A program made the translations under genes and the position numbers. Under the pieces are notes generated by a model. It saw nothing but the letters and a program-made list of their open reading frames with translations. It was not told the origin of the DNA and did not search any database. This document shows positions 1 to 64,000 of a DNA stretch of 64,000 bases, piece after piece. Origin of the DNA: Lachnospiraceae bacterium (GTDB lineage Bacteria; Bacillota; Clostridia; Lachnospirales; Lachnospiraceae); the NCBI GenBank assembly GCA_017553505.1, contig JAFZLD010000003.1, positions 124,001 to 188,000 of the forward strand. The letters run 5' to 3'. Position 1 is the first letter of the stretch. The number at the start of each line of letters is the position of its first letter.

Positions 1-48
1 CTTTTGCCGATATATCTGAGTTATAGGGGGATGAGAGGCTTATTCTTG

Positions 49-78
49 TTTACAATTCTCTGATGTTGGGTATATAAT
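49..78 (+). promoter_or_regulatory. Candidate sigma-A promoter for argF
   Basis: TTTACA at 49-54 and a perfect TATAAT at 73-78 are separated by 18 bp. The argF start lies 60 bp downstream. Seen directly; promoter activity is inferred. Confidence 0.6.
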
Positions 79-88
79 CAAATTTGTA

Positions 89-110
89 TCACTTTATTTT
101 GCTAAAGTGA
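89..110. promoter_or_regulatory. Operator-like inverted repeat between promoter and argF
   Basis: TCACTTTA (89-96) and TAAAGTGA (103-110) form a perfect 8-bp inverted repeat with a 6-nt spacer. It lies just downstream of the predicted transcription start and upstream of the ribosome site. The position fits a repressor site or a leader hairpin. It does not look like the ArgR box consensus I know, so the binding protein is unknown. Confidence 0.5.
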
Positions 111-137
111 ATGAATGAGTATTTGAGAGGTGTGGCT

Positions 138-1133
138 ATGAATTTAAAGAACCGTGACTTTTTGAAACTTTTGGACTATACGCCCGAAGAGATTGAATAC
201 CTTGTGGATTTATCCCTAAAGTTTAAGGATATGAAAAAGAAAGGTATTCTTCATGATGTCTTCAGAGGCAAGAACGTGGCGCTGATTTTTGAAAAGACCA
301 GTACCCGTACGAGATGTTCTTTTGAAGTTGCGGCTCATGACCTTGGAATGGGTACGACATATCTCGATCCTAAGAGCTCTCAGATCGGTAAGAAGGAGAG
401 CATTGCCGATACCGCGCGCGTGTTAAGCCGTATGTTTGACGGTATCGAGTACAGAGGCTTCGGTCAGGAAATCGTGGAGGAGCTTGCGCGCGAGGCTGAT
501 GTGCCCGTGTGGAACGGTCTTACCAATGAGTTCCATCCCACACAGATGATTGCCGACCTTATTACGATTAAAGAAAACTTTGGCGCGTTTAAGGGCCTTA
601 AGCTTACATACATGGGTGATGCCCGCTACAATATGGCTAATTCCCTCATGGTAACATGTGCAAAGATGGGTATGCACTTTACCGCTTGCTCGTCTAGGAA
701 CTACTTCCCGGACCCTGCACTCGTTAAGACTTGTGAGGAGATTGCGGCACAGACCGGCGGCAGCATCACACTTACCGAGGACGTTAAGGCAGGTACCAAG
801 GATGCGAACATCATCTACACCGATGTGTGGGTATCCATGGGCGAGCCTGTGGAAGTATGGGAAGAGCGTATTCGTGAGCTTTCACCTTACCAGGTTAACA
901 AGGCTGCCATGGACAACGCTGCGGACAATGTAATCTTCTTACACTGCCTGCCCGCATTCCACGACCACAAGACCGAAATCGGCAAGGAAATGGGCGAGCG
1001 CTTCGGCCGCGCCGACATGGAAGTTACCGACGAAGTATTCGAGTCCGAACGCTCCAAGGTATTTGACGAGGCAGAGAACCGTATGCACTCGATTAAAGCC
1101 ATCATGGCCGCAACACTCGGCTACGAAGGCTAA
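138..1133 (+). CDS. argF: Ornithine carbamoyltransferase
   Basis: Cytosolic enzyme making citrulline from ornithine and carbamoyl phosphate, used in arginine synthesis or, in reverse, in arginine catabolism. The 331-residue length is normal for the family. Visible motifs are the carbamoyl-phosphate loop STRTRCSF (about residues 55-62), [10 protein letters not shown], and the ornithine-side HCLP motif near the C-terminus. The start at 138 is preferred to the in-frame ATG at 111 because GAGAGG lies at 125-130, 7 nt upstream, whereas 111 has no ribosome site. It sits alone with its own promoter and an inverted repeat in the leader. No other arg genes are in view, so a biosynthetic or catabolic role cannot be decided. 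Confidence 0.95.
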
Positions 1134-1179
1134 AGCACTTCCGTGGCCAAAGAAAGAGAATTAAGGGATATTTAGATTA

Positions 1180-1521
1180 ATGAAAAAAGTTGTATTATGC
1201 GGTGCCAACGGGTACGAAGGCAAGTATTATTTGAATCCTGCTTTTAACAAGATACCTGAGTCGATTAAAAAAGAACTTAATATTATCTGCGTTCTTTTTA
1301 CGGAAGAAGTGGGCGGAATCATTACGATAGGATTCGATGAGGAAGGCGAGCTTGAGATTACCACGCAGGCTTCCGACGATGACTACATGTATGATGAAAT
1401 CGCAAGCGGCTTGTTAGTCAGCAAGATTCGCGCCACAAGGCAGGATTTGTTTGAATCCTTGAATTTATTTTACAGAGTGATAGTTCTCGGTGAGGACATT
1501 GCATCTGTGGAGGAGGATTAA
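1180..1521 (+). CDS. Small conserved Lachnospiraceae protein (DUF6145-like)
   Basis: A 113-residue acidic protein with no signal peptide or membrane segment. It begins with MKKVVLCGANGYEGKYY and contains the phrase NIICVLFTEEVGGIITIGFD. I believe it matches the DUF6145 family of Lachnospiraceae, but this is recollection and the function is unknown. Its stop codon is immediately followed by the coaX ATG, and the GAGGAGG ribosome site of coaX lies in its last codons. The two are therefore translated from one transcript, which suggests a role near coenzyme A or tRNA modification only by context. Its own ribosome site (AAGGGA, 11 nt from the ATG) is weak. Confidence 0.75.
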   Translation: MKKVVLCGANGYEGKYYLNPAFNKIPESIKKELNIICVLFTEEVGGIITIGFDEEGELEITTQASDDDYMYDEIASGLLVSKIRATRQDLFESLNLFYRVIVLGEDIASVEED

Positions 1522-2298
1522 ATGATTTTAGTAATTGATGTGGGTAATACCAATATTACCTACGGTGTGTATGACGGCGAGGAGCTTGTGGCTTCCTTCC
1601 GCATGATGTCCAAGTTCGAGCGTACTTCCGACGAGTTCGGAATTATGATTAAGGATCTTATCAAGACCAACGGTATCGAGCTTGAGAACATTCACGGCGC
1701 GATTATCGCAAGCGTAGTGCCCAAGGTAATGCATGCGCTGACGGGTGCGATTACGAAGTACCTTAACATTAAGCCTATTATTGTGGGCCCCGGCACCAAG
1801 ACCGGCATTAAGATTACCACAGAAAATCCCCGCGAAATCGGCGCGGACAGAATAGTGGACGTTGTGGCTGCTTTTGAGAAGTACGGCGGACCGGTACTGG
1901 TAATCGATTTTGGTACCGCTACCACTTATGACCTTGTGACTGCAGACGGATGCTTTGGCGTGGGTATTACGGCTCCAGGCATTAAGATTTCCGCGAAGGC
2001 TCTTTGGACCGATACGGCGAAGCTTCCGGAGATAGAGATTAAGAAACCCGCATCGATTCTTGCAAGCGAGACAATTTCCTCCATGCAGGCAGGCCTTATG
2101 TACGGCCAGATCGGTGCTACCGAATATATTATAAGAGAAGTTAAGAAACAGGCCGGCCTTCCCAACTGCAAGGTGGTATCCACCGGCGGACTCGGAAGAC
2201 TTGTGTCCGAAGAGACGGAGATGATTGACATATACGATCCCGCGCTTACTTTGGACGGCTTACGAATTATTTATTCCAAGAATTCCAAGAAGTTATGA
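1522..2298 (+). CDS. coaX: Type III pantothenate kinase
   Basis: Phosphorylates pantothenate in the first step of coenzyme A synthesis. Type III enzymes belong to the ASKHA fold and usually need a monovalent cation. The 258-residue length is typical. The N-terminal phosphate loop [12 protein letters not shown], the [11 protein letters not shown] segment and the second phosphate motif [11 protein letters not shown] are all present, and STGGLG lies near the C-terminus. The start abuts the preceding gene, and the stop overlaps the dusB start as ATGA at 2295-2298, giving a three-gene operon. Confidence 0.95.
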
Positions 2299-3248
2299 TT
2301 ATAGGTAATGTAAATCTTAAAAACAATATTATTCTTGCTCCGATGGCAGGCGTTTCAGACCTGCCATTTCGCGTCCTTTGTCAGCGTGAAGGTGCGGGCA
2401 TGACCTGCATGGAGATGATAAGCGCCAAGGCTATTCTTTACAACAACAAGAATACCGAAAGCCTGCTTGAAATCGACCCCGCGGAAGAGTGCGTATCGCT
2501 CCAGCTTTTCGGAAGCGAGCCCAAGATTATGGCAGAGATAGCGAAACGTATAGAGGAGCGTCCTTTTTCAATCCTTGATATCAATATGGGGTGCCCGGTT
2601 CCCAAGATTGTCAACAATCACGAGGGCTCGGCACTTATGAAGAATCCGGAGCTGGTCTTCGAGATAGTGCGCGCGATTTCCGAGGCTATCAGCAAGCCGG
2701 TCACCGTTAAGATTCGCAAGGGCTTCGACGAAACCCACGTGAATGCTGTGGAGGTGGCCCGGGCGGCGGAAGCCGGCGGCGCGAAGGCGGTAGCCGTGCA
2801 CGGTCGCACGAGGGAGCAGTACTACTCGGGCGAGGCGGACTGGAGCATCATCAAAGCGGTCAAAGAAGCCGTTACGATTCCCGTAATCGGTAACGGCGAC
2901 GTGAAATGCGGTGCCGACGCCGAGCGTATGTTGCGGGAGACCGGGTGCGATGGTGTAATGGTAGGCCGCGCCGCCGAAGGTAACCCCTTCGTATTCAGAG
3001 AGATTACAAGCTACATGGAAGGCAAGCCCTACATTCCGCCTACGGTGGAAGAACTAAGAGAAACTATCTTAGAGCACGCCGACATGCAGCTTGAACATAA
3101 GGGTGAATTTATAGGAATAAGGGAGATGCGCAAGCACCTCTCGTGGTACTTAAAGGGCTTTGAAGGAGCCTCCGCGCTCAGAAAGCACATCAACGAGATG
3201 GAGACCTTCGAGGAACTTAAGAGTATCATCAACAGCATTTATGCTTAA
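2295..3248 (+). CDS. dusB: tRNA-dihydrouridine synthase (DusB-type)
   Basis: FMN-dependent reduction of uridines in the tRNA D-loop. The 317-residue length is typical of bacterial Dus enzymes. The TIM-barrel start [12 protein letters not shown], the catalytic-cysteine motif [18 protein letters not shown], the FMN-binding [17 protein letters not shown] and the [12 protein letters not shown] segment are present. It is followed by a short C-terminal helical domain. It is translationally coupled to coaX by a 4-nt overlap. No paralogue is seen here, so DusB rather than another Dus subtype is an assignment from general similarity. Confidence 0.93.
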
Positions 3249-3283
3249 ATATTAAAGAGAGAGAATGGGTTAAGAGGAAAATT

Positions 3284-5077
3284 ATGGTACTACACAAACG
3301 ATTTAACTTTTACTACATCAAGTACGGCTGGCTTCTTTTGCTTGGAATCCTCGCACTTGTGGTGGTAGACTTCGGTCAGCTTAAGGTGCCGGAACTTTAC
3401 CGTATGGTAATTAACGGCATGAATACGGGAGTCGTGGACTTTAAGGGCGCCACGGTTCCTTTTGACATGAACTTTTTACTCGATAATATCTGCAGACCGC
3501 TTCTTATAGTGGTTCTTCTTATCTGCCTCGGCAGATTCGCATGGCGTATTTGTTTTTTTGGCGCAGCTATCAGAGTTGAGGCGGACGTGCGCCGCAGAAT
3601 GTTCGACAGAGCCAAGGATTTATCCCAGCAGTATTACCACGTCAACAAAGTCGGCGACCTTATGAGCCTTTTTACCAACGACGTGGAGTCTGTTCAGGAA
3701 TGCTTCGGAAGCGGTGTGCTTACGTTCTTTGACGCTGCGGTTCTCGGTAGCATGGCATTTGTAAAGATGCTTAACATGAACGGAACCCTTACCGCGCTTG
3801 CGATGATTCCCATGATTATTCTTTTTATTATGGCTCTCATCATAGGCAAGCAGGAGTCCAAAGCCTGGGACAAGCGTCAGGAAGCCTTCTCGGCGCTTTC
3901 CGACTTCTCGCAGGAATCATTCTCCGGTATAGCGGTTATCAAAGCTTTCACCAAGGAAATGTTCGAGCTTATGGCCTTTAAAAAGCTCAACAAGGACAAT
4001 GAAAAAGCAAACGTCAAATTCACCCGCATCTCCACCCTCATGAACATTTTGTTCGTGTTCTTCGTAGAGACCGTAATCTGCGTAATCGTGGGCTACGGCG
4101 GATTCCTCGTTCATAACGGAACCATGAATGCCGGCGAGCTTATGGAGTTTATCAGCTACTTTACCACCATCATCTGGCCTATCGAGGCGATTGCAATTCT
4201 TATCGATATGTCGGCGAGAGCTTCGGCTTCCACCAAGCGTATCGACAAGTTCTTAAGCGCGCCTATCGACGTATGCGACCGCGAAGGCCTCTCACAGGAG
4301 CCTGTTGACGTTAAGGGTACCATTGAGTTTAAACACCTCACATTCAACTACCCTCTCACCGAAAGAAAAGCTCTCGAGGACATTTCTTTTACTATCAATG
4401 CGGGTGAGAACGTGGGACTCATCGGTCGTACCGGTGCGGGCAAGACCACTATCGTTGATTTAATTGCCAGAACGTATAATGTAGACGACGGAATGCTCTT
4501 CGTGGACGGGCGCGACGTTAACGACATACCGATTAAGGAATTGAGACGCCACATTGCTTACGTGCCTCAGGATAACTTCCTCTTCAGCGACACGATTGCG
4601 GCGAACATTGCTTTTTCGCAAGAAAACGATTCGGACAGGGAAGCTGTTGAGACTGCAGCGCGCATGTCCGATGTGCACGACAATATATATGAGTTCACCG
4701 ACAAGTACGACACGATCTTAGGCGAGCGTGGCGTAACGGTTTCCGGCGGACAGAAGCAGCGTATCTCCATCGCGAGAGCACTTATGAAGGATGCGGAGAT
4801 TTTAATTCTTGACGACTCCGTATCGGCGGTTGATACCAAGACCGAGAAGGTTATACTTCAGAACCTTCGCAACACCAGAAAGGGCAAGACTACAATCCTT
4901 ATTGCCCACAGAATATCCACCATCGAAGGAATGGACAAGATTATCTTCATTGACGAAGGAAAGGTAAGCGACGTGGGTACCCATGCAGAGCTCCTGCTTC
5001 GTAATCCTGCATATCAGAAGATGGTTAAACTGCAGGAACTTGAAGACAAAGAAAAGGAGGATGAGAAGAATGCGTGA
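3284..5077 (+). CDS. ABC exporter half-transporter, degenerate-NBD partner
   Basis: Inner-membrane half-transporter of 597 residues: six predicted transmembrane helices (about residues 1-320) followed by an ATPase domain. Walker A is GRTGAGKTT and the signature is VSGGQKQR. Walker B is ILILDDSVSAVD, with aspartate where the catalytic glutamate should be, while the H-loop AHR is intact. This is the pattern of the partner that contributes the inactive site in heterodimeric exporters of the BmrCD/TM287-288 kind. It overlaps the next gene by 8 nt, and that gene encodes the canonical partner. GAGGA at 3274-3278 supports the start. The substrate is unknown; drug, lipid or peptide export are all possible. 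Confidence 0.88.
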   Translation: MVLHKRFNFYYIKYGWLLLLGILALVVVDFGQLKVPELYRMVINGMNTGVVDFKGATVPFDMNFLLDNICRPLLIVVLLICLGRFAWRICFFGAAIRVEADVRRRMFDRAKDLSQQYYHVNKVGDLMSLFTNDVESVQECFGSGVLTFFDAAVLGSMAFVKMLNMNGTLTALAMIPMIILFIMALIIGKQESKAWDKRQEAFSALSDFSQESFSGIAVIKAFTKEMFELMAFKKLNKDNEKANVKFTRISTLMNILFVFFVETVICVIVGYGGFLVHNGTMNAGELMEFISYFTTIIWPIEAIAILIDMSARASASTKRIDKFLSAPIDVCDREGLSQEPVDVKGTIEFKHLTFNYPLTERKALEDISFTINAGENVGLIGRTGAGKTTIVDLIARTYNVDDGMLFVDGRDVNDIPIKELRRHIAYVPQDNFLFSDTIAANIAFSQENDSDREAVETAARMSDVHDNIYEFTDKYDTILGERGVTVSGGQKQRISIARALMKDAEILILDDSVSAVDTKTEKVILQNLRNTRKGKTTILIAHRISTIEGMDKIIFIDEGKVSDVGTHAELLLRNPAYQKMVKLQELEDKEKEDEKNA

Positions 5078-6947
5078 GTATTATCCTCTTTTGGTGGTGG
5101 CAGCCATTGTGGGCATGTTCACCATAATATTCTCCCTTGCTTTTGCTTTCATGAAGGATAAAAAGAAAGCTATAGGCTTCGATCGTAATATGGAAGACGG
5201 CGAGATAATCAAGAGACTGTTAAAGTACGCGAAGCCTCACTGGAAGAGCTTCCTGCTTGTACTTTTAATCTTAGCGGTGTCCGTTATTTACGATGTAGTA
5301 TCACCTCGTATCCTCGGTCACGTTGAGGAGATAATTAAGAACCAATTTGAACTCAGCGAACTGTATCACCAAGTGATGCTTTACGGCGGAGTGCTGGTTA
5401 TCACTATTATATGTACTTACTCGCAGGCTATGATTCTGCAGGTTACGGGCCAGAAGATTCTTTCTGCCATCAGACAGGATGCTTTTGTGCATATCGAAAG
5501 CCTGTCGCACGACCAGCTCAATCATATTCCCGTAGGTAAGCTCGTTACCCGTGTTACCAACGACACCAATGCTATTTCAATGCTTTTTACACACATTCTT
5601 GTTAACCTTATCAAGAATGCTTTCGTAATCATAAGCGTGCTCGTTGCGATGTTCACGCTTAATATTGAGCTTACGCTCATGGTGCTTGCTTTTGCGCCCT
5701 TTATCGTGCTCTTTACGATGATATTCAGAAAGTTTTCAAGAAGAGCCTACAGACGTACCAAGGATGCCAATACCGACATCAATACCTTCTTATCCGAGAA
5801 CCTTTCGGGTATGAAGATTACGCAGATTTTTAACTGCGAGGAAAAGAAGTTCTCGGAGTTTCAGAAAAAGAACAAGGAGCTCGAGAATTCCAGACATAGC
5901 GAAATCCTTGTGTTTTCCGTATTCAGACCTTCCATGTATATGTTGTACATGGCTTCGATTCTTTGCCTTCTTTATTTGAGCGGTAAGGGATTTATTAAGG
6001 ATACGGCTTTCTTTGGCCAGACTATTACAAGTGGTGTGGTTGTAAGCTTCTATATGTATGTTAACAAGTTTTACAATCCTATTCAGAACCTTGCGGAGAT
6101 GTTCAACTGGCTGCAGTCGGCGTTTGCTTCGGCTGAGAAGATTTTCTCCATTATGGATATGGAGCCTGAGATTGTGGATGAGCCCGATGCTATAGAGGTA
6201 GAGCACATTCGTGGAGAGATAGAGTTTAAGAATGTGTGGTTTGCTTACGAGGGTGAGGACTGGGTGCTTAAGGATGTGTCCTTCAAGGTTGAGCCCGGTG
6301 AGACGATTGCTTTTGTGGGTGCTACGGGTTCGGGTAAGACGACGATTCTCGGACTTGTGTGCCGTAACTATGATATAAATAAGGGTCAGATTTTAATTGA
6401 CGGCAGAGATATTAAGGAATACAAGCTTTCTTCGCTTAGGAGTCACTTCGGGCAGATGCTTCAGGATGTGTTTATTTTCTCCGGCACTATCCGTTCGAAC
6501 ATTGTGCTTAGGCGCGAAGACTTTACGGATGAGGATGTTATCGAGGCTTGCAAGTATGTCAATGCGGACAAGTTTATCGATAAGCTTCCTAACGGAATTA
6601 ATGAGGAAGTAAGAGAGCGCGGCAACAATTTCTCGCAGGGACAGAGACAGCTTCTTTCTTTTGCAAGAACCGTTATTCACAAGCCTGATGTAATGATTCT
6701 CGATGAGGCTACGGCCAACATTGATACCGAAACTGAAAATTTAATACAAATTTCATTGGAAAAAATGATGAATATTGGTACAATGCTAATTGTAGCACAT
6801 CGATTGAGCACAATTAAAAATGCGGACAGGATAATTGTTATCTCAAAAGGTGAAATAATCGAGCAGGGAAGCCATGAAGAACTGCTTGAGAAACGTGGCG
6901 CTTACCATGAATTGTACAGATTGCAGTACGAGGGTGGTCAGGGCTGA
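5070..6947 (+). CDS. ABC exporter half-transporter, catalytic partner
   Basis: 625-residue partner of the preceding gene, with an N-terminal extra membrane helix (about residues 5-25), six exporter helices and an ATPase domain. Walker A is GATGSGKTT, the signature region is FSQGQRQ, and Walker B is VMILDEATANID with the catalytic glutamate present; H-loop AHR follows. The heterodimer should therefore have one competent ATP site. An ATG at 5061 is too close to the ribosome site AAGGAGG (5054-5060), so the ATG at 5070 (spacing 9) is chosen. The two genes overlap by 8 nt and must be co-expressed. The 3' part from about 6720 is visibly more AT-rich than the rest of the gene. Confidence 0.88.
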   Translation: MREYYPLLVVAAIVGMFTIIFSLAFAFMKDKKKAIGFDRNMEDGEIIKRLLKYAKPHWKSFLLVLLILAVSVIYDVVSPRILGHVEEIIKNQFELSELYHQVMLYGGVLVITIICTYSQAMILQVTGQKILSAIRQDAFVHIESLSHDQLNHIPVGKLVTRVTNDTNAISMLFTHILVNLIKNAFVIISVLVAMFTLNIELTLMVLAFAPFIVLFTMIFRKFSRRAYRRTKDANTDINTFLSENLSGMKITQIFNCEEKKFSEFQKKNKELENSRHSEILVFSVFRPSMYMLYMASILCLLYLSGKGFIKDTAFFGQTITSGVVVSFYMYVNKFYNPIQNLAEMFNWLQSAFASAEKIFSIMDMEPEIVDEPDAIEVEHIRGEIEFKNVWFAYEGEDWVLKDVSFKVEPGETIAFVGATGSGKTTILGLVCRNYDINKGQILIDGRDIKEYKLSSLRSHFGQMLQDVFIFSGTIRSNIVLRREDFTDEDVIEACKYVNADKFIDKLPNGINEEVRERGNNFSQGQRQLLSFARTVIHKPDVMILDEATANIDTETENLIQISLEKMMNIGTMLIVAHRLSTIKNADRIIVISKGEIIEQGSHEELLEKRGAYHELYRLQYEGGQG

Positions 6948-6999
6948 TTGAAGAATGCGCGGACGTTGCCTAGTGCGGCGGGCGCATACGGAGGAAGAG

Positions 7000-7878
7000 A
7001 TGAAAGAATACAGACATCAGTATTTTAAGGGAGAGCGAGCACTTTTTAAGACCGACGGAGCGGTAATCTACGATTCGAACTTCGACGACGGTGAATCGCC
7101 TCTTAAGGAAAGCAAGAACATTGAAGTATACGGTTCTCAGTTTAAGTGGAAGTATCCGCTTTGGTACTGTAAGAACGTTAAGGTTGAGAACTCCAACTGG
7201 TTCGAGATGGCAAGAGCCGGCGTGTGGTATACGGACAATATTTCCGTTAAGAATGCGCTTTTCCAGGCGCCCAAGAACTTCAGACGCTGTGACGGTGTGA
7301 CTCTTGAGAACGTGGACTTTACACATGCCGAAGAGACACTTTGGACCTGTAAGAATGTTAAGCTTAAGGATGTTACCGCCAAGGGACATTATTTTGCCAT
7401 GAACTGCGAGAACATGGAGATTAACGCGCTTAAGCTTGACGGCAATTATTCTTTTGACGGAGCGAAGAACGTGACTGTTCGCAATTCGACGCTTCTTACC
7501 AAGGATGCTTTCTGGAACAGCGAGAATGTAACCGTTTATGATTCGTATATCTGCGGCGAGTATCTTGGATGGAATGCCAAGAACTTAACGCTTGTTAACT
7601 GTACCATCGAGAGCCTTCAGGGAATGTGTTATGTGGATAATCTTGTGATGAAGAACTGCAAGCTTATCAATACAACGCTTTCTTTTGAATTCTCAGAGAA
7701 TATCGATGCCGAGATTAATTCCGAAATCGACAGCGTTTTCAATCCCGGAAGCGGTGTGATTAAGGCAGAGAAAATTGATACATTGATTATCGAGAAGGAT
7801 ATGATAGATCCTTCCAAGACCAAGCTTGTGTGCGACGCTATCGGCAAGACCGAGGATGTCGTAGAGTGGAGAAGATAA
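7000..7878 (+). CDS. DUF3737 right-handed beta-helix protein
   Basis: A 292-residue cytosolic protein made of repeated short strands of the type NVKVENS, NVKLKDV, NVTVRNS and NLTLVNC, about 20 residues apart. This is the periodicity of a parallel beta-helix and the family signature of DUF3737. GGAGGAAG at 6990-6997 selects the ATG at 7000 over an upstream in-frame start at 6955. The downstream aminotransferase begins directly after its stop codon, so the two are one operon. I recall this pair being adjacent in other gut Firmicutes, which suggests a shared pathway, but no biochemical function is known to me. Confidence 0.85.
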   Translation: MKEYRHQYFKGERALFKTDGAVIYDSNFDDGESPLKESKNIEVYGSQFKWKYPLWYCKNVKVENSNWFEMARAGVWYTDNISVKNALFQAPKNFRRCDGVTLENVDFTHAEETLWTCKNVKLKDVTAKGHYFAMNCENMEINALKLDGNYSFDGAKNVTVRNSTLLTKDAFWNSENVTVYDSYICGEYLGWNAKNLTLVNCTIESLQGMCYVDNLVMKNCKLINTTLSFEFSENIDAEINSEIDSVFNPGSGVIKAEKIDTLIIEKDMIDPSKTKLVCDAIGKTEDVVEWRR

Positions 7879-9039
7879 GTGGGACGATACAATTTTGACG
7901 AAATTGTTGTGAGGCGCGGTACGGATTCCATGAAGTGGGACGTTAAGGAGTCGGAGTTACCCATGTGGGTGGCGGATATGGACTTTAAGACGGCTCCGGA
8001 GGTTATTGCGGCGTTTGAAAAGAGGATTGCGCACGGAGTGTTCGGCTACTCGGACGTGACGGATGCGTGGTATGAGGCGTATATCGGCTGGTGGAAGCGC
8101 TTGCATGGGCTTACTATGGAGCGTGACAAGCTTATATTCTGTACAGGCGTGGTGCCTGCGATTTCGTCGATTGTAAGGAAGCTTACCACACCCAATGAAA
8201 AGGTGCTGGTGCAGACTCCCGTATATAATATTTTCTTTAACAGTATTGTCAATAACGGCTGCAGGCCGCTTGAGAGTCCTCTTAAATACGAGGGCGGCGA
8301 GTACTTCATGGACTTTGAAGACCTGGAGCGTAAGATGGCGGATCCGCAGTGTATGCTTATGATTCTGTGTAACCCGCACAATCCCGTGGGCAAGATATGG
8401 AGCCGTGAGGAACTGGCGCGTGTGGGTGCTTTGGCTCGTAAGTACCATGTGACCGTAATCTCTGACGAGATTCATTGCGATATTACAAGACCCGGATGCG
8501 AGTATGTTCCTTTTGCGTCGGTGTCGGATGATTGCAGAGCGGTGGGAATCACTTGTATTGCGCCTACGAAGACTTTCAACCTTGCGGGTATGCAAAGTGC
8601 CGCGGTTTACGTGCCCGATGAACTCTTGCACCACAAGGTGTGGAGGGGGTTGAATACCGATGAGGTGGCCGAGCCGAATTCTTTGGCCTGCCTTGCGGCT
8701 GTGACGGCCTTTAATGAGGGTGGCGAGTGGCTTAAGGAGCTGCGCGAGTATCTGTTTGGTAATGTGGATTACGCGCGTGAGTATATTGAGCGAGAGATTC
8801 CTCGTGCGAGGGCGGTTAAGAGCGATGCGACGTATCTTTTGTGGATTGACGTGAGCGCGTATGGCCGTCGGAGCGATGAGATTGCGACTTTGATTCGTGA
8901 GAAGACCGGGCTTTATATCTCGGCCGGTACTGCGTACGGTACGACCGGTGAGTCGTTCTTACGCATGAATCTTGCGTGTCCCCGTGCGACGGTGGAGGAG
9001 GGCCTTAAGCGGCTTAAGGAAGGCCTCGGCAATTTATAA
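7879..9039 (+). CDS. MalY/PatB-type PLP aminotransferase or cystathionine beta-lyase
   Basis: Fold-type I pyridoxal-phosphate enzyme of 386 residues. It shows the family opening MKWDVKESELPMWVADMDF, the cofactor aspartate in SDEIHCDI, and the Schiff-base lysine in APTKTFNLAGMQ. The C-terminal arginine region FLRMNLACPR binds the substrate carboxylate. MalY/PatB members cleave cystathionine or cysteine conjugates or act as aminotransferases, and sequence alone does not decide which. It begins at a GTG touching the stop codon of the DUF3737 gene, with GGAG about 8 nt upstream. A terminator follows at 9062. Confidence 0.9.
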   Translation: MGRYNFDEIVVRRGTDSMKWDVKESELPMWVADMDFKTAPEVIAAFEKRIAHGVFGYSDVTDAWYEAYIGWWKRLHGLTMERDKLIFCTGVVPAISSIVRKLTTPNEKVLVQTPVYNIFFNSIVNNGCRPLESPLKYEGGEYFMDFEDLERKMADPQCMLMILCNPHNPVGKIWSREELARVGALARKYHVTVISDEIHCDITRPGCEYVPFASVSDDCRAVGITCIAPTKTFNLAGMQSAAVYVPDELLHHKVWRGLNTDEVAEPNSLACLAAVTAFNEGGEWLKELREYLFGNVDYAREYIEREIPRARAVKSDATYLLWIDVSAYGRRSDEIATLIREKTGLYISAGTAYGTTGESFLRMNLACPRATVEEGLKRLKEGLGNL

Positions 9040-9061
9040 TTCAATATTTGAAACCTATGCG

Positions 9062-9093
9062 ACGGTGCGCTTTCGGGTGTACCGTTTTCTTTT
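9062..9093 (+). terminator. Intrinsic terminator after the aminotransferase gene
   Basis: A 9-bp stem (ACGGTGCGC at 9062-9070 with GTGTACCGT-type arm to 9085, two G-U pairs) is followed by TTTTCTTTT. Confidence 0.75.
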
Positions 9094-9123
9094 GCAAAAA
9101 AAGGATTTTTTATAGATTTTTTA

Positions 9124-9151
9124 TTGACAAGAAACGGAATGGTGTTATTAT
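9124..9151 (+). promoter_or_regulatory. Candidate promoter for degV
   Basis: Consensus TTGACA at 9124-9129 and TATTAT at 9146-9151, spaced 16 bp. It follows the upstream terminator and precedes degV by 75 bp. Confidence 0.75.
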
Positions 9152-9162
9152 AAATATATCAA

Positions 9163-9179
9163 GTAGTTATCAAAACTAC
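9163..9179. promoter_or_regulatory. Inverted repeat in degV leader
   Basis: GTAGTT (9163-9168) and AACTAC (9174-9179) are perfect arms around a 5-nt loop. It lies a few bases after the predicted transcription start, where it could be an operator or a 5' mRNA hairpin. Confidence 0.4.
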
Positions 9180-9225
9180 ATGAGGCAACGATTTAAATTA
9201 CCAGACTGAGAATGGAGAACTAATT

Positions 9226-10053
9226 ATGAGACTTATACTTGATTCGGGATCTAACATCAGAAAGCTTAACGGAGTTGAAGATTATGCTGTAGTTCCGCTT
9301 TCCATTCGCACTGAAGATAAAGAGTTCGTGGATGACGAGAAGCTCAATATTATGGGAATGGTTGAGGAACTTGAGAAGACCAAGAGCCGTTCCGGTTCCG
9401 CATGCCCCGGCATTGCAGAGTTTGAAAAGGCACTTGACGGATGTAAGGATGCAATCATTGTAACGCTTGCCTCCAAGCTTTCCGGTTGCTATAATGCGGC
9501 GGTTGCGGCAGCAGAGATGTACATGGAGGAGCATGAAGGCTCTACGGTATATGTACTTGATTCCAACGCTATCGGACCTTCCGAGAAGCTTATCGCCGAG
9601 AAGTTCTTTGAATGTAAGGACAAGGGCATGGACATCGACGCTACATACGATACCATTAAGGAATACAGCAAGAAGCTTAAAATCGGCTTCTGCCTCAAGT
9701 CCCTTAAGAATCTTGCCAATAACGGTAGAATCTCTCCCGTAATTGCCAAGTTTGCCAATGTTGTGGGCATCAGAATCGTGGGAATCTTCTCCGAGTGGGG
9801 CGAGCTCCAGCCTACCAATAAGGCACGTGGCGATCGTAACTCCATCGACGCCATCATCAACAATATGAAGGAAGCAGGTTACAAAGGCGGCAAGGTTATT
9901 ATCGATCACTGCGACGGTCTTGCCATGGCACTTGCGGTTAAAGAAAAGATACAGACCTTCTTTAAGAATGCCGATATCAGAATCGGTGAGACCACAGGTC
10001 TTTGCAGTTTCTACGCCGAACGTGGCGGAATCGTAATTACTTGCGAGGTCTAA
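9226..10053 (+). CDS. DegV family fatty-acid-binding protein
   Basis: A 275-residue cytosolic protein of the DegV (FakB-like) family. Members bind a fatty acid and, where FakA is present, present it for phosphorylation. Visible are the N-terminal strand LILDSGSNI, the SACPGIAEFEKAL helix, the lipid-head-group region VTLASKLSGCYNAA, and the C-terminal GLCSFYAERGGIVITCEV. No FakA gene is in view, so the role in fatty-acid uptake is not shown. GGAG lies upstream of the ATG. The gene stands alone between its own promoter and a strong terminator. Confidence 0.88.
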   Translation: MRLILDSGSNIRKLNGVEDYAVVPLSIRTEDKEFVDDEKLNIMGMVEELEKTKSRSGSACPGIAEFEKALDGCKDAIIVTLASKLSGCYNAAVAAAEMYMEEHEGSTVYVLDSNAIGPSEKLIAEKFFECKDKGMDIDATYDTIKEYSKKLKIGFCLKSLKNLANNGRISPVIAKFANVVGIRIVGIFSEWGELQPTNKARGDRNSIDAIINNMKEAGYKGGKVIIDHCDGLAMALAVKEKIQTFFKNADIRIGETTGLCSFYAERGGIVITCEV

Positions 10054-10075
10054 ATTACATAGTTTCCATTTCTTC

Positions 10076-10107
10076 GGCCCGGCGCACATTGCGTTGGGTC
10101 TTTTTTT
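10076..10107 (+). terminator. Intrinsic terminator after degV
   Basis: An 11-bp stem (10076-10086 with 10090-10100, three G-U pairs) with a 3-nt loop is followed by seven T residues. Confidence 0.85.
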
Positions 10108-10425
10108 ATTGCATAAATTGTCGAAAAAATTTCGCAAAATGTTGCACTGATTGCAAAAGTTGCGGCAGACTTTGCGAAAGATGCACACATTGCCTAAACT
10201 GTTGAAGTCACAAAATCTAGTGTGTAAAATCAATTGTGCAAGTAGGACACTTTTTGTGCATTTTTTTATCAAAAAGAATACGATATGACAAAAGTGTTAC
10301 TGCATGGGGTGACAGATTTTGCGAATTGTGCCATCGGAATTTTGAAATCATGAGCAAAATTCGAGCAGAATCGCACACAATTGCGACAACTATACCACGG
10401 GGGCCGGTACAGGAAAGGAAAAAGT
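10108..10425. other. Intergenic region rich in phased TTGC and TTTGCGAA motifs
   Basis: No credible gene. It holds TTTCGCAAA (10130-10138) and TTTGCGAAA (10171-10179) as a perfect 9-bp inverted repeat. TTGC or ATGC occurs at 10142, 10151, 10160 and again at 10172, 10181, 10190, that is, two runs of three at 9-bp spacing. AATTGTG (10324-10330) and CACAATT (10376-10382) form another inverted pair. The promoter of the downstream sugar transport operon must be here, but no convincing -35/-10 pair was found. GGAAAGGA at 10412-10419 is the ribosome site of the next gene. Confidence 0.5.
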
Positions 10426-11388
10426 ATGGGAAAGAAAGACAAAATAGCCATTCCTAAGCAAAAGACCAGATGGAATGTGTACTTTAAGAGGTACTGGCAG
10501 CTGTATGTAATGCTTGCGTTGCCGCTTATTTATCTCCTGGTCTTTAAGTATCTCCCCATGAGATACATCATCCTTGCATTCAAGGAATACAAGCTTAACA
10601 CCAAGCTCTGGGATATGCCTTGGGCCAATGTTAAGGGTCAGACAGACTATTTCAAGTATTTTAAGACAGCTTTCGGCAATGTAGACTTCAGACGTGCATT
10701 GTGGAATACATTAAAGCTTAACTTGCTTGATTTGATCGCAGGTTTCCCTGCACCTATTATTTTCGCACTTATTCTTAACGAACTTTGCTTTAAGAGATTT
10801 AAAAAGGTTGTGCAGACTATTGCTTACATGCCTCACTTCCTTTCTTGGGTTATTATAGCGAGCCTCGTTACACAGCTTTTTGCTCCTACAGAGGGACTTA
10901 TCAACATGTTCATTGCCAAGCTCGGCGGAACACCTATTCCGTTCCTCGATGTTCCGAGAAACTGGGTAGCTACTTACATCGGAACCGGTGTATGGCAGAA
11001 TTTCGGTTGGGGCTCCATCATCTACCTTGCTTCGATTGCAAGTATCAACACTGAACTTTACGAAGCAGCTTCGGTTGACGGCGCAGGCAGATTCAAGAAG
11101 ATGTGGCACATCACTCTTCCCGGTATCAGACCTACGATTGTCGTACTTCTCATTATGAACTTAGGTCACATCATGGGTGGCGGATTCGAAAGACCTTATG
11201 CCATGAAGAACAACCTCGTAATGGAAGCGGCTGAAGTCATTGCAACATTCACATACAAAGTCGGTATTCAGCAGTTAAAGATTTCACTTACCACAGCGGT
11301 TGGTTTGTTCCAGTCTGTTGTCGGTCTGTTCTTCTTACTTACTGCCAACTGGATATCCCGCAGGCTCGGCGAGCGCGGTATTTGGTAG
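10426..11388 (+). CDS. Sugar ABC importer permease, LplB type
   Basis: A 320-residue inner-membrane permease with about six transmembrane helices. It carries the coupling EAA-like loop YEAASVDGAGRFKKMWHITLPGIRPT, shown here in part by EAASVDGAG. It belongs to the Gram-positive LplB class that pairs with YtcP and a large LplA-type binding lipoprotein. The start at 10426 is chosen for its GGAAAGGA ribosome site; an in-frame TTG at 10381 lacks one. The second permease and binding protein follow. As is usual for this class, no ATPase is in the operon; the MsmX-type ATPase at 42607 or the one at 61549 could serve it. Xylo-oligosaccharides or aldouronates are plausible substrates, given the GH115/GH3 operon 3 kb away. 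Confidence 0.9.
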   Translation: MGKKDKIAIPKQKTRWNVYFKRYWQLYVMLALPLIYLLVFKYLPMRYIILAFKEYKLNTKLWDMPWANVKGQTDYFKYFKTAFGNVDFRRALWNTLKLNLLDLIAGFPAPIIFALILNELCFKRFKKVVQTIAYMPHFLSWVIIASLVTQLFAPTEGLINMFIAKLGGTPIPFLDVPRNWVATYIGTGVWQNFGWGSIIYLASIASINTELYEAASVDGAGRFKKMWHITLPGIRPTIVVLLIMNLGHIMGGGFERPYAMKNNLVMEAAEVIATFTYKVGIQQLKISLTTAVGLFQSVVGLFFLLTANWISRRLGERGIW

Positions 11389-11403
11389 GAAGGAGGAAGA
11401 CAC

Positions 11404-12279
11404 ATGAAAGTTAAATCAAGAAAAGCCGTTTTCGGCGACTGGGTGTTCGTAATCCTTTGCGTATTAATCAGCGCAATTTGTATTATTCCTATGCTTAACC
11501 TTGCGGCTAAGTCATTATCAAGCACCGAATACCTTATCAGACACGAAGTTTATTTGTGGCCCAAGGGCTGGGACTTCGAAGCGTACAAGACAGTACTCAG
11601 CGATATTAAGTACCAGAGAGCATTTATCTGGACCGCAATTCTTACTCTTATCTGCACAGTGCTTTCACTTACCATGACGGCACTTTGCGCATATCCCCTC
11701 ATTATGCCGGGACTTAAGGGTAAGGGATTTATCAATATTTTTATTACGATTACCATGTTCTTTAATGCAGGTACGATTCCCAACTACTTGCTCATGAAGG
11801 ATTTAAATCTTCTTGAGAACCCGTTGGTACTTATCGTTCCCGCCTGCTTAAGCGTTTACAACATGATTATCATGAGGAGCTTCTTTTACGGAATTCCCGA
11901 TTCTCTTCGCGAGTCCGCAGAGATTGACGGAGCAAGCTTCTTCAAGATTTTCATAAAGATTTACTTACCGCTTTCGAAGCCTGTATTCGCTTCACTTGCA
12001 CTTTTCTATGCGGTAGGCCGTTGGAACGGTTACGGCGATGCTCTTATGTACATTAAGACCGCTAAGCAGTGGTATCCTTTGCAGCTTCTTCTTTACAACA
12101 TTCTTAACAATGTTAACTCTGTTGAAGTTGCAGCTCAGGAAGGCTTTATGATGCCGGGACTTAAAGAATCGCTTAAATCCGCGATTGTTATGTTCTCGAC
12201 CGTGCCGATTCTTCTTATTTACCCTTGGTTACAGAGGTACTTCATTGCCGGTGTTACCATGGGCGCAGTTAAGGAATAA
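11404..12279 (+). CDS. Sugar ABC importer permease, YtcP type
   Basis: A 291-residue permease with six predicted membrane helices and the cytoplasmic coupling motif RESAEIDGASFFKIFIKIYLP (core EIDGASFFK). The C-terminal end GVTMGAVKE is typical of the YtcP class (GxxxGAVKG). It starts 15 nt after the LplB-type gene with AGGAGGAAG in the gap. The two should form the membrane channel of one importer. Confidence 0.92.
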   Translation: MKVKSRKAVFGDWVFVILCVLISAICIIPMLNLAAKSLSSTEYLIRHEVYLWPKGWDFEAYKTVLSDIKYQRAFIWTAILTLICTVLSLTMTALCAYPLIMPGLKGKGFINIFITITMFFNAGTIPNYLLMKDLNLLENPLVLIVPACLSVYNMIIMRSFFYGIPDSLRESAEIDGASFFKIFIKIYLPLSKPVFASLALFYAVGRWNGYGDALMYIKTAKQWYPLQLLLYNILNNVNSVEVAAQEGFMMPGLKESLKSAIVMFSTVPILLIYPWLQRYFIAGVTMGAVKE

Positions 12280-12302
12280 ACGTCGATCATAAGTGAGACG
12301 TT
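12279..12302 (+). other. Short hairpin between permease and binding-protein genes
   Basis: AACGTC (12279-12284) and GACGTT (12297-12302) form a 6-bp stem at the permease stop codon, with no T-tract. Such a hairpin could trim or stabilise the mRNA so that the binding protein is made in excess. That role is inference. Confidence 0.35.
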
Positions 12303-12332
12303 CATTCATAGATAAAACCAGGGAGGTTTAAT

Positions 12333-14048
12333 ATGAAAAAGAAGCTTTTATCAGTTCTTCTTGCATCTGCTATGATTCTTTCTTTGGCAGCATGCGGAGA
12401 CAAGACAACATCTACTTCTTCTACAGAGACCGGCGTTTCCAATACCGAGAGCAGCGTATCTGAGGAAGTTAAGTCAGATGAGCCTGATGCTCGCGGACTT
12501 CTTAACGGTAAGTTCGTAGACACCAGAGAAATTTCGGTTGAATTATACGACCGTAACGTTGACGGCGGTACAGAAGCCGGCGACAACGCTTGGACCAAGT
12601 GGATCCAGGAACAGATGCTTGAGCGTTACAACGTAAAGGTTAGTTTCGTAACCGTAGCTCGTTGGACCGAAGGCGATGACATCAACAACTTACTTGCAGC
12701 AGGTACCGCACCTGACATCTGCTACACCTACAGCTATCCTACAATTCAGACATACGCTAACATGGGCGGTGTTCTTGACCTCGCTCCCCTTCTTGAGGAG
12801 AACAAGGACCTTGTTCCCAGCATGTTTGAGTGGCTTGGCGAATCTCTTATCTACCAGGATCTCGATCCTAACGCAGGTACCCTTTGGGCTATCGAAGGTA
12901 AGAGAAACGAAACTTGCCGTATCAACACATTTGTACGTAAAGACTGGTTAGACAAGCTCGGCCTCAAAGAGCCCACCAACAGAGCAGAGTTCGAAGCTAT
13001 GCTTGTAGCTTTCAAGGACAATGCTGAGACTCTTCTTGGCGCTGACGCAGCTAAGATGGTTCCTTTCTCAACCTCTTACGATATCGGTTGGAGAGCAGCT
13101 AACCTTATCGAATCCTTCATGGATCCCGCAATCACCGATAAGGAACTCTATGTTAACGGTTACGATGACAGAAAGTTCACCGAGAACGGCACCAAGGAAG
13201 CAGTTCGTGTTCTTAACAAGTGGTACAATGACGGTCTTATCTGGCACGATTTTGCAGTATACGGCGAAGGCGATACTACAGAAGATGATATGATTAAAGC
13301 AGGTTTCGTAGGCGCATTCATGCACAACTACGACTATCCTTTCAGAGGCGGCAAGGATTCCATCAACGCTACTCTTGCAGGCCTTTACGGCGAAGATGCT
13401 AAGTTCGTAGCAGTTAACTGCTTCGAAGACAAGAATGGTAAGTACACCAAGTATCGTTACTCAGAGAGCGGAGACCGTAAGGTATTCTTCCCTGCAACCA
13501 ACGATGAGCCCATCGCATCTCTTTGCTACTTAGAGTTCATGTCCGATCCTGCAGTTGTAGAATTCTTACAGACAGGTGAAGAAGGCGTTATCCACACAAT
13601 CGATGCAGCTACAGGCGCAGTTGTTATCCAGCAGCCCGATGATGCTCATCACGATTGGTACCAGAACTCCGGTAAGAACATCGATATGACCATTAACTGT
13701 AACGGTTTAAGACTTTCTACCGAAGCACTTACCAACCTTTCACTTGCTTACTCTTACTCAGACGTTGATCCCGCTGACGTTCAGGCAGCTATCGAGGCAG
13801 CTAAGCTTGACTCCGTAGTTCCCAAGACTCCTTCAGTAGGCGACATCGCAGCTGAAACCGAAGCTACAGACCTTAAGGGTAAGAGAGATCAGACCTTTGA
13901 TAAGGCTGTTACAGCAGCAGTTGCTGACTTCGACTCTGTATGGGACAACGGTATGACCGAGTACCTTGCAGCAGGCGGTAAGGCAATCGCAGACGAAAGA
14001 CTCAGCGCTTGGGAAGCTACTTATGGTAGCGAGACCATGCTTCCTTAA
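12333..14048 (+). CDS. Sugar-binding lipoprotein, LplA type
   Basis: 571-residue extracellular solute-binding lipoprotein of the cluster that works with LplB/YtcP permeases. A lipoprotein signal ends in LSLAAC with the lipidated cysteine at residue 21. A Ser/Thr/Glu-rich linker of about 40 residues follows, then a type-1 binding fold with NNLLAAGTAPDICY. GGGAGG lies 8 nt upstream of the ATG. The length (about 550 after processing) is normal for LplA-like proteins and suits oligosaccharides. The gene ends the operon at a strong terminator. The substrate is unproven; methylglucuronoxylan oligomers are the best contextual guess. Confidence 0.92.
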   Translation: MKKKLLSVLLASAMILSLAACGDKTTSTSSTETGVSNTESSVSEEVKSDEPDARGLLNGKFVDTREISVELYDRNVDGGTEAGDNAWTKWIQEQMLERYNVKVSFVTVARWTEGDDINNLLAAGTAPDICYTYSYPTIQTYANMGGVLDLAPLLEENKDLVPSMFEWLGESLIYQDLDPNAGTLWAIEGKRNETCRINTFVRKDWLDKLGLKEPTNRAEFEAMLVAFKDNAETLLGADAAKMVPFSTSYDIGWRAANLIESFMDPAITDKELYVNGYDDRKFTENGTKEAVRVLNKWYNDGLIWHDFAVYGEGDTTEDDMIKAGFVGAFMHNYDYPFRGGKDSINATLAGLYGEDAKFVAVNCFEDKNGKYTKYRYSESGDRKVFFPATNDEPIASLCYLEFMSDPAVVEFLQTGEEGVIHTIDAATGAVVIQQPDDAHHDWYQNSGKNIDMTINCNGLRLSTEALTNLSLAYSYSDVDPADVQAAIEAAKLDSVVPKTPSVGDIAAETEATDLKGKRDQTFDKAVTAAVADFDSVWDNGMTEYLAAGGKAIADERLSAWEATYGSETMLP

Positions 14049-14077
14049 TCTTTCGTAAGAAGCTATATGAATTTAAG

Positions 14078-14107
14078 CTCCCGGGAGGATGACTCCCGGG
14101 AGTTTTT
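14078..14107 (+). terminator. Intrinsic terminator after binding-protein gene
   Basis: CTCCCGGGAG at 14078-14087 and again at 14093-14102 form a 10-bp GC-rich stem around a GATGA loop, followed by TTTTT. Confidence 0.9.
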
Positions 14108-14187
14108 GCGTTGCAACACCGACTGCGTTAGCGAAAAGAGAAGAGAGTTGGCACGAAAGACAGGCTTTTTGTCTCATAAGAAGGAAT

Positions 14188-14488
14188 TTATCGCTATATG
14201 GAAGCTTGTTTAATTCTGCGATAAGATTTGCCTCCGAAGTCGCATATATTTGCGATGAATATCGCAATATCGGATTCATTCAATTTTGCGATATAAAACC
14301 GGCCAAAAGTTATCGCAAATTGACTTGGATGTTTATATTGCGATAAAGGCAGTGATTTTAGAAGGAAAGAGGACCTAAAGTTATCGCAAAATAAAACGCG
14401 TTTCAATATTGCGATAAAGGCAGTGGTTTTGGAAGGAAGGTGGGCTAAATATTATTGCAATTAAGAGATAGAAAGGAAATTGCAATAA
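14188..14488. repeat. Periodic inverted-repeat array B (five 36-37-bp units, 71-bp period)
   Basis: Five units, each a pair of inverted arms with about 18-23 nt between: 14188-14224, 14259-14294, 14310-14346, 14381-14417 and 14452-14488. Unit starts are 71, 51, 71 and 71 bp apart. Arms are TTATCGC/GCGATAA, ATATCGCAA/TTGCGATAT, TTATCGCAA/TTGCGATAA (twice) and TTATTGCAA/TTGCAATAA, so changes in one arm are matched in the other. The 34-bp segments after units 3 and 4 are also similar to each other (both begin AGGCAGTG). No gene is seen in 14108-14557. Function unknown. The inner sequences are not conserved, so this is not a CRISPR array. Confidence 0.85.
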
Positions 14489-14572
14489 GACACAAGAAAT
14501 CTGTATAGAATGTGAGGTGGCTGACATGTAAGATATAGGTGTAATGGTTGCTATAATGTGGAGGATTGCAAA

Positions 14573-15409
14573 ATGGGTTACGTTGTTACTGAGGATGGGC
14601 TCAGGTTGTATTATGAGGAGTATGGAACAGGCGACAGAGTTATAATCTCGGCGCAGGTGGGGTTCTATCCTAAGAGTTCGCAACAGACGATGGCTGAGAA
14701 AGGATATCATGTTTATTGCCTGACGCTTAGAGGGTTCGCACCGTCGGATTATGTGACGGAAGATTATGGCGATGCCTGGTACGATAAGTTTGCGGATGAT
14801 GTGGTATGCCTGGCAGATAAGCTGGGCGTAGATGAATTTGTTTATATGGGTGCTTCACACGGTGCCGGATTGGGATGGCACTTGAATCTTAGACACCCTG
14901 AGAGAGTTAAGGCGTTTCTGGCGATGGTCCCCGGACCGCATAGCCTGGCTGAGGGTGTGATGTCTTACAGACAGATGATGATGCAGGGCATAATTGATGC
15001 TCCGCCTCCGTTCAATCCGCCGATTGATGGGGATGAAGAACGAATGAAGAGACGTAAAGTGCGGGAGGAGTGGATTAAGGCGCAGCCTGAGGCCGACCCG
15101 CGTGAGAAGGCTGTGGATTATGGCAGACCGCTTATGAGACTCGGCAGTGAAGAGAAGCTTTGTGAAGCACTTGAGACTATAAAGACGCCTACACTGATTA
15201 TCGGTGGTGTAGACGACCCCATCAGCACACCTGAGCTTATGATTAGGACGGCTAAGTGCTTGCCACATTGTAAGTTGGTGATTTATTCAAATTGCGGTCA
15301 TGATATTGATACGGATTTGATAGAAGAGGTTACGGAAGAAGCTGACAGATTTTTGAAACAGGTTGAGAAAGACGGAAGAGTGTATGCTTCCGTGGTGAAT
15401 AAAGAGTAA
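14573..15409 (+). CDS. Alpha/beta-fold hydrolase
   Basis: 278-residue cytosolic hydrolase. It shows the fold start VVTEDGLRLYYEEYGTGDRV, the nucleophile elbow GASHGAG (serine in a G-x-S-x-G context), the strand TPTLIIGGVDDPIS carrying the likely acidic residue, and the C-terminal histidine in SNCGHDIDTD. These complete a Ser-Asp-His triad. GGAGG at 14560-14564 selects the ATG at 14573 over an upstream GTG. The substrate is unknown. It lies directly downstream of repeat array B and converges on rsmF. Confidence 0.85.
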   Translation: MGYVVTEDGLRLYYEEYGTGDRVIISAQVGFYPKSSQQTMAEKGYHVYCLTLRGFAPSDYVTEDYGDAWYDKFADDVVCLADKLGVDEFVYMGASHGAGLGWHLNLRHPERVKAFLAMVPGPHSLAEGVMSYRQMMMQGIIDAPPPFNPPIDGDEERMKRRKVREEWIKAQPEADPREKAVDYGRPLMRLGSEEKLCEALETIKTPTLIIGGVDDPISTPELMIRTAKCLPHCKLVIYSNCGHDIDTDLIEEVTEEADRFLKQVEKDGRVYASVVNKE

Positions 15410-15439
15410 AAAAGTGGCGCGTGCATTACTGCATGCGCC
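15408..15439 (-). terminator. Terminator for rsmF
   Basis: GGCGCGTGCA (15416-15425) and TGCATGCGCC (15430-15439) form a 10-bp stem with one G-U pair, overlapping the rsmF stop. On the minus strand it is followed by a T6 run (A run at 15408-15413). It may also slow the convergent plus-strand transcript. Confidence 0.75.
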
Positions 15440-16760
15440 GTAATCCTTTCGGATAGTGATTCTTAATCACGCCGCCGGAGGCCTTGCCGAAGGCGAGGGA
15501 GAAGCCGCGGACGGTGAGAAGCACCCAGCCCTTGAGCGACGGGTCGCAGGGGATGGTGTTGCCTTCGATGTAACGGTCGGCTTCGGCGTCGCTGAGAGCG
15601 ACGGAAGCTGCGACGTCAGTCGCACCAAGCGCGAGGGCAAGCGAGTGGGATGGCTCGAGACGGTTCTTCTTAACCGTCGCCACCCAGAGCCCGGGGCGCT
15701 CGACCTTGAGGCCGCGAAGTGTATCGATGCCTCGAGGCAGAAGATACAGGTTGTCGCCGAAGGCCTCAATATGGCGCCTGCGCGTAAGCGTCTCGACGCA
15801 CGCAGCGCTCACGCCCAGCTCGCCTGCGAGGAAATCTCGGATTTCCTTCACGCGACCGACCTCGCTCTTCGACAGAGCGACCTCGCGGTCGCCGGAAGGC
15901 GCCGGCTCGCCCTTCATATGAAATCTTGCCACAAAGTGTCCCTCCCCCTTTATCTTATGGGGCCAGAAACGCTCGGTCTTCTCAAGTTCGAACTCGGGAT
16001 GCGACTTAAGGAACGCATCAACGGTTCCTTCATTTTCAACTTTATTGAACGTACAAGTGGAGTACACCAGCACTCCGCCTGCTTTAAGCATCTTGGCGGC
16101 TTCCTCGAGTATCATGAGCTGCCTTTCGTGGCACATCTGTACGTTTTCGGGGCTCCATTCGCCAAGAGCATTTTCTTCTTTCTTAAACATGCCTTCGCCG
16201 GAGCAGGGAGCATCGACCAATACCTTGTCAAAAAAAGACGGAAATCTTGCCGAGAGTCCCTCGGGAGTCTCGTTAAGCACCAGCGCATTGCGCACGCCCA
16301 TTCTCTCAATATTGGATGAAAGAATCCGCGCACGGTCACGCACATATTCATTGGACACAAGTAGCCCTTCGCCCATAAGTCTTCCCGCAATCTGCGTAGA
16401 CTTGCCGCCGGGCGCCGCGCACATATCAAGCACATAATCACCGGGCTGAGGATCCAAAGCCGCAACAGCAGACATAGCACTCGGCTCCTGAATATAGAAA
16501 GCTCCCGCCTCATGCAACGCAGACTTGCCGGGACGCTCCTCCAGGTTATAATAGAACCCCTCGGAAGCCCACTCAACAGGCTCAAGCTTAAACGGCACAG
16601 CTTCAAGAAACGCCTCACGCGTCGCTTTCAAAGGGTTATAACGCAACCCCGCATAGCGCTCGCTTTCATAAGACGCCTCAAACGCATCGTATTCATCTTT
16701 CAAAATCTCCCGCATGCTCTTTACAAAAGCTTCGGGCAAAACAATTTTTTCTTTTTCCAT
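15426..16760 (-). CDS. rsmF: 16S rRNA m5C methyltransferase, RsmF/NOL1/NOP2/Sun family
   Basis: 444-residue SAM-dependent rRNA cytosine-5 methyltransferase. Motifs in order: SAM-binding MCAAPGGKSTQIA, the VDAPCSGEGMFKKE motif with its cysteine, and the catalytic-cysteine motif YSTCTFNKVENE. A C-terminal RNA-binding region follows, resembling the RsmF-specific domain (end VLLTVRGFSLAFGKASGG). RsmF versus another Sun-family member is judged from this C-terminal region. It stands alone on the minus strand, divergent from the GH115 operon. Confidence 0.88.
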   Translation of the reverse strand: MEKEKIVLPEAFVKSMREILKDEYDAFEASYESERYAGLRYNPLKATREAFLEAVPFKLEPVEWASEGFYYNLEERPGKSALHEAGAFYIQEPSAMSAVAALDPQPGDYVLDMCAAPGGKSTQIAGRLMGEGLLVSNEYVRDRARILSSNIERMGVRNALVLNETPEGLSARFPSFFDKVLVDAPCSGEGMFKKEENALGEWSPENVQMCHERQLMILEEAAKMLKAGGVLVYSTCTFNKVENEGTVDAFLKSHPEFELEKTERFWPHKIKGEGHFVARFHMKGEPAPSGDREVALSKSEVGRVKEIRDFLAGELGVSAACVETLTRRRHIEAFGDNLYLLPRGIDTLRGLKVERPGLWVATVKKNRLEPSHSLALALGATDVAASVALSDAEADRYIEGNTIPCDPSLKGWVLLTVRGFSLAFGKASGGVIKNHYPKGLRRMQ

Positions 16761-16830
16761 GCCTATATAATAGGCGATTTGGATTAAAAACTCAATCCGC
16801 GAATAAGAGCAAGATTTACTATTTTTTCGA

Positions 16831-16846
16831 CACTTCTTGATAAGTG
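16831..16846. promoter_or_regulatory. Operator-like inverted repeat upstream of GH115 operon
   Basis: CACTT (16831-16835) and AAGTG (16842-16846) flank a 6-nt spacer in the divergent rsmF/GH115 intergenic region. A TATAAT lies downstream at 16865-16870. The repeat could be a sugar-responsive repressor site; it is short, so chance is possible. Confidence 0.35.
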
Positions 16847-16943
16847 ATTTTTAATTGTGTTTGATATAATTATACTGTAGGACTTTGGGCATACGGGCCC
16901 TGCAATTATTCACGATTTCATTTAATTCAAAAAGGACATTATC

Positions 16944-19802
16944 ATGGACAAAATCACACTGCACGACAGCACAGTCTCCGCTCAGATATTAGTGGAGAAG
17001 GAATCCGCATCCGGCATCAAGAAAGTAGCCGGCAAGGTCATGGCAGACCTTAATGCCATCACCGGCGGAAAGACTAAAGTTAAGGAATTTTCGGGCAAGC
17101 TCCCCAAGGCCGATGTTGCAATCGTTCCCTGTATCGTGGGCGAGAGCGCATTTCTTACTGAGCTTGAACAGCAAAAGAAAATCTCTCTTAAAGATGTAAC
17201 CGGTAAGTGGGAAGTCTACAAGTACATCCTCCTTCATACCGACGCGGTCAAGAACCTCTTAATCGTAGCCGGAAGCGACAAGCTCGGCACCATCTACGGT
17301 TTATTCAACATTTCCGAACTTTGCGGTGTTTCGCCCCTTTGCTACTGGGCCGATTCCGTAATCCCTAAGAAGAACACACTTAAGATTGAAATAGATACCA
17401 AGGCCACCAAGGAGCCGAGCGTTAAGTTCCGTGGCTTCTTTATCAACGACGAGTGGCCCTGCTACGGCAACTGGACCATGGAGCACTTCGGCGGCTTCAA
17501 TGCCAAAATGTACGACCACGTATTTGAACTGCTCCTTCGTCTCAAAGGCAACTACCTCTGGCCCGCAATGTGGTCCTCAAGCTTCGCATGGGACGGCCCC
17601 GGCCTTGACTCTTACAAGCTTGCTGACGAGTACGGCATCTACATCGGCAACTCACATCATGAGCCCTGCCTTCGCGCCGGCGAGGAATACAGACAGGTAC
17701 GCGGCCCCAAGAGCATCTACGGCGACGCCTGGAACTACCACGCCAACACCAAGGGAATCACCCGTTTCTGGAAGGACTCTCTTGACGAGCGCGGAATGTT
17801 CACCTCAATGGTAACCGTCGGCATGCGCGGCGAGGCAGACTCCACCATCTTAGGTGCCAACGCCACCCTTAAGGACAACATCGACCTCTTAAAGGACGTT
17901 ATCACCTGTCAAAAGAAACTGATTAAAGAAACCGAGAAGAAATACAAGAAGACCTTCCCTCAGGTGCTTGCACTCTACAAGGAAGTTGAACCTTTCTACT
18001 ACGGTGACAAGGACACCGAAGGTCTCGTAGACTGGGATGTTCTCGATGACGTTATTCTTATGCTTTGCGAGGACAACCACGGCTACTTAAGAACCGTTCC
18101 CGACGACAAGATGCGCAAGCATCCCGCAGGCTTCGGTATGTACTACCACGTAGACTACCACGGCGATCCTATTTCCTACGAATGGATTAACTCATCGCCC
18201 CTCGCTCTTATGTGGGAGCAGATGACCCAGGCGTATGAATATGGCATTAAGAGCGTATGGATTCTTAACGTAGGTGACTTAAAGCACAACGAATTCCCGC
18301 TTACTTACTTCTTGAATCTCGCATACGACTTCGACAAGTACGGCACCAAGGCACCCAACACCTGCTTTGACTACACTAAGAAAGCAGTGGACACTTTCTT
18401 TGGCAACACTCTCTCAGAGGAGAACGTTACCGAGGCAGCTGAGATACTTACAGAAACCGTTCGTATCAACGGATACAGAAGACCTGAGGCTCTCAATCCC
18501 ATGATTTATGACGCCTGCCACTTCGGCGAGGCAGAGACTATGCTTAAGCGTCTCGACACTCTCGAAGCCCGCCTCAAAGCATTCGAGAAGAAGCTTAAAG
18601 GTGATGCAAAGCGCGCATGGTACTCCCTTACCGGATTCCAGACCAGAGCCACCATCGCACTTATCCGCATGCACTTATACGGCGGAATTAACCTCTTACA
18701 GGCTCATCAGGGACTCAAGAGCGCAAGCGACTACGCAAGACTTGTCGACAAGCAGATTGCTGAAGACAAGGCCCTCAAGAAAGAATGGGCAGACTTCGAA
18801 AATCATAAGTGGCGCGGTATGGAGCTTGCAAGCCACGTAGGCTTCACCAAGTGGAACGAAGACGGCTCCAGATACCCCTTAAAGATATTCGTAGAGCCCT
18901 TCGACAGACCCAGACTCTACGTTACCAGAACCGATGACGAGAAAGTATATGACAAGGTATACGGCCCCGTAATGCGTATCAAGGCCAACGACTTCGAGTT
19001 CGCAGAAGGCAAGACCGTTTCCATCCGCCTCTCCAACATGGGCGTAGGCAAGCTTAAGGCCAGAGTCGAGATGCCCAAGTGCAAGTGGCTTTCAATGGAC
19101 ATTACCGGCGAGCCTTTTGAAATCGAGACAGACAAGGTGGTTACTTTTACCTGCAACCGCTCCAAGCTTACAGAGGCCAAAGAAACCGCACTGGTAAGCA
19201 TTATCGGTGACGACACCAAGGTAGAAGTTGAGTTCACCGCCTGCGACAACACCAAGGACGCTCCCAAGGGCGTATTCCTTCCGGGACGTTTCGGATATTC
19301 AATCCTTGCCAAGGACTACGCGGAGAAATCCGCACCTGCAGGCAGTAAGTGGCTTGAACTTAAGGACTACGGCGTATATGATAGTGCCATGAAGTGCTTC
19401 CCCGTACTTACCAAGTACAAGAAAGGCGAAGAGCCTTCACTTACCTACAAGGTATACGCACTCGAAGACGGCGAATACACTTTACAGGCAGACTTTACAC
19501 CTACCAACCCGCTCTCCAGAACCGGCAAGCTTCGTTACGGCGTAGCGGTTAACGGTAAGTCTGCAGGCGAGTACAACACCGTTCCGAACGGTTACAGAGC
19601 CGGCGTAGCGGTTGACAAGATCTGGTCACAGGGCGTACTTAACCACCGTCGCAGCTGCACTTCTAAGGTCAGCCTCAAGAAGGGCGTTAACGAGATAACC
19701 CTTCTTTTGAAGGACCCCGGACTTGTACCTGCCAAGCTTTATTTGTACACAGAGAATCCTCCGACATCCTACTTCGGAATGCCGGAAAGTAAGAGAAAAT
19801 AG
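16944..19802 (+). CDS. GH115 xylan alpha-1,2-glucuronidase
   Basis: 952-residue glycoside hydrolase family 115 enzyme. GH115 enzymes remove (4-O-methyl)glucuronic acid from xylan, including from internal xylose units. Recognised by the central barrel region LWPAMWSSSFAWDGPG, LADEYGIYIGNSHHEP and VWILNVGDLKHNEFPLTYF, plus the GH115-type C-terminal domain. The N-terminus MDKITLHDSTV has no signal peptide, so it should act inside the cell on imported oligosaccharides. It is 18 nt upstream of a GH3 gene and shares its transcript. The length is normal for the family. Confidence 0.92.
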   Translation: MDKITLHDSTVSAQILVEKESASGIKKVAGKVMADLNAITGGKTKVKEFSGKLPKADVAIVPCIVGESAFLTELEQQKKISLKDVTGKWEVYKYILLHTDAVKNLLIVAGSDKLGTIYGLFNISELCGVSPLCYWADSVIPKKNTLKIEIDTKATKEPSVKFRGFFINDEWPCYGNWTMEHFGGFNAKMYDHVFELLLRLKGNYLWPAMWSSSFAWDGPGLDSYKLADEYGIYIGNSHHEPCLRAGEEYRQVRGPKSIYGDAWNYHANTKGITRFWKDSLDERGMFTSMVTVGMRGEADSTILGANATLKDNIDLLKDVITCQKKLIKETEKKYKKTFPQVLALYKEVEPFYYGDKDTEGLVDWDVLDDVILMLCEDNHGYLRTVPDDKMRKHPAGFGMYYHVDYHGDPISYEWINSSPLALMWEQMTQAYEYGIKSVWILNVGDLKHNEFPLTYFLNLAYDFDKYGTKAPNTCFDYTKKAVDTFFGNTLSEENVTEAAEILTETVRINGYRRPEALNPMIYDACHFGEAETMLKRLDTLEARLKAFEKKLKGDAKRAWYSLTGFQTRATIALIRMHLYGGINLLQAHQGLKSASDYARLVDKQIAEDKALKKEWADFENHKWRGMELASHVGFTKWNEDGSRYPLKIFVEPFDRPRLYVTRTDDEKVYDKVYGPVMRIKANDFEFAEGKTVSIRLSNMGVGKLKARVEMPKCKWLSMDITGEPFEIETDKVVTFTCNRSKLTEAKETALVSIIGDDTKVEVEFTACDNTKDAPKGVFLPGRFGYSILAKDYAEKSAPAGSKWLELKDYGVYDSAMKCFPVLTKYKKGEEPSLTYKVYALEDGEYTLQADFTPTNPLSRTGKLRYGVAVNGKSAGEYNTVPNGYRAGVAVDKIWSQGVLNHRRSCTSKVSLKKGVNEITLLLKDPGLVPAKLYLYTENPPTSYFGMPESKRK

Positions 19803-19820
19803 ATTAGGAAGGAAATTCTT

Positions 19821-21965
19821 ATGGAAATCAACAAAAACGACACAAAGGTTGCTCAGTACAGAGCAAAGGCCATGGCGCTCGTAAGTCAGATGACTCTCGA
19901 AGAAAAGGTGTCTCAGACACTTCATCCCGCGGCATCCATCGACAGACTTCACATCAGCGCTTACAACTGGTGGAATGAGGCTCTTCACGGGGTAGCAAGA
20001 GCGGGTATCGCTACGATTTTCCCTCAAGCTATCGGCCTTGCAGCTACCTTCGACGAGGACTTCCTCGAAGAAATCGGTGACGCAGTTTCCACAGAAGGAC
20101 GAGGCAAGTACAATATGCAGGCTCGTCGCGGCGACACTGACATTTACAAGGGCCTTACTTTCTGGGCTCCCAACGTTAACATTTTCAGAGATCCCCGCTG
20201 GGGCAGAGGCCACGAGACATACGGTGAAGATCCTTACCTTACTTCCCGCCTCGGCGTACGCTTTGTAGAAGGTATTCAGGGTCACGATGAGGACCACTTA
20301 AAAGCAGCCGCATGTGCGAAGCACTTCGCTGTTCACTCCGGTCCCGAAGACATCCGTCACGAGTTCAATGCCATAGCAACCAAGCAGGATATGGCAGAGA
20401 CTTACCTTCCCGCATTCAAGGCGCTTGTTACAGAGGCTAAGGTTGAGGCCGTTATGGGCGCATACAACCGTACCAACGGTGAGCCCTGCTGCGGTTCCAA
20501 GACTTTGCTTAAAGATATTTTGAGAGATAAATGGGGCTTCAAGGGCCATGTTACCAGTGACTGCTGGGCTATCAAGGACTTCCACGAAGGCCACCACGTT
20601 ACCAAGACACCCGTTGAGTCTGTAGCACTTGCCATGAACAACGGTTGCGACTTAAACTGCGGTAACATTTTCATTTACTTAAAAGAAGCTGTTGAGACAG
20701 GCCTCGTGCCCGAGGAACGCCTCGACGAAGCTTTGATCAATCTCTTTACCACAAGATTTAAGCTCGGCATTATGGGCGACGATGAGACTGCTTTTGACAA
20801 CATTCCTTACAATGTTGTAGACAGTAAGCCCATGCACAAGCTCAATGTCAAGGCTGCCAAGAAGTGCGCGGTTCTCCTTAAGAACGAAGGCGGACTCCTT
20901 CCCCTTGATAAGTCCAAGATTAAGAACATCGCAGTTATCGGTCCCAACGCCAATAACCGACGTGCTTTGGTAGGTAACTACGAAGGCACTGCTTCCAGAT
21001 ACGTAACTGTTCTTGAAGGCATGCAGGATTATCTCGGTGATTCGGTACGTGTATTTACCTCCGAAGGCTGCCATCTATGCAAGCCCAAGTCACAGGACCT
21101 TGCTGTGGAGAACGACAGAATTTCCGAGGTGAAAGAAATCTGCGACCTCAGCGACGTTGTGGTATGCGTAATGGGTCTCGATTCAGGTCTTGAAGGAGAA
21201 GAGGGCGACCAGGGTAACCAGTTTGCCAGCGGCGACAAGCCGAACCTTTTACTTCCCGGACTTCAGTCCAAGGTTCTTGAAGCAGCCAAAGCAAGCGGCA
21301 AGCCTGTGGTACTCGTAGTACTTTCCGGTTCCGCACTTGACCTTTCATGGGCAGACGATAACATCCCCGCAATTATTGAGGGATGGTATCCCGGCGCACA
21401 GGGCGGTCAGGCAATCGCTGAATTACTCTTTGGTGACGCTAACTTCGAAGGTAAGCTTCCTATCACCTTCTACTACTCGACCGACGATTTACCTTCCTTT
21501 ACCGACTACAGCATGGAAGGTCGTACTTACAGATACATGAAGAAGGATGCGCTTTATCCTTTCGGATACGGCCTTTCCTACACCTCTTACGAGACATCCG
21601 GCTTGAAGCTTAGCTCCGACACCATCACCGACGACGGTATCGATGTTGAAGTTATGGTCAAGAACACCGGCAAGATGGCAGGTCGCGAGACAGTGCAGGC
21701 ATACGTTAAGATTAATCCCGACGCATCCCTTAAGCACGTTCCCAACTTCTCCCTTAAGGGCATCAAGAAACTTAACCTCGATCCCGGCGAAGAAAAGAAA
21801 GCAGTCATCCACCTTCCCAAAGAAGCATTTGCTCTCGCGGACGAGAACGGTGAATTCGTAATCCACAAGGGCACCGCTACAATCTACGTAGGCGACAGCG
21901 CTCCGGATGCACGAAGCGTTGCACTTACAGGTAAGGCACCGCTTTCCGCAGACATCACTTTATAA
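19821..21965 (+). CDS. GH3 beta-glycosidase, beta-xylosidase type
   Basis: 714-residue family 3 glycoside hydrolase without a signal peptide. It has the GH3 N-domain (YNWWNEALHGVAR, FRDPRWGRGHETYGEDPYLTSR), the nucleophile aspartate D247 in VTSDCWAI, and the C-terminal domain with VVCVMGLDSGLEGEEGD. A fibronectin-III-like tail starts near residue 590 (TVQAYVKINPD). The WNEALHGVAR phrase and the GH115 partner favour xylosidase over glucosidase. AGGAAGGAAA precedes the ATG. Second gene of the GH115 operon; a terminator follows directly. Confidence 0.9.
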   Translation: MEINKNDTKVAQYRAKAMALVSQMTLEEKVSQTLHPAASIDRLHISAYNWWNEALHGVARAGIATIFPQAIGLAATFDEDFLEEIGDAVSTEGRGKYNMQARRGDTDIYKGLTFWAPNVNIFRDPRWGRGHETYGEDPYLTSRLGVRFVEGIQGHDEDHLKAAACAKHFAVHSGPEDIRHEFNAIATKQDMAETYLPAFKALVTEAKVEAVMGAYNRTNGEPCCGSKTLLKDILRDKWGFKGHVTSDCWAIKDFHEGHHVTKTPVESVALAMNNGCDLNCGNIFIYLKEAVETGLVPEERLDEALINLFTTRFKLGIMGDDETAFDNIPYNVVDSKPMHKLNVKAAKKCAVLLKNEGGLLPLDKSKIKNIAVIGPNANNRRALVGNYEGTASRYVTVLEGMQDYLGDSVRVFTSEGCHLCKPKSQDLAVENDRISEVKEICDLSDVVVCVMGLDSGLEGEEGDQGNQFASGDKPNLLLPGLQSKVLEAAKASGKPVVLVVLSGSALDLSWADDNIPAIIEGWYPGAQGGQAIAELLFGDANFEGKLPITFYYSTDDLPSFTDYSMEGRTYRYMKKDALYPFGYGLSYTSYETSGLKLSSDTITDDGIDVEVMVKNTGKMAGRETVQAYVKINPDASLKHVPNFSLKGIKKLNLDPGEEKKAVIHLPKEAFALADENGEFVIHKGTATIYVGDSAPDARSVALTGKAPLSADITL

Positions 21966-21972
21966 TTAATAG

Positions 21973-21997
21973 GCGCCGGTAATTTGCCGGCGCTTTT
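21973..21997 (+). terminator. Terminator of GH115-GH3 operon
   Basis: GCGCCGG (21973-21979) pairs with CCGGCGC (21987-21993), followed by TTTT. Confidence 0.85.
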
Positions 21998-22043
21998 CTA
22001 TGCCCTTTTTTATCCTAAAACGCCCCCACTATCACCATTAATT

Positions 22044-22071
22044 TGGCAACATAAGAGCCATTATTTTGCCA
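22044..22071. repeat. Lone inverted pair in the 21998-22246 intergenic region
   Basis: TGGCAA (22044-22049) and TTGCCA (22066-22071) are separated by 16 nt. The geometry resembles one unit of the periodic arrays, but it occurs once. Nothing else is seen in the remaining 250 bp except the promoter-proximal AT-rich stretch before the lipoprotein gene. Confidence 0.3.
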
Positions 22072-22246
22072 TACATTCTGTATATTTCAGGCGCCGTAAG
22101 CCTTATTCTTTATACGAATGAAAACCGCATACGGGACATGAATTTCTGAGAATAAAAAACACTTTTAAAATCATACAAAATAAGCTATATTAGAGATTCG
22201 GGTTTCTCGGAGTGGTTTCAATATATGGATAAAGAGAGGAAAGAGT

Positions 22247-23656
22247 ATGAAAAAGAAAGCGGTTATTTGGGGATTAATCGTTGCCATGTGCTTAAGCGCA
22301 TGCGGTAAGAGCGAGCCCGCGGGAACTGATGCGAAGAGTGAGGCATCCGTTACATCGGCAGTATCTGCCAAGACATTGGTTTCTACCGAGACCGACGTAA
22401 CCAATGATGTCGACACTGAAGCTTCCGTCGACACAGAGAAGAAAGAGGACAAGGCAGATTTTTTTGCTATTCGTCCCATCACAAGCGTTTCAAACGAAAT
22501 GCCTGAAGGAATTTATACTCCCGGCGAGACATCCACATATTTGTCTGATGACCTCGCAAGATGCAAGAAGAACGGCTGTACCATGTTGGTGGATTCAGAA
22601 ACGTGGCCTTCTTTGGACAGAGACTACTACAGAAAGACGTTCCCTCATTCTATCGTAGAGACCTGCGAAAGCACTAAGAAGGGCGAGACTTTCAGGGAAA
22701 TGATAGAGCGCGTAAGCTACTCCCTTAAAGAGATGTTCTTAAAGGACGACCTCTACGCAGGTCACGAGAACGAGCTTAGCAGCGTATGCTTTTCCGAGGA
22801 CGGCAAGCGCGCCTGCCTCATGTATTATGAGGCCAAAGAAAAAGTTGCTTACGTCACCATCTTTAAGCACGTAGCGCACAAAGAAAGCAAAAAGGGCGAA
22901 GTAACCGATTACTACATGTATATCATTACCGGCGAGAAGTTATCTAACATCGATGATGCGGACAAATTCTATGAAGAGGTTGCAACCCTCGGTGTGTATT
23001 TCGACGGAGAAGTTTCTGCGCAGGCGTCTGCAGAGCCCGAGAAGATTCCCGGAGGCGTTAAGGATATTTACGCTGTGGACAAATGGCGCGTAGACGGTAC
23101 CGGCAAGGAATACTCGGCGACTGAATTGGTGCTTCACAATAGTGTCGGACAGGCGTGGATCAACCGCAATTGCGAAGATACAGGGTTTGTAGATTACAGC
23201 AAGACCGAATTCAGAGGCGGAAACGGCCTCGGTACGGAAGACTTCACCATTACCGACGATACCTGGCACGTTTTTGAGAATGAATTCACGCAGAAAATAG
23301 GCGGAGAGAAGATTGATAATCTTTCATACAACAATGAGTATTATTCATCCCTTGAAGATTTCTTTGCCTACTATCAGAGCTTGTTCTTTTACGATGGTAA
23401 GGATGCCCGCGGATACTATAAGTACCTTGTGTCCGAGGACGGCAAGAACGGTATCTCAATTTTTAATACGAGCTATGCGGGAAGAAGCAACGATACTGAA
23501 GTAAACCTGTATCAGCAGGTAGGAACTTGCAAGAAATCAGGCTCTGAGGAAGAGCTTCCAGTTTACAGGATTGTGACATTCCACATGGGCGAAGGCGACA
23601 ACTCCGACGTGTTTTATGCAAGACTGGAGATACTCGGAATACACTTTAAGAATTAA
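22247..23656 (+). CDS. Lipoprotein of unknown function
   Basis: 469 residues with a lipoprotein signal ending LSAC (cysteine at residue 19), then a Thr/Val/Asp-rich linker of about 50 residues with repeated SVDTE-like pieces. The rest is a soluble domain rich in aromatic and charged residues (ICYSLKEMFLKDDLYAG region, NSVGQAWINRNCEDTGFVDY). The product is expected on the outer face of the membrane. I recognise no family. It is monocistronic between the GH3 terminator and a bidirectional terminator. AAGAGAGGAAAG upstream of the ATG is the ribosome site. Confidence 0.8.
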   Translation: MKKKAVIWGLIVAMCLSACGKSEPAGTDAKSEASVTSAVSAKTLVSTETDVTNDVDTEASVDTEKKEDKADFFAIRPITSVSNEMPEGIYTPGETSTYLSDDLARCKKNGCTMLVDSETWPSLDRDYYRKTFPHSIVETCESTKKGETFREMIERVSYSLKEMFLKDDLYAGHENELSSVCFSEDGKRACLMYYEAKEKVAYVTIFKHVAHKESKKGEVTDYYMYIITGEKLSNIDDADKFYEEVATLGVYFDGEVSAQASAEPEKIPGGVKDIYAVDKWRVDGTGKEYSATELVLHNSVGQAWINRNCEDTGFVDYSKTEFRGGNGLGTEDFTITDDTWHVFENEFTQKIGGEKIDNLSYNNEYYSSLEDFFAYYQSLFFYDGKDARGYYKYLVSEDGKNGISIFNTSYAGRSNDTEVNLYQQVGTCKKSGSEEELPVYRIVTFHMGEGDNSDVFYARLEILGIHFKN

Positions 23657-23680
23657 TTTTCGGAATATCGGAATAACAAG

Positions 23681-23711
23681 AAAGGACAACCCTACGGGCT
23701 GTCCTTTTTAA
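23681..23711. terminator. Bidirectional terminator
   Basis: AAAGGACA (23681-23688) and TGTCCTTT (23700-23707), with an inner CCC/GGG pairing, are followed by T's on the plus strand and preceded by A's. It serves the convergent lipoprotein and membrane-protein genes. Confidence 0.8.
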
Positions 23712-23715
23712 ATAC

Positions 23716-24726
23716 TTACTTATATTCCATAAGAGCGAACAGCGGCTTAACCACCACTACTTCGTCATATTCTTTCTGACTTACTTTCACGGAAGGTCCG
23801 AGGGCCTTTAGGTCTTCTTTGACCACGGTAAGGGCTTCGTCGATCGTTACCGCGCGACCCATTTTAATGGCGCGAATCAAGCGATCCATAACAATCGGAT
23901 GTGCGTAGTACGCAGGCACCGGGAAACCGTTCTTGGACTCAACGTAGTCGGACTGAATCTTTAACGCTTTTTCCCATTCCTCCTCGCCGAACTTCTTGTT
24001 GCGCCGGCCCGAGGGCAATACGCGCGTTGCCATGGCAAAGAAGATAGCCGCGAAGCCGAAGAGTACGAAGTACACCGAACCGTTCATAAGATGATTAATC
24101 CACGCATATGCGCCCCACACAGCGGATGCGAGACCTGCCACGAGAATGAGCACCGCGAGGAGCTTATACGTAGGATTGATGGAATCCAGCGTCCGTTTCT
24201 GCTTGGCGCAGTACGCAAGATTGTCAGCCTGCCCTGCCCTCTGCAAAAGAAAGCTCTTGGCCTTCTCAAGTCTCTCAACGCTCTCCGAAGCTTCTGTAGA
24301 CAACTCCTTAAGATACTTTTTCTTTTCCTCCTCCTCAGCCCTACGGAGGCGTTCCTCGGCCTCCACGCTGTGGGTGGGAATCTCGGGATGATCCTGCTCG
24401 ATGCGACGTAAGAGTGCGTCCACATCGTCCTCTATCTTAAAGTTGCACTGTTTCTCACGACCGTTTTTAAGTTGTACCACGAGATAAGGGATTGAACCGA
24501 ATATGCCTTTGCCGGAGAATCCGCCTTTGCTCATGGCTACCCGCTTGAACACGCGGGCTATATCTTCATACTTAACGTAGAATATTCTGTCTATGTAGAA
24601 ACTGTTTAAATACAGCGCCTTTTCACCGATTCCGCAAGGACCGGCGTGGAGGCATTTTCTTTTGTCCAAAGAAAGTGCCTCGCGGTCCATTGTGTTCTCA
24701 GTAAGCGCCTTAGGTGCTATTAACAT
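23716..24726 (-). CDS. Membrane protein with coiled coil, unknown function
   Basis: 336 residues. The N-terminal about 120 residues resemble a small globular domain (IFYVKYEDIARVFKRVAMSKGG). A charged coiled-coil stretch (about 125-165, ERLRRAEEEEKKKYLKEL) follows, then two membrane helices (LAVLILVAGLASAVWGAYAW and VYFVLFGFAAIFFAMATRV), and a C-terminal cytosolic part ending KPLFALMEYK. I cannot assign a family. It begins 15 nt after the cstA stop, so it is the second gene of a cstA operon and may modulate or accompany pyruvate or peptide uptake; that is inference only. Confidence 0.75.
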   Translation of the reverse strand: MLIAPKALTENTMDREALSLDKRKCLHAGPCGIGEKALYLNSFYIDRIFYVKYEDIARVFKRVAMSKGGFSGKGIFGSIPYLVVQLKNGREKQCNFKIEDDVDALLRRIEQDHPEIPTHSVEAEERLRRAEEEEKKKYLKELSTEASESVERLEKAKSFLLQRAGQADNLAYCAKQKRTLDSINPTYKLLAVLILVAGLASAVWGAYAWINHLMNGSVYFVLFGFAAIFFAMATRVLPSGRRNKKFGEEEWEKALKIQSDYVESKNGFPVPAYYAHPIVMDRLIRAIKMGRAVTIDEALTVVKEDLKALGPSVKVSQKEYDEVVVVKPLFALMEYK

Positions 24727-24741
24727 TTAGGCTCTCACTTT

Positions 24742-26211
24742 TTAGTTTTCTTTTTTAGCTCTCTTTGTAGCAAGAAGGAATAATACAAGGAAAAGAATAG
24801 CTACGATGATACCGCCGGGATAAGCGATAGTCGTATTCTGCTTGAAGTACGGAATGAGGCCGAGGCACTCGGGTGCCATCAGGAAGTATGTAGCCGATAC
24901 CGCACTCATGAAGGTTGCGGGAACTACGGTTACCCAGTAGTTCTTCTTATTTTTGAAGAGATACATGGATGCTGCCCAAAGAACGATCATAGCAAGCGTC
25001 TGGTTGGTCCAGCTGAAGTATCTCCAGATGATTGAGTAATCGATGAATCCGAGGGTGTTGCCGTATCCGAGGATAGCGCCTACGCCGAGTACGGGGATAC
25101 AGAGTTTAAGACGATTGGACATCTTAGCCTGGTCGAGATCCATCCAGTCTGCAAGAGTAAGACGAGCGGAACGGAAAGCCGTATCACCGGAAGTGATAGG
25201 ACAAGCGATAACGCCGAGCATCGCAAGAACGATACCAATGCCGCCCATGGTCTTTGTGCAGATTTCGTAAACGCTTGTTGCGTTACCGCCACCTACCTCA
25301 ACGAGCTTCTCACCGCCGTAAACAGCACAGCCTGCAGCTGCCCATACAAGAGCTATAATACCTTCGGCTACCATTGCGCCGTAGAATACGAAGCGACCCT
25401 GCTTCTCACTCTTTAAGCATCTTGCCATAATAGGGCTCTGAGTTGAGTGGAAACCGGAGATAGCGCCGCATGCAACGGTGATGAACATGAAGGACCAGAT
25501 AGGGGTTGCCTTCGGATGCATGTTCTTAAAGTTGCTCCAGATTTCGGGCATCACATATTCACCCTTAGCGGTACCGATGATTGTACCTGCAGCGACACCG
25601 ATTGCCATGATAATAAGGCAGATGCCGAATACGGGATAAATACGTCCGATAACCTTGTCAACGGAGATGAATGTTGCGATGAAGTAGTAGACCAGAATGA
25701 TGGTCAGCCAGAACACGGGATTAACTAAAATACCGGTAACACCGTTGTTGGCAAAAAGAGTTTTTAACAAGCCGGCAGGACCTACCGCAAAAACGGTACC
25801 TACCATAACCAAAAGGATTACGGCGAAGACTCTCATTACATTCTTCATACCCTTGCCAAGGTATACACCTGTAACTTCGGAAATAGAATCGCCGTTGTTT
25901 CTCTCGGAAAGCATTCCGGAGAAATAGTCGTGTACAGCACCTGCAAAGATGGTACCGAATGTAATCCAAAGGAATACAACGGGACCCCATTCAGCACCTG
26001 TCAACGCACCGAAGATCGGTCCGAGACCTGCTATGTTTAAAAGCTGTACAAGGAATAATTTCCACTGAGGCAGTACAACGTAGTCAACGCCGTCATTGAT
26101 AGCCACAGCGGGTGTTTCTCTGTCATCAGGTCCGAGCGTGCTCTCTACGAACTTACCGTAGGTAAAGTAGCCGATAATCAGAACCGCAAGACATAAAAAG
26201 AAACTGATCAT
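24742..26211 (-). CDS. cstA: CstA-family carbon starvation/pyruvate transporter
   Basis: 489-residue polytopic membrane protein with many hydrophobic helices. It has the family segments NIAGLGPIFGALTGAEWGPVVFLWI, here in part GPIFGALTGAEWGP, and SGFHSTQSPIMARCLKSEKQG. Further conserved pieces are ACPITSGDTAFRSARL and WRYFSWTNQTLA. CstA-type proteins of E. coli transport pyruvate and have been linked to peptide use under starvation. This one is shorter than E. coli CstA (about 700), as is common in Clostridia. GAGGAGGG lies just upstream of the ATG, and a 7-bp hairpin sits upstream of that in the leader. Confidence 0.92.
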   Translation of the reverse strand: MISFFLCLAVLIIGYFTYGKFVESTLGPDDRETPAVAINDGVDYVVLPQWKLFLVQLLNIAGLGPIFGALTGAEWGPVVFLWITFGTIFAGAVHDYFSGMLSERNNGDSISEVTGVYLGKGMKNVMRVFAVILLVMVGTVFAVGPAGLLKTLFANNGVTGILVNPVFWLTIILVYYFIATFISVDKVIGRIYPVFGICLIIMAIGVAAGTIIGTAKGEYVMPEIWSNFKNMHPKATPIWSFMFITVACGAISGFHSTQSPIMARCLKSEKQGRFVFYGAMVAEGIIALVWAAAGCAVYGGEKLVEVGGGNATSVYEICTKTMGGIGIVLAMLGVIACPITSGDTAFRSARLTLADWMDLDQAKMSNRLKLCIPVLGVGAILGYGNTLGFIDYSIIWRYFSWTNQTLAMIVLWAASMYLFKNKKNYWVTVVPATFMSAVSATYFLMAPECLGLIPYFKQNTTIAYPGGIIVAILFLVLFLLATKRAKKEN

Positions 26212-26239
26212 AATCTAAAACCCTCCTCTTCACTATATG

Positions 26240-26262
26240 TGTGGGGCTTATACCCCCCCACA
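26240..26262 (-). promoter_or_regulatory. Hairpin in cstA leader
   Basis: On the minus strand TGTGGGG (26262-26256) pairs with CCCCACA (26246-26240) around a 9-nt loop, ending about 10 nt upstream of the ribosome site. It could influence translation; there is no direct evidence. Confidence 0.4.
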
Positions 26263-26464
26263 ACGAGAGGAAACATAACCCCATCCAAGAATAATTTTAT
26301 GGCCGGGACAATTGTTAATCAATTTGTATTTTCACGGAAAATTAATAGAATTTTTGTGCAATTTTAATGTAGTCGGTTTTATGCGCTCAAATGCCCGAAA
26401 ATCCTTTACTTCAGCGCTTTAATGTGTTATAAAATATTAGACAGATTTTACGGAGGAACTAATT

Positions 26465-27070
26465 GTGAATATAGTATGTTTGGACCTTGAAGGCGTATTG
26501 GTGCCTGAGATTTGGATTGCTTTTTCCAAAGCAAGCGGAATAGATGAGTTAAAAAGAACCACGAGAGACGAGCCCGACTACGATAAGCTCATGAAATGGA
26601 GAATCGGAATCTTAAAGGAGCACGGCCTCGGACTTAAGGAAATTCAGGACACGATTGCCACAATCGATCCCCTTCCCGGAGCCAAGGAATTCCTTGATAA
26701 GCTTCGTGAGAAGACTGAGGTTATTATTATAAGTGATACCTTTACTCAGTTTGCGAAGCCCCTTATGAAGAAGTTAGGCTTCCCCACAATCTTCTGTAAT
26801 ACGCTTGAAGTAGCGGAGAGCGGCGAGATTACGGGCTTTAAGATGCGAATCGAGCAGTCCAAGCTTTCTACCGTTAAGGCGCTTCAGTCTATCGGATATG
26901 ACACGATTGCAGCCGGCGACAGCTATAATGACCTTGGCATGATTCAGGCTTCCAAGGCAGGTTTTCTTTTCAGAACAACAGATAAGATTAAGGCCGATTA
27001 CCCTAATCTTCCCGCGTTTGAGACTTACGACGAGTTCTACGATGCAATCGTCAATGCACTTGATGAATAA
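26465..27070 (+). CDS. thrH: ThrH-like phosphoserine phosphatase/homoserine phosphotransferase
   Basis: 201-residue HAD-superfamily enzyme. Motif I is DLEGVLVPE (nucleophile aspartate, with the ThrH-specific glutamate), motif II is the ISDT serine/threonine region, and motif III/IV is AAGDSYNDLGMI. ThrH of Pseudomonas removes phosphate from phosphoserine and can move it to homoserine. The length and the PEIWIAF opening match that family. The start is a GTG with GGAGGAA 7-8 nt upstream. Monocistronic, with a clear terminator. Confidence 0.9.
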   Translation: MNIVCLDLEGVLVPEIWIAFSKASGIDELKRTTRDEPDYDKLMKWRIGILKEHGLGLKEIQDTIATIDPLPGAKEFLDKLREKTEVIIISDTFTQFAKPLMKKLGFPTIFCNTLEVAESGEITGFKMRIEQSKLSTVKALQSIGYDTIAAGDSYNDLGMIQASKAGFLFRTTDKIKADYPNLPAFETYDEFYDAIVNALDE

Positions 27071-27085
27071 TGATTAAGAACCCCC

Positions 27086-27113
27086 AAGGGTGTGCGAAAA
27101 GCACACCCTTTTT
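27086..27113 (+). terminator. Terminator after thrH
   Basis: AAGGGTGTGC (27086-27095), loop GAAAA, GCACACCCTT (27101-27110) and further T's. Confidence 0.9.
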
Positions 27114-27198
27114 AATTTTATGCTATTAAAATTCCCTTTTACAAAACGTTAATTATCAGACTTTATGATAAATTTATCTATATTAGGGGGACGTGTAT

Positions 27199-28683
27199 AT
27201 GGATTTTCAGAAAGTTGCTGACAGCCTCGGCGCAATGACATGTGTAGTTTCTGTAGATAAGATTGGTGAAGACGATTACGGCACAATACGCATCGTTGCA
27301 GGCAATAAACCTTATGTGGATTCAATAGAGCATCCTGTGGGCGGCGTGGAAATGCTTACGAGGAAATTTGAGCCCAATCAGGAATACACAAAGTATCTTA
27401 CGAAGGACTTAAACTTCGAGGATGCATGTTATCGTGCTGCGGTTAAAAAGAAAGTAATTCATTCATACGCACACCCCGAAAGATTCGAAGTGTGGTTTAA
27501 CATGGTATTCATGCCCCTTATGTATGAAGACGGCGATACATGTTACTGCACTTACACCATGGAAATCAACTTTGAGCCCGATGCCGAGACCATGTCCAAC
27601 GTCTCAAGCGACATCGCGACTCAGGTTCTTAATACCTGTATTAAATTAAGAGGCGCGGAGGATTTACGTTATGTCATGAAAGACGTAATCAAGGACATCC
27701 GCGCGATTTGTGCTGCAGAAAGCTGTAAGATAATGCTTCTTGACACAATCAAGCGTCAGTGTGACGTGTTGTGTGAAGATATCGACCCGAACGCTCCCCT
27801 TCTTCCCATGCAGGAATATATAGACAACGATGAAGATATGTACGGACTTGCGCTTTCCTGGGAGAAGACAATCAGCGGAAGTAACTGTATTATTGCCAAC
27901 GACAAGCACAGTTTTGATGTAATCAAAGAAAGAAACCCGAGATGGTATAAGTCTCTTAAGAGCGCAGCGGTTGAGAACATCGTTCTTTTCCCGCTCAAGG
28001 CAAGAGGCGAGATCCTAGGTTATATCTGGGCGGTTAACTTCGACCCCGAAAAGGCTCCCAAGATTAAGGAAGCCCTCGAACTTACCACCTTTATTTTAGG
28101 TTCAGAAATCGGTAACTACCTGCTTCTTGACAGGTTAAAGATATTAAGCTCCATCGATATGCTTACAGGCGTATTAAACCGTAACGAGATGAACAATCTT
28201 GTTGATTCACTCTGCACGGGCAAGCGCGCCAAAGGCAAGTCGGTCGGAGTTGCTTTTGCCGACTTAAACGGACTTAAGACCGTTAACGATGAAGAAGGCC
28301 ACGAAGCGGGCGACGCACTTCTTAAGAGAGCATCCGCGGCACTGCGCTCCGTATTCGGCGATGACGAAATCTTCAGAGCAGGCGGCGACGAGTTCTCTAT
28401 TATCGTTACCGATACCACGGAAGAAGAACTGGCTAAGAAAGTGGAACAGTTAAGAGAAAACTCCAAAGAATACGATAAGGTAAGCTTTGCAATAGGCTTC
28501 AGCGTTGAAGCAAGTGCCAAGAATGTGCGCAAAGCATTAAGAAAAGCCGACGAGAACATGTACGAAGACAAGCGCATATTCTATGAGAATCATCCGGAAA
28601 AAGTAAGAAGAACCACCAATAAAGATGACTTTGCATTTCAGGTAGAGGGAAAAGGAAAAAAGGGAAAGAAGACAGATGCTTAA
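27199..28683 (+). CDS. Cytosolic GAF-GGDEF diguanylate cyclase
   Basis: 494 residues without membrane segments. The N-terminal about 140 residues are unassigned, followed by a GAF-like region (about 145-310) and a C-terminal GGDEF domain with the intact active-site motif GGDEF at 395-399. It should make cyclic di-GMP from two GTP. The RxxD inhibitory site expected 5 residues before GGDEF is absent, so product feedback is not expected. AGGGGG at 27185-27190 favours the ATG at 27199 over a GTG at 27193. The lysine-rich tail overlaps the next cyclase gene by 8 nt. Confidence 0.88.
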   Translation: MDFQKVADSLGAMTCVVSVDKIGEDDYGTIRIVAGNKPYVDSIEHPVGGVEMLTRKFEPNQEYTKYLTKDLNFEDACYRAAVKKKVIHSYAHPERFEVWFNMVFMPLMYEDGDTCYCTYTMEINFEPDAETMSNVSSDIATQVLNTCIKLRGAEDLRYVMKDVIKDIRAICAAESCKIMLLDTIKRQCDVLCEDIDPNAPLLPMQEYIDNDEDMYGLALSWEKTISGSNCIIANDKHSFDVIKERNPRWYKSLKSAAVENIVLFPLKARGEILGYIWAVNFDPEKAPKIKEALELTTFILGSEIGNYLLLDRLKILSSIDMLTGVLNRNEMNNLVDSLCTGKRAKGKSVGVAFADLNGLKTVNDEEGHEAGDALLKRASAALRSVFGDDEIFRAGGDEFSIIVTDTTEEELAKKVEQLRENSKEYDKVSFAIGFSVEASAKNVRKALRKADENMYEDKRIFYENHPEKVRRTTNKDDFAFQVEGKGKKGKKTDA

Positions 28684-30148
28684 CCTTGCAGGGGCACCGG
28701 AAAAATCATATAAGAATCCTTTAAGCAGGCGCGCCTTCGGGGTGTGCCTGGTTTTCACGCTCATCCTTTGCTTTATTATGGGAACAATAGGCTATATCGT
28801 GTTCAGAAAGAGCATGATGAAGCAGTACGAAATGAACCTCTCCGACATAATAGAGCTTACCTGCGAAAGAATAGATCCCGACGATATCGAGAAGTGTTTT
28901 AAGACCAACGAACGTTCCGAAAAGTTCGAAGAGCTCAGCACTTTTATGAACCAGATAAGAGAGACCTACGCTCTCGACCACATCGCCCTCACCAGACCAA
29001 TCAAAGAAGGCGATTCTTATGACGTTATTCAGATAATGTCCGGCCTTACCGAAATGGAGAAGCAGGGCGGCGGTACCATAGACGCACCCATTCCGTATCT
29101 GGGCGACAGGATTGGCTTTGTATTCCCGCCGGAAATGCTACCGGGGATTTATCAGGAGTTTATGTACTCCGATAAGATTTCTTTTATAACCACAAAGACC
29201 GATTACGGCAACACCTACAGGGGCGCCGTAACTGTTCGTAAGAATAACGGCGAGCCCGTGGGGCTCTTAACCGCAGGGTTATCCCTTGAATTTATTGAAA
29301 ATACCGAGACGCAGTATCTGCAGATTGTTTTGATAGCTACAATTCTTTTGGGTATTGTATTTATTTCGTTCATGATTCTTTGGCTGAGAGCGAGAGTTAT
29401 TAAGCCCCTTAGCCGTATTGAGAATGCGGCAAGTGATTTCGAGTCAAGAAGCCGCAACCAAAAGAACCCGGATGTTCTGGTTATGGACCTTCCGCCCCTT
29501 CATACGGGTGATGAACTTGAATCCCTGTCGGACGCGCTTAATTCCATGTCGGTCAGCATGAAAAGTTATGTTGAGGACTTAATGAAGTCTGCTCAGACGG
29601 TAGACAGCCTGCGACAGGACCTTGTGGTTACCAAGAAGCAGGCGATGCAGTTTAGCGAACTTGCGGTTAAGGACGCTCTTACCGGTATCCGCAACAAAGC
29701 GGGCTACGACAAAGAAGTCGAGAAGATTGCCAAGGAATTCGAAGAAGGCAAAACAAGATTTGGCATTGCAATGATAGACCTTAACTATCTTAAGAAGATA
29801 AACGACGAATACGGACACGAAAAAGGAAACATAGCAATTCAGAATCTGTGCAGACTCGTGTGTACCATATTTGCCCACTCGCCTGTATTCAGAATCGGCG
29901 GTGATGAGTTCGTGGCAGTGTTAAGAAATAACGACTACGACCATATTGACGATTTGATCGACGAGTTTAATGACGCTATCGCGAGCACCGGCAACGATAT
30001 AAACTTAGAGCCGTGGGAGCGCACTTCCGCAGCGATAGGATATGCCCTGTACACCGAAGGCCTCGACCTTTCCGTCAACGACGTATTCAGACGCGCCGAC
30101 GAAGCGATGTATGAGCGAAAGAAAGAAATGAAAGCAGCAAGAGAATAA
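28676..30148 (+). CDS. Membrane sensor diguanylate cyclase
   Basis: 490 residues. One membrane helix (about 20-43), an extracytoplasmic sensor of about 165 residues, a second helix (about 215-240), a HAMP-like linker and a C-terminal GGDEF domain with GGDEF at 408-412. Like its neighbour it lacks an RxxD inhibitory site. It overlaps the upstream cyclase by 8 nt, so both are made from one mRNA: one senses inside the cell and the other outside. No EAL or HD-GYP phosphodiesterase is in the window. Confidence 0.9.
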   Translation: MLNLAGAPEKSYKNPLSRRAFGVCLVFTLILCFIMGTIGYIVFRKSMMKQYEMNLSDIIELTCERIDPDDIEKCFKTNERSEKFEELSTFMNQIRETYALDHIALTRPIKEGDSYDVIQIMSGLTEMEKQGGGTIDAPIPYLGDRIGFVFPPEMLPGIYQEFMYSDKISFITTKTDYGNTYRGAVTVRKNNGEPVGLLTAGLSLEFIENTETQYLQIVLIATILLGIVFISFMILWLRARVIKPLSRIENAASDFESRSRNQKNPDVLVMDLPPLHTGDELESLSDALNSMSVSMKSYVEDLMKSAQTVDSLRQDLVVTKKQAMQFSELAVKDALTGIRNKAGYDKEVEKIAKEFEEGKTRFGIAMIDLNYLKKINDEYGHEKGNIAIQNLCRLVCTIFAHSPVFRIGGDEFVAVLRNNDYDHIDDLIDEFNDAIASTGNDINLEPWERTSAAIGYALYTEGLDLSVNDVFRRADEAMYERKKEMKAARE

Positions 30149-30236
30149 CAACAAACAAAGAGGATGATTACATTGTCCCAATCGCTACAATTTGCTTGCA
30201 TGCCGATAGAATCAAGAGTAAACTGTTTCTTGTGAT

Positions 30237-30307
30237 GCAGATATAGTTCATCGGTAGAATGCGAGCTTCCCAAGCTTGAGAGGCGGGTTCGATTCCCGTT
30301 ATCTGCT
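30237..30307 (+). tRNA. tRNA-Gly (anticodon CCC)
   Basis: Full cloverleaf. Acceptor arms GCAGATA (30237-30243) and TATCTGC (30300-30306) pair perfectly. The D-arm contains GTTCATCGGTAGAAT, the anticodon stem is CGAGC/GCTTG with loop TTCCCAA, and the T-arm is GCGGGTTCGATTCCCGT. The 3' CCA is not encoded. It lies in the gap between the second cyclase and the hybrid kinase, with no integrase nearby. Confidence 0.93.
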
Positions 30308-30366
30308 TCTTTTATATGCTTGGTTGGAACCGTGGGTTATGCAATGGGACGGACGGAAGGACGACT

Positions 30367-32592
30367 ATGTATTACGTATTGATCGGAGTTCAGCTTTTAG
30401 CTATAGCGTTTTCTATATTCAGTACCATTCTTTTGATAAGGCTGCAAAGCTCTTTGGAGAACAGGTACCTGTTTATCTGTGCAATCAGCATCGACATTTA
30501 CGCGGTCGGATATCTTCAGGAGATGCTTATTCATACGGAGGACGGCATTCGTATAGCGTTGTCGTTTGAGTATTGCGGTCTTGCATTTACCGCGTTGGCG
30601 TACGCTCTCTTTATTTTCAAGTATTGCAACGTTAAAGAAATACCGAGATGGATACCCAAGCTTATGTTTGCGTACTGTCTTTTGGTAATGCTTTCCGTTC
30701 AGGCAGGCCCGCTTACGAAACTGTATTACAGCAGCTTCTGGGTTTCCGATGAAGGCGTATTCCCGCATGCGGCCACTACCAAGACGCCCCTGTATTATTC
30801 TTTCGCTGTATTCCAGGCCGGATTGATAATAGCAAGTGCTGCGGCTATTCAGATAAGACGCAGGAGAACGCGGAATGCGGGTGAAAAGCGTAAGCTGATG
30901 ATTCTCTTTATCGAAAGCCTTGTGCCCCTTATCGGCCTTGCGGGAACGGTTACGCTTAACTTGGGCGGATGGGATCCAAGTCCGTTACTGCTTAGCTTGC
31001 TTGTTACGTCGGTAAGCTTAACGCTTCGTGGCGGTCAGTTCTACGATACGGTTTCTTTTGCCGTACAGAATCTGTTCCAGAATGTCGGAAGCCCGGTCAT
31101 TATTGCGGATATTTCCAAGAACTATTTAAGCAGCAACAAGGCCTGCGACAGAGTATTTCCCGAGCTTAAGAACTGGAGAGGCGGACACAGCCTTTCAGAC
31201 CTCGGCGTAGACCTTTTCGCCGACTCGTCCAATGCAGACTTTGAGAGAGCCGGACGTTATTACAAGAGTTCTTTTACCAAGCTTATCGAGCGCGGAAGAC
31301 ATATAGGCTACACCATAGTTATTACGGATAATACCGATGACAAGGTTGCGGTTGAGAGCATGAGACACCTCATGGAGGCAGCAGATGCGGCCAATGAAGC
31401 AAAGAGTACCTTCCTTGCCAACATGAGCCATGAGATTCGTACTCCTCTTAACGCGATAATCGGTATGTCGGAGCTTTCGGAGCGAGAAGTTTCGGAGAGT
31501 GTTATCCGTGAGTACAACGGTCAGATTAAGGCCGCCGGCAAGATGCTTCTTGAGATAGTTAACGACGTGCTTGACTTCTCGAAGGCCGAGTCCAACAAGC
31601 TTGAGCTGGTGCCTGTGGAGTTTGATACCGCTGACTTCCTCGACAGCATTATTAACGTCATCAATTCGCGTATCGGGGACAAGCCCATCGACTTTCTGGT
31701 GGACATTAATCCCAACATTCCGAAGACGCTTTACGGCGACGATGTACATATCAGGCAGATTATCATGAATCTTCTCTCCAATGCCGAGAAGTTCACCAAT
31801 ACGGGCCACATCAAGTTTACGCTGGATTCCGACAGCGATGGTATTATCGTTAGACTTAAGGGTTCGGTTGAGGACACCGGTATCGGTATCAGGGAAGAAG
31901 ATAAAAAGAAACTGTTCACCGCTTTCCAGCAGCTTGACGGTAAGAAGAACCGTCGTACCGAGGGCAGCGGTCTCGGACTTGCTATTTTTGCCCAGCTTGT
32001 AACGCTTATGAACGGTACTTACAGGCTCGAGAGCGAGTATGGCAAGGGAAGTACTTTCTTTTTCGAAATCGATGTGGGATGCATCAATTCGGCTCCTTTT
32101 GCGAACTCTGTACGAGAGTGCGTGAATGTGCGTAAGATGCCTGCGTTCTCGCTTTACAAGACAAAGACGGACGATGAGGAAGAGGCGAAGGATACGATAC
32201 CTTCGGTAATTCCCGACTATTCCTCTTACAATATTCTCGTGGTGGATGACAACAAGGTTAACGTTAAGGTGCTGTCGGCATTCCTCAAGCACTTTAAGGT
32301 TACGGCGGATTCCGCATTATCAGGCGCCGAGGCCCTTGAGAAGGTTAAGCAAAAGAAATATGACCTTATCTTTATGGACCACATGATGCCCGATATGGAC
32401 GGTGTCGAGACGACTAAGCGCATTAGGGCGATGGATGATATGTATTATCATGACGCTCCGATTATCGCTTGTACCGCCAATGTTGTGAAGGGTGTTGAGG
32501 AGATATTCCTTGAAGCGGGAATGAACGATTTTGTGCCCAAGCCTATCCAGCTTGAAGTGTTACAGGAGAAGATGGCGAGATTTCTTAAGTAG
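30367..32592 (+). CDS. Hybrid sensor histidine kinase with receiver domain
   Basis: 741 residues. Seven predicted N-terminal membrane helices (1-220, 7TM-type sensor) are followed by a PAS-like region. The kinase core has the phospho-accepting H355 in NMSHEIRTPLNAIIG, the N-box in NLLSNAEKFTN and the G-box GSGLGLAIF. The C-terminal receiver has DD acidic residues and the acceptor D671 in LIFMDHMMPDMDG. GGAAGGA at 30355-30361 supports the ATG at 30367 over an upstream ATG at 30316. No output regulator is adjacent, so phosphate must pass to an unlinked protein, possibly through a phosphotransfer domain. Confidence 0.9.
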   Translation: MYYVLIGVQLLAIAFSIFSTILLIRLQSSLENRYLFICAISIDIYAVGYLQEMLIHTEDGIRIALSFEYCGLAFTALAYALFIFKYCNVKEIPRWIPKLMFAYCLLVMLSVQAGPLTKLYYSSFWVSDEGVFPHAATTKTPLYYSFAVFQAGLIIASAAAIQIRRRRTRNAGEKRKLMILFIESLVPLIGLAGTVTLNLGGWDPSPLLLSLLVTSVSLTLRGGQFYDTVSFAVQNLFQNVGSPVIIADISKNYLSSNKACDRVFPELKNWRGGHSLSDLGVDLFADSSNADFERAGRYYKSSFTKLIERGRHIGYTIVITDNTDDKVAVESMRHLMEAADAANEAKSTFLANMSHEIRTPLNAIIGMSELSEREVSESVIREYNGQIKAAGKMLLEIVNDVLDFSKAESNKLELVPVEFDTADFLDSIINVINSRIGDKPIDFLVDINPNIPKTLYGDDVHIRQIIMNLLSNAEKFTNTGHIKFTLDSDSDGIIVRLKGSVEDTGIGIREEDKKKLFTAFQQLDGKKNRRTEGSGLGLAIFAQLVTLMNGTYRLESEYGKGSTFFFEIDVGCINSAPFANSVRECVNVRKMPAFSLYKTKTDDEEEAKDTIPSVIPDYSSYNILVVDDNKVNVKVLSAFLKHFKVTADSALSGAEALEKVKQKKYDLIFMDHMMPDMDGVETTKRIRAMDDMYYHDAPIIACTANVVKGVEEIFLEAGMNDFVPKPIQLEVLQEKMARFLK

Positions 32593-32613
32593 TTGATTTA
32601 TGGTATAATTAAG

Positions 32614-32639
32614 GGCGCGACAGTGAGTCGCGCCTTTTT
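32614..32639 (+). terminator. Terminator after hybrid kinase
   Basis: GGCGCGAC (32614-32621), loop AGTGA, GTCGCGCC (32627-32634), then TTTTT. Confidence 0.9.
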
Positions 32640-32668
32640 ATTATTGCTGGCGATTTTGGAGGGTTAAC

Positions 32669-33529
32669 ATGAGAATAGGAGCTTTGGAAGCCGGCGGCAC
32701 CAAGATGGTGTGCGCTGTTGGCGATGAACTCGGGAATATATATGACAAGGTAACAATACCGACAGAGACGCCGGACGAGACCATGCCCAAGATGATTGAG
32801 TATTTTAAGAATGCTCACGTTGATGCACTTGGAATCGGTTGCTTCGGACCGGTGTGTCTTGATAAGGCGGACGCACATTACGGATATATTACATCCACAC
32901 CTAAGATTGCGTGGCGCAGTTACGATATAGTGGGAGCGTTTGAAGCATCGCTCGGCGTGCCTGTGGGCTTCGATACCGACGTGAATGCGGCATGTCTCGG
33001 CGAGGTCAGCTTCGGAAGTGCTTCGGGGCTTTCGGACGTTTTGTATCTTACCGTCGGCACAGGTATCGGCCTCGGTATTTACTCGGGCGGTAAGCTGCTG
33101 CATGGCAATCTGCATCCGGAAGCGGGGCATATTCTTTTGCGACGTCATCCGTCGGATACGTATGCGGGTAAGTGCCCTTATCACAAGGATTGCTTTGAAG
33201 GACTTGCAGCAGGACCTGCGATTGAAGAAAGGTATGGTGTGCCGGCCCGTGAGTTGTCTGATGCCAAGGCCTGGGACATTGAAGCATATTATATAGCGCA
33301 GGCGCTGGTGTCTTATATATTGATTCTTGCTCCGCAGAAGATAATTCTCGGTGGTGGCGTAATGCATAAGACCGAGCTGTTCCCGATGATACGTGAGCAT
33401 GTAGAGAAGCTTTTGAACGGGTATATTGTTACGCGTGAACTCAAGGACTTGGAGGATTATATCGTACCGGCGAGCCTTAATGATGAGCAGGGAATTAAGG
33501 GGTGTTTGGTACTGGGAAGAGATGCATAA
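32669..33529 (+). CDS. ROK-family fructokinase
   Basis: 286-residue cytosolic sugar kinase. ATP phosphate loop at the N-terminus (ALEAGGTKMVCAVG), catalytic aspartate in GFDTDVNAACLGE, and the zinc-type loop HILLRRHPSDTYAGKCPYH followed by DCFEGLAAGPAI. This last region is typical of the ScrK/GmuE-like fructokinase group. It would phosphorylate free fructose (or mannose) and could use fructose released by the GH13_18 phosphorylase at 47597 if that enzyme acts on sucrose. GGAGGG lies 8 nt upstream of the ATG. Monocistronic. Confidence 0.88.
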   Translation: MRIGALEAGGTKMVCAVGDELGNIYDKVTIPTETPDETMPKMIEYFKNAHVDALGIGCFGPVCLDKADAHYGYITSTPKIAWRSYDIVGAFEASLGVPVGFDTDVNAACLGEVSFGSASGLSDVLYLTVGTGIGLGIYSGGKLLHGNLHPEAGHILLRRHPSDTYAGKCPYHKDCFEGLAAGPAIEERYGVPARELSDAKAWDIEAYYIAQALVSYILILAPQKIILGGGVMHKTELFPMIREHVEKLLNGYIVTRELKDLEDYIVPASLNDEQGIKGCLVLGRDA

Positions 33530-33540
33530 GAATAAAAAGA

Positions 33541-33562
33541 GCCCGCGCTGTATGGCGCGGGC
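33541..33562. terminator. Strong hairpin after fructokinase gene
   Basis: GCCCGCGC (33541-33548) pairs with GCGCGGGC (33555-33562). An A-run precedes it but there is no T-run after, so it is weak as a plus-strand terminator and better for the minus strand. Confidence 0.5.
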
Positions 33563-33604
33563 GAATTTGATATGCGTAGTTAGTCTATTTTGTATAAGTG
33601 TTTG

Positions 33605-33651
33605 TTGCAGTTAAAACGTTTATCCTGTATAATGTATATACATTATACAGG
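33605..33651 (+). promoter_or_regulatory. mazEF promoter overlapped by a perfect 28-bp palindrome
   Basis: TTGCAG (33605-33610) and TATAAT (33628-33633) are spaced 17 bp. A perfect palindrome covers 33624-33651; its half-site is CCTGTATAATGTAT. The -10 box is part of the half-site, so a protein bound here would block transcription. The last GG of the palindrome is also the start of the mazE ribosome site. MazE/MazEF autoregulation through such sites is established for the family. Confidence 0.8.
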
Positions 33652-33660
33652 AGGTGCCAT

Positions 33661-33903
33661 ATGAAGGAAGTTGCTATAAGATCTTGGGGAAACAGTCTTG
33701 GTATCAGAATTCCCAAAGAAATTCTTGATACTTTGCAGTTAAAGATGTCTGACATGTTGAACATCAGTGTTGAAAATGATGCTATTGTACTCAGAAAACA
33801 ATTTACGCATAAGACTTTTGAAGAGAGACTTGCAGAATATAATGGCGAAATATCCTTTTGTGAATTCGACTGGGGAGAACCGAAAGGAAGAGAGATGCTA
33901 TGA
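33661..33903 (+). CDS. mazE: MazE-type antitoxin (AbrB/SpoVT fold)
   Basis: 80-residue antitoxin. Its N-terminal swapped-hairpin DNA-binding domain reads VAIRSWGNSLGIRIPKEIL, characteristic of MazE, and its acidic C-terminal tail (EYNGEISFCEFDW) should wrap the toxin. AGGAGG at 33649-33654 fixes the start at 33661. The stop overlaps the toxin ATG (ATGA, 33900-33903). Expected to repress its own palindromic promoter together with MazF. Confidence 0.92.
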   Translation: MKEVAIRSWGNSLGIRIPKEILDTLQLKMSDMLNISVENDAIVLRKQFTHKTFEERLAEYNGEISFCEFDWGEPKGREML

Positions 33904-34211
33904 AAGATTTTTCGCAAGGAGACATAATACGTATAGAAGGATTTAAAAAGCAATTATTCATTATAGTCAGCAAGAATGCTTTTATTAAAGCTATGGGAGT
34001 ATTTCATGTTTGCCCTATAATCCCCAATATTCCGGATGGGCCTATTCATATTAAAGTTCAAGGAAAGAACGGCGAAAACGGAACTGTGATTTGTGAACAG
34101 GTTAAAGTAATCGATCCGATTGCCAGAAGCTGTAATAGGGTGGACTCGTTAGCCTATGAAGATATAATGAATATTTCTGATGCTGTGCAAGGCATGTTTG
34201 AATATGACTAA
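33900..34211 (+). CDS. mazF: MazF/PemK-type endoribonuclease toxin
   Basis: 103-residue toxin. The family opening FSQGDIIRIEGFKKQLFIIVSKN, the middle strand VFHVCPIIPN, and the catalytic-region phrase GTVICEQVKVIDPIARS (threonine and arginine-bearing loop equivalents) are visible. MazF cuts single-stranded mRNA at short sequences and is neutralised by MazE. It is translationally coupled to mazE. The methyltransferase gene follows within about 15 nt and may be on the same transcript. Confidence 0.9.
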   Translation: MKDFSQGDIIRIEGFKKQLFIIVSKNAFIKAMGVFHVCPIIPNIPDGPIHIKVQGKNGENGTVICEQVKVIDPIARSCNRVDSLAYEDIMNISDAVQGMFEYD

Positions 34212-34226
34212 ATGAGGTACATGAGA

Positions 34227-34982
34227 ATGGGAAGTTTGTATAATCGCGCCGAAATCTATGATTTGTTTGACAACGAGAAAAGATATGAGGCGTACAAGAA
34301 ACATTGGGAGGCAATATTCGCGGGCAAGGATATTAAGTCGATGCTTGATGTGAGCATCGGTTCGGGAAGTGTGACCTTGCCGGTTATTGACCTTGGGGTT
34401 AAGTTGAGTGGCTCCGATTTGAGCGAGGAAATGCTTAAGAACTGCGGTGCGAAGGCGTCAAAGAAAGGTGCTGACGTTACGCTTAAGTGGAGCGACTTTC
34501 GTGGACTTGACTGCTGGGGCGATGAGAAATTCGACCTTGTGGCAAGTACGGGTAATTCGCTGGCATATGTGAGCAACGATGATGTTGCGAAGACACTTGA
34601 AGAGATGGATAAGCATGTGAAGGTCGGCGGATATCTTTATTTTGACTCCAGAAACTGGGAGAAGATTCTTAAAGATCATCAGAGATTCTACACTTATGAT
34701 CCGATGTTTGTCGGCGAGACCCGTGTGAATCTTGTGCAGCTCTGGGACTACAATGATGACGGTTCAATGGTGTTCAATCTTCTTTATACGTTTGAGCGGG
34801 ACAATCACGCGGTGCAGAAGGAGATATTTGAGGAGCACTACAATCCGTTTCCGAAGGCGCTTGCTATCGATAAGTTAAAGGCTATGGGCTACGAGGATAT
34901 AGAGCTTAAGTGCTTTCCGGCTCAGTTTGAGATGCCTTCTTTTGAAAAAGTGGAATGGTATAGCGTGGTGGCTAAAAAGTGA
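34227..34982 (+). CDS. Class I SAM-dependent methyltransferase
   Basis: 251-residue cytosolic protein. SAM-binding motif I MLDVSIGSGSVTLPV, then SGSDLSEEML (acidic residue for the ribose), FDLVASTGNSLAYVS and a C-terminal SAM-MT fold end. Start choices are 34212, 34221 and 34227; GAGG at 34214-34217 gives good spacing only to 34227. The substrate is unknown. It directly follows mazF, but nothing shows it belongs functionally to the toxin pair. Confidence 0.82.
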   Translation: MGSLYNRAEIYDLFDNEKRYEAYKKHWEAIFAGKDIKSMLDVSIGSGSVTLPVIDLGVKLSGSDLSEEMLKNCGAKASKKGADVTLKWSDFRGLDCWGDEKFDLVASTGNSLAYVSNDDVAKTLEEMDKHVKVGGYLYFDSRNWEKILKDHQRFYTYDPMFVGETRVNLVQLWDYNDDGSMVFNLLYTFERDNHAVQKEIFEEHYNPFPKALAIDKLKAMGYEDIELKCFPAQFEMPSFEKVEWYSVVAKK

Positions 34983-35064
34983 CCACACTTTCTTCTATAG
35001 CAAAAATATCTATTGCGAATGCGCGATTACATAGCAAAACTGCCATAATGGCGCTTAAATGATA

Positions 35065-35093
35065 TTGACATGCACCAAACATCATGCTATTCT
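35065..35093 (+). promoter_or_regulatory. Promoter for small exported protein gene
   Basis: TTGACA (35065-35070) and TATTCT (35088-35093), spacing 17 bp, with a TG two bases before the -10. The ATG is 40 bp downstream. Confidence 0.75.
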
Positions 35094-35133
35094 CGATTAT
35101 GCAACATATAATGTGTATTAATTGGGAGGTATC

Positions 35134-35454
35134 ATGAAAAAGGGTAAAATTAGAATTATAGCAATTATTGCTGTGATTGCGCTTACAATACTCCCTGTGG
35201 CGTATGCTATAGGAAAGTCAAATACTTGCAATCACAACTATGAATGGGTGGCAGATGGCCAAATTCAGAGACAGGTTGGCACGCATACTGAACGAAAACC
35301 GAGAGCCTTTGGACCTGGTTATAATGAGTATCCATGCGTAATGTTTCAAATGCATAATATTATGAGATACAAATGTACAAAATGTGGAACTATAGCAACG
35401 ACTGATTATGCTCCGGATCCGTATTCTCCGGTGATTCACACTCCTGCATACTAG
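35134..35454 (+). CDS. Small exported or membrane-anchored protein with Cys pairs
   Basis: 106 residues. Lysine-rich N-terminus and a hydrophobic segment (about residues 8-27, IIAIIAVIALTILPVAYA) that is a signal or anchor, then about 78 residues outside. This part has CNH at the start and YKCTKCGT near the end, a possible four-ligand metal site reminiscent of a zinc ribbon, but the first pair is not a clean CxxC. GGGAGG at 35124-35129 supports the ATG at 35134. No family recognised. It has its own promoter and terminator. Confidence 0.75.
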   Translation: MKKGKIRIIAIIAVIALTILPVAYAIGKSNTCNHNYEWVADGQIQRQVGTHTERKPRAFGPGYNEYPCVMFQMHNIMRYKCTKCGTIATTDYAPDPYSPVIHTPAY

Positions 35455-35481
35455 TTTTGCTACTGTTTTAAGAAATTATTC

Positions 35482-35512
35482 AAAGGCTGGCTTATTTGAG
35501 GCCGGCCTTTTG
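35482..35512 (+). terminator. Terminator after small exported protein gene
   Basis: AAAGGCTGGC (35482-35491) and GCCGGCCTTT (35501-35510), with one G-U pair, plus TTTT. Confidence 0.8.
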
Positions 35513-35534
35513 GCTGTTATAAGAGGTGTGTAAG

Positions 35535-37748
35535 ATGAAGGCTGTAAGAGTATTGTTTTTTGCTCTTGGTATTGTGTTATTTTTATCGGGTTGTAATAGA
35601 AAAACGATAGTAGAAAGCGCGGAGAAAGACGTAAATTCCGAGAATGCTTATACATGTGTTTTATACAAAGAACTCAACTTTGAAACACCGGGTGAGGAAC
35701 AGGATAGTTGCATTGATTGTTCGGCAAGCGGAGCACTAAAATACAAAATCTGTCTTTTAGACGAAGACAAACACGCAGAGGTGCTGACTGCGTCTTCCAC
35801 AGGCAGTTTGCAGTCTGCTGTTATATCGTGTGACGATGAACATATGATATTGGGAGTCGGCGCTTTGCCTGATGATTCCGGTTTTGTAACTATCAGCTCA
35901 AATTCGCTGACATCAGAGGTGTCAATTGAAACCAGAGACAAAAAAGGTGAACTGTCAGAGCATACCGTGATTGATGATTATGCTATGACAGGGCTCAGTA
36001 TGCCATTGATTATAACGGTTGATGCGCAGGGAAATATTCATGTGGATGACAGAAACGGATATAAACCAGGTAACGAGAAGATAAATTATTGCATTTTTTC
36101 ACCAAATGGAAAACTTTTAAAAAGAAAAACATTCGATAAAAATGAATTGTATGATATCTTTCTTCTTACTGATGGCAGAGTGGCCTATGATATTTGTGAT
36201 GAGGTTCTTGATGAAAATCATATGCGTCAGGGGAGCAATCATACCATAGCATGTGTGGATATTGATGCTGATAAAGAAGAAACAGTCTGTGAGTACAAAG
36301 AAATCAAACAGTCAGATGAATTATCAATGTATGCGGTAGGAATATTTGATGAAAATGAACTCGTATACATGAATGAAGACGGCGTTTTTTTATCTGATTA
36401 TTCTATGCAGACAAGCAGTAAGATTTTTGACTGGAAAGCTGCAGGAATAGAAGTTTCGCGCCCGTTTATGAAGCAATATAAGATATGTGCTGATAAAGAA
36501 GGTACTATTTACTTGCAGGCAGGATATCAAAAAGATTATTTTATGGTGCTCAAGCCGACACCGAACAATGTTAAAACAATAAGACTTGCAATACCTAAGA
36601 ATTCCAAGGCCTATCTGAAGGCAGTTGCAGAATTTAACATGCTTTATCCGGAATACAGGGTATATGTAGAAGAATATGATTATGACAATCGCACACAGCT
36701 TTTAACTGAGTTAGTGGCCGGAGACGGACCGCTTCTTTTGGATGCCGATTTGGTACCTTTCAGAGAAAAGAAGGAATACTGGGAACCGTTAGATAATGTT
36801 GTAGACAAAGAAGATCTTGAAAATTTAAACGAGTTTGCAACCAAAATGGGGCAAATAGATGATAGGCTTTATGGACTTGCCGTTGCATTCAATATTGATA
36901 CTATAGTCTCATACGAAGATATTGGCGATTGGAGCTATGATACTTGTGTTGATATAATCGAGGATTCAGATAAACTTGATGTTCTTATCGGAATGCGCTT
37001 TTTTGAAAATATGCAGGAAACGATTCTGGCATCTTACTTTTTTAATGCGGGAATTGATGATTCTTATTATTTATCTACCGATGATTTAAATAATGTGGTG
37101 GATTCAGAAAAGATGAAAAGAGTTCTGAAAATTGTAAAAGAACATCCGTCAGATTCGATTCCTACAGATGAGGCGATAAATGCATTGAAAAATGGCCGGA
37201 TATTGGGAATAAGAGAGTCTGTTGGCTACGCGCATTCTTTTTGTGAATTGTATACCCTTTATGGGGAAGACATCAAAATTATAGGTTATCCGGGAAAAGA
37301 TGGAGCTAAGAGCTATATTCAGAGTAACGGTATGCTTCTGATAAACAGAAGTTATTCCGAGGAAGAAAAAGAAATTGCAGCTAAGTTTATTAAAGTATTG
37401 CTGTCATATGATGTTCAGAAGTACGTAACTACAAGCGGAAATCCGGCTTTCAGTACAAGAAAGGATGTATTGGATGAGCAGTTGGAAATGACTAAACTGG
37501 AAGAAGGTATGGAATTTGGCGATGGAGAAAATTGGTATCAAATAGGGAAAATAGATGTTTCCAGAGTCAAAGAAGATATGTATAAGCTTCTTAAGCAATG
37601 CGTGGTAAGAAATGAAGAGGATGAGTTATATCAGGATATCATAATGGAAGAAGTGGATTTATTCTTTGAGGGTGCAATAAACGAAGAAGAACTGGTTAGT
37701 AGGCTGAATAAGAGATTAGGACTGTTTTTTAAGGAGAGAAGTCATTAG
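35535..37748 (+). CDS. Long lipoprotein with solute-binding domain
   Basis: 737 residues. The lipoprotein signal ends LSGC with the cysteine at residue 20. The N-terminal about 340 residues have repeated short beta-rich pieces (FVTISSNSL, GNIHVDDRNGY, GRVAYDIC, GTIYLQAGY) like a beta-propeller. The C-terminal half is an extracellular solute-binding domain (KAVAEFNMLYPEYRVYVEEY; GDGPLLLDAD; SNGMLLINRSY). No permease gene is adjacent. It may feed a distant importer or act as a surface sensor. The base composition is more AT-rich than the carbohydrate genes. AGAGG at 35522-35526 supports the ATG at 35535. Confidence 0.82.
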   Translation: MKAVRVLFFALGIVLFLSGCNRKTIVESAEKDVNSENAYTCVLYKELNFETPGEEQDSCIDCSASGALKYKICLLDEDKHAEVLTASSTGSLQSAVISCDDEHMILGVGALPDDSGFVTISSNSLTSEVSIETRDKKGELSEHTVIDDYAMTGLSMPLIITVDAQGNIHVDDRNGYKPGNEKINYCIFSPNGKLLKRKTFDKNELYDIFLLTDGRVAYDICDEVLDENHMRQGSNHTIACVDIDADKEETVCEYKEIKQSDELSMYAVGIFDENELVYMNEDGVFLSDYSMQTSSKIFDWKAAGIEVSRPFMKQYKICADKEGTIYLQAGYQKDYFMVLKPTPNNVKTIRLAIPKNSKAYLKAVAEFNMLYPEYRVYVEEYDYDNRTQLLTELVAGDGPLLLDADLVPFREKKEYWEPLDNVVDKEDLENLNEFATKMGQIDDRLYGLAVAFNIDTIVSYEDIGDWSYDTCVDIIEDSDKLDVLIGMRFFENMQETILASYFFNAGIDDSYYLSTDDLNNVVDSEKMKRVLKIVKEHPSDSIPTDEAINALKNGRILGIRESVGYAHSFCELYTLYGEDIKIIGYPGKDGAKSYIQSNGMLLINRSYSEEEKEIAAKFIKVLLSYDVQKYVTTSGNPAFSTRKDVLDEQLEMTKLEEGMEFGDGENWYQIGKIDVSRVKEDMYKLLKQCVVRNEEDELYQDIIMEEVDLFFEGAINEEELVSRLNKRLGLFFKERSH

Positions 37749-37901
37749 CATTGTTATCTTTAAAGAGTAGAAGACGGCCGATTCACTAATAAACAAAAAG
37801 CATAGATTACATTTGTGCAAAAAGTATGTACATTTTGTATTACATTCTTTAATCCAATGGGTATATCATATATTCAGTGAAAATGGATTAGGAGAAGAGA
37901 T

Positions 37902-39653
37902 ATGAGTGTAATCAAGAAACTGGCGCCCAAGATCGATGGGTACCGAAAAGAGACGATACTCACTCCTACGTTTATGCTGGGAGAAGTAGCGCTCGAATGT
38001 ATTATTCCTTATGTTATGGCCACGCTCATCGATGAGATGACCGGCGTTTCGCTGACACCCGTGCTCAAATACGGAGCAATCTTAGTGGTGTTGGCATGTT
38101 TTTCTTTGTTCTGCGGTATGAATTCCGCGAAGTTTGCGGCGACTGCTTCGGCAGGCTTTGCCAAGAATCTGCGCAGGGATTTGTTCTACAGGACGCTTGA
38201 TTTTTCTTTTGAGGACATAGACAAGTTCTCGTCCTCATCGCTTGTTACAAGACTTACGAATGATGTGACACAGCTTCAGATGGCCTTCCAGATGCTTATC
38301 AGAATGGCGGTTCGTACACCGCTTATGCTGATATTCTCTGTGTGCATGGCTTTCTCCATCAACAATAAGATGGCTTGGATTTTTGTGGGCATCATTCCTT
38401 TTCTGGGAATCGCTTTATATTCGATTTTCCGCGTTGCGCACCCTATATTTAAAAGAATATTCAAGAAGTACGACGCGCTTAACAACTCCGTGCAGGAGAA
38501 CGTTGCGGGCATCCGCGTAGTTAAGGCATTTGTACGAGAAGACTATGAGCAAAAGAAATTCAACGCGGCATCCGAGGAAGTTCGCAAAGACTTCACTCAC
38601 GCCGAGAAGATTCTTGCTCTCAACAACCCTTGCATGCTCTTCAGTATCAAGGTGACTGTGCTTCTCGTATGCTGGATCGGCGCCAAGATCATTATCGGCA
38701 CCAATGCGACGGAGCTTACAACCGGTCAGCTGTCATCACTTATTGCTTACGGTGTGCAGATTCTTTCGTCACTTATGATGCTTTCGATGGTATTCATTCA
38801 GATGACTTTTTCGGCTGAGGCGGGTAACCGTGTGTGTGAAGTGCTCGACCATGAATCGGCTCTTAAGTCACCCGAAGGCGGTTTGACGGAAGTTAAGGAC
38901 GGAAGCATTGAGTTCGACCATGTTTCCTTCAAATACAGACCCAATTCAAGGCGTACGGCGCTTACCGATATCAATCTTAAGATTGAGTCGGGTCAGACCA
39001 TCGGTATTATCGGTTCCACCGGTTCCTCGAAGACTACGCTTATTCAGCTTATTTCAAGACTTTACGACGCTACGGAAGGCGTGGTACGCGTAGGCGGCAG
39101 AGATGTGCGCGAGTACGATTTGACAGCACTTCGCGACCAGGTGGCTGTGGTACTTCAGAAGAACATTCTTTTCTCCGGAACGGTCAAAGAAAATCTCCGC
39201 TGGGGTAACAAAGAAGCTTCCGACGAAGAACTGGTACGCGTATGCAAGCTTGCCCATGCGGACGAGTTCGTACAGCAGATGCCCGAGAAATACGACACTA
39301 TGCTAAGCCAGGGCGGTACCAACGTATCCGGTGGACAGAAGCAGAGACTTTGTATCGCAAGAGCACTTCTTAAGAAGCCTAAGATTCTGATTCTCGATGA
39401 CTCCACCAGCGCAGTCGACACCAAGACCGATGCGCTTATCAGACGCGCCCTCAAGGACGAGATACCCGCTACCACCAAGCTTATTATTGCGCAGCGTGTA
39501 AGCTCCATTGAGGACAGTGACGTAATTATAGTTCTCGACGGCGGTAAGATTTCCGAGATGGGAACCCACGCAGAACTCATGCAGCACGGAGGTATCTACA
39601 GAGAAATCTACGATACCCAGACTTCCGGAAAGGAGGTGGCTGCCAATGCCTAG
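37902..39653 (+). CDS. ABC exporter half-transporter, degenerate-NBD partner
   Basis: 583 residues: six membrane helices, then an ATPase domain with several departures from consensus. Walker A is GSTGSSKTT (serine for the third glycine), Walker B is ILILDDSTSAVD (aspartate for the catalytic glutamate), and the H-loop is AQR rather than AHR. The signature VSGGQKQR is normal. This half should provide the inactive site of a heterodimeric exporter. It overlaps the next gene by 8 nt. TTAGGAGAAGAG precedes the ATG. Confidence 0.9.
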   Translation: MSVIKKLAPKIDGYRKETILTPTFMLGEVALECIIPYVMATLIDEMTGVSLTPVLKYGAILVVLACFSLFCGMNSAKFAATASAGFAKNLRRDLFYRTLDFSFEDIDKFSSSSLVTRLTNDVTQLQMAFQMLIRMAVRTPLMLIFSVCMAFSINNKMAWIFVGIIPFLGIALYSIFRVAHPIFKRIFKKYDALNNSVQENVAGIRVVKAFVREDYEQKKFNAASEEVRKDFTHAEKILALNNPCMLFSIKVTVLLVCWIGAKIIIGTNATELTTGQLSSLIAYGVQILSSLMMLSMVFIQMTFSAEAGNRVCEVLDHESALKSPEGGLTEVKDGSIEFDHVSFKYRPNSRRTALTDINLKIESGQTIGIIGSTGSSKTTLIQLISRLYDATEGVVRVGGRDVREYDLTALRDQVAVVLQKNILFSGTVKENLRWGNKEASDEELVRVCKLAHADEFVQQMPEKYDTMLSQGGTNVSGGQKQRLCIARALLKKPKILILDDSTSAVDTKTDALIRRALKDEIPATTKLIIAQRVSSIEDSDVIIVLDGGKISEMGTHAELMQHGGIYREIYDTQTSGKEVAANA

Positions 39654-41565
39654 ACCCATGCGAGTAGTTACCGACAAGAAAATTGACATGAAGTCCCTTA
39701 AGAGACTCATGGCATATGTATTCAAGAAGTACGGAAAGAGCCTGATTACGGTGGTCATCTGCATCATTATCAGCGCCGTTTCCACAGTTATAGTTAACAT
39801 GTTTATGGCCAAGCTCATCGACGGCGTAATCGTTCCCGGCTTATCGACCGGCTTCGATGCGGTTAAGGCTAAGCTTGTACATATCATTGAACTCATGATT
39901 CTCTTCGATGTGCTGGGAATTGTGGCGGCCATTATTTATCCGCGCATCATGGCAACCGTAGGACAGGGCACCATCAAGTCCCTTCGTGACGATATGTTTG
40001 ACAATATGGAGACGTTGCCGATTCGCTACTTTGACTCCAGAACTCACGGCGAAATAATGTCTTCCTACACGAACGACGTTGACACCATCCGTATGTTGGT
40101 CGGACAGAGTATCCCCTCCGCGGTATCGTCGATTATGACCGTAACCGTTATTTTCCTGACAATGCTCAGATACAGCTTCTGGCTTACCTTCGGAATCATT
40201 CTTTTTATAGTACTCATGTTTAAGGTGACCAAGAAGTACGGCGGCAAGAGCGCCCGCTTCATGAAAGCCCAGCAGAAGTCAATTGCCAAGGAAGAGGGCT
40301 TCATCGAGGAAATGATGGAAGGCATGAAGGTTGTTAAGGTCTTCACCCACGAGGACGAGGCCAAAGAACAATTCGATGCGTTAAACGAGCAGTTATTTAA
40401 CGATGTTAAGACAGCGAACGCCGCAGCAAATACACTGATGCCGGTGCTCGGTAACATCGGTAACCTGATGTATGTTGTGATTGCTATTCTCGGCGGACTT
40501 ATTGCTGTACTTAATATTCCCAACGTATACTTAATCGGTATAGGAACGCTTACTATCGGTGTTATTATTTCTTTCTTAAGCCTTTCAAGACAGCTGTCCC
40601 AGACGATTGCGCAGATTTCCATGCAGGTATCGTCCATCGCCATGGCACTTGCCGGAAGCGACAGAGTATTTGCTCTTATTGATGAACAGAGCGAGACCGA
40701 TGAAGGCTATGTAACACTTGTAAATGCCAAAGAAACCATAGCTGAAGGCCTCACCGAGTGCGAGGAGTTCACAGGCAAGTGGGCTTGGAAGCACTTCCAC
40801 AAGGCTGACGGCACCACCACTTATGTGGAGCTTAAGGGCAACATCGAAATGGTGGACGTAGACTTCGGTTACGAGCCTGATAAGCAGGTTCTTCACGATG
40901 TAACGCTTTATGCCAAGCCCGGTCAGAAGATAGCCTTTGTAGGCGCTACAGGCGCAGGTAAGACCACTATCACAAACCTTATTAACCGTTTCTACGACAT
41001 ACCCGACGGTAAGATTCGTTACGACGGTATCAATATTACGAAGATTAAGAAGGACGACTTGCGTAGGTCCCTCGGTATGGTACTTCAGGACGTTAACCTC
41101 TTTACAGGTACCATCATGGACAACATCCGCTACGGTAAGCTCGATGCCACCGATGAAGAGTGTATCAACGCAGCTAAGCTTGCCAACGCCCACGATTTCA
41201 TCATGGGACTTCCGAATGGCTACGAGACAGAGCTTTCCGGTAACGGCTCACAGCTTTCACAGGGTCAGAGACAGCTTCTTTCGATAGCAAGAGCTGCGGT
41301 AGCTAATCCTCCTGTAATGATCCTAGACGAGGCAACATCCTCAATCGATACCCGTACCGAAGCCATCGTACAGCGCGGTATGGACAACCTCATGGAAGGC
41401 AGAACCGTATTCGTAATCGCTCACAGGCTTTCGACGGTACGTAACGCCAATGCCATCATGGTACTCGACCACGGCCGCATCATAGAGCGCGGCACACACG
41501 ACGAACTGATAGCTCAGAAAGGTACGTATTACCAGTTGTATACGGGTGCATTCGAACTTGAATAA
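39646..41565 (+). CDS. ABC exporter half-transporter, catalytic partner
   Basis: 639 residues: about 35 residues of cytosolic N-terminus, six membrane helices and a complete ATPase. Walker A is GATGAGKTT, signature LSQGQRQ, Walker B VMILDEATSSID and H-loop AHR, all canonical. Compared with its partner it carries an insertion of about 45 residues between the membrane domain and the ATPase (about 345-400, GYVTLVNAKETIAEGLTECE). AAAGGAGGTGG precedes the ATG. Substrate unknown. Confidence 0.9.
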   Translation: MPRPMRVVTDKKIDMKSLKRLMAYVFKKYGKSLITVVICIIISAVSTVIVNMFMAKLIDGVIVPGLSTGFDAVKAKLVHIIELMILFDVLGIVAAIIYPRIMATVGQGTIKSLRDDMFDNMETLPIRYFDSRTHGEIMSSYTNDVDTIRMLVGQSIPSAVSSIMTVTVIFLTMLRYSFWLTFGIILFIVLMFKVTKKYGGKSARFMKAQQKSIAKEEGFIEEMMEGMKVVKVFTHEDEAKEQFDALNEQLFNDVKTANAAANTLMPVLGNIGNLMYVVIAILGGLIAVLNIPNVYLIGIGTLTIGVIISFLSLSRQLSQTIAQISMQVSSIAMALAGSDRVFALIDEQSETDEGYVTLVNAKETIAEGLTECEEFTGKWAWKHFHKADGTTTYVELKGNIEMVDVDFGYEPDKQVLHDVTLYAKPGQKIAFVGATGAGKTTITNLINRFYDIPDGKIRYDGINITKIKKDDLRRSLGMVLQDVNLFTGTIMDNIRYGKLDATDEECINAAKLANAHDFIMGLPNGYETELSGNGSQLSQGQRQLLSIARAAVANPPVMILDEATSSIDTRTEAIVQRGMDNLMEGRTVFVIAHRLSTVRNANAIMVLDHGRIIERGTHDELIAQKGTYYQLYTGAFELE

Positions 41566-41577
41566 ATGCAAAAGAAA

Positions 41578-41601
41578 GGGCAGAGCCAATTGGCTCTGCC
41601 C
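41578..41601. terminator. Bidirectional terminator
   Basis: GGGCAGAGCC (41578-41587) and GGCTCTGCCC (41592-41601) around AATT form a perfect 10-bp stem. T-rich sequence follows on the minus strand and, less strongly, on the plus strand. It separates the exporter operon from the convergent esterase gene. Confidence 0.8.
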
Positions 41602-41616
41602 TATTTCGTATATTTT

Positions 41617-42588
41617 TTAAATCCTGTTAAGCCAGTTTACACACAGCTCTGCCCACTGAGCAACGCTCGGGATATCCATTGCGAGGTCGTTGTGACCGTC
41701 CGCAAGAGCGAGTCCGTGGACGCCTTCGGGGAAGAGGTGCATCTCGAAGGGAACGCCCATAGCCGTAAGAGCCTGACCCATTGCGAAGGAATTGCGGGGG
41801 TCGTCGCTGTTGGTCTGCCAGATAAAGAAAGGCGGTGTCTCGCGGGAAATATTAACCTCGGGCGAGTAGTAGATAAGCTCTTCTTTGTCCGCAAAGAAGG
41901 GATTACGAATCTGGTCGCTGAAAGGATCCACGAAGAATCCACCGGGTAACGCCGCAAAAGAAAATGCTCCGTATCCGAGCACTGCACCGTCGGGGCGACA
42001 TGACTCACGCTCTATCGGATCTTCCGCTGAAGGATTACCTGCATCGAAATGCGTAGCTGCGTTGCCGGAGAGCATTCCGCCGGCGGAGAAGCCCATGCAG
42101 ATGACCTTGTCTGATACGCCAAATTCGTCCTTGCGGGCGCGGATAAGGCGGATGGCGCGCTGAATATCAAGAAGCGCGTCCTTTCGGCCGTAGGGCTGAA
42201 GCCTGTAGGTGAGAATGGCGGTATTGAAGCCGTGAGCGGCAAAATACTCGGCTACGTTGAAGCCTTCGCAGCCGGTGCGGGTAAGAAAGCCGCCGCCGCA
42301 GGCTACGATGATTGTGCCGCGCTTCTCATCGGAAGCGGGAGCGCCCTGCGCGGGCACAAACACAATCGAAGGCTCCGGCTGGAGCGGAGCCCTGTCGTCG
42401 TAGCCGGGGGTCTTACCCTCGGGCCACAACGGGGTTACTATGGGAAAGCTCTTAATAGCGTCATTCCAGGTCTTAAGATTGGTCTCCACATCCATCGAGC
42501 CGTCGGGCTTACGATGCTTGGAAACGTTAATGATTACGCCGTCTTTATCGACGATTTCTTTTAACTTAATGTAATTATCCTGATACAT
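41617..42588 (-). CDS. Alpha/beta hydrolase, acetyl esterase-like (BD-FAE type)
   Basis: 323-residue cytosolic esterase. It has the oxyanion region VACGGGFLTRTGCEG, the nucleophile motif GFSAGG, and the C-terminal FPEGVHGLALADG with the likely catalytic histidine. These are the marks of small acyl or acetyl esterases acting on xylan or xylo-oligosaccharides. Two ATGs 12 nt apart are possible (42600 or 42588); the GGGGGA run favours 42588. The gene begins within about 20 nt of the MsmX stop codon, so it is co-transcribed with that ATPase. Confidence 0.82.
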   Translation of the reverse strand: MYQDNYIKLKEIVDKDGVIINVSKHRKPDGSMDVETNLKTWNDAIKSFPIVTPLWPEGKTPGYDDRAPLQPEPSIVFVPAQGAPASDEKRGTIIVACGGGFLTRTGCEGFNVAEYFAAHGFNTAILTYRLQPYGRKDALLDIQRAIRLIRARKDEFGVSDKVICMGFSAGGMLSGNAATHFDAGNPSAEDPIERESCRPDGAVLGYGAFSFAALPGGFFVDPFSDQIRNPFFADKEELIYYSPEVNISRETPPFFIWQTNSDDPRNSFAMGQALTAMGVPFEMHLFPEGVHGLALADGHNDLAMDIPSVAQWAELCVNWLNRI

Positions 42589-42606
42589 TTGGTCCCCCAT
42601 AAATTC

Positions 42607-43806
42607 TTAGATAAGGTTCTCGCCCGTAGTCTGGTCGAATACGTGGATGAGCTTGGGATTAAAGTTAAATGTTAAGTCCTTGCCGATGGACACAAGGTTA
42701 AGGTCCAAATCTGCGGTAGGAATAACAGCCACGATATCGTCGCCGTTAAGATTGATGTGAAGATGAACTTCGCTACCCATCATTTCGGATACTTCAATCT
42801 TACCGCTGAAGCCTTCATCAGCCATGGAAATGTGAACGGGTCTTACACCTACCGTAACGTCGCAAGTCTGCTGACCTTTAGCCTTAAGAGGTGCCTGATG
42901 CTTCTCATCGAGGCGAATCTTGCGCCCCTGAATTGTAATATAGTATTCACCGCCTTCTACACTGAGAGGAACGTTGTGGAAGAAGTTAATCTGAGGTGTT
43001 CCTATAAATCCTGCCACAAAGGTGTTAACGGGGTGATTGAATACTTCCTGAGGAGTGCCTACCTGCTGAATGAAGCCGTCCTTCATAACCACGATACGGT
43101 CACCGAGGGTCATAGCCTCCACCTGATCGTGTGTTACATATACGAAAGTGGTATCAATCTTCTGACGAAGTCTGATAATTTCTGAACGCATCTGTCCGCG
43201 AAGCTTAGCATCAAGGTTACTGAGAGGCTCGTCCATAAGGATTACCTGAGGGTTACGCACAATCGCACGACCGATAGCCACACGCTGCCTCTGACCGCCT
43301 GACAAAGCCTTGGGAAGACGGTCGAGAATCTGTGTGATTTCAAGGGTTCTTGCTGCTTCCTGTACTTTTTCCAAAATGGTTTCTTTGCCCACTTTGGCAA
43401 GTCTTAATGAAAAGTCCATGTTCTCGGAAACCGTCATGTGAGGGTACAAAGAATAGTTCTGGAATACCATCGCAATGTTACGGTCTCTCGGTGCGATTGA
43501 GTTACTTAAGGTATCTCCTATATAAAGTTCGCCGTCCGTAATCTCTTCAAGACCCGCTATCATACGAAGCGTTGTGGACTTACCGCAACCGGAGGGTCCT
43601 ACGAGTACCACGAATTCTTTATCCTTAATTTCAAGGTTAAAGTCCTGAACCGCTACAACACCTTCATCGGTAATCTGAAGATTCGGCACGAAGCCGTCGG
43701 CGGGAACGGGAGGCATGGCTGCCTTTTTAAGTTTCTTCTTTTTCTTCTTAATGTCATCCGCGATGGGATAAACTTTTCGGATTCCTTTTAAGGTAATGCT
43801 TGACAT
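42607..43806 (-). CDS. MsmX/UgpC-type sugar importer ATPase
   Basis: 399-residue ATPase energising carbohydrate importers. Walker A GPSGCGKST, signature LSGGQRQR, Walker B VILMDEPLSNLD, H-loop THDQ, and a full C-terminal OB/TOBE regulatory domain (about 280-399). Such ATPases serve several importers at once, which fits the two ATPase-less importers in this window. Unusual: about 37 extra residues between the first strand and the usual AVQDFNL, including the run KKKKKKLKK. AGGAG 5 nt upstream selects the ATG at 43806 over an in-frame start at 43827. Confidence 0.93.
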   Translation of the reverse strand: MSSITLKGIRKVYPIADDIKKKKKKLKKAAMPPVPADGFVPNLQITDEGVVAVQDFNLEIKDKEFVVLVGPSGCGKSTTLRMIAGLEEITDGELYIGDTLSNSIAPRDRNIAMVFQNYSLYPHMTVSENMDFSLRLAKVGKETILEKVQEAARTLEITQILDRLPKALSGGQRQRVAIGRAIVRNPQVILMDEPLSNLDAKLRGQMRSEIIRLRQKIDTTFVYVTHDQVEAMTLGDRIVVMKDGFIQQVGTPQEVFNHPVNTFVAGFIGTPQINFFHNVPLSVEGGEYYITIQGRKIRLDEKHQAPLKAKGQQTCDVTVGVRPVHISMADEGFSGKIEVSEMMGSEVHLHINLNGDDIVAVIPTADLDLNLVSIGKDLTFNFNPKLIHVFDQTTGENLI

Positions 43807-44017
43807 ACTGACTCCTTCTAACCCCAAGCGGGTTACGTCTATTTTATGCTACCATTATTGCATCTTTCTTTTTCCGTGCCTTGCAAATATGTAATCTCGA
43901 TTTGTAAAAAAAACGAAAAGAGAATTTTTAAAGTCAATGAGTTTTTTTTAAGAGTATTGTCCCTTTCGATTTTGTATGATAGGTGCATGAGAATGTAAAA
44001 GAAAGGACATTGGTATT

Positions 44018-45553
44018 ATGAAACTTCAACCTGCATTGATATTCGGCGAGCATATGGTGCTCCAGAGAGATAAGGAAATAAAGGTGTTCGGAACGTCTGC
44101 GGCGGGCGACACCGTAACCGTAACTTTGTGCGGCGAGAGCGTATCCGCGGTGGCAGAGGACGGCGTATGGGAAGTTACCTTAAGTAAAAAGAACGCGTGC
44201 GACAAGACCACGATGACCATTTCTTCCAAAGTGACGGAAGAAGTTATTGAGTTTAAAGATGTGGCTATCGGAGAAGTGTGGCTTGCCGGCGGACAGTCGA
44301 ATATGGAGTTTCTTATGAAGTTTGATTACGACTTCGAAGAGACGGTTAAGTTACCCGATGATAATAAATTAAGGTACTTTTGCTATCCTCAGACCGCTTT
44401 TAAGGGATTCCTTGAGACAGAAAATAACTGCCCGAACTGGGGATTCTGGAGAAAGTGGGACGATGTTGAGAATAGGAAACAGTTTTCGGCGGTAGCTACT
44501 TACGCAGCTATGATACTTCGTAAGAAGCTTGATGTGCCTGTGGGAATCGTAGCCTGCAACTGGGGCGGAACGCCTGCGTCTGCTTGGACCAAGAGAGAAG
44601 ACCTCGAGGCCAATCCCGCATTGAAGCCCATTTTAGACTGGCATGAGTCGGAGCTTGAGAAGATTAACTGGAGCAAGTACATTACCGCAAGCGATAAGAA
44701 AGCGGCTCCTCAGGATCCCAAGATGCAGGAAATGTTCGAGCGTATGATGATGGGCGAAGATATGTCCGATTTCTTTAAGAACTTCGACCCTTCGGTATTC
44801 ATGCAGGCTGACTTTGTACCTTTCATGCCCGGCCCGCGCTCTACGGTGCGCCCTTCGGGACTTTATGAAAACATGCTTACCAAGGTAGCGCCTTACACCA
44901 TCCGCGGTGTCGTATGGTACCAGGGCGAGGACGATGACGCCAGAGACTGGGCGGAGTTCTACGATGAAAGCATGAAGACAATGATTAAGAGCTGGCGTGC
45001 GCTTTGGGGCTATGAGTTCCCCTTCTATCAGGTGGAGCTTGCTCCCTTCAAAGGCGTAGGCCCTACAGCTGCCAAGAAATATCCGCTTATAAGACATCAG
45101 CAGGCCAAGGCCGTTGCCGAAACCGAAGATGCTTACGATATCTGTATTCTTGATGCGGGAGAAGAGCTTAATATTCATCCTCGCCACAAGAAAATCGTGG
45201 GCGAGCGCCTCGGAAGAGTAGTGATGAAGCACACTTACGGCGACAATTCGCTGGTGGCCGACTGCCCGAGAGTTATAGGTATTTCCAAAGAACCTGAAGC
45301 GATAGTTATTTCTTTTGCCAATGCCGCAGGAGGAATTGAAGTACGTGAGGGACTCGGCGAAGTGCTTAAGATTAACCAGGGCGGAATGAATAAGTCTTAT
45401 ATTGCGGAGACGGACGGCGACAAGCTTGTTCTTTTACTCAGATATGAGGCTCATAAGCCCGTGGAAATAAAGTATTGCGAAGAGAATTTCTGTAACGCGG
45501 CGCTTTTCAATTCGGAAGGCAATCCCGTGTACGGATTTGAGTTTGAGGCATAG
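44018..45553 (+). CDS. SIAE/SASA-type carbohydrate O-acetylesterase
   Basis: 511-residue SGNH-superfamily esterase of the sialate O-acetylesterase/SASA class. It has the family start PALIFGEHMVLQRDKEIKVFG, a small beta-domain, the nucleophile block GEVWLAGGQSNMEF, GVVWYQGEDDDARD, and a C-terminal block around NIHPRHKKIVGERLG with the catalytic histidine. No signal peptide, so intracellular. In plant-fibre degraders such enzymes usually remove acetyl groups from xylan or mannan fragments. First gene of a four-gene run that continues with a CE2-like esterase 13 nt downstream. Confidence 0.88.
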   Translation: MKLQPALIFGEHMVLQRDKEIKVFGTSAAGDTVTVTLCGESVSAVAEDGVWEVTLSKKNACDKTTMTISSKVTEEVIEFKDVAIGEVWLAGGQSNMEFLMKFDYDFEETVKLPDDNKLRYFCYPQTAFKGFLETENNCPNWGFWRKWDDVENRKQFSAVATYAAMILRKKLDVPVGIVACNWGGTPASAWTKREDLEANPALKPILDWHESELEKINWSKYITASDKKAAPQDPKMQEMFERMMMGEDMSDFFKNFDPSVFMQADFVPFMPGPRSTVRPSGLYENMLTKVAPYTIRGVVWYQGEDDDARDWAEFYDESMKTMIKSWRALWGYEFPFYQVELAPFKGVGPTAAKKYPLIRHQQAKAVAETEDAYDICILDAGEELNIHPRHKKIVGERLGRVVMKHTYGDNSLVADCPRVIGISKEPEAIVISFANAAGGIEVREGLGEVLKINQGGMNKSYIAETDGDKLVLLLRYEAHKPVEIKYCEENFCNAALFNSEGNPVYGFEFEA

Positions 45554-45566
45554 GAGGAATTAAGAG

Positions 45567-46667
45567 ATGCTGATTAAGGAAGTGTTGCCGAAGGTTCAGA
45601 CCCACGGCAGAGTGTTTTATGATGAAGAAAGAAAGGCTTTCTTTTGCAACTGGAGTTGCTCGGGCTTTTCTGTATTGATAAAGGGTAAGAGCCTGAAGGT
45701 GAAGGTGCAGTCCTGGTCGGATCAGATTCAGGGAATGCCCGGCATGCCTACGCCTCCGCCGGACTGGCCGTGTATCGGAACCCTGGTCGAGGATGAACTC
45801 GTATATCGCCATGAGTGCAAGGAACTTCCAGAGGAAGGCGAGTGGTTGACTCTGTGGGAAAGTGACAAGGAAGTCGAAAAGGTAATCCGTGTGATTAAAA
45901 TATCCGAGAATTCACGAGGTAAGTTGGGAATTCTTGAGGTTGAAGTCGATGGAGAAATCCTCGAATACAAGCCCGAGAAGCGCCCCACAATCGAGATTGT
46001 GGGCGACTCAATCACCTGCGGATTCGGTAATGAAGCGCCCGACAATGCTTTTGAATTTAAGACTGTCGAGGAGAACGGCTGGGAAGCATACGGTGCCAGA
46101 GCCGCAAGAGAACTTGGATACGAGTTCTCGGTTATCAGTGAGTCCGGCATCAGCGCGGCCAAGCCCGAGCATCCGATGTTCCCCATGCATGCGATGGAGG
46201 ATATCTACGGACTTCGCGACGAGCTCTGCGACAAAAAGTTTAATAAAGAACCTGTACAATGGAATTTCAAGGAACACAAAAATGACATTGTAGTCATCAA
46301 CCTCGGTACCAACGATGCCAACCCCATCAGATTCTACAGAGAATTCGGCGAGATTGAGGGTATGGAGCTGTGGTTTAAGGCGCGCTACAAGGAATTCATC
46401 AAGCAGGTGCGCGCTTGCAATGGCCCCGACACATATATTTGCTGCACTCTCGGCCCCATGGATCAGTACCTGTACTACATCATCAGGGAAGCGGTTTCCG
46501 AGCTTGTGGCTGAGACCGGCGATGTTCGCCTCATCACCTTCCAGTACGTTTCCATTAACGTCATGACAGAAGGCTACGGCGCCGCAGGTCACCCTTCACT
46601 TAAGACTCACACCCGCATGGGTAAAGAACTTGCAGCCTACATCAGAAAGTACATAGGAGAACTGTAA
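45567..46667 (+). CDS. CE2-like SGNH acetylesterase
   Basis: 366 residues. An N-terminal beta-sandwich (about 1-130, WSCSGFSVLIKGKSLKVKV) is followed by an SGNH domain with block I IVGDSITCGFG, GTNDA in block III, and GAAGHPSLKTH carrying the catalytic histidine. This two-domain order is that of carbohydrate esterase family 2. No signal peptide. GGAGG lies before the ATG, and the stop overlaps the next gene by one base. Likely deacetylates hemicellulose oligosaccharides inside the cell. Confidence 0.88.
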   Translation: MLIKEVLPKVQTHGRVFYDEERKAFFCNWSCSGFSVLIKGKSLKVKVQSWSDQIQGMPGMPTPPPDWPCIGTLVEDELVYRHECKELPEEGEWLTLWESDKEVEKVIRVIKISENSRGKLGILEVEVDGEILEYKPEKRPTIEIVGDSITCGFGNEAPDNAFEFKTVEENGWEAYGARAARELGYEFSVISESGISAAKPEHPMFPMHAMEDIYGLRDELCDKKFNKEPVQWNFKEHKNDIVVINLGTNDANPIRFYREFGEIEGMELWFKARYKEFIKQVRACNGPDTYICCTLGPMDQYLYYIIREAVSELVAETGDVRLITFQYVSINVMTEGYGAAGHPSLKTHTRMGKELAAYIRKYIGEL

Positions 46668-47587
46668 TGTTAAAAGAAAAAGCAAACGCTATTTATGAAA
46701 ACATCGCAAGCTGGCAGGCGCCCGCAGTAACGGATGACATGCCTAAAGGCGACATGCCCGGCGACAAGATAGCCATCGGCGAAGACCACATCAGAAAGGC
46801 TTCGAAGATATTCCCTAAGCTGATTAAGCTTATCACCGACGTCGATTCGGAAAAGGTTGTAGTGTCTGTATTCGGTGGCTCCGGTGTGGGAAAGAGCGAG
46901 ACTGCATCGCTTCTTGCTCACTACCTCAAGGCAGCAGGCGTAGGAGTATATGTACTCTCGGGCGATAACTATCCGAGACGAATTCCTCTTTACAATGACG
47001 CGGAGAGATTGTCGGTATTTCGCAGCGCCGGCTTAAAAGGAGTCGTAAGTTCAGGCTGTTATAACGATTATGTCAAAGAAGAACTTTCGAAGCTCTGGGC
47101 GGCTGAGACCGACGCAGATCCCAAGGAAGCGGCTTCCCGTGAATGGCTGTTCAGCTATCAGGCGGCAGGCAGACGCGCACTTCGTGGCTACCTCGGAACT
47201 CCAGCCGAGCAGGATTATGACGAAATAAACGCTATTATCGAAGCTTTCAAGCGTGGCGATAAAGATATTTTCTTAAAGCGCATGGGTCGTACCGAAGACG
47301 AGCGCTGGTACGATAAGGTTTCTTTTGCCGACACTAATGTCTTAATTATAGAGTGGACTCACGGCGGTAACGAGAACCTCCGCGGTGTGGATGTGCCGGT
47401 TCTTCTGAACTCAACGCCGGAAGAGACGAGAGAGCACAGGAGACTGAGAGCCAGAGACGGTAAGACCGATTCTGCTTTTACCACCATGGTGCTTGAGATT
47501 GAGCAGGAAGAGCTTGACCGAGTAGGCAAGCAGGCCAAGATTATTATGGCCAAGAGTGGCGATTTTATCGACCCCGCGACGTTTTAG
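46667..47587 (+). CDS. P-loop kinase of unknown substrate
   Basis: 306 residues. A P-loop VFGGSGVGKSETASLLAHYL is followed by VYVLSGDNYPRR (an Asp in a nucleoside/sugar-kinase-like position) and by a lid-like RRLRARDGKTDS region. About 45 N-terminal residues lack similarity I can name. Automatic labels such as adenylylsulfate or uridine kinase would be weak, because no sulfate-assimilation or nucleotide genes are near. It is coupled to the CE2 gene (1-nt overlap) and lies 9 nt before a sucrose-phosphorylase-type gene. A sugar or sugar-acid substrate is therefore likely. Function unassigned. Confidence 0.8.
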   Translation: MLKEKANAIYENIASWQAPAVTDDMPKGDMPGDKIAIGEDHIRKASKIFPKLIKLITDVDSEKVVVSVFGGSGVGKSETASLLAHYLKAAGVGVYVLSGDNYPRRIPLYNDAERLSVFRSAGLKGVVSSGCYNDYVKEELSKLWAAETDADPKEAASREWLFSYQAAGRRALRGYLGTPAEQDYDEINAIIEAFKRGDKDIFLKRMGRTEDERWYDKVSFADTNVLIIEWTHGGNENLRGVDVPVLLNSTPEETREHRRLRARDGKTDSAFTTMVLEIEQEELDRVGKQAKIIMAKSGDFIDPATF

Positions 47588-47596
47588 GAGGATAGC

Positions 47597-49255
47597 ATGC
47601 AGAGCAAAAAAATGAGTATCGGAGTGATGCTTAACGCTTACCCCGACAGTATCGGCGGCAGATTATCTGATATCGTGGACCTTCTTGATGATGAGAAGTT
47701 TAAAGATGTGTTCCGCTCGATTTATCTGCTTCCGAGCGTATTCAATACAGATCTTGACAGAGGGTTCTCACTTATCAATTACGAGATAAGCGAGACGCTT
47801 GCTTCAAAGCGCGACATTGAGAGGCTTCATGAGATAAACATCGACCTTACGATGGATTTTATACTTAACCATATATCCGTTCTTTCGCCGCAATTCCAGG
47901 ATATTATTAAGAACGGTGAGAAGTCTGAGTACAAGGACTTCTTCATCAACTGGAACAGATTCTGGGAAGGCTGCGGTAAGATGACCGACAAGGGTTACAT
48001 TCAGCCGGACGAGAAGTACATTAAGAACATGTTCTTCCGCAAGGAGGGGCTACCGATTCTGATGGTGCGCTTCCCCGACGGAACCGATGTGCCTTACTGG
48101 AATACGTTTTATCAGAAAGTGATTTATAACGCTGTCGACCCGCTTAAACTGGTGCGCGAGTGCGGACTTCAGTATGAGACGGCTGTGAGAGTGAGCGAGA
48201 TTATCAATGCGGCCGTGGAAGAGGGTAAGGCTCCCGAGGATATTGATTTTGCAGGCTTTGAAGAGTATGCGGATAAGCTTCGTGATTACCTTCAGGCGAA
48301 CCGCAGCTACTTAGGTCAGATGGATTTAAACATCAAGTCTCCGCTGGTGTGGGACTATTACAAGGACACACTTAAGAAACTCTCGGATTACGGGGTATCG
48401 ATTGTCAGACTTGATGCTTTTGCATATGCGCCCAAGGAACCGGGGCTTAGGAATTTCTTGAATGACCCGGGTACATGGGACCTGCTTCAGAAGATAGACG
48501 ATATTGCTTCCGGGCACGCGCTGACGCTCCTTCCCGAGATTCATGCAAGCTACGGCGAGGGCACTTACAAGGTGCTTTCCGACAAGGGCTACATGGTATA
48601 CGATTTCTTCCTTCCCGGACTTTTGATTGATGCTTTCATCAGAAAGAACGGTAGCTACCTAAAGAAGTGGGGCGACGAGGTCATCGATAATAACATCATG
48701 ACCGTTAACATGCTCGGTTGTCACGACGGTATACCGCTTCTCGATCTTAAGGGACTTCTTCCCGAGGAAGATATTCAGAACCTTATAGACACGGTAGTTA
48801 AGCGTGGCGGTTACGTGAAAGATCTTCATGGCGCCAAGAACGTTTATTATCAGGTCAATGCGACCTACTTCAGTGCTCTCGGCGAGAGTGAGCAGCGCAT
48901 GCTCATGGCAAGAGCCATTCAGCTCTTCATACCCGGCAAGCCTCAGATCTGGTACTTAGACCTTTTCACAGGCAAGAACGACTACGAAGCCATGAAGCGC
49001 GCAGGCGCCGGCGGTCACAAGGAAATCAACCGCACGAACCTTTCTTTGACTGAGGCTCGAGAATTACTCGATAAGCCTGTGGTTCAGAAACAGCTCGAGA
49101 TGCTCCGTTACAGAAATACCTGTCCTGCATTTACTGAGGACGCGAAGGTGACGATTGAGTGTAACGGTTCTGAGATGAGCATTATATGGGTTAATGATAA
49201 GGCTAAGGCTTGTTTGAAAGTGGACTTTGAGAAAGAAACTTACGAGATAAAGTAG
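47597..49255 (+). CDS. GH13 subfamily 18-type sugar phosphorylase
   Basis: 552 residues, of the sucrose phosphorylase group. Conserved pieces: DFILNHISVLSPQF, the nucleophile strand VSIVRLDAFAYAPKEPG, the acid/base strand LLPEIHASYGEG and MLGCHDGIPLLDLKG. These enzymes phosphorolyse sucrose or glucosylated acceptors (sucrose-6-phosphate, glucosylglycerate, glucosylglycerol) to glucose 1-phosphate. It is longer than classical sucrose phosphorylase (about 490-505), so the acceptor may differ. The adjacent P-loop kinase could phosphorylate the acceptor released. AGGAGG lies 5-6 nt upstream of the ATG. Confidence 0.85.
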   Translation: MQSKKMSIGVMLNAYPDSIGGRLSDIVDLLDDEKFKDVFRSIYLLPSVFNTDLDRGFSLINYEISETLASKRDIERLHEINIDLTMDFILNHISVLSPQFQDIIKNGEKSEYKDFFINWNRFWEGCGKMTDKGYIQPDEKYIKNMFFRKEGLPILMVRFPDGTDVPYWNTFYQKVIYNAVDPLKLVRECGLQYETAVRVSEIINAAVEEGKAPEDIDFAGFEEYADKLRDYLQANRSYLGQMDLNIKSPLVWDYYKDTLKKLSDYGVSIVRLDAFAYAPKEPGLRNFLNDPGTWDLLQKIDDIASGHALTLLPEIHASYGEGTYKVLSDKGYMVYDFFLPGLLIDAFIRKNGSYLKKWGDEVIDNNIMTVNMLGCHDGIPLLDLKGLLPEEDIQNLIDTVVKRGGYVKDLHGAKNVYYQVNATYFSALGESEQRMLMARAIQLFIPGKPQIWYLDLFTGKNDYEAMKRAGAGGHKEINRTNLSLTEARELLDKPVVQKQLEMLRYRNTCPAFTEDAKVTIECNGSEMSIIWVNDKAKACLKVDFEKETYEIK

Positions 49256-49333
49256 TGAGTATGGCTAAGATGGCAAATTGTTGCCGTATTAGTGAGTCTG
49301 CCTGCGCTGTGGCTCCTTTTTGAGGTCGCTATT

Positions 49334-49686
49334 CCTACAAAATTAGAAATTGGGCCGATTTGTAGGTGCCACGAAGCGGGAGTGGATGGCATTTTACCTA
49401 CAAAAAGTTAGTAACACTGACGTTTGTAGGCTGTTTTTTATCACGAACCGAGGCAGATGCCTACAAAAATTATTATCAACATGAATTTGTAGGTACACGA
49501 GCCACGCTTTGGGCGTAGGAATACCTACAAAACTAAGAAATAAAGAAGAATTGTAGGAATCAGATGCGAGCGACAGTAAGAAATGTACCTACAAAAATGT
49601 ATAATGCGAAGAAAAGTAGGAATTTCAGAGCTTTTCATTTGTTTTTCGACCTTCAAAGATGCATATTGCTTAGAAATGTAGGTCGA
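49334..49686. repeat. Periodic inverted-repeat array C (six 33-34-bp units, 63-64-bp period)
   Basis: Six units of CCTACAAA ... TTTGTAGG arms with 16-18 nt between: 49334-49366, 49397-49430, 49460-49493, 49524-49557, 49588-49620 and 49650-49682. Starts are 63, 63, 64, 64 and 62 bp apart; spacers are 29-30 nt. Arms are exact in units 1-3, shortened in 4 and 5 (TTGTAGG, GTAGG). In unit 6 the arms are decayed internally but lengthened outward (TCGACCTTCA with TGTAGGTCGA, to 49686). Inner and spacer sequences differ between units. No gene is seen in 49256-49851. A further TTGTAGG lies at 49833-49839, and GGCAA-ATTG-TTGCC at 49272-49285. Confidence 0.9.
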
Positions 49687-49795
49687 AGAGCACTTGGGGC
49701 GGGAAGAGCATCGAGGTGAAGGGTAAGAAGCGCTTGGTATATAGCGAATCAGCAGACTGAAAGTAAATTTCGAGAGTAACACAATAGGCGATAAT

Positions 49796-49830
49796 AAAAG
49801 AGTGAGACGATATTGCTGTCTCACTCTTTT
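49796..49830. terminator. Bidirectional terminator
   Basis: AAAAGAGTGAGAC (49796-49808) and GTCTCACTCTTTT (49818-49830) form a perfect 13-bp stem with A and T ends. It can stop both the phosphorylase operon and the convergent carboxylesterase gene. Confidence 0.9.
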
Positions 49831-49851
49831 CGTTGTAGGAAAAATTAGGAA

Positions 49852-51447
49852 TTATTTGTTTTTAGGTGTGAATCTAGGTGCTCCGAACAGGGTGATTACG
49901 AAATCGTTACTCTGAAGCTTGTCGTAGTAGTAATTGTATTTCGCCTGCTCGGAAGCGGGAATCATCGCGGTGTTGTTATTCAGGTTGATGATGTCGAACT
50001 TGTCCGCATATTTCTTCCAGGCGGGTCTTCCGTCGCCATTGGGATCGCCGGTGGCTGCAAAAGAATACCAGTAGCCCTGAATGAGTTCCATGAAGTCGTA
50101 GTCGGCGCCTACCCAGTGGTAGGGGAAGAAAGGATTTCTTTCGCCGGAATCTACACGGCCGAATACGTAAGGCATTTCGGCACAGTGAGGGGAACCTTCG
50201 TTGCGTCCGCGCTCGGTTTCGTTTTCTTTGCTCATGAGCCAGATGTAAGCGTTTCTGCCGCGTCCTGCGCAGAGCTCACCGATCTTGGCGCTGCCAAGGA
50301 GCATGATGTCGGAAGCGATGGTGGATACCTGCTTGGCGGCTTCGATACCATTGGTTGCGGGGTACCATTTCTTCATGTTATCGGCGTTGTCGGGGAAGGC
50401 TTCCTCGAGGTATTTGTGAAACTCTTCAACAGAGTACTTGGAAGCGTCAACTGCGGGGAATTCTTGTGCACAGGAGCCCATAAGTACGTCGAAGTCGTTG
50501 AATTCGCCGGCATCCATAATCTCTGAGTAAGGCTTGGGAATGAATTCGCCGTCTACGCAGAAGGTGAAGCCGAAGCCCATGGGATCGATACCCTTTGAAC
50601 GCTGGAACTCTTCGTACTTGTCGAAAAGTTCCCAGGTGTCGCGGGTACGAAGCTCTGCGATGCTCTTGCATCCGATGTATTCCATGTATTCAACACCGAG
50701 CTTTTCCATGTTCTCGCGGGGACCGGGCTGCATGAAGCCCCAGTAAATGGGACCGCTTTCGATGGATACGCGGTTGATAATACCTTTCATTAAAGGTGAA
50801 GCGTGTAAAGCGCCTGTTCCCGCAGCACCGCCGGACTGGCCCGCAACGGTGATTCTGTCGGGGTCGCCACCGAATGCGGCGATGTTTTCTTTGACCCACT
50901 GACAGGCTTTTCTCATATCATATAATGCGTAGTTACCGCTGGTTCCGCCTGCCTCGGCTGTTAAGTCGGGATGGGCAAAGAAACCGTAGAAGCCGAGTCT
51001 GTAGTTAATGGTAACAACCACAATATCTTTTCTCTTCGCAAACCCGATACCGTCACATACCACTTCGCAACCACTTCCGGCTACCATTCCGCCGCCGTGA
51101 ATCCATACAAATACGGGAAGCTTGGCATCGGGCTCAGCTGCGGGTGTCCATACATTAAGGTAAAGACAATCTTCCTCGTACTGAGAAGGTGCCATAAATT
51201 GAGGTACTCCGTGAACGTTGGCAGGCATGTCGGCCATTTCCATAACGTGCTGAACGGCAGCTGCGCTGTACTGAGTAGCTTTTCTTACTCCACGCCAGCA
51301 CTCGGGATCTTCGGGCTTTTTAAAACGACGCGCGCCTACGGGAGGAGCGGCGTAAGGGATACCCTTGAAAATCTTAACGTTTTCTTCGGCATAGCCCTGA
51401 AGCCAGCCCTGTTTAACCTTGACCTTGGCGTTTTCAAAATCTGTCAT
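49852..51447 (-). CDS. Type B carboxylesterase
   Basis: 531-residue alpha/beta hydrolase of the carboxylesterase/para-nitrobenzyl-esterase family. FKGIPYAAPPVGARRF, EDCLYLNVWTP, the oxyanion loop HGGGMVAGSG, the nucleophile S205 in VAGQSGGAAGT and the histidine region GSPHCAEMPYVFG are all present. No signal peptide. Relatives in fibre degraders include feruloyl and acetyl esterases, but the substrate cannot be read from sequence. AGGAGAG precedes the ATG. Divergent from the binding-protein gene at 51657. Confidence 0.9.
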   Translation of the reverse strand: MTDFENAKVKVKQGWLQGYAEENVKIFKGIPYAAPPVGARRFKKPEDPECWRGVRKATQYSAAAVQHVMEMADMPANVHGVPQFMAPSQYEEDCLYLNVWTPAAEPDAKLPVFVWIHGGGMVAGSGCEVVCDGIGFAKRKDIVVVTINYRLGFYGFFAHPDLTAEAGGTSGNYALYDMRKACQWVKENIAAFGGDPDRITVAGQSGGAAGTGALHASPLMKGIINRVSIESGPIYWGFMQPGPRENMEKLGVEYMEYIGCKSIAELRTRDTWELFDKYEEFQRSKGIDPMGFGFTFCVDGEFIPKPYSEIMDAGEFNDFDVLMGSCAQEFPAVDASKYSVEEFHKYLEEAFPDNADNMKKWYPATNGIEAAKQVSTIASDIMLLGSAKIGELCAGRGRNAYIWLMSKENETERGRNEGSPHCAEMPYVFGRVDSGERNPFFPYHWVGADYDFMELIQGYWYSFAATGDPNGDGRPAWKKYADKFDIINLNNNTAMIPASEQAKYNYYYDKLQSNDFVITLFGAPRFTPKNK

Positions 51448-51601
51448 AGTATCTCTCCTTTATTCAATTAATAATGTGCTAAGTGTTTCTTTTTACATTT
51501 TAATATGAGGGGTAAGGGCAAAAGTATTAAAAAAGTGCTGTCGATTTTTGATTTTACTCATAAAGAGAATTTATTTAGAAATCGATGTGACATTTTTGAA
51601 A

Positions 51602-51614
51602 GTATACTTTTTTT
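51602..51614 (+). promoter_or_regulatory. GTATACTTTTTTT motif upstream of binding-protein gene
   Basis: The 13-mer GTATACTTTTTTT, followed by GAAT, lies 42 bp upstream of the ATG at 51657. A near copy (GTGTACTTTTTTT) lies before the permease gene of the same system at 57315. Possibly a YesN site; inference from the shared motif and position. Confidence 0.4.
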
Positions 51615-51656
51615 GAATATGTTTTAATGGAGTTACTAAAGGAGGAGGTAGACTCT

Positions 51657-53201
51657 ATGAAAAAGAAAATTTTAGCATTGGTTCTTACTATGGCTCTTGC
51701 TCTCACAATGATAGCCGGCTGCGGTAAGGAAACATCTAACGGAGGCGGCACTTCTACAAGCAGCAAGTCAGGTTCAGGTACAGCCACTACTGCAGAGCCT
51801 TCCGTAATCACACTCGACATGTCTACATTATTTATCGTACCTTCACTTGAGGCAACTCAGAAGGTCGAAGACGTAATCAACGATTACCTCAAGAACACAC
51901 TTCATGAAGAGGGTTACAAGATTCACTTAAAGATTACTTCTATCGGTGATTATCTTCAGAAGATTCCCATGGAGCTTGCAAGCGGCGGCGACGAAGCACC
52001 CGACATCGTTCAGGTATTCTCACTTTCCGACTGGGCTAACCAGGGTTACATCATTCCCCTTGATGAGTACACAGGTACAGAACTTAAGCCTACACTCGAC
52101 TTAATCGGCAACATCGTAGGCAGCGGTAAGTTATCCGGACACCTTTACATGGTTCCCAGATACTTCGGTACTGTTCTTGACTGGAAGTTTATCTATGATA
52201 AGAAAATTGTTGACGAAAGCGGCGTTGATATCTCCAAGGTTAAGGATCTTGATTCCCTCGGCGATGCACTTGCACAGCTTAAGGCCAAGTATCCCGACGA
52301 GAGATTCCTCGTATACTGCGACCAGTTCAACATGCTTTACAACTCATACACCAAGACATCCCAGGTTGGTACTTACACCGCAACAGTCGGCGAAAGCACA
52401 CAGCTTATCAACTACTACGAGTCAGACGCATACAAGAACGCTATTTATAAAGCATACGAATTCCGTCAGAAGGGTTACGCAGATCCCGAAGGTTCAGCTA
52501 ACACCTTATCTCATGACGCAGTTGTTATGAGCGGTTCTTCCAAGGGCGTTATCATGGGACACTCTGCAGATGTTGACGCAATTGCAAAGATGTTTACAGA
52601 GCAGAACACTTACGGCGCAGAGTACGGCGCAATTTCAATCGGTATCGACAACCTTGCAACAGATACACTCGGTATCGGTATTTCACACTCCTGTAAGGAT
52701 CCTGCCGCAGCAGCAAGATTCATTAACCTTCTTTACACAGATGAATTCATCTGGGATACACTTATCTACGGTGCGGAAGGTCAGGACTATGAGTGGAACG
52801 AAGACCACACCAAGGCTCACTATCCCGACGGACTTGACTTTAACTCAATTCCTTACAACTGCTTATACTCCTGCGGTATGATCGGTAACGGTTTCCAGGG
52901 TATCGAATTCGAAGGCAACTCCGCAAACAGCGGTTCCGACAACGAATACGGTAAGGAACTTATGGCCAAGGCTTGGTGTCCTCCGCTTTACGGCTTCACA
53001 CCTTCCACCATCAACGTAATGAACGAAGTTACTGCAGTTTCCAACGTGGTTGAGCAGTACAACAAGGTTCTTACCTACGGTGACGTTAATCCCGATGTTG
53101 AGTATCCTAAGTTCCTTCAGGCTCTTAAGGATGCAGGTATCGACAAGATCTTAGAGGATTACCAGAAGCAGGCTGACGAATGGGTAGCAGCCAATAAATA
53201 A
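51657..53201 (+). CDS. Sugar-binding lipoprotein of second importer
   Basis: 514-residue extracellular solute-binding lipoprotein. The signal peptide ends TMIAGC (cysteine at residue 22). A Gly/Ser/Thr linker and a type-1 binding fold (PMELASGGDEAPDIVQVFSLSDW) follow. GGAGGAGG at 51641-51648, 8 nt from the ATG, excludes an upstream in-frame start at 51627. It has its own terminator and is separated from its likely permeases (57392, 58373) by the YesMN regulators, so it can be expressed at a higher level. Confidence 0.92.
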   Translation: MKKKILALVLTMALALTMIAGCGKETSNGGGTSTSSKSGSGTATTAEPSVITLDMSTLFIVPSLEATQKVEDVINDYLKNTLHEEGYKIHLKITSIGDYLQKIPMELASGGDEAPDIVQVFSLSDWANQGYIIPLDEYTGTELKPTLDLIGNIVGSGKLSGHLYMVPRYFGTVLDWKFIYDKKIVDESGVDISKVKDLDSLGDALAQLKAKYPDERFLVYCDQFNMLYNSYTKTSQVGTYTATVGESTQLINYYESDAYKNAIYKAYEFRQKGYADPEGSANTLSHDAVVMSGSSKGVIMGHSADVDAIAKMFTEQNTYGAEYGAISIGIDNLATDTLGIGISHSCKDPAAAARFINLLYTDEFIWDTLIYGAEGQDYEWNEDHTKAHYPDGLDFNSIPYNCLYSCGMIGNGFQGIEFEGNSANSGSDNEYGKELMAKAWCPPLYGFTPSTINVMNEVTAVSNVVEQYNKVLTYGDVNPDVEYPKFLQALKDAGIDKILEDYQKQADEWVAANK

Positions 53202-53240
53202 TCACTAAGTGTTTGCCCATTAAGACTAAATAACACACAC

Positions 53241-53271
53241 GGCGCGGGCAGGATGACTGTCCGCGTCTTTT
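53241..53271 (+). terminator. Terminator after binding-protein gene
   Basis: An 11-bp stem (53241-53251 with 53257-53267, two G-U pairs) around a GATGA loop, then TTTT. Confidence 0.85.
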
Positions 53272-53374
53272 ATGGATATTTTCCGGCCAAAGAAAACGTT
53301 ATATTTATAGGCGGTTTCGCACTTTGGGGTATAATTAAGGGTAGTGAATTTTTAGCGGTACGGAGTTAAGTACA

Positions 53375-55087
53375 ATGAAGAAATCCTGGATTAGCAGGGT
53401 AATGCTTTTGCTTGGAGGAACACTTATTACGTCCCTTCTTTTTCTGGCTGTGATATCGGTTACATACAGCTCTTTCTACAAGCAAAGCGTACTCGGCACC
53501 AACAACGGAATAGCGCAGAACTGGGCAACCTCCGTAGACAGCAGGCTCAACACCATTTATGAGCATGTCTACGATCTTGCGTCGACCATTTTTAAGAAAA
53601 CAGAGGTAAGGCGCGACTCTGCGGCTATGAATTACACTATCCAGACCGAACTTCAGGAATCCATGACTTTTAAAGTTATGGCGTCATCGGATGTTACGAT
53701 GTTCTTTATCCTCGATACTGAAGAAGACATTTTTGTCAACGCGACCTCGCGAGTAGTAACATCTTCCGTCAATGCCGGACTTAAAGCGTTTCTGAAAGAA
53801 TACGCGCCCACCGATGCTGACTCCGTTTCCAATAAGAAATGGTCGGTTGTGAATATTATGGGTAAGCCTTATTACTACAAGGGCTTAAGCTTAGGCAGAT
53901 ACGTGATAGGCGCAGTGAGCGAGTGCGCTACTTTCGCGCCCGAACCCTATGGTGACAACGCTACGGGCAAAAGAACCTGTTATGTACAGTACGAAGGAGA
54001 TAACTTCTGCGTAATCGGTGACAACAGCACAGCGGAATTTGTGAACTTTGACAAGAGAGGCGATTACTTTGTCAAAGGATATGCGGTTTCGACTTCAAGA
54101 CTTTCGGACTCGGATGTGGGACTGATTTTTATTACCAAGCCCCAGGGTCTGACCATTTCGGGAAGAATTGCGTCGCTGTTTCTTATCGTAGACAGCGCAC
54201 TTTGCGTAATACTTATAGGACTTCTGGTAGTTAACCTCGATAAGAAAGTACGTATTCCAATCAAAGAACTTGTAATCGCCAATGAAGAGCTTTCCGACGG
54301 CGACCTTGACTACAGACTGGACGTTAGCGACGCCGGCAGCAGCGAGTTTGAGGAACTCTACGGAAGCTTTAACGCGATGAGTGAGAAGATAGGTAATCTT
54401 ACCATCGAATCCTACGATTTAAAGATTAAGAGAGAACAGAACCGTCTTAAGATGTTACGCGCTCAGATGCAGCCGCACACATTTTTAAACGGTATTACCA
54501 CTATCAGCAACATGACTTACAATAAGGCGCCGGAGGAGATCAGAAAGTACATCTCCGACTTCGCGGCCTTTACAAGATATATGCTTCACACCGCAACCGA
54601 CTGGACTACGGTGGAAGAAGAGTTAAAACATATAGACAATTACGTGGACATGCAGAAATTGAGGTTCCCCAACAGCATCGAGCTTTCTTACGATGTGCCC
54701 GAGGAAGTTCAGGCATCGAAGATTCCGTACCTGATTCTTTTTTCACTTGTGGAGAATTCCTTCAAGCATGCTATGACACTTGTAAATACAATGTTTGTTA
54801 AGATTTCGGGCGAGGTGTATGAAGAGCCCGGATTCAAGGGTATTAGGCTTACCGAGGAGGACAACGGAAACGGTTTCTCCGCCGAAATCCTTGAGAAGAT
54901 TAACAATCCCGAGAACGACGAAATGTTTACCAAAGAACATCTGGGTCTTACCAATGTTCGCTACAGTTTGAAACTTATTTTTAACAGGGATGACCTCTTA
55001 CGTCTTTCCAACAGAGAAGACGGCGGCGCCCACGTTGAGTTATTGATTCCTTTCGGAGAATACGAAGATGAAACTTTTGGTATGTGA
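53375..55087 (+). CDS. YesM-type sensor histidine kinase
   Basis: 570 residues. Membrane helix at about 9-30, an extracellular sensor of about 220 residues, a second helix (about 265-288), a HAMP domain, and a His_kinase plus HATPase core. The phospho-accepting H368 is in QMQPHTFLNGITTIS, where most YesM proteins have PHFLYN. The N-box is LFSLVENSFKHA and the C-terminal ATPase region ends NREDGGAHVELLIPF. It overlaps its response regulator gene by 20 nt. Systems of this type sense oligosaccharides or their bound receptors and control neighbouring importers. Confidence 0.92.
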   Translation: MKKSWISRVMLLLGGTLITSLLFLAVISVTYSSFYKQSVLGTNNGIAQNWATSVDSRLNTIYEHVYDLASTIFKKTEVRRDSAAMNYTIQTELQESMTFKVMASSDVTMFFILDTEEDIFVNATSRVVTSSVNAGLKAFLKEYAPTDADSVSNKKWSVVNIMGKPYYYKGLSLGRYVIGAVSECATFAPEPYGDNATGKRTCYVQYEGDNFCVIGDNSTAEFVNFDKRGDYFVKGYAVSTSRLSDSDVGLIFITKPQGLTISGRIASLFLIVDSALCVILIGLLVVNLDKKVRIPIKELVIANEELSDGDLDYRLDVSDAGSSEFEELYGSFNAMSEKIGNLTIESYDLKIKREQNRLKMLRAQMQPHTFLNGITTISNMTYNKAPEEIRKYISDFAAFTRYMLHTATDWTTVEEELKHIDNYVDMQKLRFPNSIELSYDVPEEVQASKIPYLILFSLVENSFKHAMTLVNTMFVKISGEVYEEPGFKGIRLTEEDNGNGFSAEILEKINNPENDEMFTKEHLGLTNVRYSLKLIFNRDDLLRLSNREDGGAHVELLIPFGEYEDETFGM

Positions 55088-56633
55088 TGATGACATTTCC
55101 ACAATTGACGTGCTTCAGAGCAACCTCGACTGCGTAGAGCTCGGAATTTCCAAGATTTTACGCGCTTACAACGGCGAGATGGCCAAGCAGATAATTGACG
55201 AAGAAAAACCCGAGCTCATTATCTGCGACATCGGCATGCCCATCTGCAACGGTCTCGAGGTACTTAAGTATGTCTCCGACCAAGGCTTAAACAGCGAGTT
55301 TACTTTTCTTACCTGTTATGAAAAGTTCGAGTACGCCCAGATGGCTATCGAGTACGGCGTAACGGCGTATCTTACCAAGCCTTTCGACCTTGATGAGGTT
55401 AAGAACTGCCTGGTTAAGATGATAGACAATCATAAAAAGAAAGAGGACAAAGAAGAAGTCCAGAGCCGTAAGGATTCCCTCATGACCTCAGTCTTCAAGC
55501 AGGCCTGCGACGGGATGCTCGGCACCAACAAAGAAATGGTGGACACCGGCCTTAAGATTAACGGCATGGGCTTTACCGCCGACAGTATCTGGCGCATCGT
55601 ATATACCCGCGCCGACATCGTGGATGCCATCAAGAACGGCTGGAACAAGGAGCTTCTTCTTTTTACAATAAATCGTCTGCATGATGAGGTACTTACGAAT
55701 TATGTGGGGTCAGCGCATACGGTTGTGAACTCGGACGACAGGTTTATATGGAGCTTCTGCTTTGTTAAGGATGCGCCCGAGGGAGAGCTTCTTAAGCAGC
55801 GTTGTGCGGCGCTTGGGGACTTCTGTGTGAACCACATGCACCTTAATCCTGTGACGCTTATCAGTGAGCCGTTCTGCTTCTATGAGACGACCTTCGTGGT
55901 GGCTAGGCTTTATGACCAGATGCGTAAGGCGAAGTTCTATCCCGGCGAGATTTTCTTTGAAAAAGAAGAATCCGGCACCGTCGGCCAGGAGGACATTGCC
56001 CTCAGCGAGAATCAGGTATTCTGGTATCTTAAGAACCGCGACGAGGAAGGTTACAGCGACTACATCGACTCGGTGCTTGAGAAGACCTACTGCACCAAGG
56101 GCAACCTCGACCAGATACGCAAGGAGATTACCAACCTGTTTATCACGTACTTTCGCGATAACGGTATGAGTATTAATAACATTTTCACCGATCAGGAGAT
56201 TAACAAGCTCGACGAAAGAGCCGGTGAAAACAGAAATGCACTCAAGGAATATGCGCTGGCGCTTTTTGAAATGCAGCAGACCAAGGCCAAAGAAGCCTTT
56301 GATTCCGAGGACATCATTGCAAGAGCGAAGCGTTACATAGACGAGCACTTCAGAGACGATATCGACAGAAACGATGTGGCGGCGGTTATATTTGTTACGC
56401 CCAATTACCTCTCGAAATTATTTAAAAACAACATGAACATGAATCTTCGAGAGTACATCAATCAGTTAAGAATCGAGGAGTCGAAACGCCTTCTTTTGTC
56501 GACAGATCTGTCTGTCAGTGAGATTGCGACGCAGGTGGGATATTGCAATATTTCGTACTTCTCCACCGTGTTCCACAAGCTTATGGGCGTGGGTCCCTTT
56601 GAATGGAGAAGCGCCAAGGAAGAAACCAAATGA
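55068..56633 (+). CDS. YesN-type response regulator, AraC family
   Basis: 521 residues. Receiver domain at 1-120 with the phospho-acceptor D54 in LIICDIGMP and the lysine in YLTKPFD, a long middle region, and a C-terminal AraC-type double helix-turn-helix (about 415-515, DDIDRNDVAAVIFVTPNYLSKL and SVSEIATQVGYCNISYFSTVF). Expected to activate the importer genes on both sides. Overlaps the kinase gene by 20 nt at its start and the following gene by 4 nt at its end. Confidence 0.93.
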   Translation: MKLLVCDDDISTIDVLQSNLDCVELGISKILRAYNGEMAKQIIDEEKPELIICDIGMPICNGLEVLKYVSDQGLNSEFTFLTCYEKFEYAQMAIEYGVTAYLTKPFDLDEVKNCLVKMIDNHKKKEDKEEVQSRKDSLMTSVFKQACDGMLGTNKEMVDTGLKINGMGFTADSIWRIVYTRADIVDAIKNGWNKELLLFTINRLHDEVLTNYVGSAHTVVNSDDRFIWSFCFVKDAPEGELLKQRCAALGDFCVNHMHLNPVTLISEPFCFYETTFVVARLYDQMRKAKFYPGEIFFEKEESGTVGQEDIALSENQVFWYLKNRDEEGYSDYIDSVLEKTYCTKGNLDQIRKEITNLFITYFRDNGMSINNIFTDQEINKLDERAGENRNALKEYALALFEMQQTKAKEAFDSEDIIARAKRYIDEHFRDDIDRNDVAAVIFVTPNYLSKLFKNNMNMNLREYINQLRIEESKRLLLSTDLSVSEIATQVGYCNISYFSTVFHKLMGVGPFEWRSAKEETK

Positions 56634-57301
56634 ATTTAAAAGAACAACTTAAAGTTGATATAGAAAGATATAAAGGTCTTAAGTCACGAGGCGAGAAAGC
56701 TGCATTTGTGTGGGATTATTACAAGTATCCCATCATTGCAATCGGCACCGCGCTTGTGATTCTGATACTGGTGCTTCTTAACAATATCGGGCGCGTCAAG
56801 ACTTCCATGTACATGGTGATGGTTAATTCCGACGCGGCCTATGTGGAGTGCGACGACAGCGGCATTCAGGATATTCTGGAGCGTTCGGACTTCGAGACCG
56901 GTGGGAAGAAGATAGAGATTAACGCTTCCTACACTATCGGTTCATCGGGCAGCACTACTTCAGACCTTGAGACCATTCAGGTGCTGAATGCGCTATTTAC
57001 TATCAGCGACATGGATATTTACATCGCCGACCGCACATACTTCGATTACTTTGCGGGACAGGACGCCTATGCAGACTTGAGTCTTCTTATTGACAAGGAA
57101 CTTTTGGAAAAGTGGGAAGACAATCTTTATTATGTGGATAACAGCTCGGGTCAGAGGATACTTGCGGGGATAATTATCCCTGAGGATTCGGTCTTTCATA
57201 AGGCCGGATACTACCATGACGAGGCGATTCTCGGAGTGGTGGGGCAGGCAGGCAATCTCGAGGCTGCAGTTCAGTTTGTGACTACTTTTTTAAAAGATTG
57301 A
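56630..57301 (+). CDS. Single-pass membrane protein of unknown function in YesMN locus
   Basis: 223 residues. A cytosolic start rich in Lys/Glu, one membrane helix (about 32-54, IIAIGTALVILILVLLNN), and a C-terminal part of about 165 residues outside. That outer part has strands and the phrase VLNALFTISDMDIYIADRTYF. It starts within the YesN stop codon (ATGA), so it is translated with the two-component genes. It may help the sensor see its ligand, but I recognise no family and there is no direct evidence. Confidence 0.8.
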   Translation: MNLKEQLKVDIERYKGLKSRGEKAAFVWDYYKYPIIAIGTALVILILVLLNNIGRVKTSMYMVMVNSDAAYVECDDSGIQDILERSDFETGGKKIEINASYTIGSSGSTTSDLETIQVLNALFTISDMDIYIADRTYFDYFAGQDAYADLSLLIDKELLEKWEDNLYYVDNSSGQRILAGIIIPEDSVFHKAGYYHDEAILGVVGQAGNLEAAVQFVTTFLKD

Positions 57302-57314
57302 AATTGAAAGTCGA

Positions 57315-57327
57315 GTGTACTTTTTTT
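57315..57327 (+). promoter_or_regulatory. GTGTACTTTTTTT motif upstream of permease gene
   Basis: GTGTACTTTTTTT followed by AAT, 12 of 13 bases identical to the motif at 51602, and 64 bp before the permease ATG. Candidate co-regulatory site; no convincing promoter hexamers could be assigned. Confidence 0.4.
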
Positions 57328-57391
57328 AATGTGACAGCTTCTTTAAGCAGTTAAGATAGTATCATCAGATGGATTGCAAAGGAGTGGGTTT

Positions 57392-58360
57392 ATGTCACCG
57401 ACTAAAAATAAGAGCGCATCGGAATTTGACAACGTCTTAAAACAGCAAAAGAAGAGCGCGCGCAAAGCAAGATTCAAAACAGATCTTCCGCTATATCTAA
57501 TGATGGCGCCGGGTTTGATTTATCTTATCGCCAATAACTACATACCGATGTTCGGTATATTGCTGGCGTTTAAGAGAATCAATTATTCGGTGGGCATTCT
57601 TAAAAGTCCCTGGGTTGCGTTCGACAACTTCGAATACCTTTTCAAAACCAAGGATGCTTTCATAATGATCCGTAACACACTTTGCTACAATGCGGTGTGG
57701 ATTGTGATGGATATTGTGATTGCGGTATTTATCGCTATTTGCATGAACGAAATAGCGCAAAGAAGAGTGGCGAAGGTGATTCAGCCCATTATCTGCTTCC
57801 CTTCAATGGTTTCGGCGGTTATTCTTTCGTTCCTCGTATACGCTTTCTTAAGCCAGAGCTACGGATATTTGAACGCCACAATCTTTAAGGACAACCCCAT
57901 AGCGTGGTATACCACAGCTTCATATTGGCCGATTATTCTTACTATAGTTCACATATGGCAGAGCGCAGGTCAGAGTTCGGTAATTTACATGGCAAGTATC
58001 GGCGGTATCGACAAGGGCTTGTATGAGTCCGCAAGAATCGACGGTGCCACCAAGAGAGAGCAGATCAAGTACATTACGCTTCCTCTCTTAAAGCCTATGA
58101 TTATCATGCTTTTGCTCCTTTCAATCGGACGAATTTTCAACTCGGACTTTGGTCTGTTCTATCAGGTACCTCTCGGAAACGGTATGTTATACGAGACCAC
58201 TCAGACCATCGATACATTCGTATACCGAGCATTGATACAGAGCAACAACGTAGGACAGTCATCCGCAGCCAGCGTATTCCAGGCTGTAATCGGCTTCGTA
58301 CTCGTTCTTTTGTCCAATGCACTTGTTCGTAAAATAAATCCGGAGAACTCATTGTTCTAA
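57392..58360 (+). CDS. Sugar ABC importer permease, LplB type (second system)
   Basis: 322-residue permease with six membrane helices and the coupling loop YESARIDGATKREQIKYITLP (core ARIDGATKREQ). Opening MSPTKNKSASEFDNV is cytosolic. AAAGGAGTGG selects the ATG at 57392 over 57374. Together with the next gene it makes the channel for the binding protein at 51657. Ends 12 nt before the second permease. Confidence 0.92.
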   Translation: MSPTKNKSASEFDNVLKQQKKSARKARFKTDLPLYLMMAPGLIYLIANNYIPMFGILLAFKRINYSVGILKSPWVAFDNFEYLFKTKDAFIMIRNTLCYNAVWIVMDIVIAVFIAICMNEIAQRRVAKVIQPIICFPSMVSAVILSFLVYAFLSQSYGYLNATIFKDNPIAWYTTASYWPIILTIVHIWQSAGQSSVIYMASIGGIDKGLYESARIDGATKREQIKYITLPLLKPMIIMLLLLSIGRIFNSDFGLFYQVPLGNGMLYETTQTIDTFVYRALIQSNNVGQSSAASVFQAVIGFVLVLLSNALVRKINPENSLF

Positions 58361-58372
58361 GGGAGGACTACT

Positions 58373-59290
58373 GTGAAAAAGAAAAATAACAACAAAATTA
58401 AGTTAATGAAGGGTGAGCGCGGATTCCATTATATGGCTCTTGTAATCATGATTCTAATGATGCTCTTCTGCGTGATACCGTTAATCCTTATGTTCTCGGT
58501 TTCTTTGTCCAGTGAGAATTCCCTGGTACACGGCTACAGATTCATACCGGATGAGTGGTCGCTTAACGCTTATCAGTATCTGTGGGCGAAGAGAGTTACC
58601 ATAGCAAGAGCATATGGACTTACGATTTTAGTTACCGTTGTAGGTACTGTTGCAAGCTTGATTATGACTTCAATGTTTGCTTATCCGTTGTCACGTAAAG
58701 ACTTTAAGCCTCGTAATATATTTGCTTTTATTCTTTTCTTTACGATGCTTTTCAACGGTGGTATGACAGCTTCCTACATGGTATGGACGAGACTGTTCCA
58801 CATTAAGGATACTATCTGGGCATATCTTCTTCCCGGCGGCCTTATGGGCGGTATGAACGTTATGCTTGTAAGAAACTACTTTAATGCAAATATCCCTTAC
58901 TCCATTATCGAGGCGGGACGTTTAGACGGCGCAAGAGACTGGACCATTTATTCAAAGATTATGGTGCCGCTTTCTAAGCCTATTATGACCACAATCGGCC
59001 TTTTTGCCGCACTCGGTTATTGGAACAACTGGACCAACGGTCTTTATTACATCGGTAACCCTAAGCTGTATACAATCCAGGTATACCTTAAAAAGCTTAT
59101 GGACAGCATACAGTTCTTAAAAACAACGGACCTTTCCAACGAAGCGGTTATGCTTGCGCAACGTAACCTGCCTACGGAATCTGCCAGAATGGCGGTTGCG
59201 ATTATTGCTTTGATTCCTGTACTTGCGATTTATCCTTTCATTCAGAAAGAACTTATCAAGGGTATGGTTATCGGCGGTGTAAAGGGTTAA
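58373..59290 (+). CDS. Sugar ABC importer permease, YtcP type (second system)
   Basis: 305 residues with six membrane helices, the coupling loop EAGRLDGARDWTIYSKIMVP (core GRLDGARDW) and the class-typical C-terminal GMVIGGVKG. Starts with GTG; GGGAGG lies 6-7 nt upstream. Operon partner of the preceding permease. Confidence 0.92.
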   Translation: MKKKNNNKIKLMKGERGFHYMALVIMILMMLFCVIPLILMFSVSLSSENSLVHGYRFIPDEWSLNAYQYLWAKRVTIARAYGLTILVTVVGTVASLIMTSMFAYPLSRKDFKPRNIFAFILFFTMLFNGGMTASYMVWTRLFHIKDTIWAYLLPGGLMGGMNVMLVRNYFNANIPYSIIEAGRLDGARDWTIYSKIMVPLSKPIMTTIGLFAALGYWNNWTNGLYYIGNPKLYTIQVYLKKLMDSIQFLKTTDLSNEAVMLAQRNLPTESARMAVAIIALIPVLAIYPFIQKELIKGMVIGGVKG

Positions 59291-59312
59291 TGCAAAGAAC
59301 AGGAGAGTTACG

Positions 59313-60812
59313 ATGAGAGAAAGAAAACCTTTTGAAACTGCTCGACCTGAAGAAGTGGGTATCAGCAGTAAACTGATTCTTGAATATATCGAGAACCTTG
59401 AAAAAAGTCAGACAGAGATGCACGGTCTTATGATTATGCGTCATAACAAACTGGTTACGGAAGGATGGTGGGCTCCTTTCGGACCCAACGTTCGTCACGG
59501 GCAGCAGAGCCACACCAAGACCTATGCGGCTACCGCTGTAGGTATCGCTTACACTGAAGGCTTACTCAAGCTTGATGAGAGATTAATCGATATCTTCCCC
59601 GATGAATCACCCGAGAACCCCAGCGAGAACTTAAAGCTCTTGACAGTCAGAGATGTTCTTTGTATGGGATGCGGTATGGATACCATGCCTTTTAACTCGG
59701 AGCACTGGATTAAAGACTTCATGCATACACCGGTCAATCACAAGCCCGGTACCACATACATGTACAATTCCACAGGTTCTACGCTTCTTGGCGCCATCGT
59801 GCGTAAGAAGACAGGCCTCGGACTTCACGAGTATCTGACCCCCAGGCTCTTTAACAAGATCGGTATCAATCCCGACAACCTTCGCTGGATGTGCATGGCT
59901 GACGGTATGGAAGTAGGTGGCGGCGGATTGTTCTGCACTACCGAAGATAACTTCAGACTTATGAAATTATACGCCGACGGCGGTGTATGGGAAGGCGAAA
60001 GAATCCTTGCAGAGGATTACGTTAAGCTTGCTACCACCAATCAGAACGATTCGGCTACAGAGTCCATCAATAACCCCGAGGCTTCCGATAACTTCTTGGG
60101 ATACGGCTTCCAGATCTGGATGTGTAAGCCTAAGAACGCTTACCGTGCCGACGGTGCGATGGGACAGTTCTCAATCGTGCTTCCCGATCAGGATATGGAG
60201 ATTTCCATTACAGAGACCGCAGTGGGCGCTCACTGGGCACAGAGCACATTGAATATTACATGGGACTTCATTGAGAAGATTACGGCGGAAGGCTCGCTTC
60301 CTGCGGATGATGAAGCTTTCGACGCTTTACAGAGAAAGTTGTCCCGCTTGAACATCGGCAATCCCGAATGCCAGCCTTTCAGCCCTACGGTTGAGAAGAT
60401 TTCGGGCAAGAAATTTAAGCTCGACAGCGGAGTATTTACTCCTTTTGCCGGCAACTTTATGATAGGCACCAAAGCAGACGGAATCACAGATTTCTCCCTC
60501 GATTTCGATGATTATGGTCTGGTATGGAATTTTGTTACCGCATCGGGCAGGGCGGAGAGGATACGCTTTGCTACGAGCGGAACAAGATTCACGAACCTTC
60601 TCGGCAAGCCTTCGGACTTAACCCAGTTGTATCTCGGCGACGCATTCTGGAAAGAAGAGAATGTACTTGTGATGCACGGAAGATGGCTTGAGACGTGTCT
60701 TGAAGATGTCTACACCTTGACGTTTGAGGGAAATAAAGTCACAATAGAAGCAGATAACAATTCAGCTTGGAAGTTCGGTGAACCGGAGCCTATTGTGGCA
60801 CATATGCTCTAA
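59313..60812 (+). CDS. Serine hydrolase of the class C beta-lactamase fold
   Basis: 499 residues, cytosolic (no signal peptide). The SxxK motif is in RHGQQSHTKTYAAT (SHTK), the YxN-type motif in TTYMYNSTGS, and GLHEYLTPRLFNKIGI follows. The first about 330 residues are the catalytic fold; the last about 150 form a separate beta-rich domain. Members of this family in sugar loci are usually esterases or deacetylases rather than penicillin-binding enzymes. It sits between the permeases and yesL, 22 nt after the permease stop, so it should act on the imported sugar. Substrate not determined. Confidence 0.85.
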   Translation: MRERKPFETARPEEVGISSKLILEYIENLEKSQTEMHGLMIMRHNKLVTEGWWAPFGPNVRHGQQSHTKTYAATAVGIAYTEGLLKLDERLIDIFPDESPENPSENLKLLTVRDVLCMGCGMDTMPFNSEHWIKDFMHTPVNHKPGTTYMYNSTGSTLLGAIVRKKTGLGLHEYLTPRLFNKIGINPDNLRWMCMADGMEVGGGGLFCTTEDNFRLMKLYADGGVWEGERILAEDYVKLATTNQNDSATESINNPEASDNFLGYGFQIWMCKPKNAYRADGAMGQFSIVLPDQDMEISITETAVGAHWAQSTLNITWDFIEKITAEGSLPADDEAFDALQRKLSRLNIGNPECQPFSPTVEKISGKKFKLDSGVFTPFAGNFMIGTKADGITDFSLDFDDYGLVWNFVTASGRAERIRFATSGTRFTNLLGKPSDLTQLYLGDAFWKEENVLVMHGRWLETCLEDVYTLTFEGNKVTIEADNNSAWKFGEPEPIVAHML

Positions 60813-60826
60813 AAATTGACAGTGGC

Positions 60827-60860
60827 GGCCCACCCCTGATTGCGGTGGGTCGTTTCTTTT
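60827..60860 (+). terminator. Terminator or attenuator before yesL-like gene
   Basis: GGCCCACC (60827-60834) pairs with GGTGGGTC (60844-60851, one G-U), followed by GTTTCTTTT. It is placed inside the gene run, so it probably lowers expression of the downstream genes. Confidence 0.7.
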
Positions 60861-60874
60861 ACCGGGAGACAGGA

Positions 60875-61549
60875 ATGCAGTACAACAGCCCTTTTGTTAA
60901 GATACTTGAGACAATTGCAAATATGCTCATCGTGAGCTTCTTTTGGATAATTTTCTCGATACCGATTGTGACGATTGTTCCGTCGACGGCTGCGCTTTAT
61001 CATACTACGAATAAAGTGATATTCGGGCCGGGACGCGGCAACGGTGTGTTTAAGTGCTTTTGGGACACATTCAGGGAGAATTTGAAGAAGGGGCTTCTTT
61101 TGTCGCTCATTATTGTGGTGGCGCTTGCTTTTATTGCAGAGGGGCTTTGGACCGGATATCAGCTGTTCAGGGGAAATATTTTCGGCATGCTGTATATGAT
61201 TCTCGGAGTGCTGATTACGATAGCGATTGTGCCGGCGATGACATATGTGCCGGTTATGCTGTCGAGGTTTGATGCGCCGGTGTCGACGATTATCAGGCTG
61301 GCGTTGTATTTTTCTTTGAAGAAGCCGTTGATGAATGTGCTTAGTATCGTGTTGATCGGTTTCTTTGCGTTGTGCCTTGAGCTGTTTCCGCTGTCGATTA
61401 TGATTACGCCTGCGCTGTATGCGGATTTCTTGAGACCGTTTATGGAGAAGAGCCTTAAGAAGTTTATTGAAGAGAATGTGGATATGGGCAAGGACGAGGC
61501 GGCTGACGAGGATGTGGTCGGCGACGTTGCTGAGAAGGAGGAAGAGTGA
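60875..61549 (+). CDS. YesL-like DUF624 membrane protein
   Basis: 224 residues with about five or six membrane helices. The DUF624 features SFFWIIFSIPIVTIVPSTAALYHTTNK and FKCFWDTFRENLKKG are present. YesL proteins occur beside YesMN and oligosaccharide importers; their role is not established. GGGAG at 60864-60868 selects the ATG at 60875. The stop overlaps the ATPase start (TGATG). Confidence 0.85.
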   Translation: MQYNSPFVKILETIANMLIVSFFWIIFSIPIVTIVPSTAALYHTTNKVIFGPGRGNGVFKCFWDTFRENLKKGLLLSLIIVVALAFIAEGLWTGYQLFRGNIFGMLYMILGVLITIAIVPAMTYVPVMLSRFDAPVSTIIRLALYFSLKKPLMNVLSIVLIGFFALCLELFPLSIMITPALYADFLRPFMEKSLKKFIEENVDMGKDEAADEDVVGDVAEKEEE

Positions 61550-62352
61550 TGGCAGATATCAGACTTGAAGATGTTACCGTGATTTATCCTTTTCAGAAGG
61601 TGTCCGGAATATTCGGGCGCAAGCGTAAGAAGGAGATTCTTGCACGTCAGAAGGCGATGCCTTACACGTCCAATGAAGGTGTGGTGGCTGTGCAGCATTG
61701 TTCTTTTGCGGTCAAAGAAGGCGAACTTCTGGGAATCCTGGGACCGTCGGGTTCGGGCAAGAGTACTATTCTGCGAGTGATTGCGGGGCTTGAGGTACCG
61801 CCACTCGGAAGTGTGTATTTCGGAGACAAGGACTGCACGGATATGAAGCCGGAGGACAGGGATGTGGCGATGGTGTTCCAGAACTATGCGCTTTATCCGA
61901 ATCAGACGGTGTTTAAGAATATTGCTTTTCCGCTGGAGGTTAAGCATATTCCGCGAGAAGAGATTAAGGAGAAGGTTGAGAAGCTTAGCGTGCTTCTTGA
62001 GATAGATGATAAGCTGGAGAGCCTTCCGCAGGAGCTGTCGGGAGGAGAGAGGCAGCGTGTGGCGATTGGGCGTGCGCTTATCAGGGAGCCGCAGGTGCTT
62101 CTTTTGGATGAGCCGTTTTCGAATCTTGACCCGCAGATGAGGGAGAAGCTTCGCACGTGGCTTAAGAAGCTGCACGGGTCGATTAATACGACGATTGTGT
62201 ATGTTACGCACGATCAGTATGATGCGATGGCACTGTCGGACAGAATTATTGTGATAAAAGACGGTATTATTATGATGGATGATACGCCGATTAATGTGTA
62301 CAATAATCCTGCCAATGAATTTGTGGCGGAGTTTTTCAGAACTAACAGTTAG
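61549..62352 (+). CDS. Short MsmK-like sugar importer ATPase lacking TOBE domain
   Basis: 267 residues. Walker A GPSGSGKST, signature LSGGERQR, Walker B VLLLDEPFSNLD and H-loop THDQ make it a complete ATPase domain. It ends directly after NNPANEFVAEFF, where relatives continue for about 110 residues of OB/TOBE domain; the gene at 42607 has this domain. It carries a basic insertion near the N-terminus (IFGRKRKKEILARQK) in the same place as that gene. AAGGAGGAAG precedes the ATG at 61549. Likely energises the second importer. Confidence 0.9.
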   Translation: MADIRLEDVTVIYPFQKVSGIFGRKRKKEILARQKAMPYTSNEGVVAVQHCSFAVKEGELLGILGPSGSGKSTILRVIAGLEVPPLGSVYFGDKDCTDMKPEDRDVAMVFQNYALYPNQTVFKNIAFPLEVKHIPREEIKEKVEKLSVLLEIDDKLESLPQELSGGERQRVAIGRALIREPQVLLLDEPFSNLDPQMREKLRTWLKKLHGSINTTIVYVTHDQYDAMALSDRIIVIKDGIIMMDDTPINVYNNPANEFVAEFFRTNS

Positions 62353-62368
62353 GTTGGAGGGTATAGTT

Positions 62369-63421
62369 ATGAACAGACCATTACAGATTAAGGGGCTTAC
62401 TATCAGGAACCGTATTGCGGTGCCGCCGATGGTTTGCTTTTACTGGACGGATGACAACGGATACGTATGTGACAAGAACATTGAGCACTATCGGGCGCTT
62501 GCCGAGGGCGGAGTGGGCCTTATTATTGTGGAGGCTACCGCTATTACAAAGCGTTCACGTCTTGCGGATACTGAGCTTGGTATCTGGGAAGACGGACAGA
62601 TTGGAGGACTTAAGAAGATTGTCGATGTAATTCACGCAGGCGGAGCGAAGGCTTTTATTCAGCTTCTTCACGCAGGCGGCAACGGTATCGATAAGGAAGC
62701 CGATGCGCCCAGCGATATGGTATATCGCAAGGTCAACAACGCTCACGAGATGAGCAAGGAGCGCATCCGCGAGACCATAGATGATTTTGTGGCAGCAGCA
62801 CTTCGTGCCGAGAAAGCGGGCTTTGACGGTGTTGAGCTTCACGGATGTCACGGATATTTGATTTCACAGTTCTGCAACAGCAGATTTAATTTCAGAACCG
62901 ATGAATACGGTAAGAATAAGGCATTGTTTGCCCGCGAGACTTTGGAGGCTATCAAGGCGGCTTGCAGCGATGATTTTGTGGTAGGTATCAGACTCGGTGC
63001 GTTCGAGCCGACTTTGGAGGACGGTCTCGAGAATGCTCGCTTCATCGCAGACTGCTGCGATTTCATCGATGCTTCGTATGGCGGCGACTGCGATGCGTTC
63101 GCACCTGAGGGCTTCAAGTGCTCCGGTGCGGTATATGGCGCTTCGGAGATTAAGAGAATTCTTCCCGATATGCCGGTCTTCGGTGTTCATAACATCAACA
63201 GCAAGGAGGACATCGAGAACGCCCTCGCCACCGGCATCGACATGGTCGACTTAGGCAAAGCTCATCTCGTGGATCCTGCTTTTGCCAATCATGTTCTTAA
63301 CGGCGAGCCCTACGGTCAGTGCCTGCACTGCAAGGACTACTGCCGCTGGAATCCCTGGGAAATGGCAGACCCAAATAAGAAATGCCCCGGCGCGCTTAAG
63401 TTCGCCCGCTCGCAGCAATAG
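62369..63421 (+). CDS. Old yellow enzyme-type NAD(P)H:flavin oxidoreductase
   Basis: 350-residue TIM-barrel flavoprotein. Opening IKGLTIRNRIAVPPMVCFYW, IQLLHAGGNG, and the active-site stretch FDGVELHGCHGYLISQFCN with the His-x-x-His-type pair are present. SDDFVVGIRLGAFEP and the FMN-phosphate region GKAHLVDPAF follow. It reduces activated double bonds or related substrates; the natural substrate is unknown. The C-terminal QCLHCKDYCRW cysteines resemble the start of the Fe-S segment of 2,4-dienoyl-CoA-reductase-like members, but the protein stops there. GGAGGGT precedes the ATG. Confidence 0.88.
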   Translation: MNRPLQIKGLTIRNRIAVPPMVCFYWTDDNGYVCDKNIEHYRALAEGGVGLIIVEATAITKRSRLADTELGIWEDGQIGGLKKIVDVIHAGGAKAFIQLLHAGGNGIDKEADAPSDMVYRKVNNAHEMSKERIRETIDDFVAAALRAEKAGFDGVELHGCHGYLISQFCNSRFNFRTDEYGKNKALFARETLEAIKAACSDDFVVGIRLGAFEPTLEDGLENARFIADCCDFIDASYGGDCDAFAPEGFKCSGAVYGASEIKRILPDMPVFGVHNINSKEDIENALATGIDMVDLGKAHLVDPAFANHVLNGEPYGQCLHCKDYCRWNPWEMADPNKKCPGALKFARSQQ

Positions 63422-63425
63422 AATC

Positions 63426-63454
63426 AAAGCCTCGGCTGAGCCGAGGCTTTTTTT
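63426..63454 (+). terminator. Terminator after flavin oxidoreductase gene
   Basis: AAAGCCTCGGC (63426-63436), loop TGA, GCCGAGGCTTT (63440-63450) and T's; an 11-bp perfect stem. Confidence 0.92.
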
Positions 63455-63461
63455 GTGATAT

Positions 63462-63728
63462 CCAAATAATTGCGGCCCGGCGCGGGCAAAAGTCTTTCCC
63501 CAAAACCCTCTCCCGCTTCAATCTCACGTAGCGGCCGGTCAGACGCTCCGTTAAGACTACGGTCTGCCCTACGCAAAAAGTGGTGCTTGAGGGATAGCAC
63601 AGCCCTTTTTTGCAACTCAAACAGAAGTGTTTTCGTGCATAAGCGGCTTGAAATACAGCCGCTAAGCGCCGACGCTCCGATAGAGTTTTGGTTAAAGACT
63701 TTTGCCCGCGCCGGGCCGCTGTATTTGG
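63462..63728. repeat. 267-bp structured foldback element
   Basis: Perfect 26-bp inverted arms at 63472-63497 and 63694-63719 begin GCGGCCCGGCGCGGGC on the left. Pairing continues outward (CCAAATA 63462-63468 with TATTTGG 63722-63728) and inward with few mismatches (CCAAAAC near 63500 with GTTTTGG near 63685). Internal hairpins include AGCGGCT/AGCCGCT (63642-63663), GTGCT/AGCAC (63583-63600), GCAAAAAG/CTTTTTTGC (63573-63613), CGTAG/CTACG and CAGAC/GTCTG (63527-63573). No gene is credible inside, and no clear target-site duplication is seen. The right end touches the stop codon of the minus-strand GH2 gene. Confidence 0.85.
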
Positions 63729-64000
63729 CTATTTGACTTCGAGGGTTACCTCGGCGGAGCCGAGGGCGTCGGAGGAGATGCGGAGGGTGACGGGGCCGGA
63801 GGCGTAGCCGGAGCGGAGGACGGCGGTGGCGTGACCTTCATAGGTCACGGTGCGCTCGTCGGTGTAGAGCTCCTCGGTCACGGGGTTGCCGGTGCCGAAG
63901 CCTGCGAGGGCGGCGGGACCGGTGACGGTTGCCGTAAGGGCCACGGAGGCGTCGGGTACGACGCGTCCTGCGGCGTCTACGACGTCGATGCCTACGAAGG
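63729..64000 (-). CDS. C-terminal part of a GH2 glycoside hydrolase (partial)
   Basis: The last about 90 residues of a minus-strand gene that continues beyond the window. The reading frame is open to base 64000 and stops at 63729-63731. The sequence FVGIDVVDAAGRVVPDASV, then AALAGFGTGNPVTEELYT and AVLRSGYASGPVTLRI, is the immunoglobulin-like C-terminal domain seen after the catalytic part of GH2 beta-galactosidase-type enzymes. GC is higher than in most of the window. The catalytic domain is out of view, so the substrate is unknown. Confidence 0.8.
   Translation of the reverse strand, partial: FVGIDVVDAAGRVVPDASVALTATVTGPAALAGFGTGNPVTEELYTDERTVTYEGHATAVLRSGYASGPVTLRISSDALGSAEVTLEVK

What the first reader, a model, noticed from the sequence alone, without database searches (positions are those of the whole stretch)
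49334..49686. Six-unit CCTACAAA/TTTGTAGG array with a 63-64-bp period
Starts at 49334, 49397, 49460, 49524, 49588 and 49650 keep a 62-64-bp rhythm; each unit is 33-34 bp with 29-30-nt spacers. Only the arms are conserved; the AT-rich inner parts and GC-richer spacers differ. A 63-bp period is close to six DNA turns, so all units would face one side of the helix. Unit 6 has lost inner arm bases but gained outer pairing (TCGACCT with AGGTCGA). It sits after a phosphorylase operon and before a bidirectional terminator, so it is probably in the 3' region of that mRNA.
Basis: seen in the sequence. Interest (0 to 1): 0.82.

Follow-up and report, generated by a model that had tools for sequence, protein, structure and literature searches.

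The report
DNA docking array for distant nuclease
The six evenly spaced palindromes look like docking sites, placed on one face of the DNA helix, for an undescribed nuclease-like protein whose gene lies elsewhere in the same genome; many such genes carry their own differently spelled array, and the spelling changes together with the front half of the protein.

Summary
The array is real: six 33-34-bp inverted-repeat units at 49334-49682, 62-64 bp apart, with unrelated interiors. The same genome has two more arrays with these arms; one adjoins a gene for a ~300-aa protein with a PD-(D/E)XK-nuclease-like C-terminal domain and no Pfam or NCBIfam family. The genome holds nine homologues; relatives and rumen Treponema hold more. 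Many sit beside their own array with different arms: strict test, 37 of 72 upstream, 3 of 72 downstream, 0 of 72 shuffled. In 40 non-redundant array clusters, all 83 distinct unit-to-unit distances lie within 2 bp of whole helical turns (10.55 bp). Between sibling genomes the arms change with the N-terminal half of the protein, while flanks and nuclease domain stay more conserved; in one alignable array nearly every half-site changed in concert. The N-terminal half therefore very probably reads the arms, and the window array is a gene-less array for the nuclease on contig C23. What binding achieves (autorepression, tethering, mobility) is inferred. Against: 32 of 72 members have no strict array on either side; a few arrays lie downstream; gene-less arrays are found for two arm types and not for a third. 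No description was found in the papers searched.

The parts
49334..49366 (.). array unit 1 (inverted half-sites CCTACAAA / TTTGTAGG)
49397..49430 (.). array unit 2
49460..49493 (.). array unit 3
49524..49557 (.). array unit 4 (right arm AATTGTAGG)
49588..49620 (.). array unit 5 (right arm AAAGTAGG)
49650..49682 (.). array unit 6 (CCTTCAAA / ATGTAGG, weaker arms)
49796..49830 (.). 13-bp inverted repeat with flanking A and T runs, likely terminator shared by the two convergent genes; similar repeats stand there in G013 and G002
   Evidence: not found by the scan
47597..49255 (+). flanking gene, GH13 alpha-amylase family (context only)
49852..51447 (-). flanking gene, carboxylesterase family (context only; its orthologues located the sibling loci)

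Best explanation
The window array is a gene-less (trans) array of double-stranded DNA binding sites for a nuclease-like protein encoded elsewhere in the same genome (G000:C23:119965-120867, protein P0001), which has its own five-unit array of similar arms at its start. Each 33-34-bp unit is a pair of inverted ~9-10-bp half-sites, probably held by a protein dimer. Units are whole helical turns apart, so successive dimers sit on one face of the DNA and can touch. The N-terminal half of the protein reads the half-site; the C-terminal part is a PD-(D/E)XK-type nuclease domain. At the gene, the occupied array most likely restrains the protein's own expression; gene-less arrays such as this one most likely are extra docking sites that hold the protein on the chromosome. 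SHOWN by computation: the arrays, their phasing, adjacency to one gene family, paralogue-specific arms, change of arms together with the N-terminal half. INFERRED: binding itself, dimers, autorepression, tethering, catalytic activity.
For: Same arms and period at the C23 gene. Arrays near family members: at least 3 strict units upstream in 37 of 72, downstream in 3 of 72, in 0 of 72 over five shuffles each. Whole-turn spacing: 40 non-redundant clusters, 83 votes, best period 10.55 bp, resultant 0.91, 83 of 83 within 2 bp of a multiple, 0 of 2000 random sets as good. Arm similarity follows protein similarity, 0 of 1000 permutations. Orthologous loci: arms and N-half change together. All 10 Treponema genomes with CCTAC-type arrays are among the 41 of 146 that match the family, P 1.3e-6. 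S193, K194, E196, D227, H243 invariant in 34 of 34; the C-terminal part matches PADLOC models of PD-(D/E)XK type.
Against: 32 of 72 members show no strict array on either side within 700 bp (some have short or missing flank, some show looser arrays). The C23 gene itself scores only one exact unit in that test; its five units come from the looser scan. In 3 members the array is downstream, which does not fit plain promoter control. When the C-part is held constant the link between arms and N-part is weak (partial 0.13, 24 of 1000 permutations as high) and the reverse partial is larger (0.27), so the whole-family test does not single out the N-half; that rests on the sibling loci. G013 and G140 have arrays without an intact matching nuclease found. 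No biochemical evidence; fold not tested.
Confidence: 0.72

Rival explanations
1. Mobile-element reading: nuclease gene plus array is a selfish unit (like a REPtron or a free-standing homing endonuclease), and gene-less arrays are non-autonomous copies or scars left after gene loss.
For: Two copies in the window genome (L180, L181) share one block that spans promoter, gene and array and little else. Gene-less arrays are present or absent between siblings with 92-93% identical flanks and replaced at the window locus. The family is shared between the window's family and Treponema.
Against: Interiors and spacers of the three CCTACAAA arrays in the genome are unrelated, so they are not recent copies of one another. 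In alignable orthologues the arms co-evolve in place with the protein, which scars would not do. No target-site duplication or clean empty-site junction was defined.
Confidence: 0.25
2. Operator reading: the protein is mainly a transcription factor and the window array regulates neighbouring genes.
For: Arrays adjoin the family's own genes; several gene-less arrays lie between divergent genes.
Against: The window array lies between two convergent genes; flanking genes scanned share no common function; putative catalytic residues are invariant in 34 of 34.
Confidence: 0.15
3. RNA reading: the units act as RNA hairpins or guide-like RNAs.
For: The transcribed strand would fold better than shuffles (z -4.1); at L175 and its two orthologues a promoter-like sequence lies upstream of the array (read by eye). 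Some arm changes occur on both arms (16 positions against 3.6 expected if arms were independent), though arrays with their own arm consensus, such as CCTACAG, would give the same.
Against: Of 88 deviating positions in 146 distinct CCTAC-type units, 71 are changed on one arm only. Whole-turn phasing has no reason in RNA. No Rfam match to the array (the only hit, E 0.94, is elsewhere).
Confidence: 0.06

Closest known systems
I-TevI-type homing endonucleases that repress themselves (PMC2988022, passages read)
   Same: A nuclease with separate DNA-binding and catalytic domains that binds an operator upstream of its own gene without cutting it and so represses itself.
   Different: I-TevI is a GIY-YIG enzyme with one operator that overlaps its promoter; here there are arrays of phased inverted sites, sometimes downstream, plus gene-less arrays elsewhere, and a PD-(D/E)XK-like domain.
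REPtrons: RAYT transposase genes with GTAG-tagged REP palindromes (PMC3733652, abstract and section 16 read)
   Same: An enzyme gene flanked by its palindromes, more palindromes elsewhere in the genome, several enzyme-specific repeat families per genome.
   Different: RAYTs are HUH/tyrosine enzymes and REPs are conserved palindromes in many copies; here only short arms are shared, interiors are unrelated, spacing is whole turns, and the arms need not contain GTAG.
TIGR-Tas stem-loop arrays (PMC12045711, abstract and section 9 read)
   Same: An array with palindromes and variable parts beside one effector gene, some effectors nucleases.
   Different: Tas proteins carry a Nop domain and use processed RNA; here no Nop domain was found for P0001, units are phased to the DNA helix, and the arms follow the protein.
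Specificity exchange in restriction systems (recalled, no paper read)
   Same: A specificity module is exchanged while the catalytic part is kept.
   Different: Here the exchanged cassette also carries the sites themselves. No methyltransferase was seen among the neighbours scanned, which is not a full search.

Membership tests
PD-(D/E)XK nuclease superfamily (C-terminal part of the P0001 family) | Sequence homology to proteins annotated as PD-(D/E)XK | tested here: met
   19 of 34 members match HEAT_CxxC_PDDEXK (best 1.8e-6); 34 of 34 match PDC-S68, best 3.1e-32. Pfam: no real match.
PD-(D/E)XK nuclease superfamily (C-terminal part of the P0001 family) | Conserved acidic active-site residues | tested here: met
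   E196, D227 and H243 invariant in 34 of 34, E242 and K259 in at least 90%; assigning them to the active site is my reading.
PD-(D/E)XK nuclease superfamily (C-terminal part of the P0001 family) | Core fold | not testable with these tools
CRISPR array | Conserved whole repeats | tested here: not met
   Only the arms are shared; the unit interior varies.
CRISPR array | cas genes nearby | tested here: not met
   No Cas family in the five neighbouring window proteins scanned with Pfam; the rest of the genome was not searched for cas genes.
REP / REPtron | Conserved palindrome with GTAG or CGTC tag and a RAYT (HUH) transposase | tested here: not met
   Other arms of the same system lack GTAG (e.g. 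CACACCTT, TGGCGAAGTAA, ATGCATAA); no Pfam transposase match in the family.
TIGR-Tas | Nop-domain Tas protein with the array | tested here: not met
   No Nop match for P0001 and six other members at E up to 10; none among the 25 of 31 families shown for 34 members.
Self-repressing homing endonuclease | Operator at the gene's own promoter | tested here: inconclusive
   Array upstream in 37 of 72, downstream in 3 of 72; promoter positions only read by eye.
Self-repressing homing endonuclease | Cleavage of an empty allele and homing | not tested
   Needs biochemistry and crosses.

The most novel reading that the evidence does not exclude
A DNA leash: the arrays hold a harmful nuclease inactive in a phased protein-DNA filament, and loss of chromosome integrity (for example when a phage degrades host DNA) frees it to destroy the invader or the cell. 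Specificity is switched by exchanging a cassette of array plus reader half, so that paralogues do not share leashes; gene-less arrays like the one in the window add holding capacity.
Probability: 0.2. Interest if true: 0.95.

Novelty: categorically new. Interest (0 to 1): 0.88.

Why it matters
If right, an undescribed family of bacterial nuclease-like proteins reads DNA through an exchangeable N-terminal half whose target is written beside the gene, repeated about three to ten times and phased to the helix. That gives some two dozen natural reader/site pairs (my count) from one protein family, so the recognition code could be learned from sequence alone. It also poses a direct question: how a cell lives with nine such genes whose sites lie in its own chromosome.

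Tried and rejected
mRNA 3' element of the operon: set aside because siblings have other arms at the spot and arrays occur in all gene orientations. One-off duplication: rejected. Rfam family, phage or plasmid sequence: no match of weight (best E 0.1 in phages, 5 in plasmids). Defence-island reading: of ten neighbours scanned around seven of the nine own copies, nine have Pfam families, mostly metabolic or housekeeping (GH39, GH3, GH43, HSP33, valyl-tRNA synthetase, ABC transporter); yet the nuclease domain matches phage-defence candidates. AP2-like fold for the N-half: a guess from the sequence pattern, not tested, not used.

Limits of the counts: the first array searches fixed the gap between units, which favours 64-bp spacing, and one search counted some arrays twice and kept orthologues; I therefore repeated the phasing test on non-redundant clusters. 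The unit scan allowed only 32-35 bp, so the near-constant unit length is partly by construction; two viral hits with shorter units drop out of it. The two-unit pattern also hits by chance: its reversed control matches in 8 of 40 genomes. Four of the 26 stretches (L050, L054, L056, L057) showed no array and I read them as chance. Of the 41 matching Treponema genomes, at least six match only with the C-terminal part, in frames of 418-1242 aa.

Full report
OBSERVATION. The array is as described: six inverted-repeat units of 33-34 bp at 49334-49682, start-to-start 63, 63, 64, 64, 62. Three match the strict pattern; shuffles of the window give none. Only about 8 bp at each end are shared; interiors and spacers differ.

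MORE ARRAYS WITH THE SAME ARMS. It has two further arrays with the same arms and a 62-63-bp period but unrelated interiors: six units at C11:59386-59732 and five units on C23 (L034 4822-5104). The one-unit pattern matches 4 of 60 genomes, own included. The two-unit pattern matches 3 of 40; outside G000 these are two hits in G002 and one in G048, at the level of the reversed control, which hits 8 of 40 genomes. A scan of genome contigs gave 26 stretches, 20 of them in records named Treponema, Spirochaetaceae or Spirochaetales, one in a Clostridiales record. In a Treponema genus sample 10 of 146 genomes match a wider two-unit pattern, reversed control 0 in the genomes listed.

PHASING. Intervals in these arrays are 53-54, 62-65, 72-75, 83-85, 95, 103-105 and 126, for example 64-105-64, 74-84-74 and 74-54-64-74. 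After merging arrays that share similar units (82 records to 40 clusters, a merge that errs towards too few), one vote per cluster and distinct interval gives 83 votes: best period 10.55 bp, resultant 0.91, all 83 within 2 bp of a multiple of 10.55, and 0 of 2000 random sets as good. Gene-adjacent arrays alone, found with no upper or lower limit on spacing other than 40 bp, give the same period (79 votes, 37 arrays with orthologues, 0.915, 0 of 1000). Whole-turn spacing is a property of double-stranded DNA and points to proteins on one face.

THE GENE. Nine arrays adjoin genes of one protein family, some of them orthologues of each other; one is the C23 array of the window genome (P0001, 301 aa as called; the last array unit overlaps the called start, so the true start is probably further in). 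No Pfam, NCBIfam or PDB match of weight was found. The C-terminal part matches PADLOC candidates: PDC-S68 in 34 of 34 members, PDC-S69 in 25, HEAT_CxxC_PDDEXK in 19, and the C-termini of long helicase-like proteins on viral contigs (profile comparison 99.9%, E 1.8e-37). S193, K194, E196, D227 and H243 are among the invariant residues. G000 has nine matches; 18 of 60 genomes searched have the family, nine of 17 other same-genus genomes among them; 41 of 146 Treponema genomes match. In a phylum sample 14 of 299 match: four with full-length members, all in the window's own family, ten only with the C-terminal part. All 10 array-bearing Treponema genomes are among the 41 (P 1.3e-6); in G140 the only match carries six stops.

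EACH PARALOGUE ITS OWN ARMS. A de novo search for inverted hexamer pairs within 700 bp of 72 distinct members found at least three units upstream in 37, downstream in 3, and in none of 72 over five shuffles each. Some others have looser arrays, the C23 gene included. By my count of the consensus list there are about two dozen different half-sites, such as CACACCTT, TGGCGAAGTAA, ATGCATAA, ATGACCCT, TTGACTAAA and ACGGATAAA. Arm similarity follows protein similarity (rho 0.33, 0 of 1000 permutations; 653 of 666 pairs, those under 80% identical in the C-part). With the C-part held constant the link to the N-part is weak (0.13) and the reverse partial is larger (0.27), so this test alone does not say which half reads the arms.

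ARMS AND N-HALF CHANGE TOGETHER. Siblings G013 and G002 give orthologous loci. (a) C5:98418, 25 kb left of the window: flanks 94% and 90% identical to G013, but the block from the array through the N-half does not align; N-part 47%, C-part 98%; arms read CCCATCCATAT in G000 (by eye) and CACACCTT in G013 and G002. (b) C22:69745: TGACCC in G000 and G002, TTGACTAAG in G013 (N-part 61%, C-part 81%); G013 keeps one TGACCC-like unit at the outer edge. (c) C23:38784: GGCGAAG in G000; in G002 the array block and N-half differ (44%, C-part 74%) and no clean array was found. (d) C8:62791: the array still aligns, but eight TGCAT-type half-sites in G000 and in G002 stand against none in G013, which has six of GGATAA/TTATCC type, one TTATCTAT and two GGCATAA; N-part 74%, C-part 99%. 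Same-arm pairs: C19:63180 with G013 (N 95%, C 98%), C8 with G002 (N 83%, C 88%), C22 with G002 (N 74%, C 83%). Changed-arm pairs thus have N-parts of 44-74% and same-arm pairs 74-95%, touching at 74%. This is the main ground for giving the reading role to the N-terminal half.

THE WINDOW LOCUS IN SIBLINGS. Between the same two genes G013 has three TGACCC-type units, 85 and 63 bp apart (again whole turns), and G002 one, none of CCTACAAA type. None of the six G013 copies found shows a TGACCC array, in line with its switched C22 orthologue. The C11 array is absent from G013, whose flanks are 92-93% identical there. TGACCC has gene-less arrays in G000 (C26) and G002 (C9, C34, C87); 2 of 20 genomes matched, and G013 was not in that sample. 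CACACCT has none: in 18 genomes only the arrays at the genes of G002 and G013 match.

MECHANISM. Best reading: the N-terminal half binds half-sites, one dimer per unit, units on one face; at its own gene this restrains expression, elsewhere it docks the protein. In L175 and its two orthologues a promoter-like sequence and a short hairpin lie upstream of the array and are conserved (by eye). In three members the array is downstream, so docking may matter more than promoter control. A known nuclease that binds without cutting and represses itself is I-TevI (PMC2988022, passages). Why the sites survive is open: a second sequence requirement, or branched DNA as substrate.

NOVELTY. Nine library searches listed no paper that I recognised as describing such arrays or this family; the library holds openly licensed PubMed Central papers only. 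I call it categorically new because the combination of phased self-sites, gene-less arrays and a joint site-plus-reader exchange fits none of the classes tested; a function found later may place it closer to a known kind.

Noticed in passing
L180 2964-4068 and L181 2889-4000 (window genome, C8 and C7): Two related copies have the array (arms TTATCGCAA) downstream of the gene; the block they share, 76% identical, spans promoter, gene and array and ends with the last unit.
   Followed up: partly
L112 / L053 against L052: A two-unit array looks like a deletion derivative of a five-unit orthologous array, joined at an arm, so units can be lost without breaking the phase (by eye).
   Followed up: no
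L095, L101, L105 (Treponema, next to hisF): At the same hisF site the flanking hisF is 96% identical between L095 and L101, but the nuclease-like proteins are 51% identical and the arms are CCTACAG against CCTACAAA.
   Followed up: partly
L194-L202 (viral contigs): The same nuclease-like domain stands at the C-terminus of long (about 750-1350 codon open frames) helicase-like proteins on viral contigs.
   Followed up: no
L036 12166-12264 and L037 1074-1172 (viral contigs): Two viral contigs carry a two-unit CCTACAAA/TTTGTAGG match with shorter units.
   Followed up: no
L044 1639-1764: A Clostridiales record has two units each followed by a GACTAYCTGTAGGG segment.
   Followed up: no
window 46667-47587: Protein weakly matching Zeta_toxin (PF06414, E 2.4e-4, below the Pfam cut-off), between a GDSL-lipase-family and a GH13 gene.
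   Followed up: no
L178 upstream array: A run of two neighbouring units and spacers appears twice, about 128 bp apart, suggesting growth by duplication (by eye).
   Followed up: no
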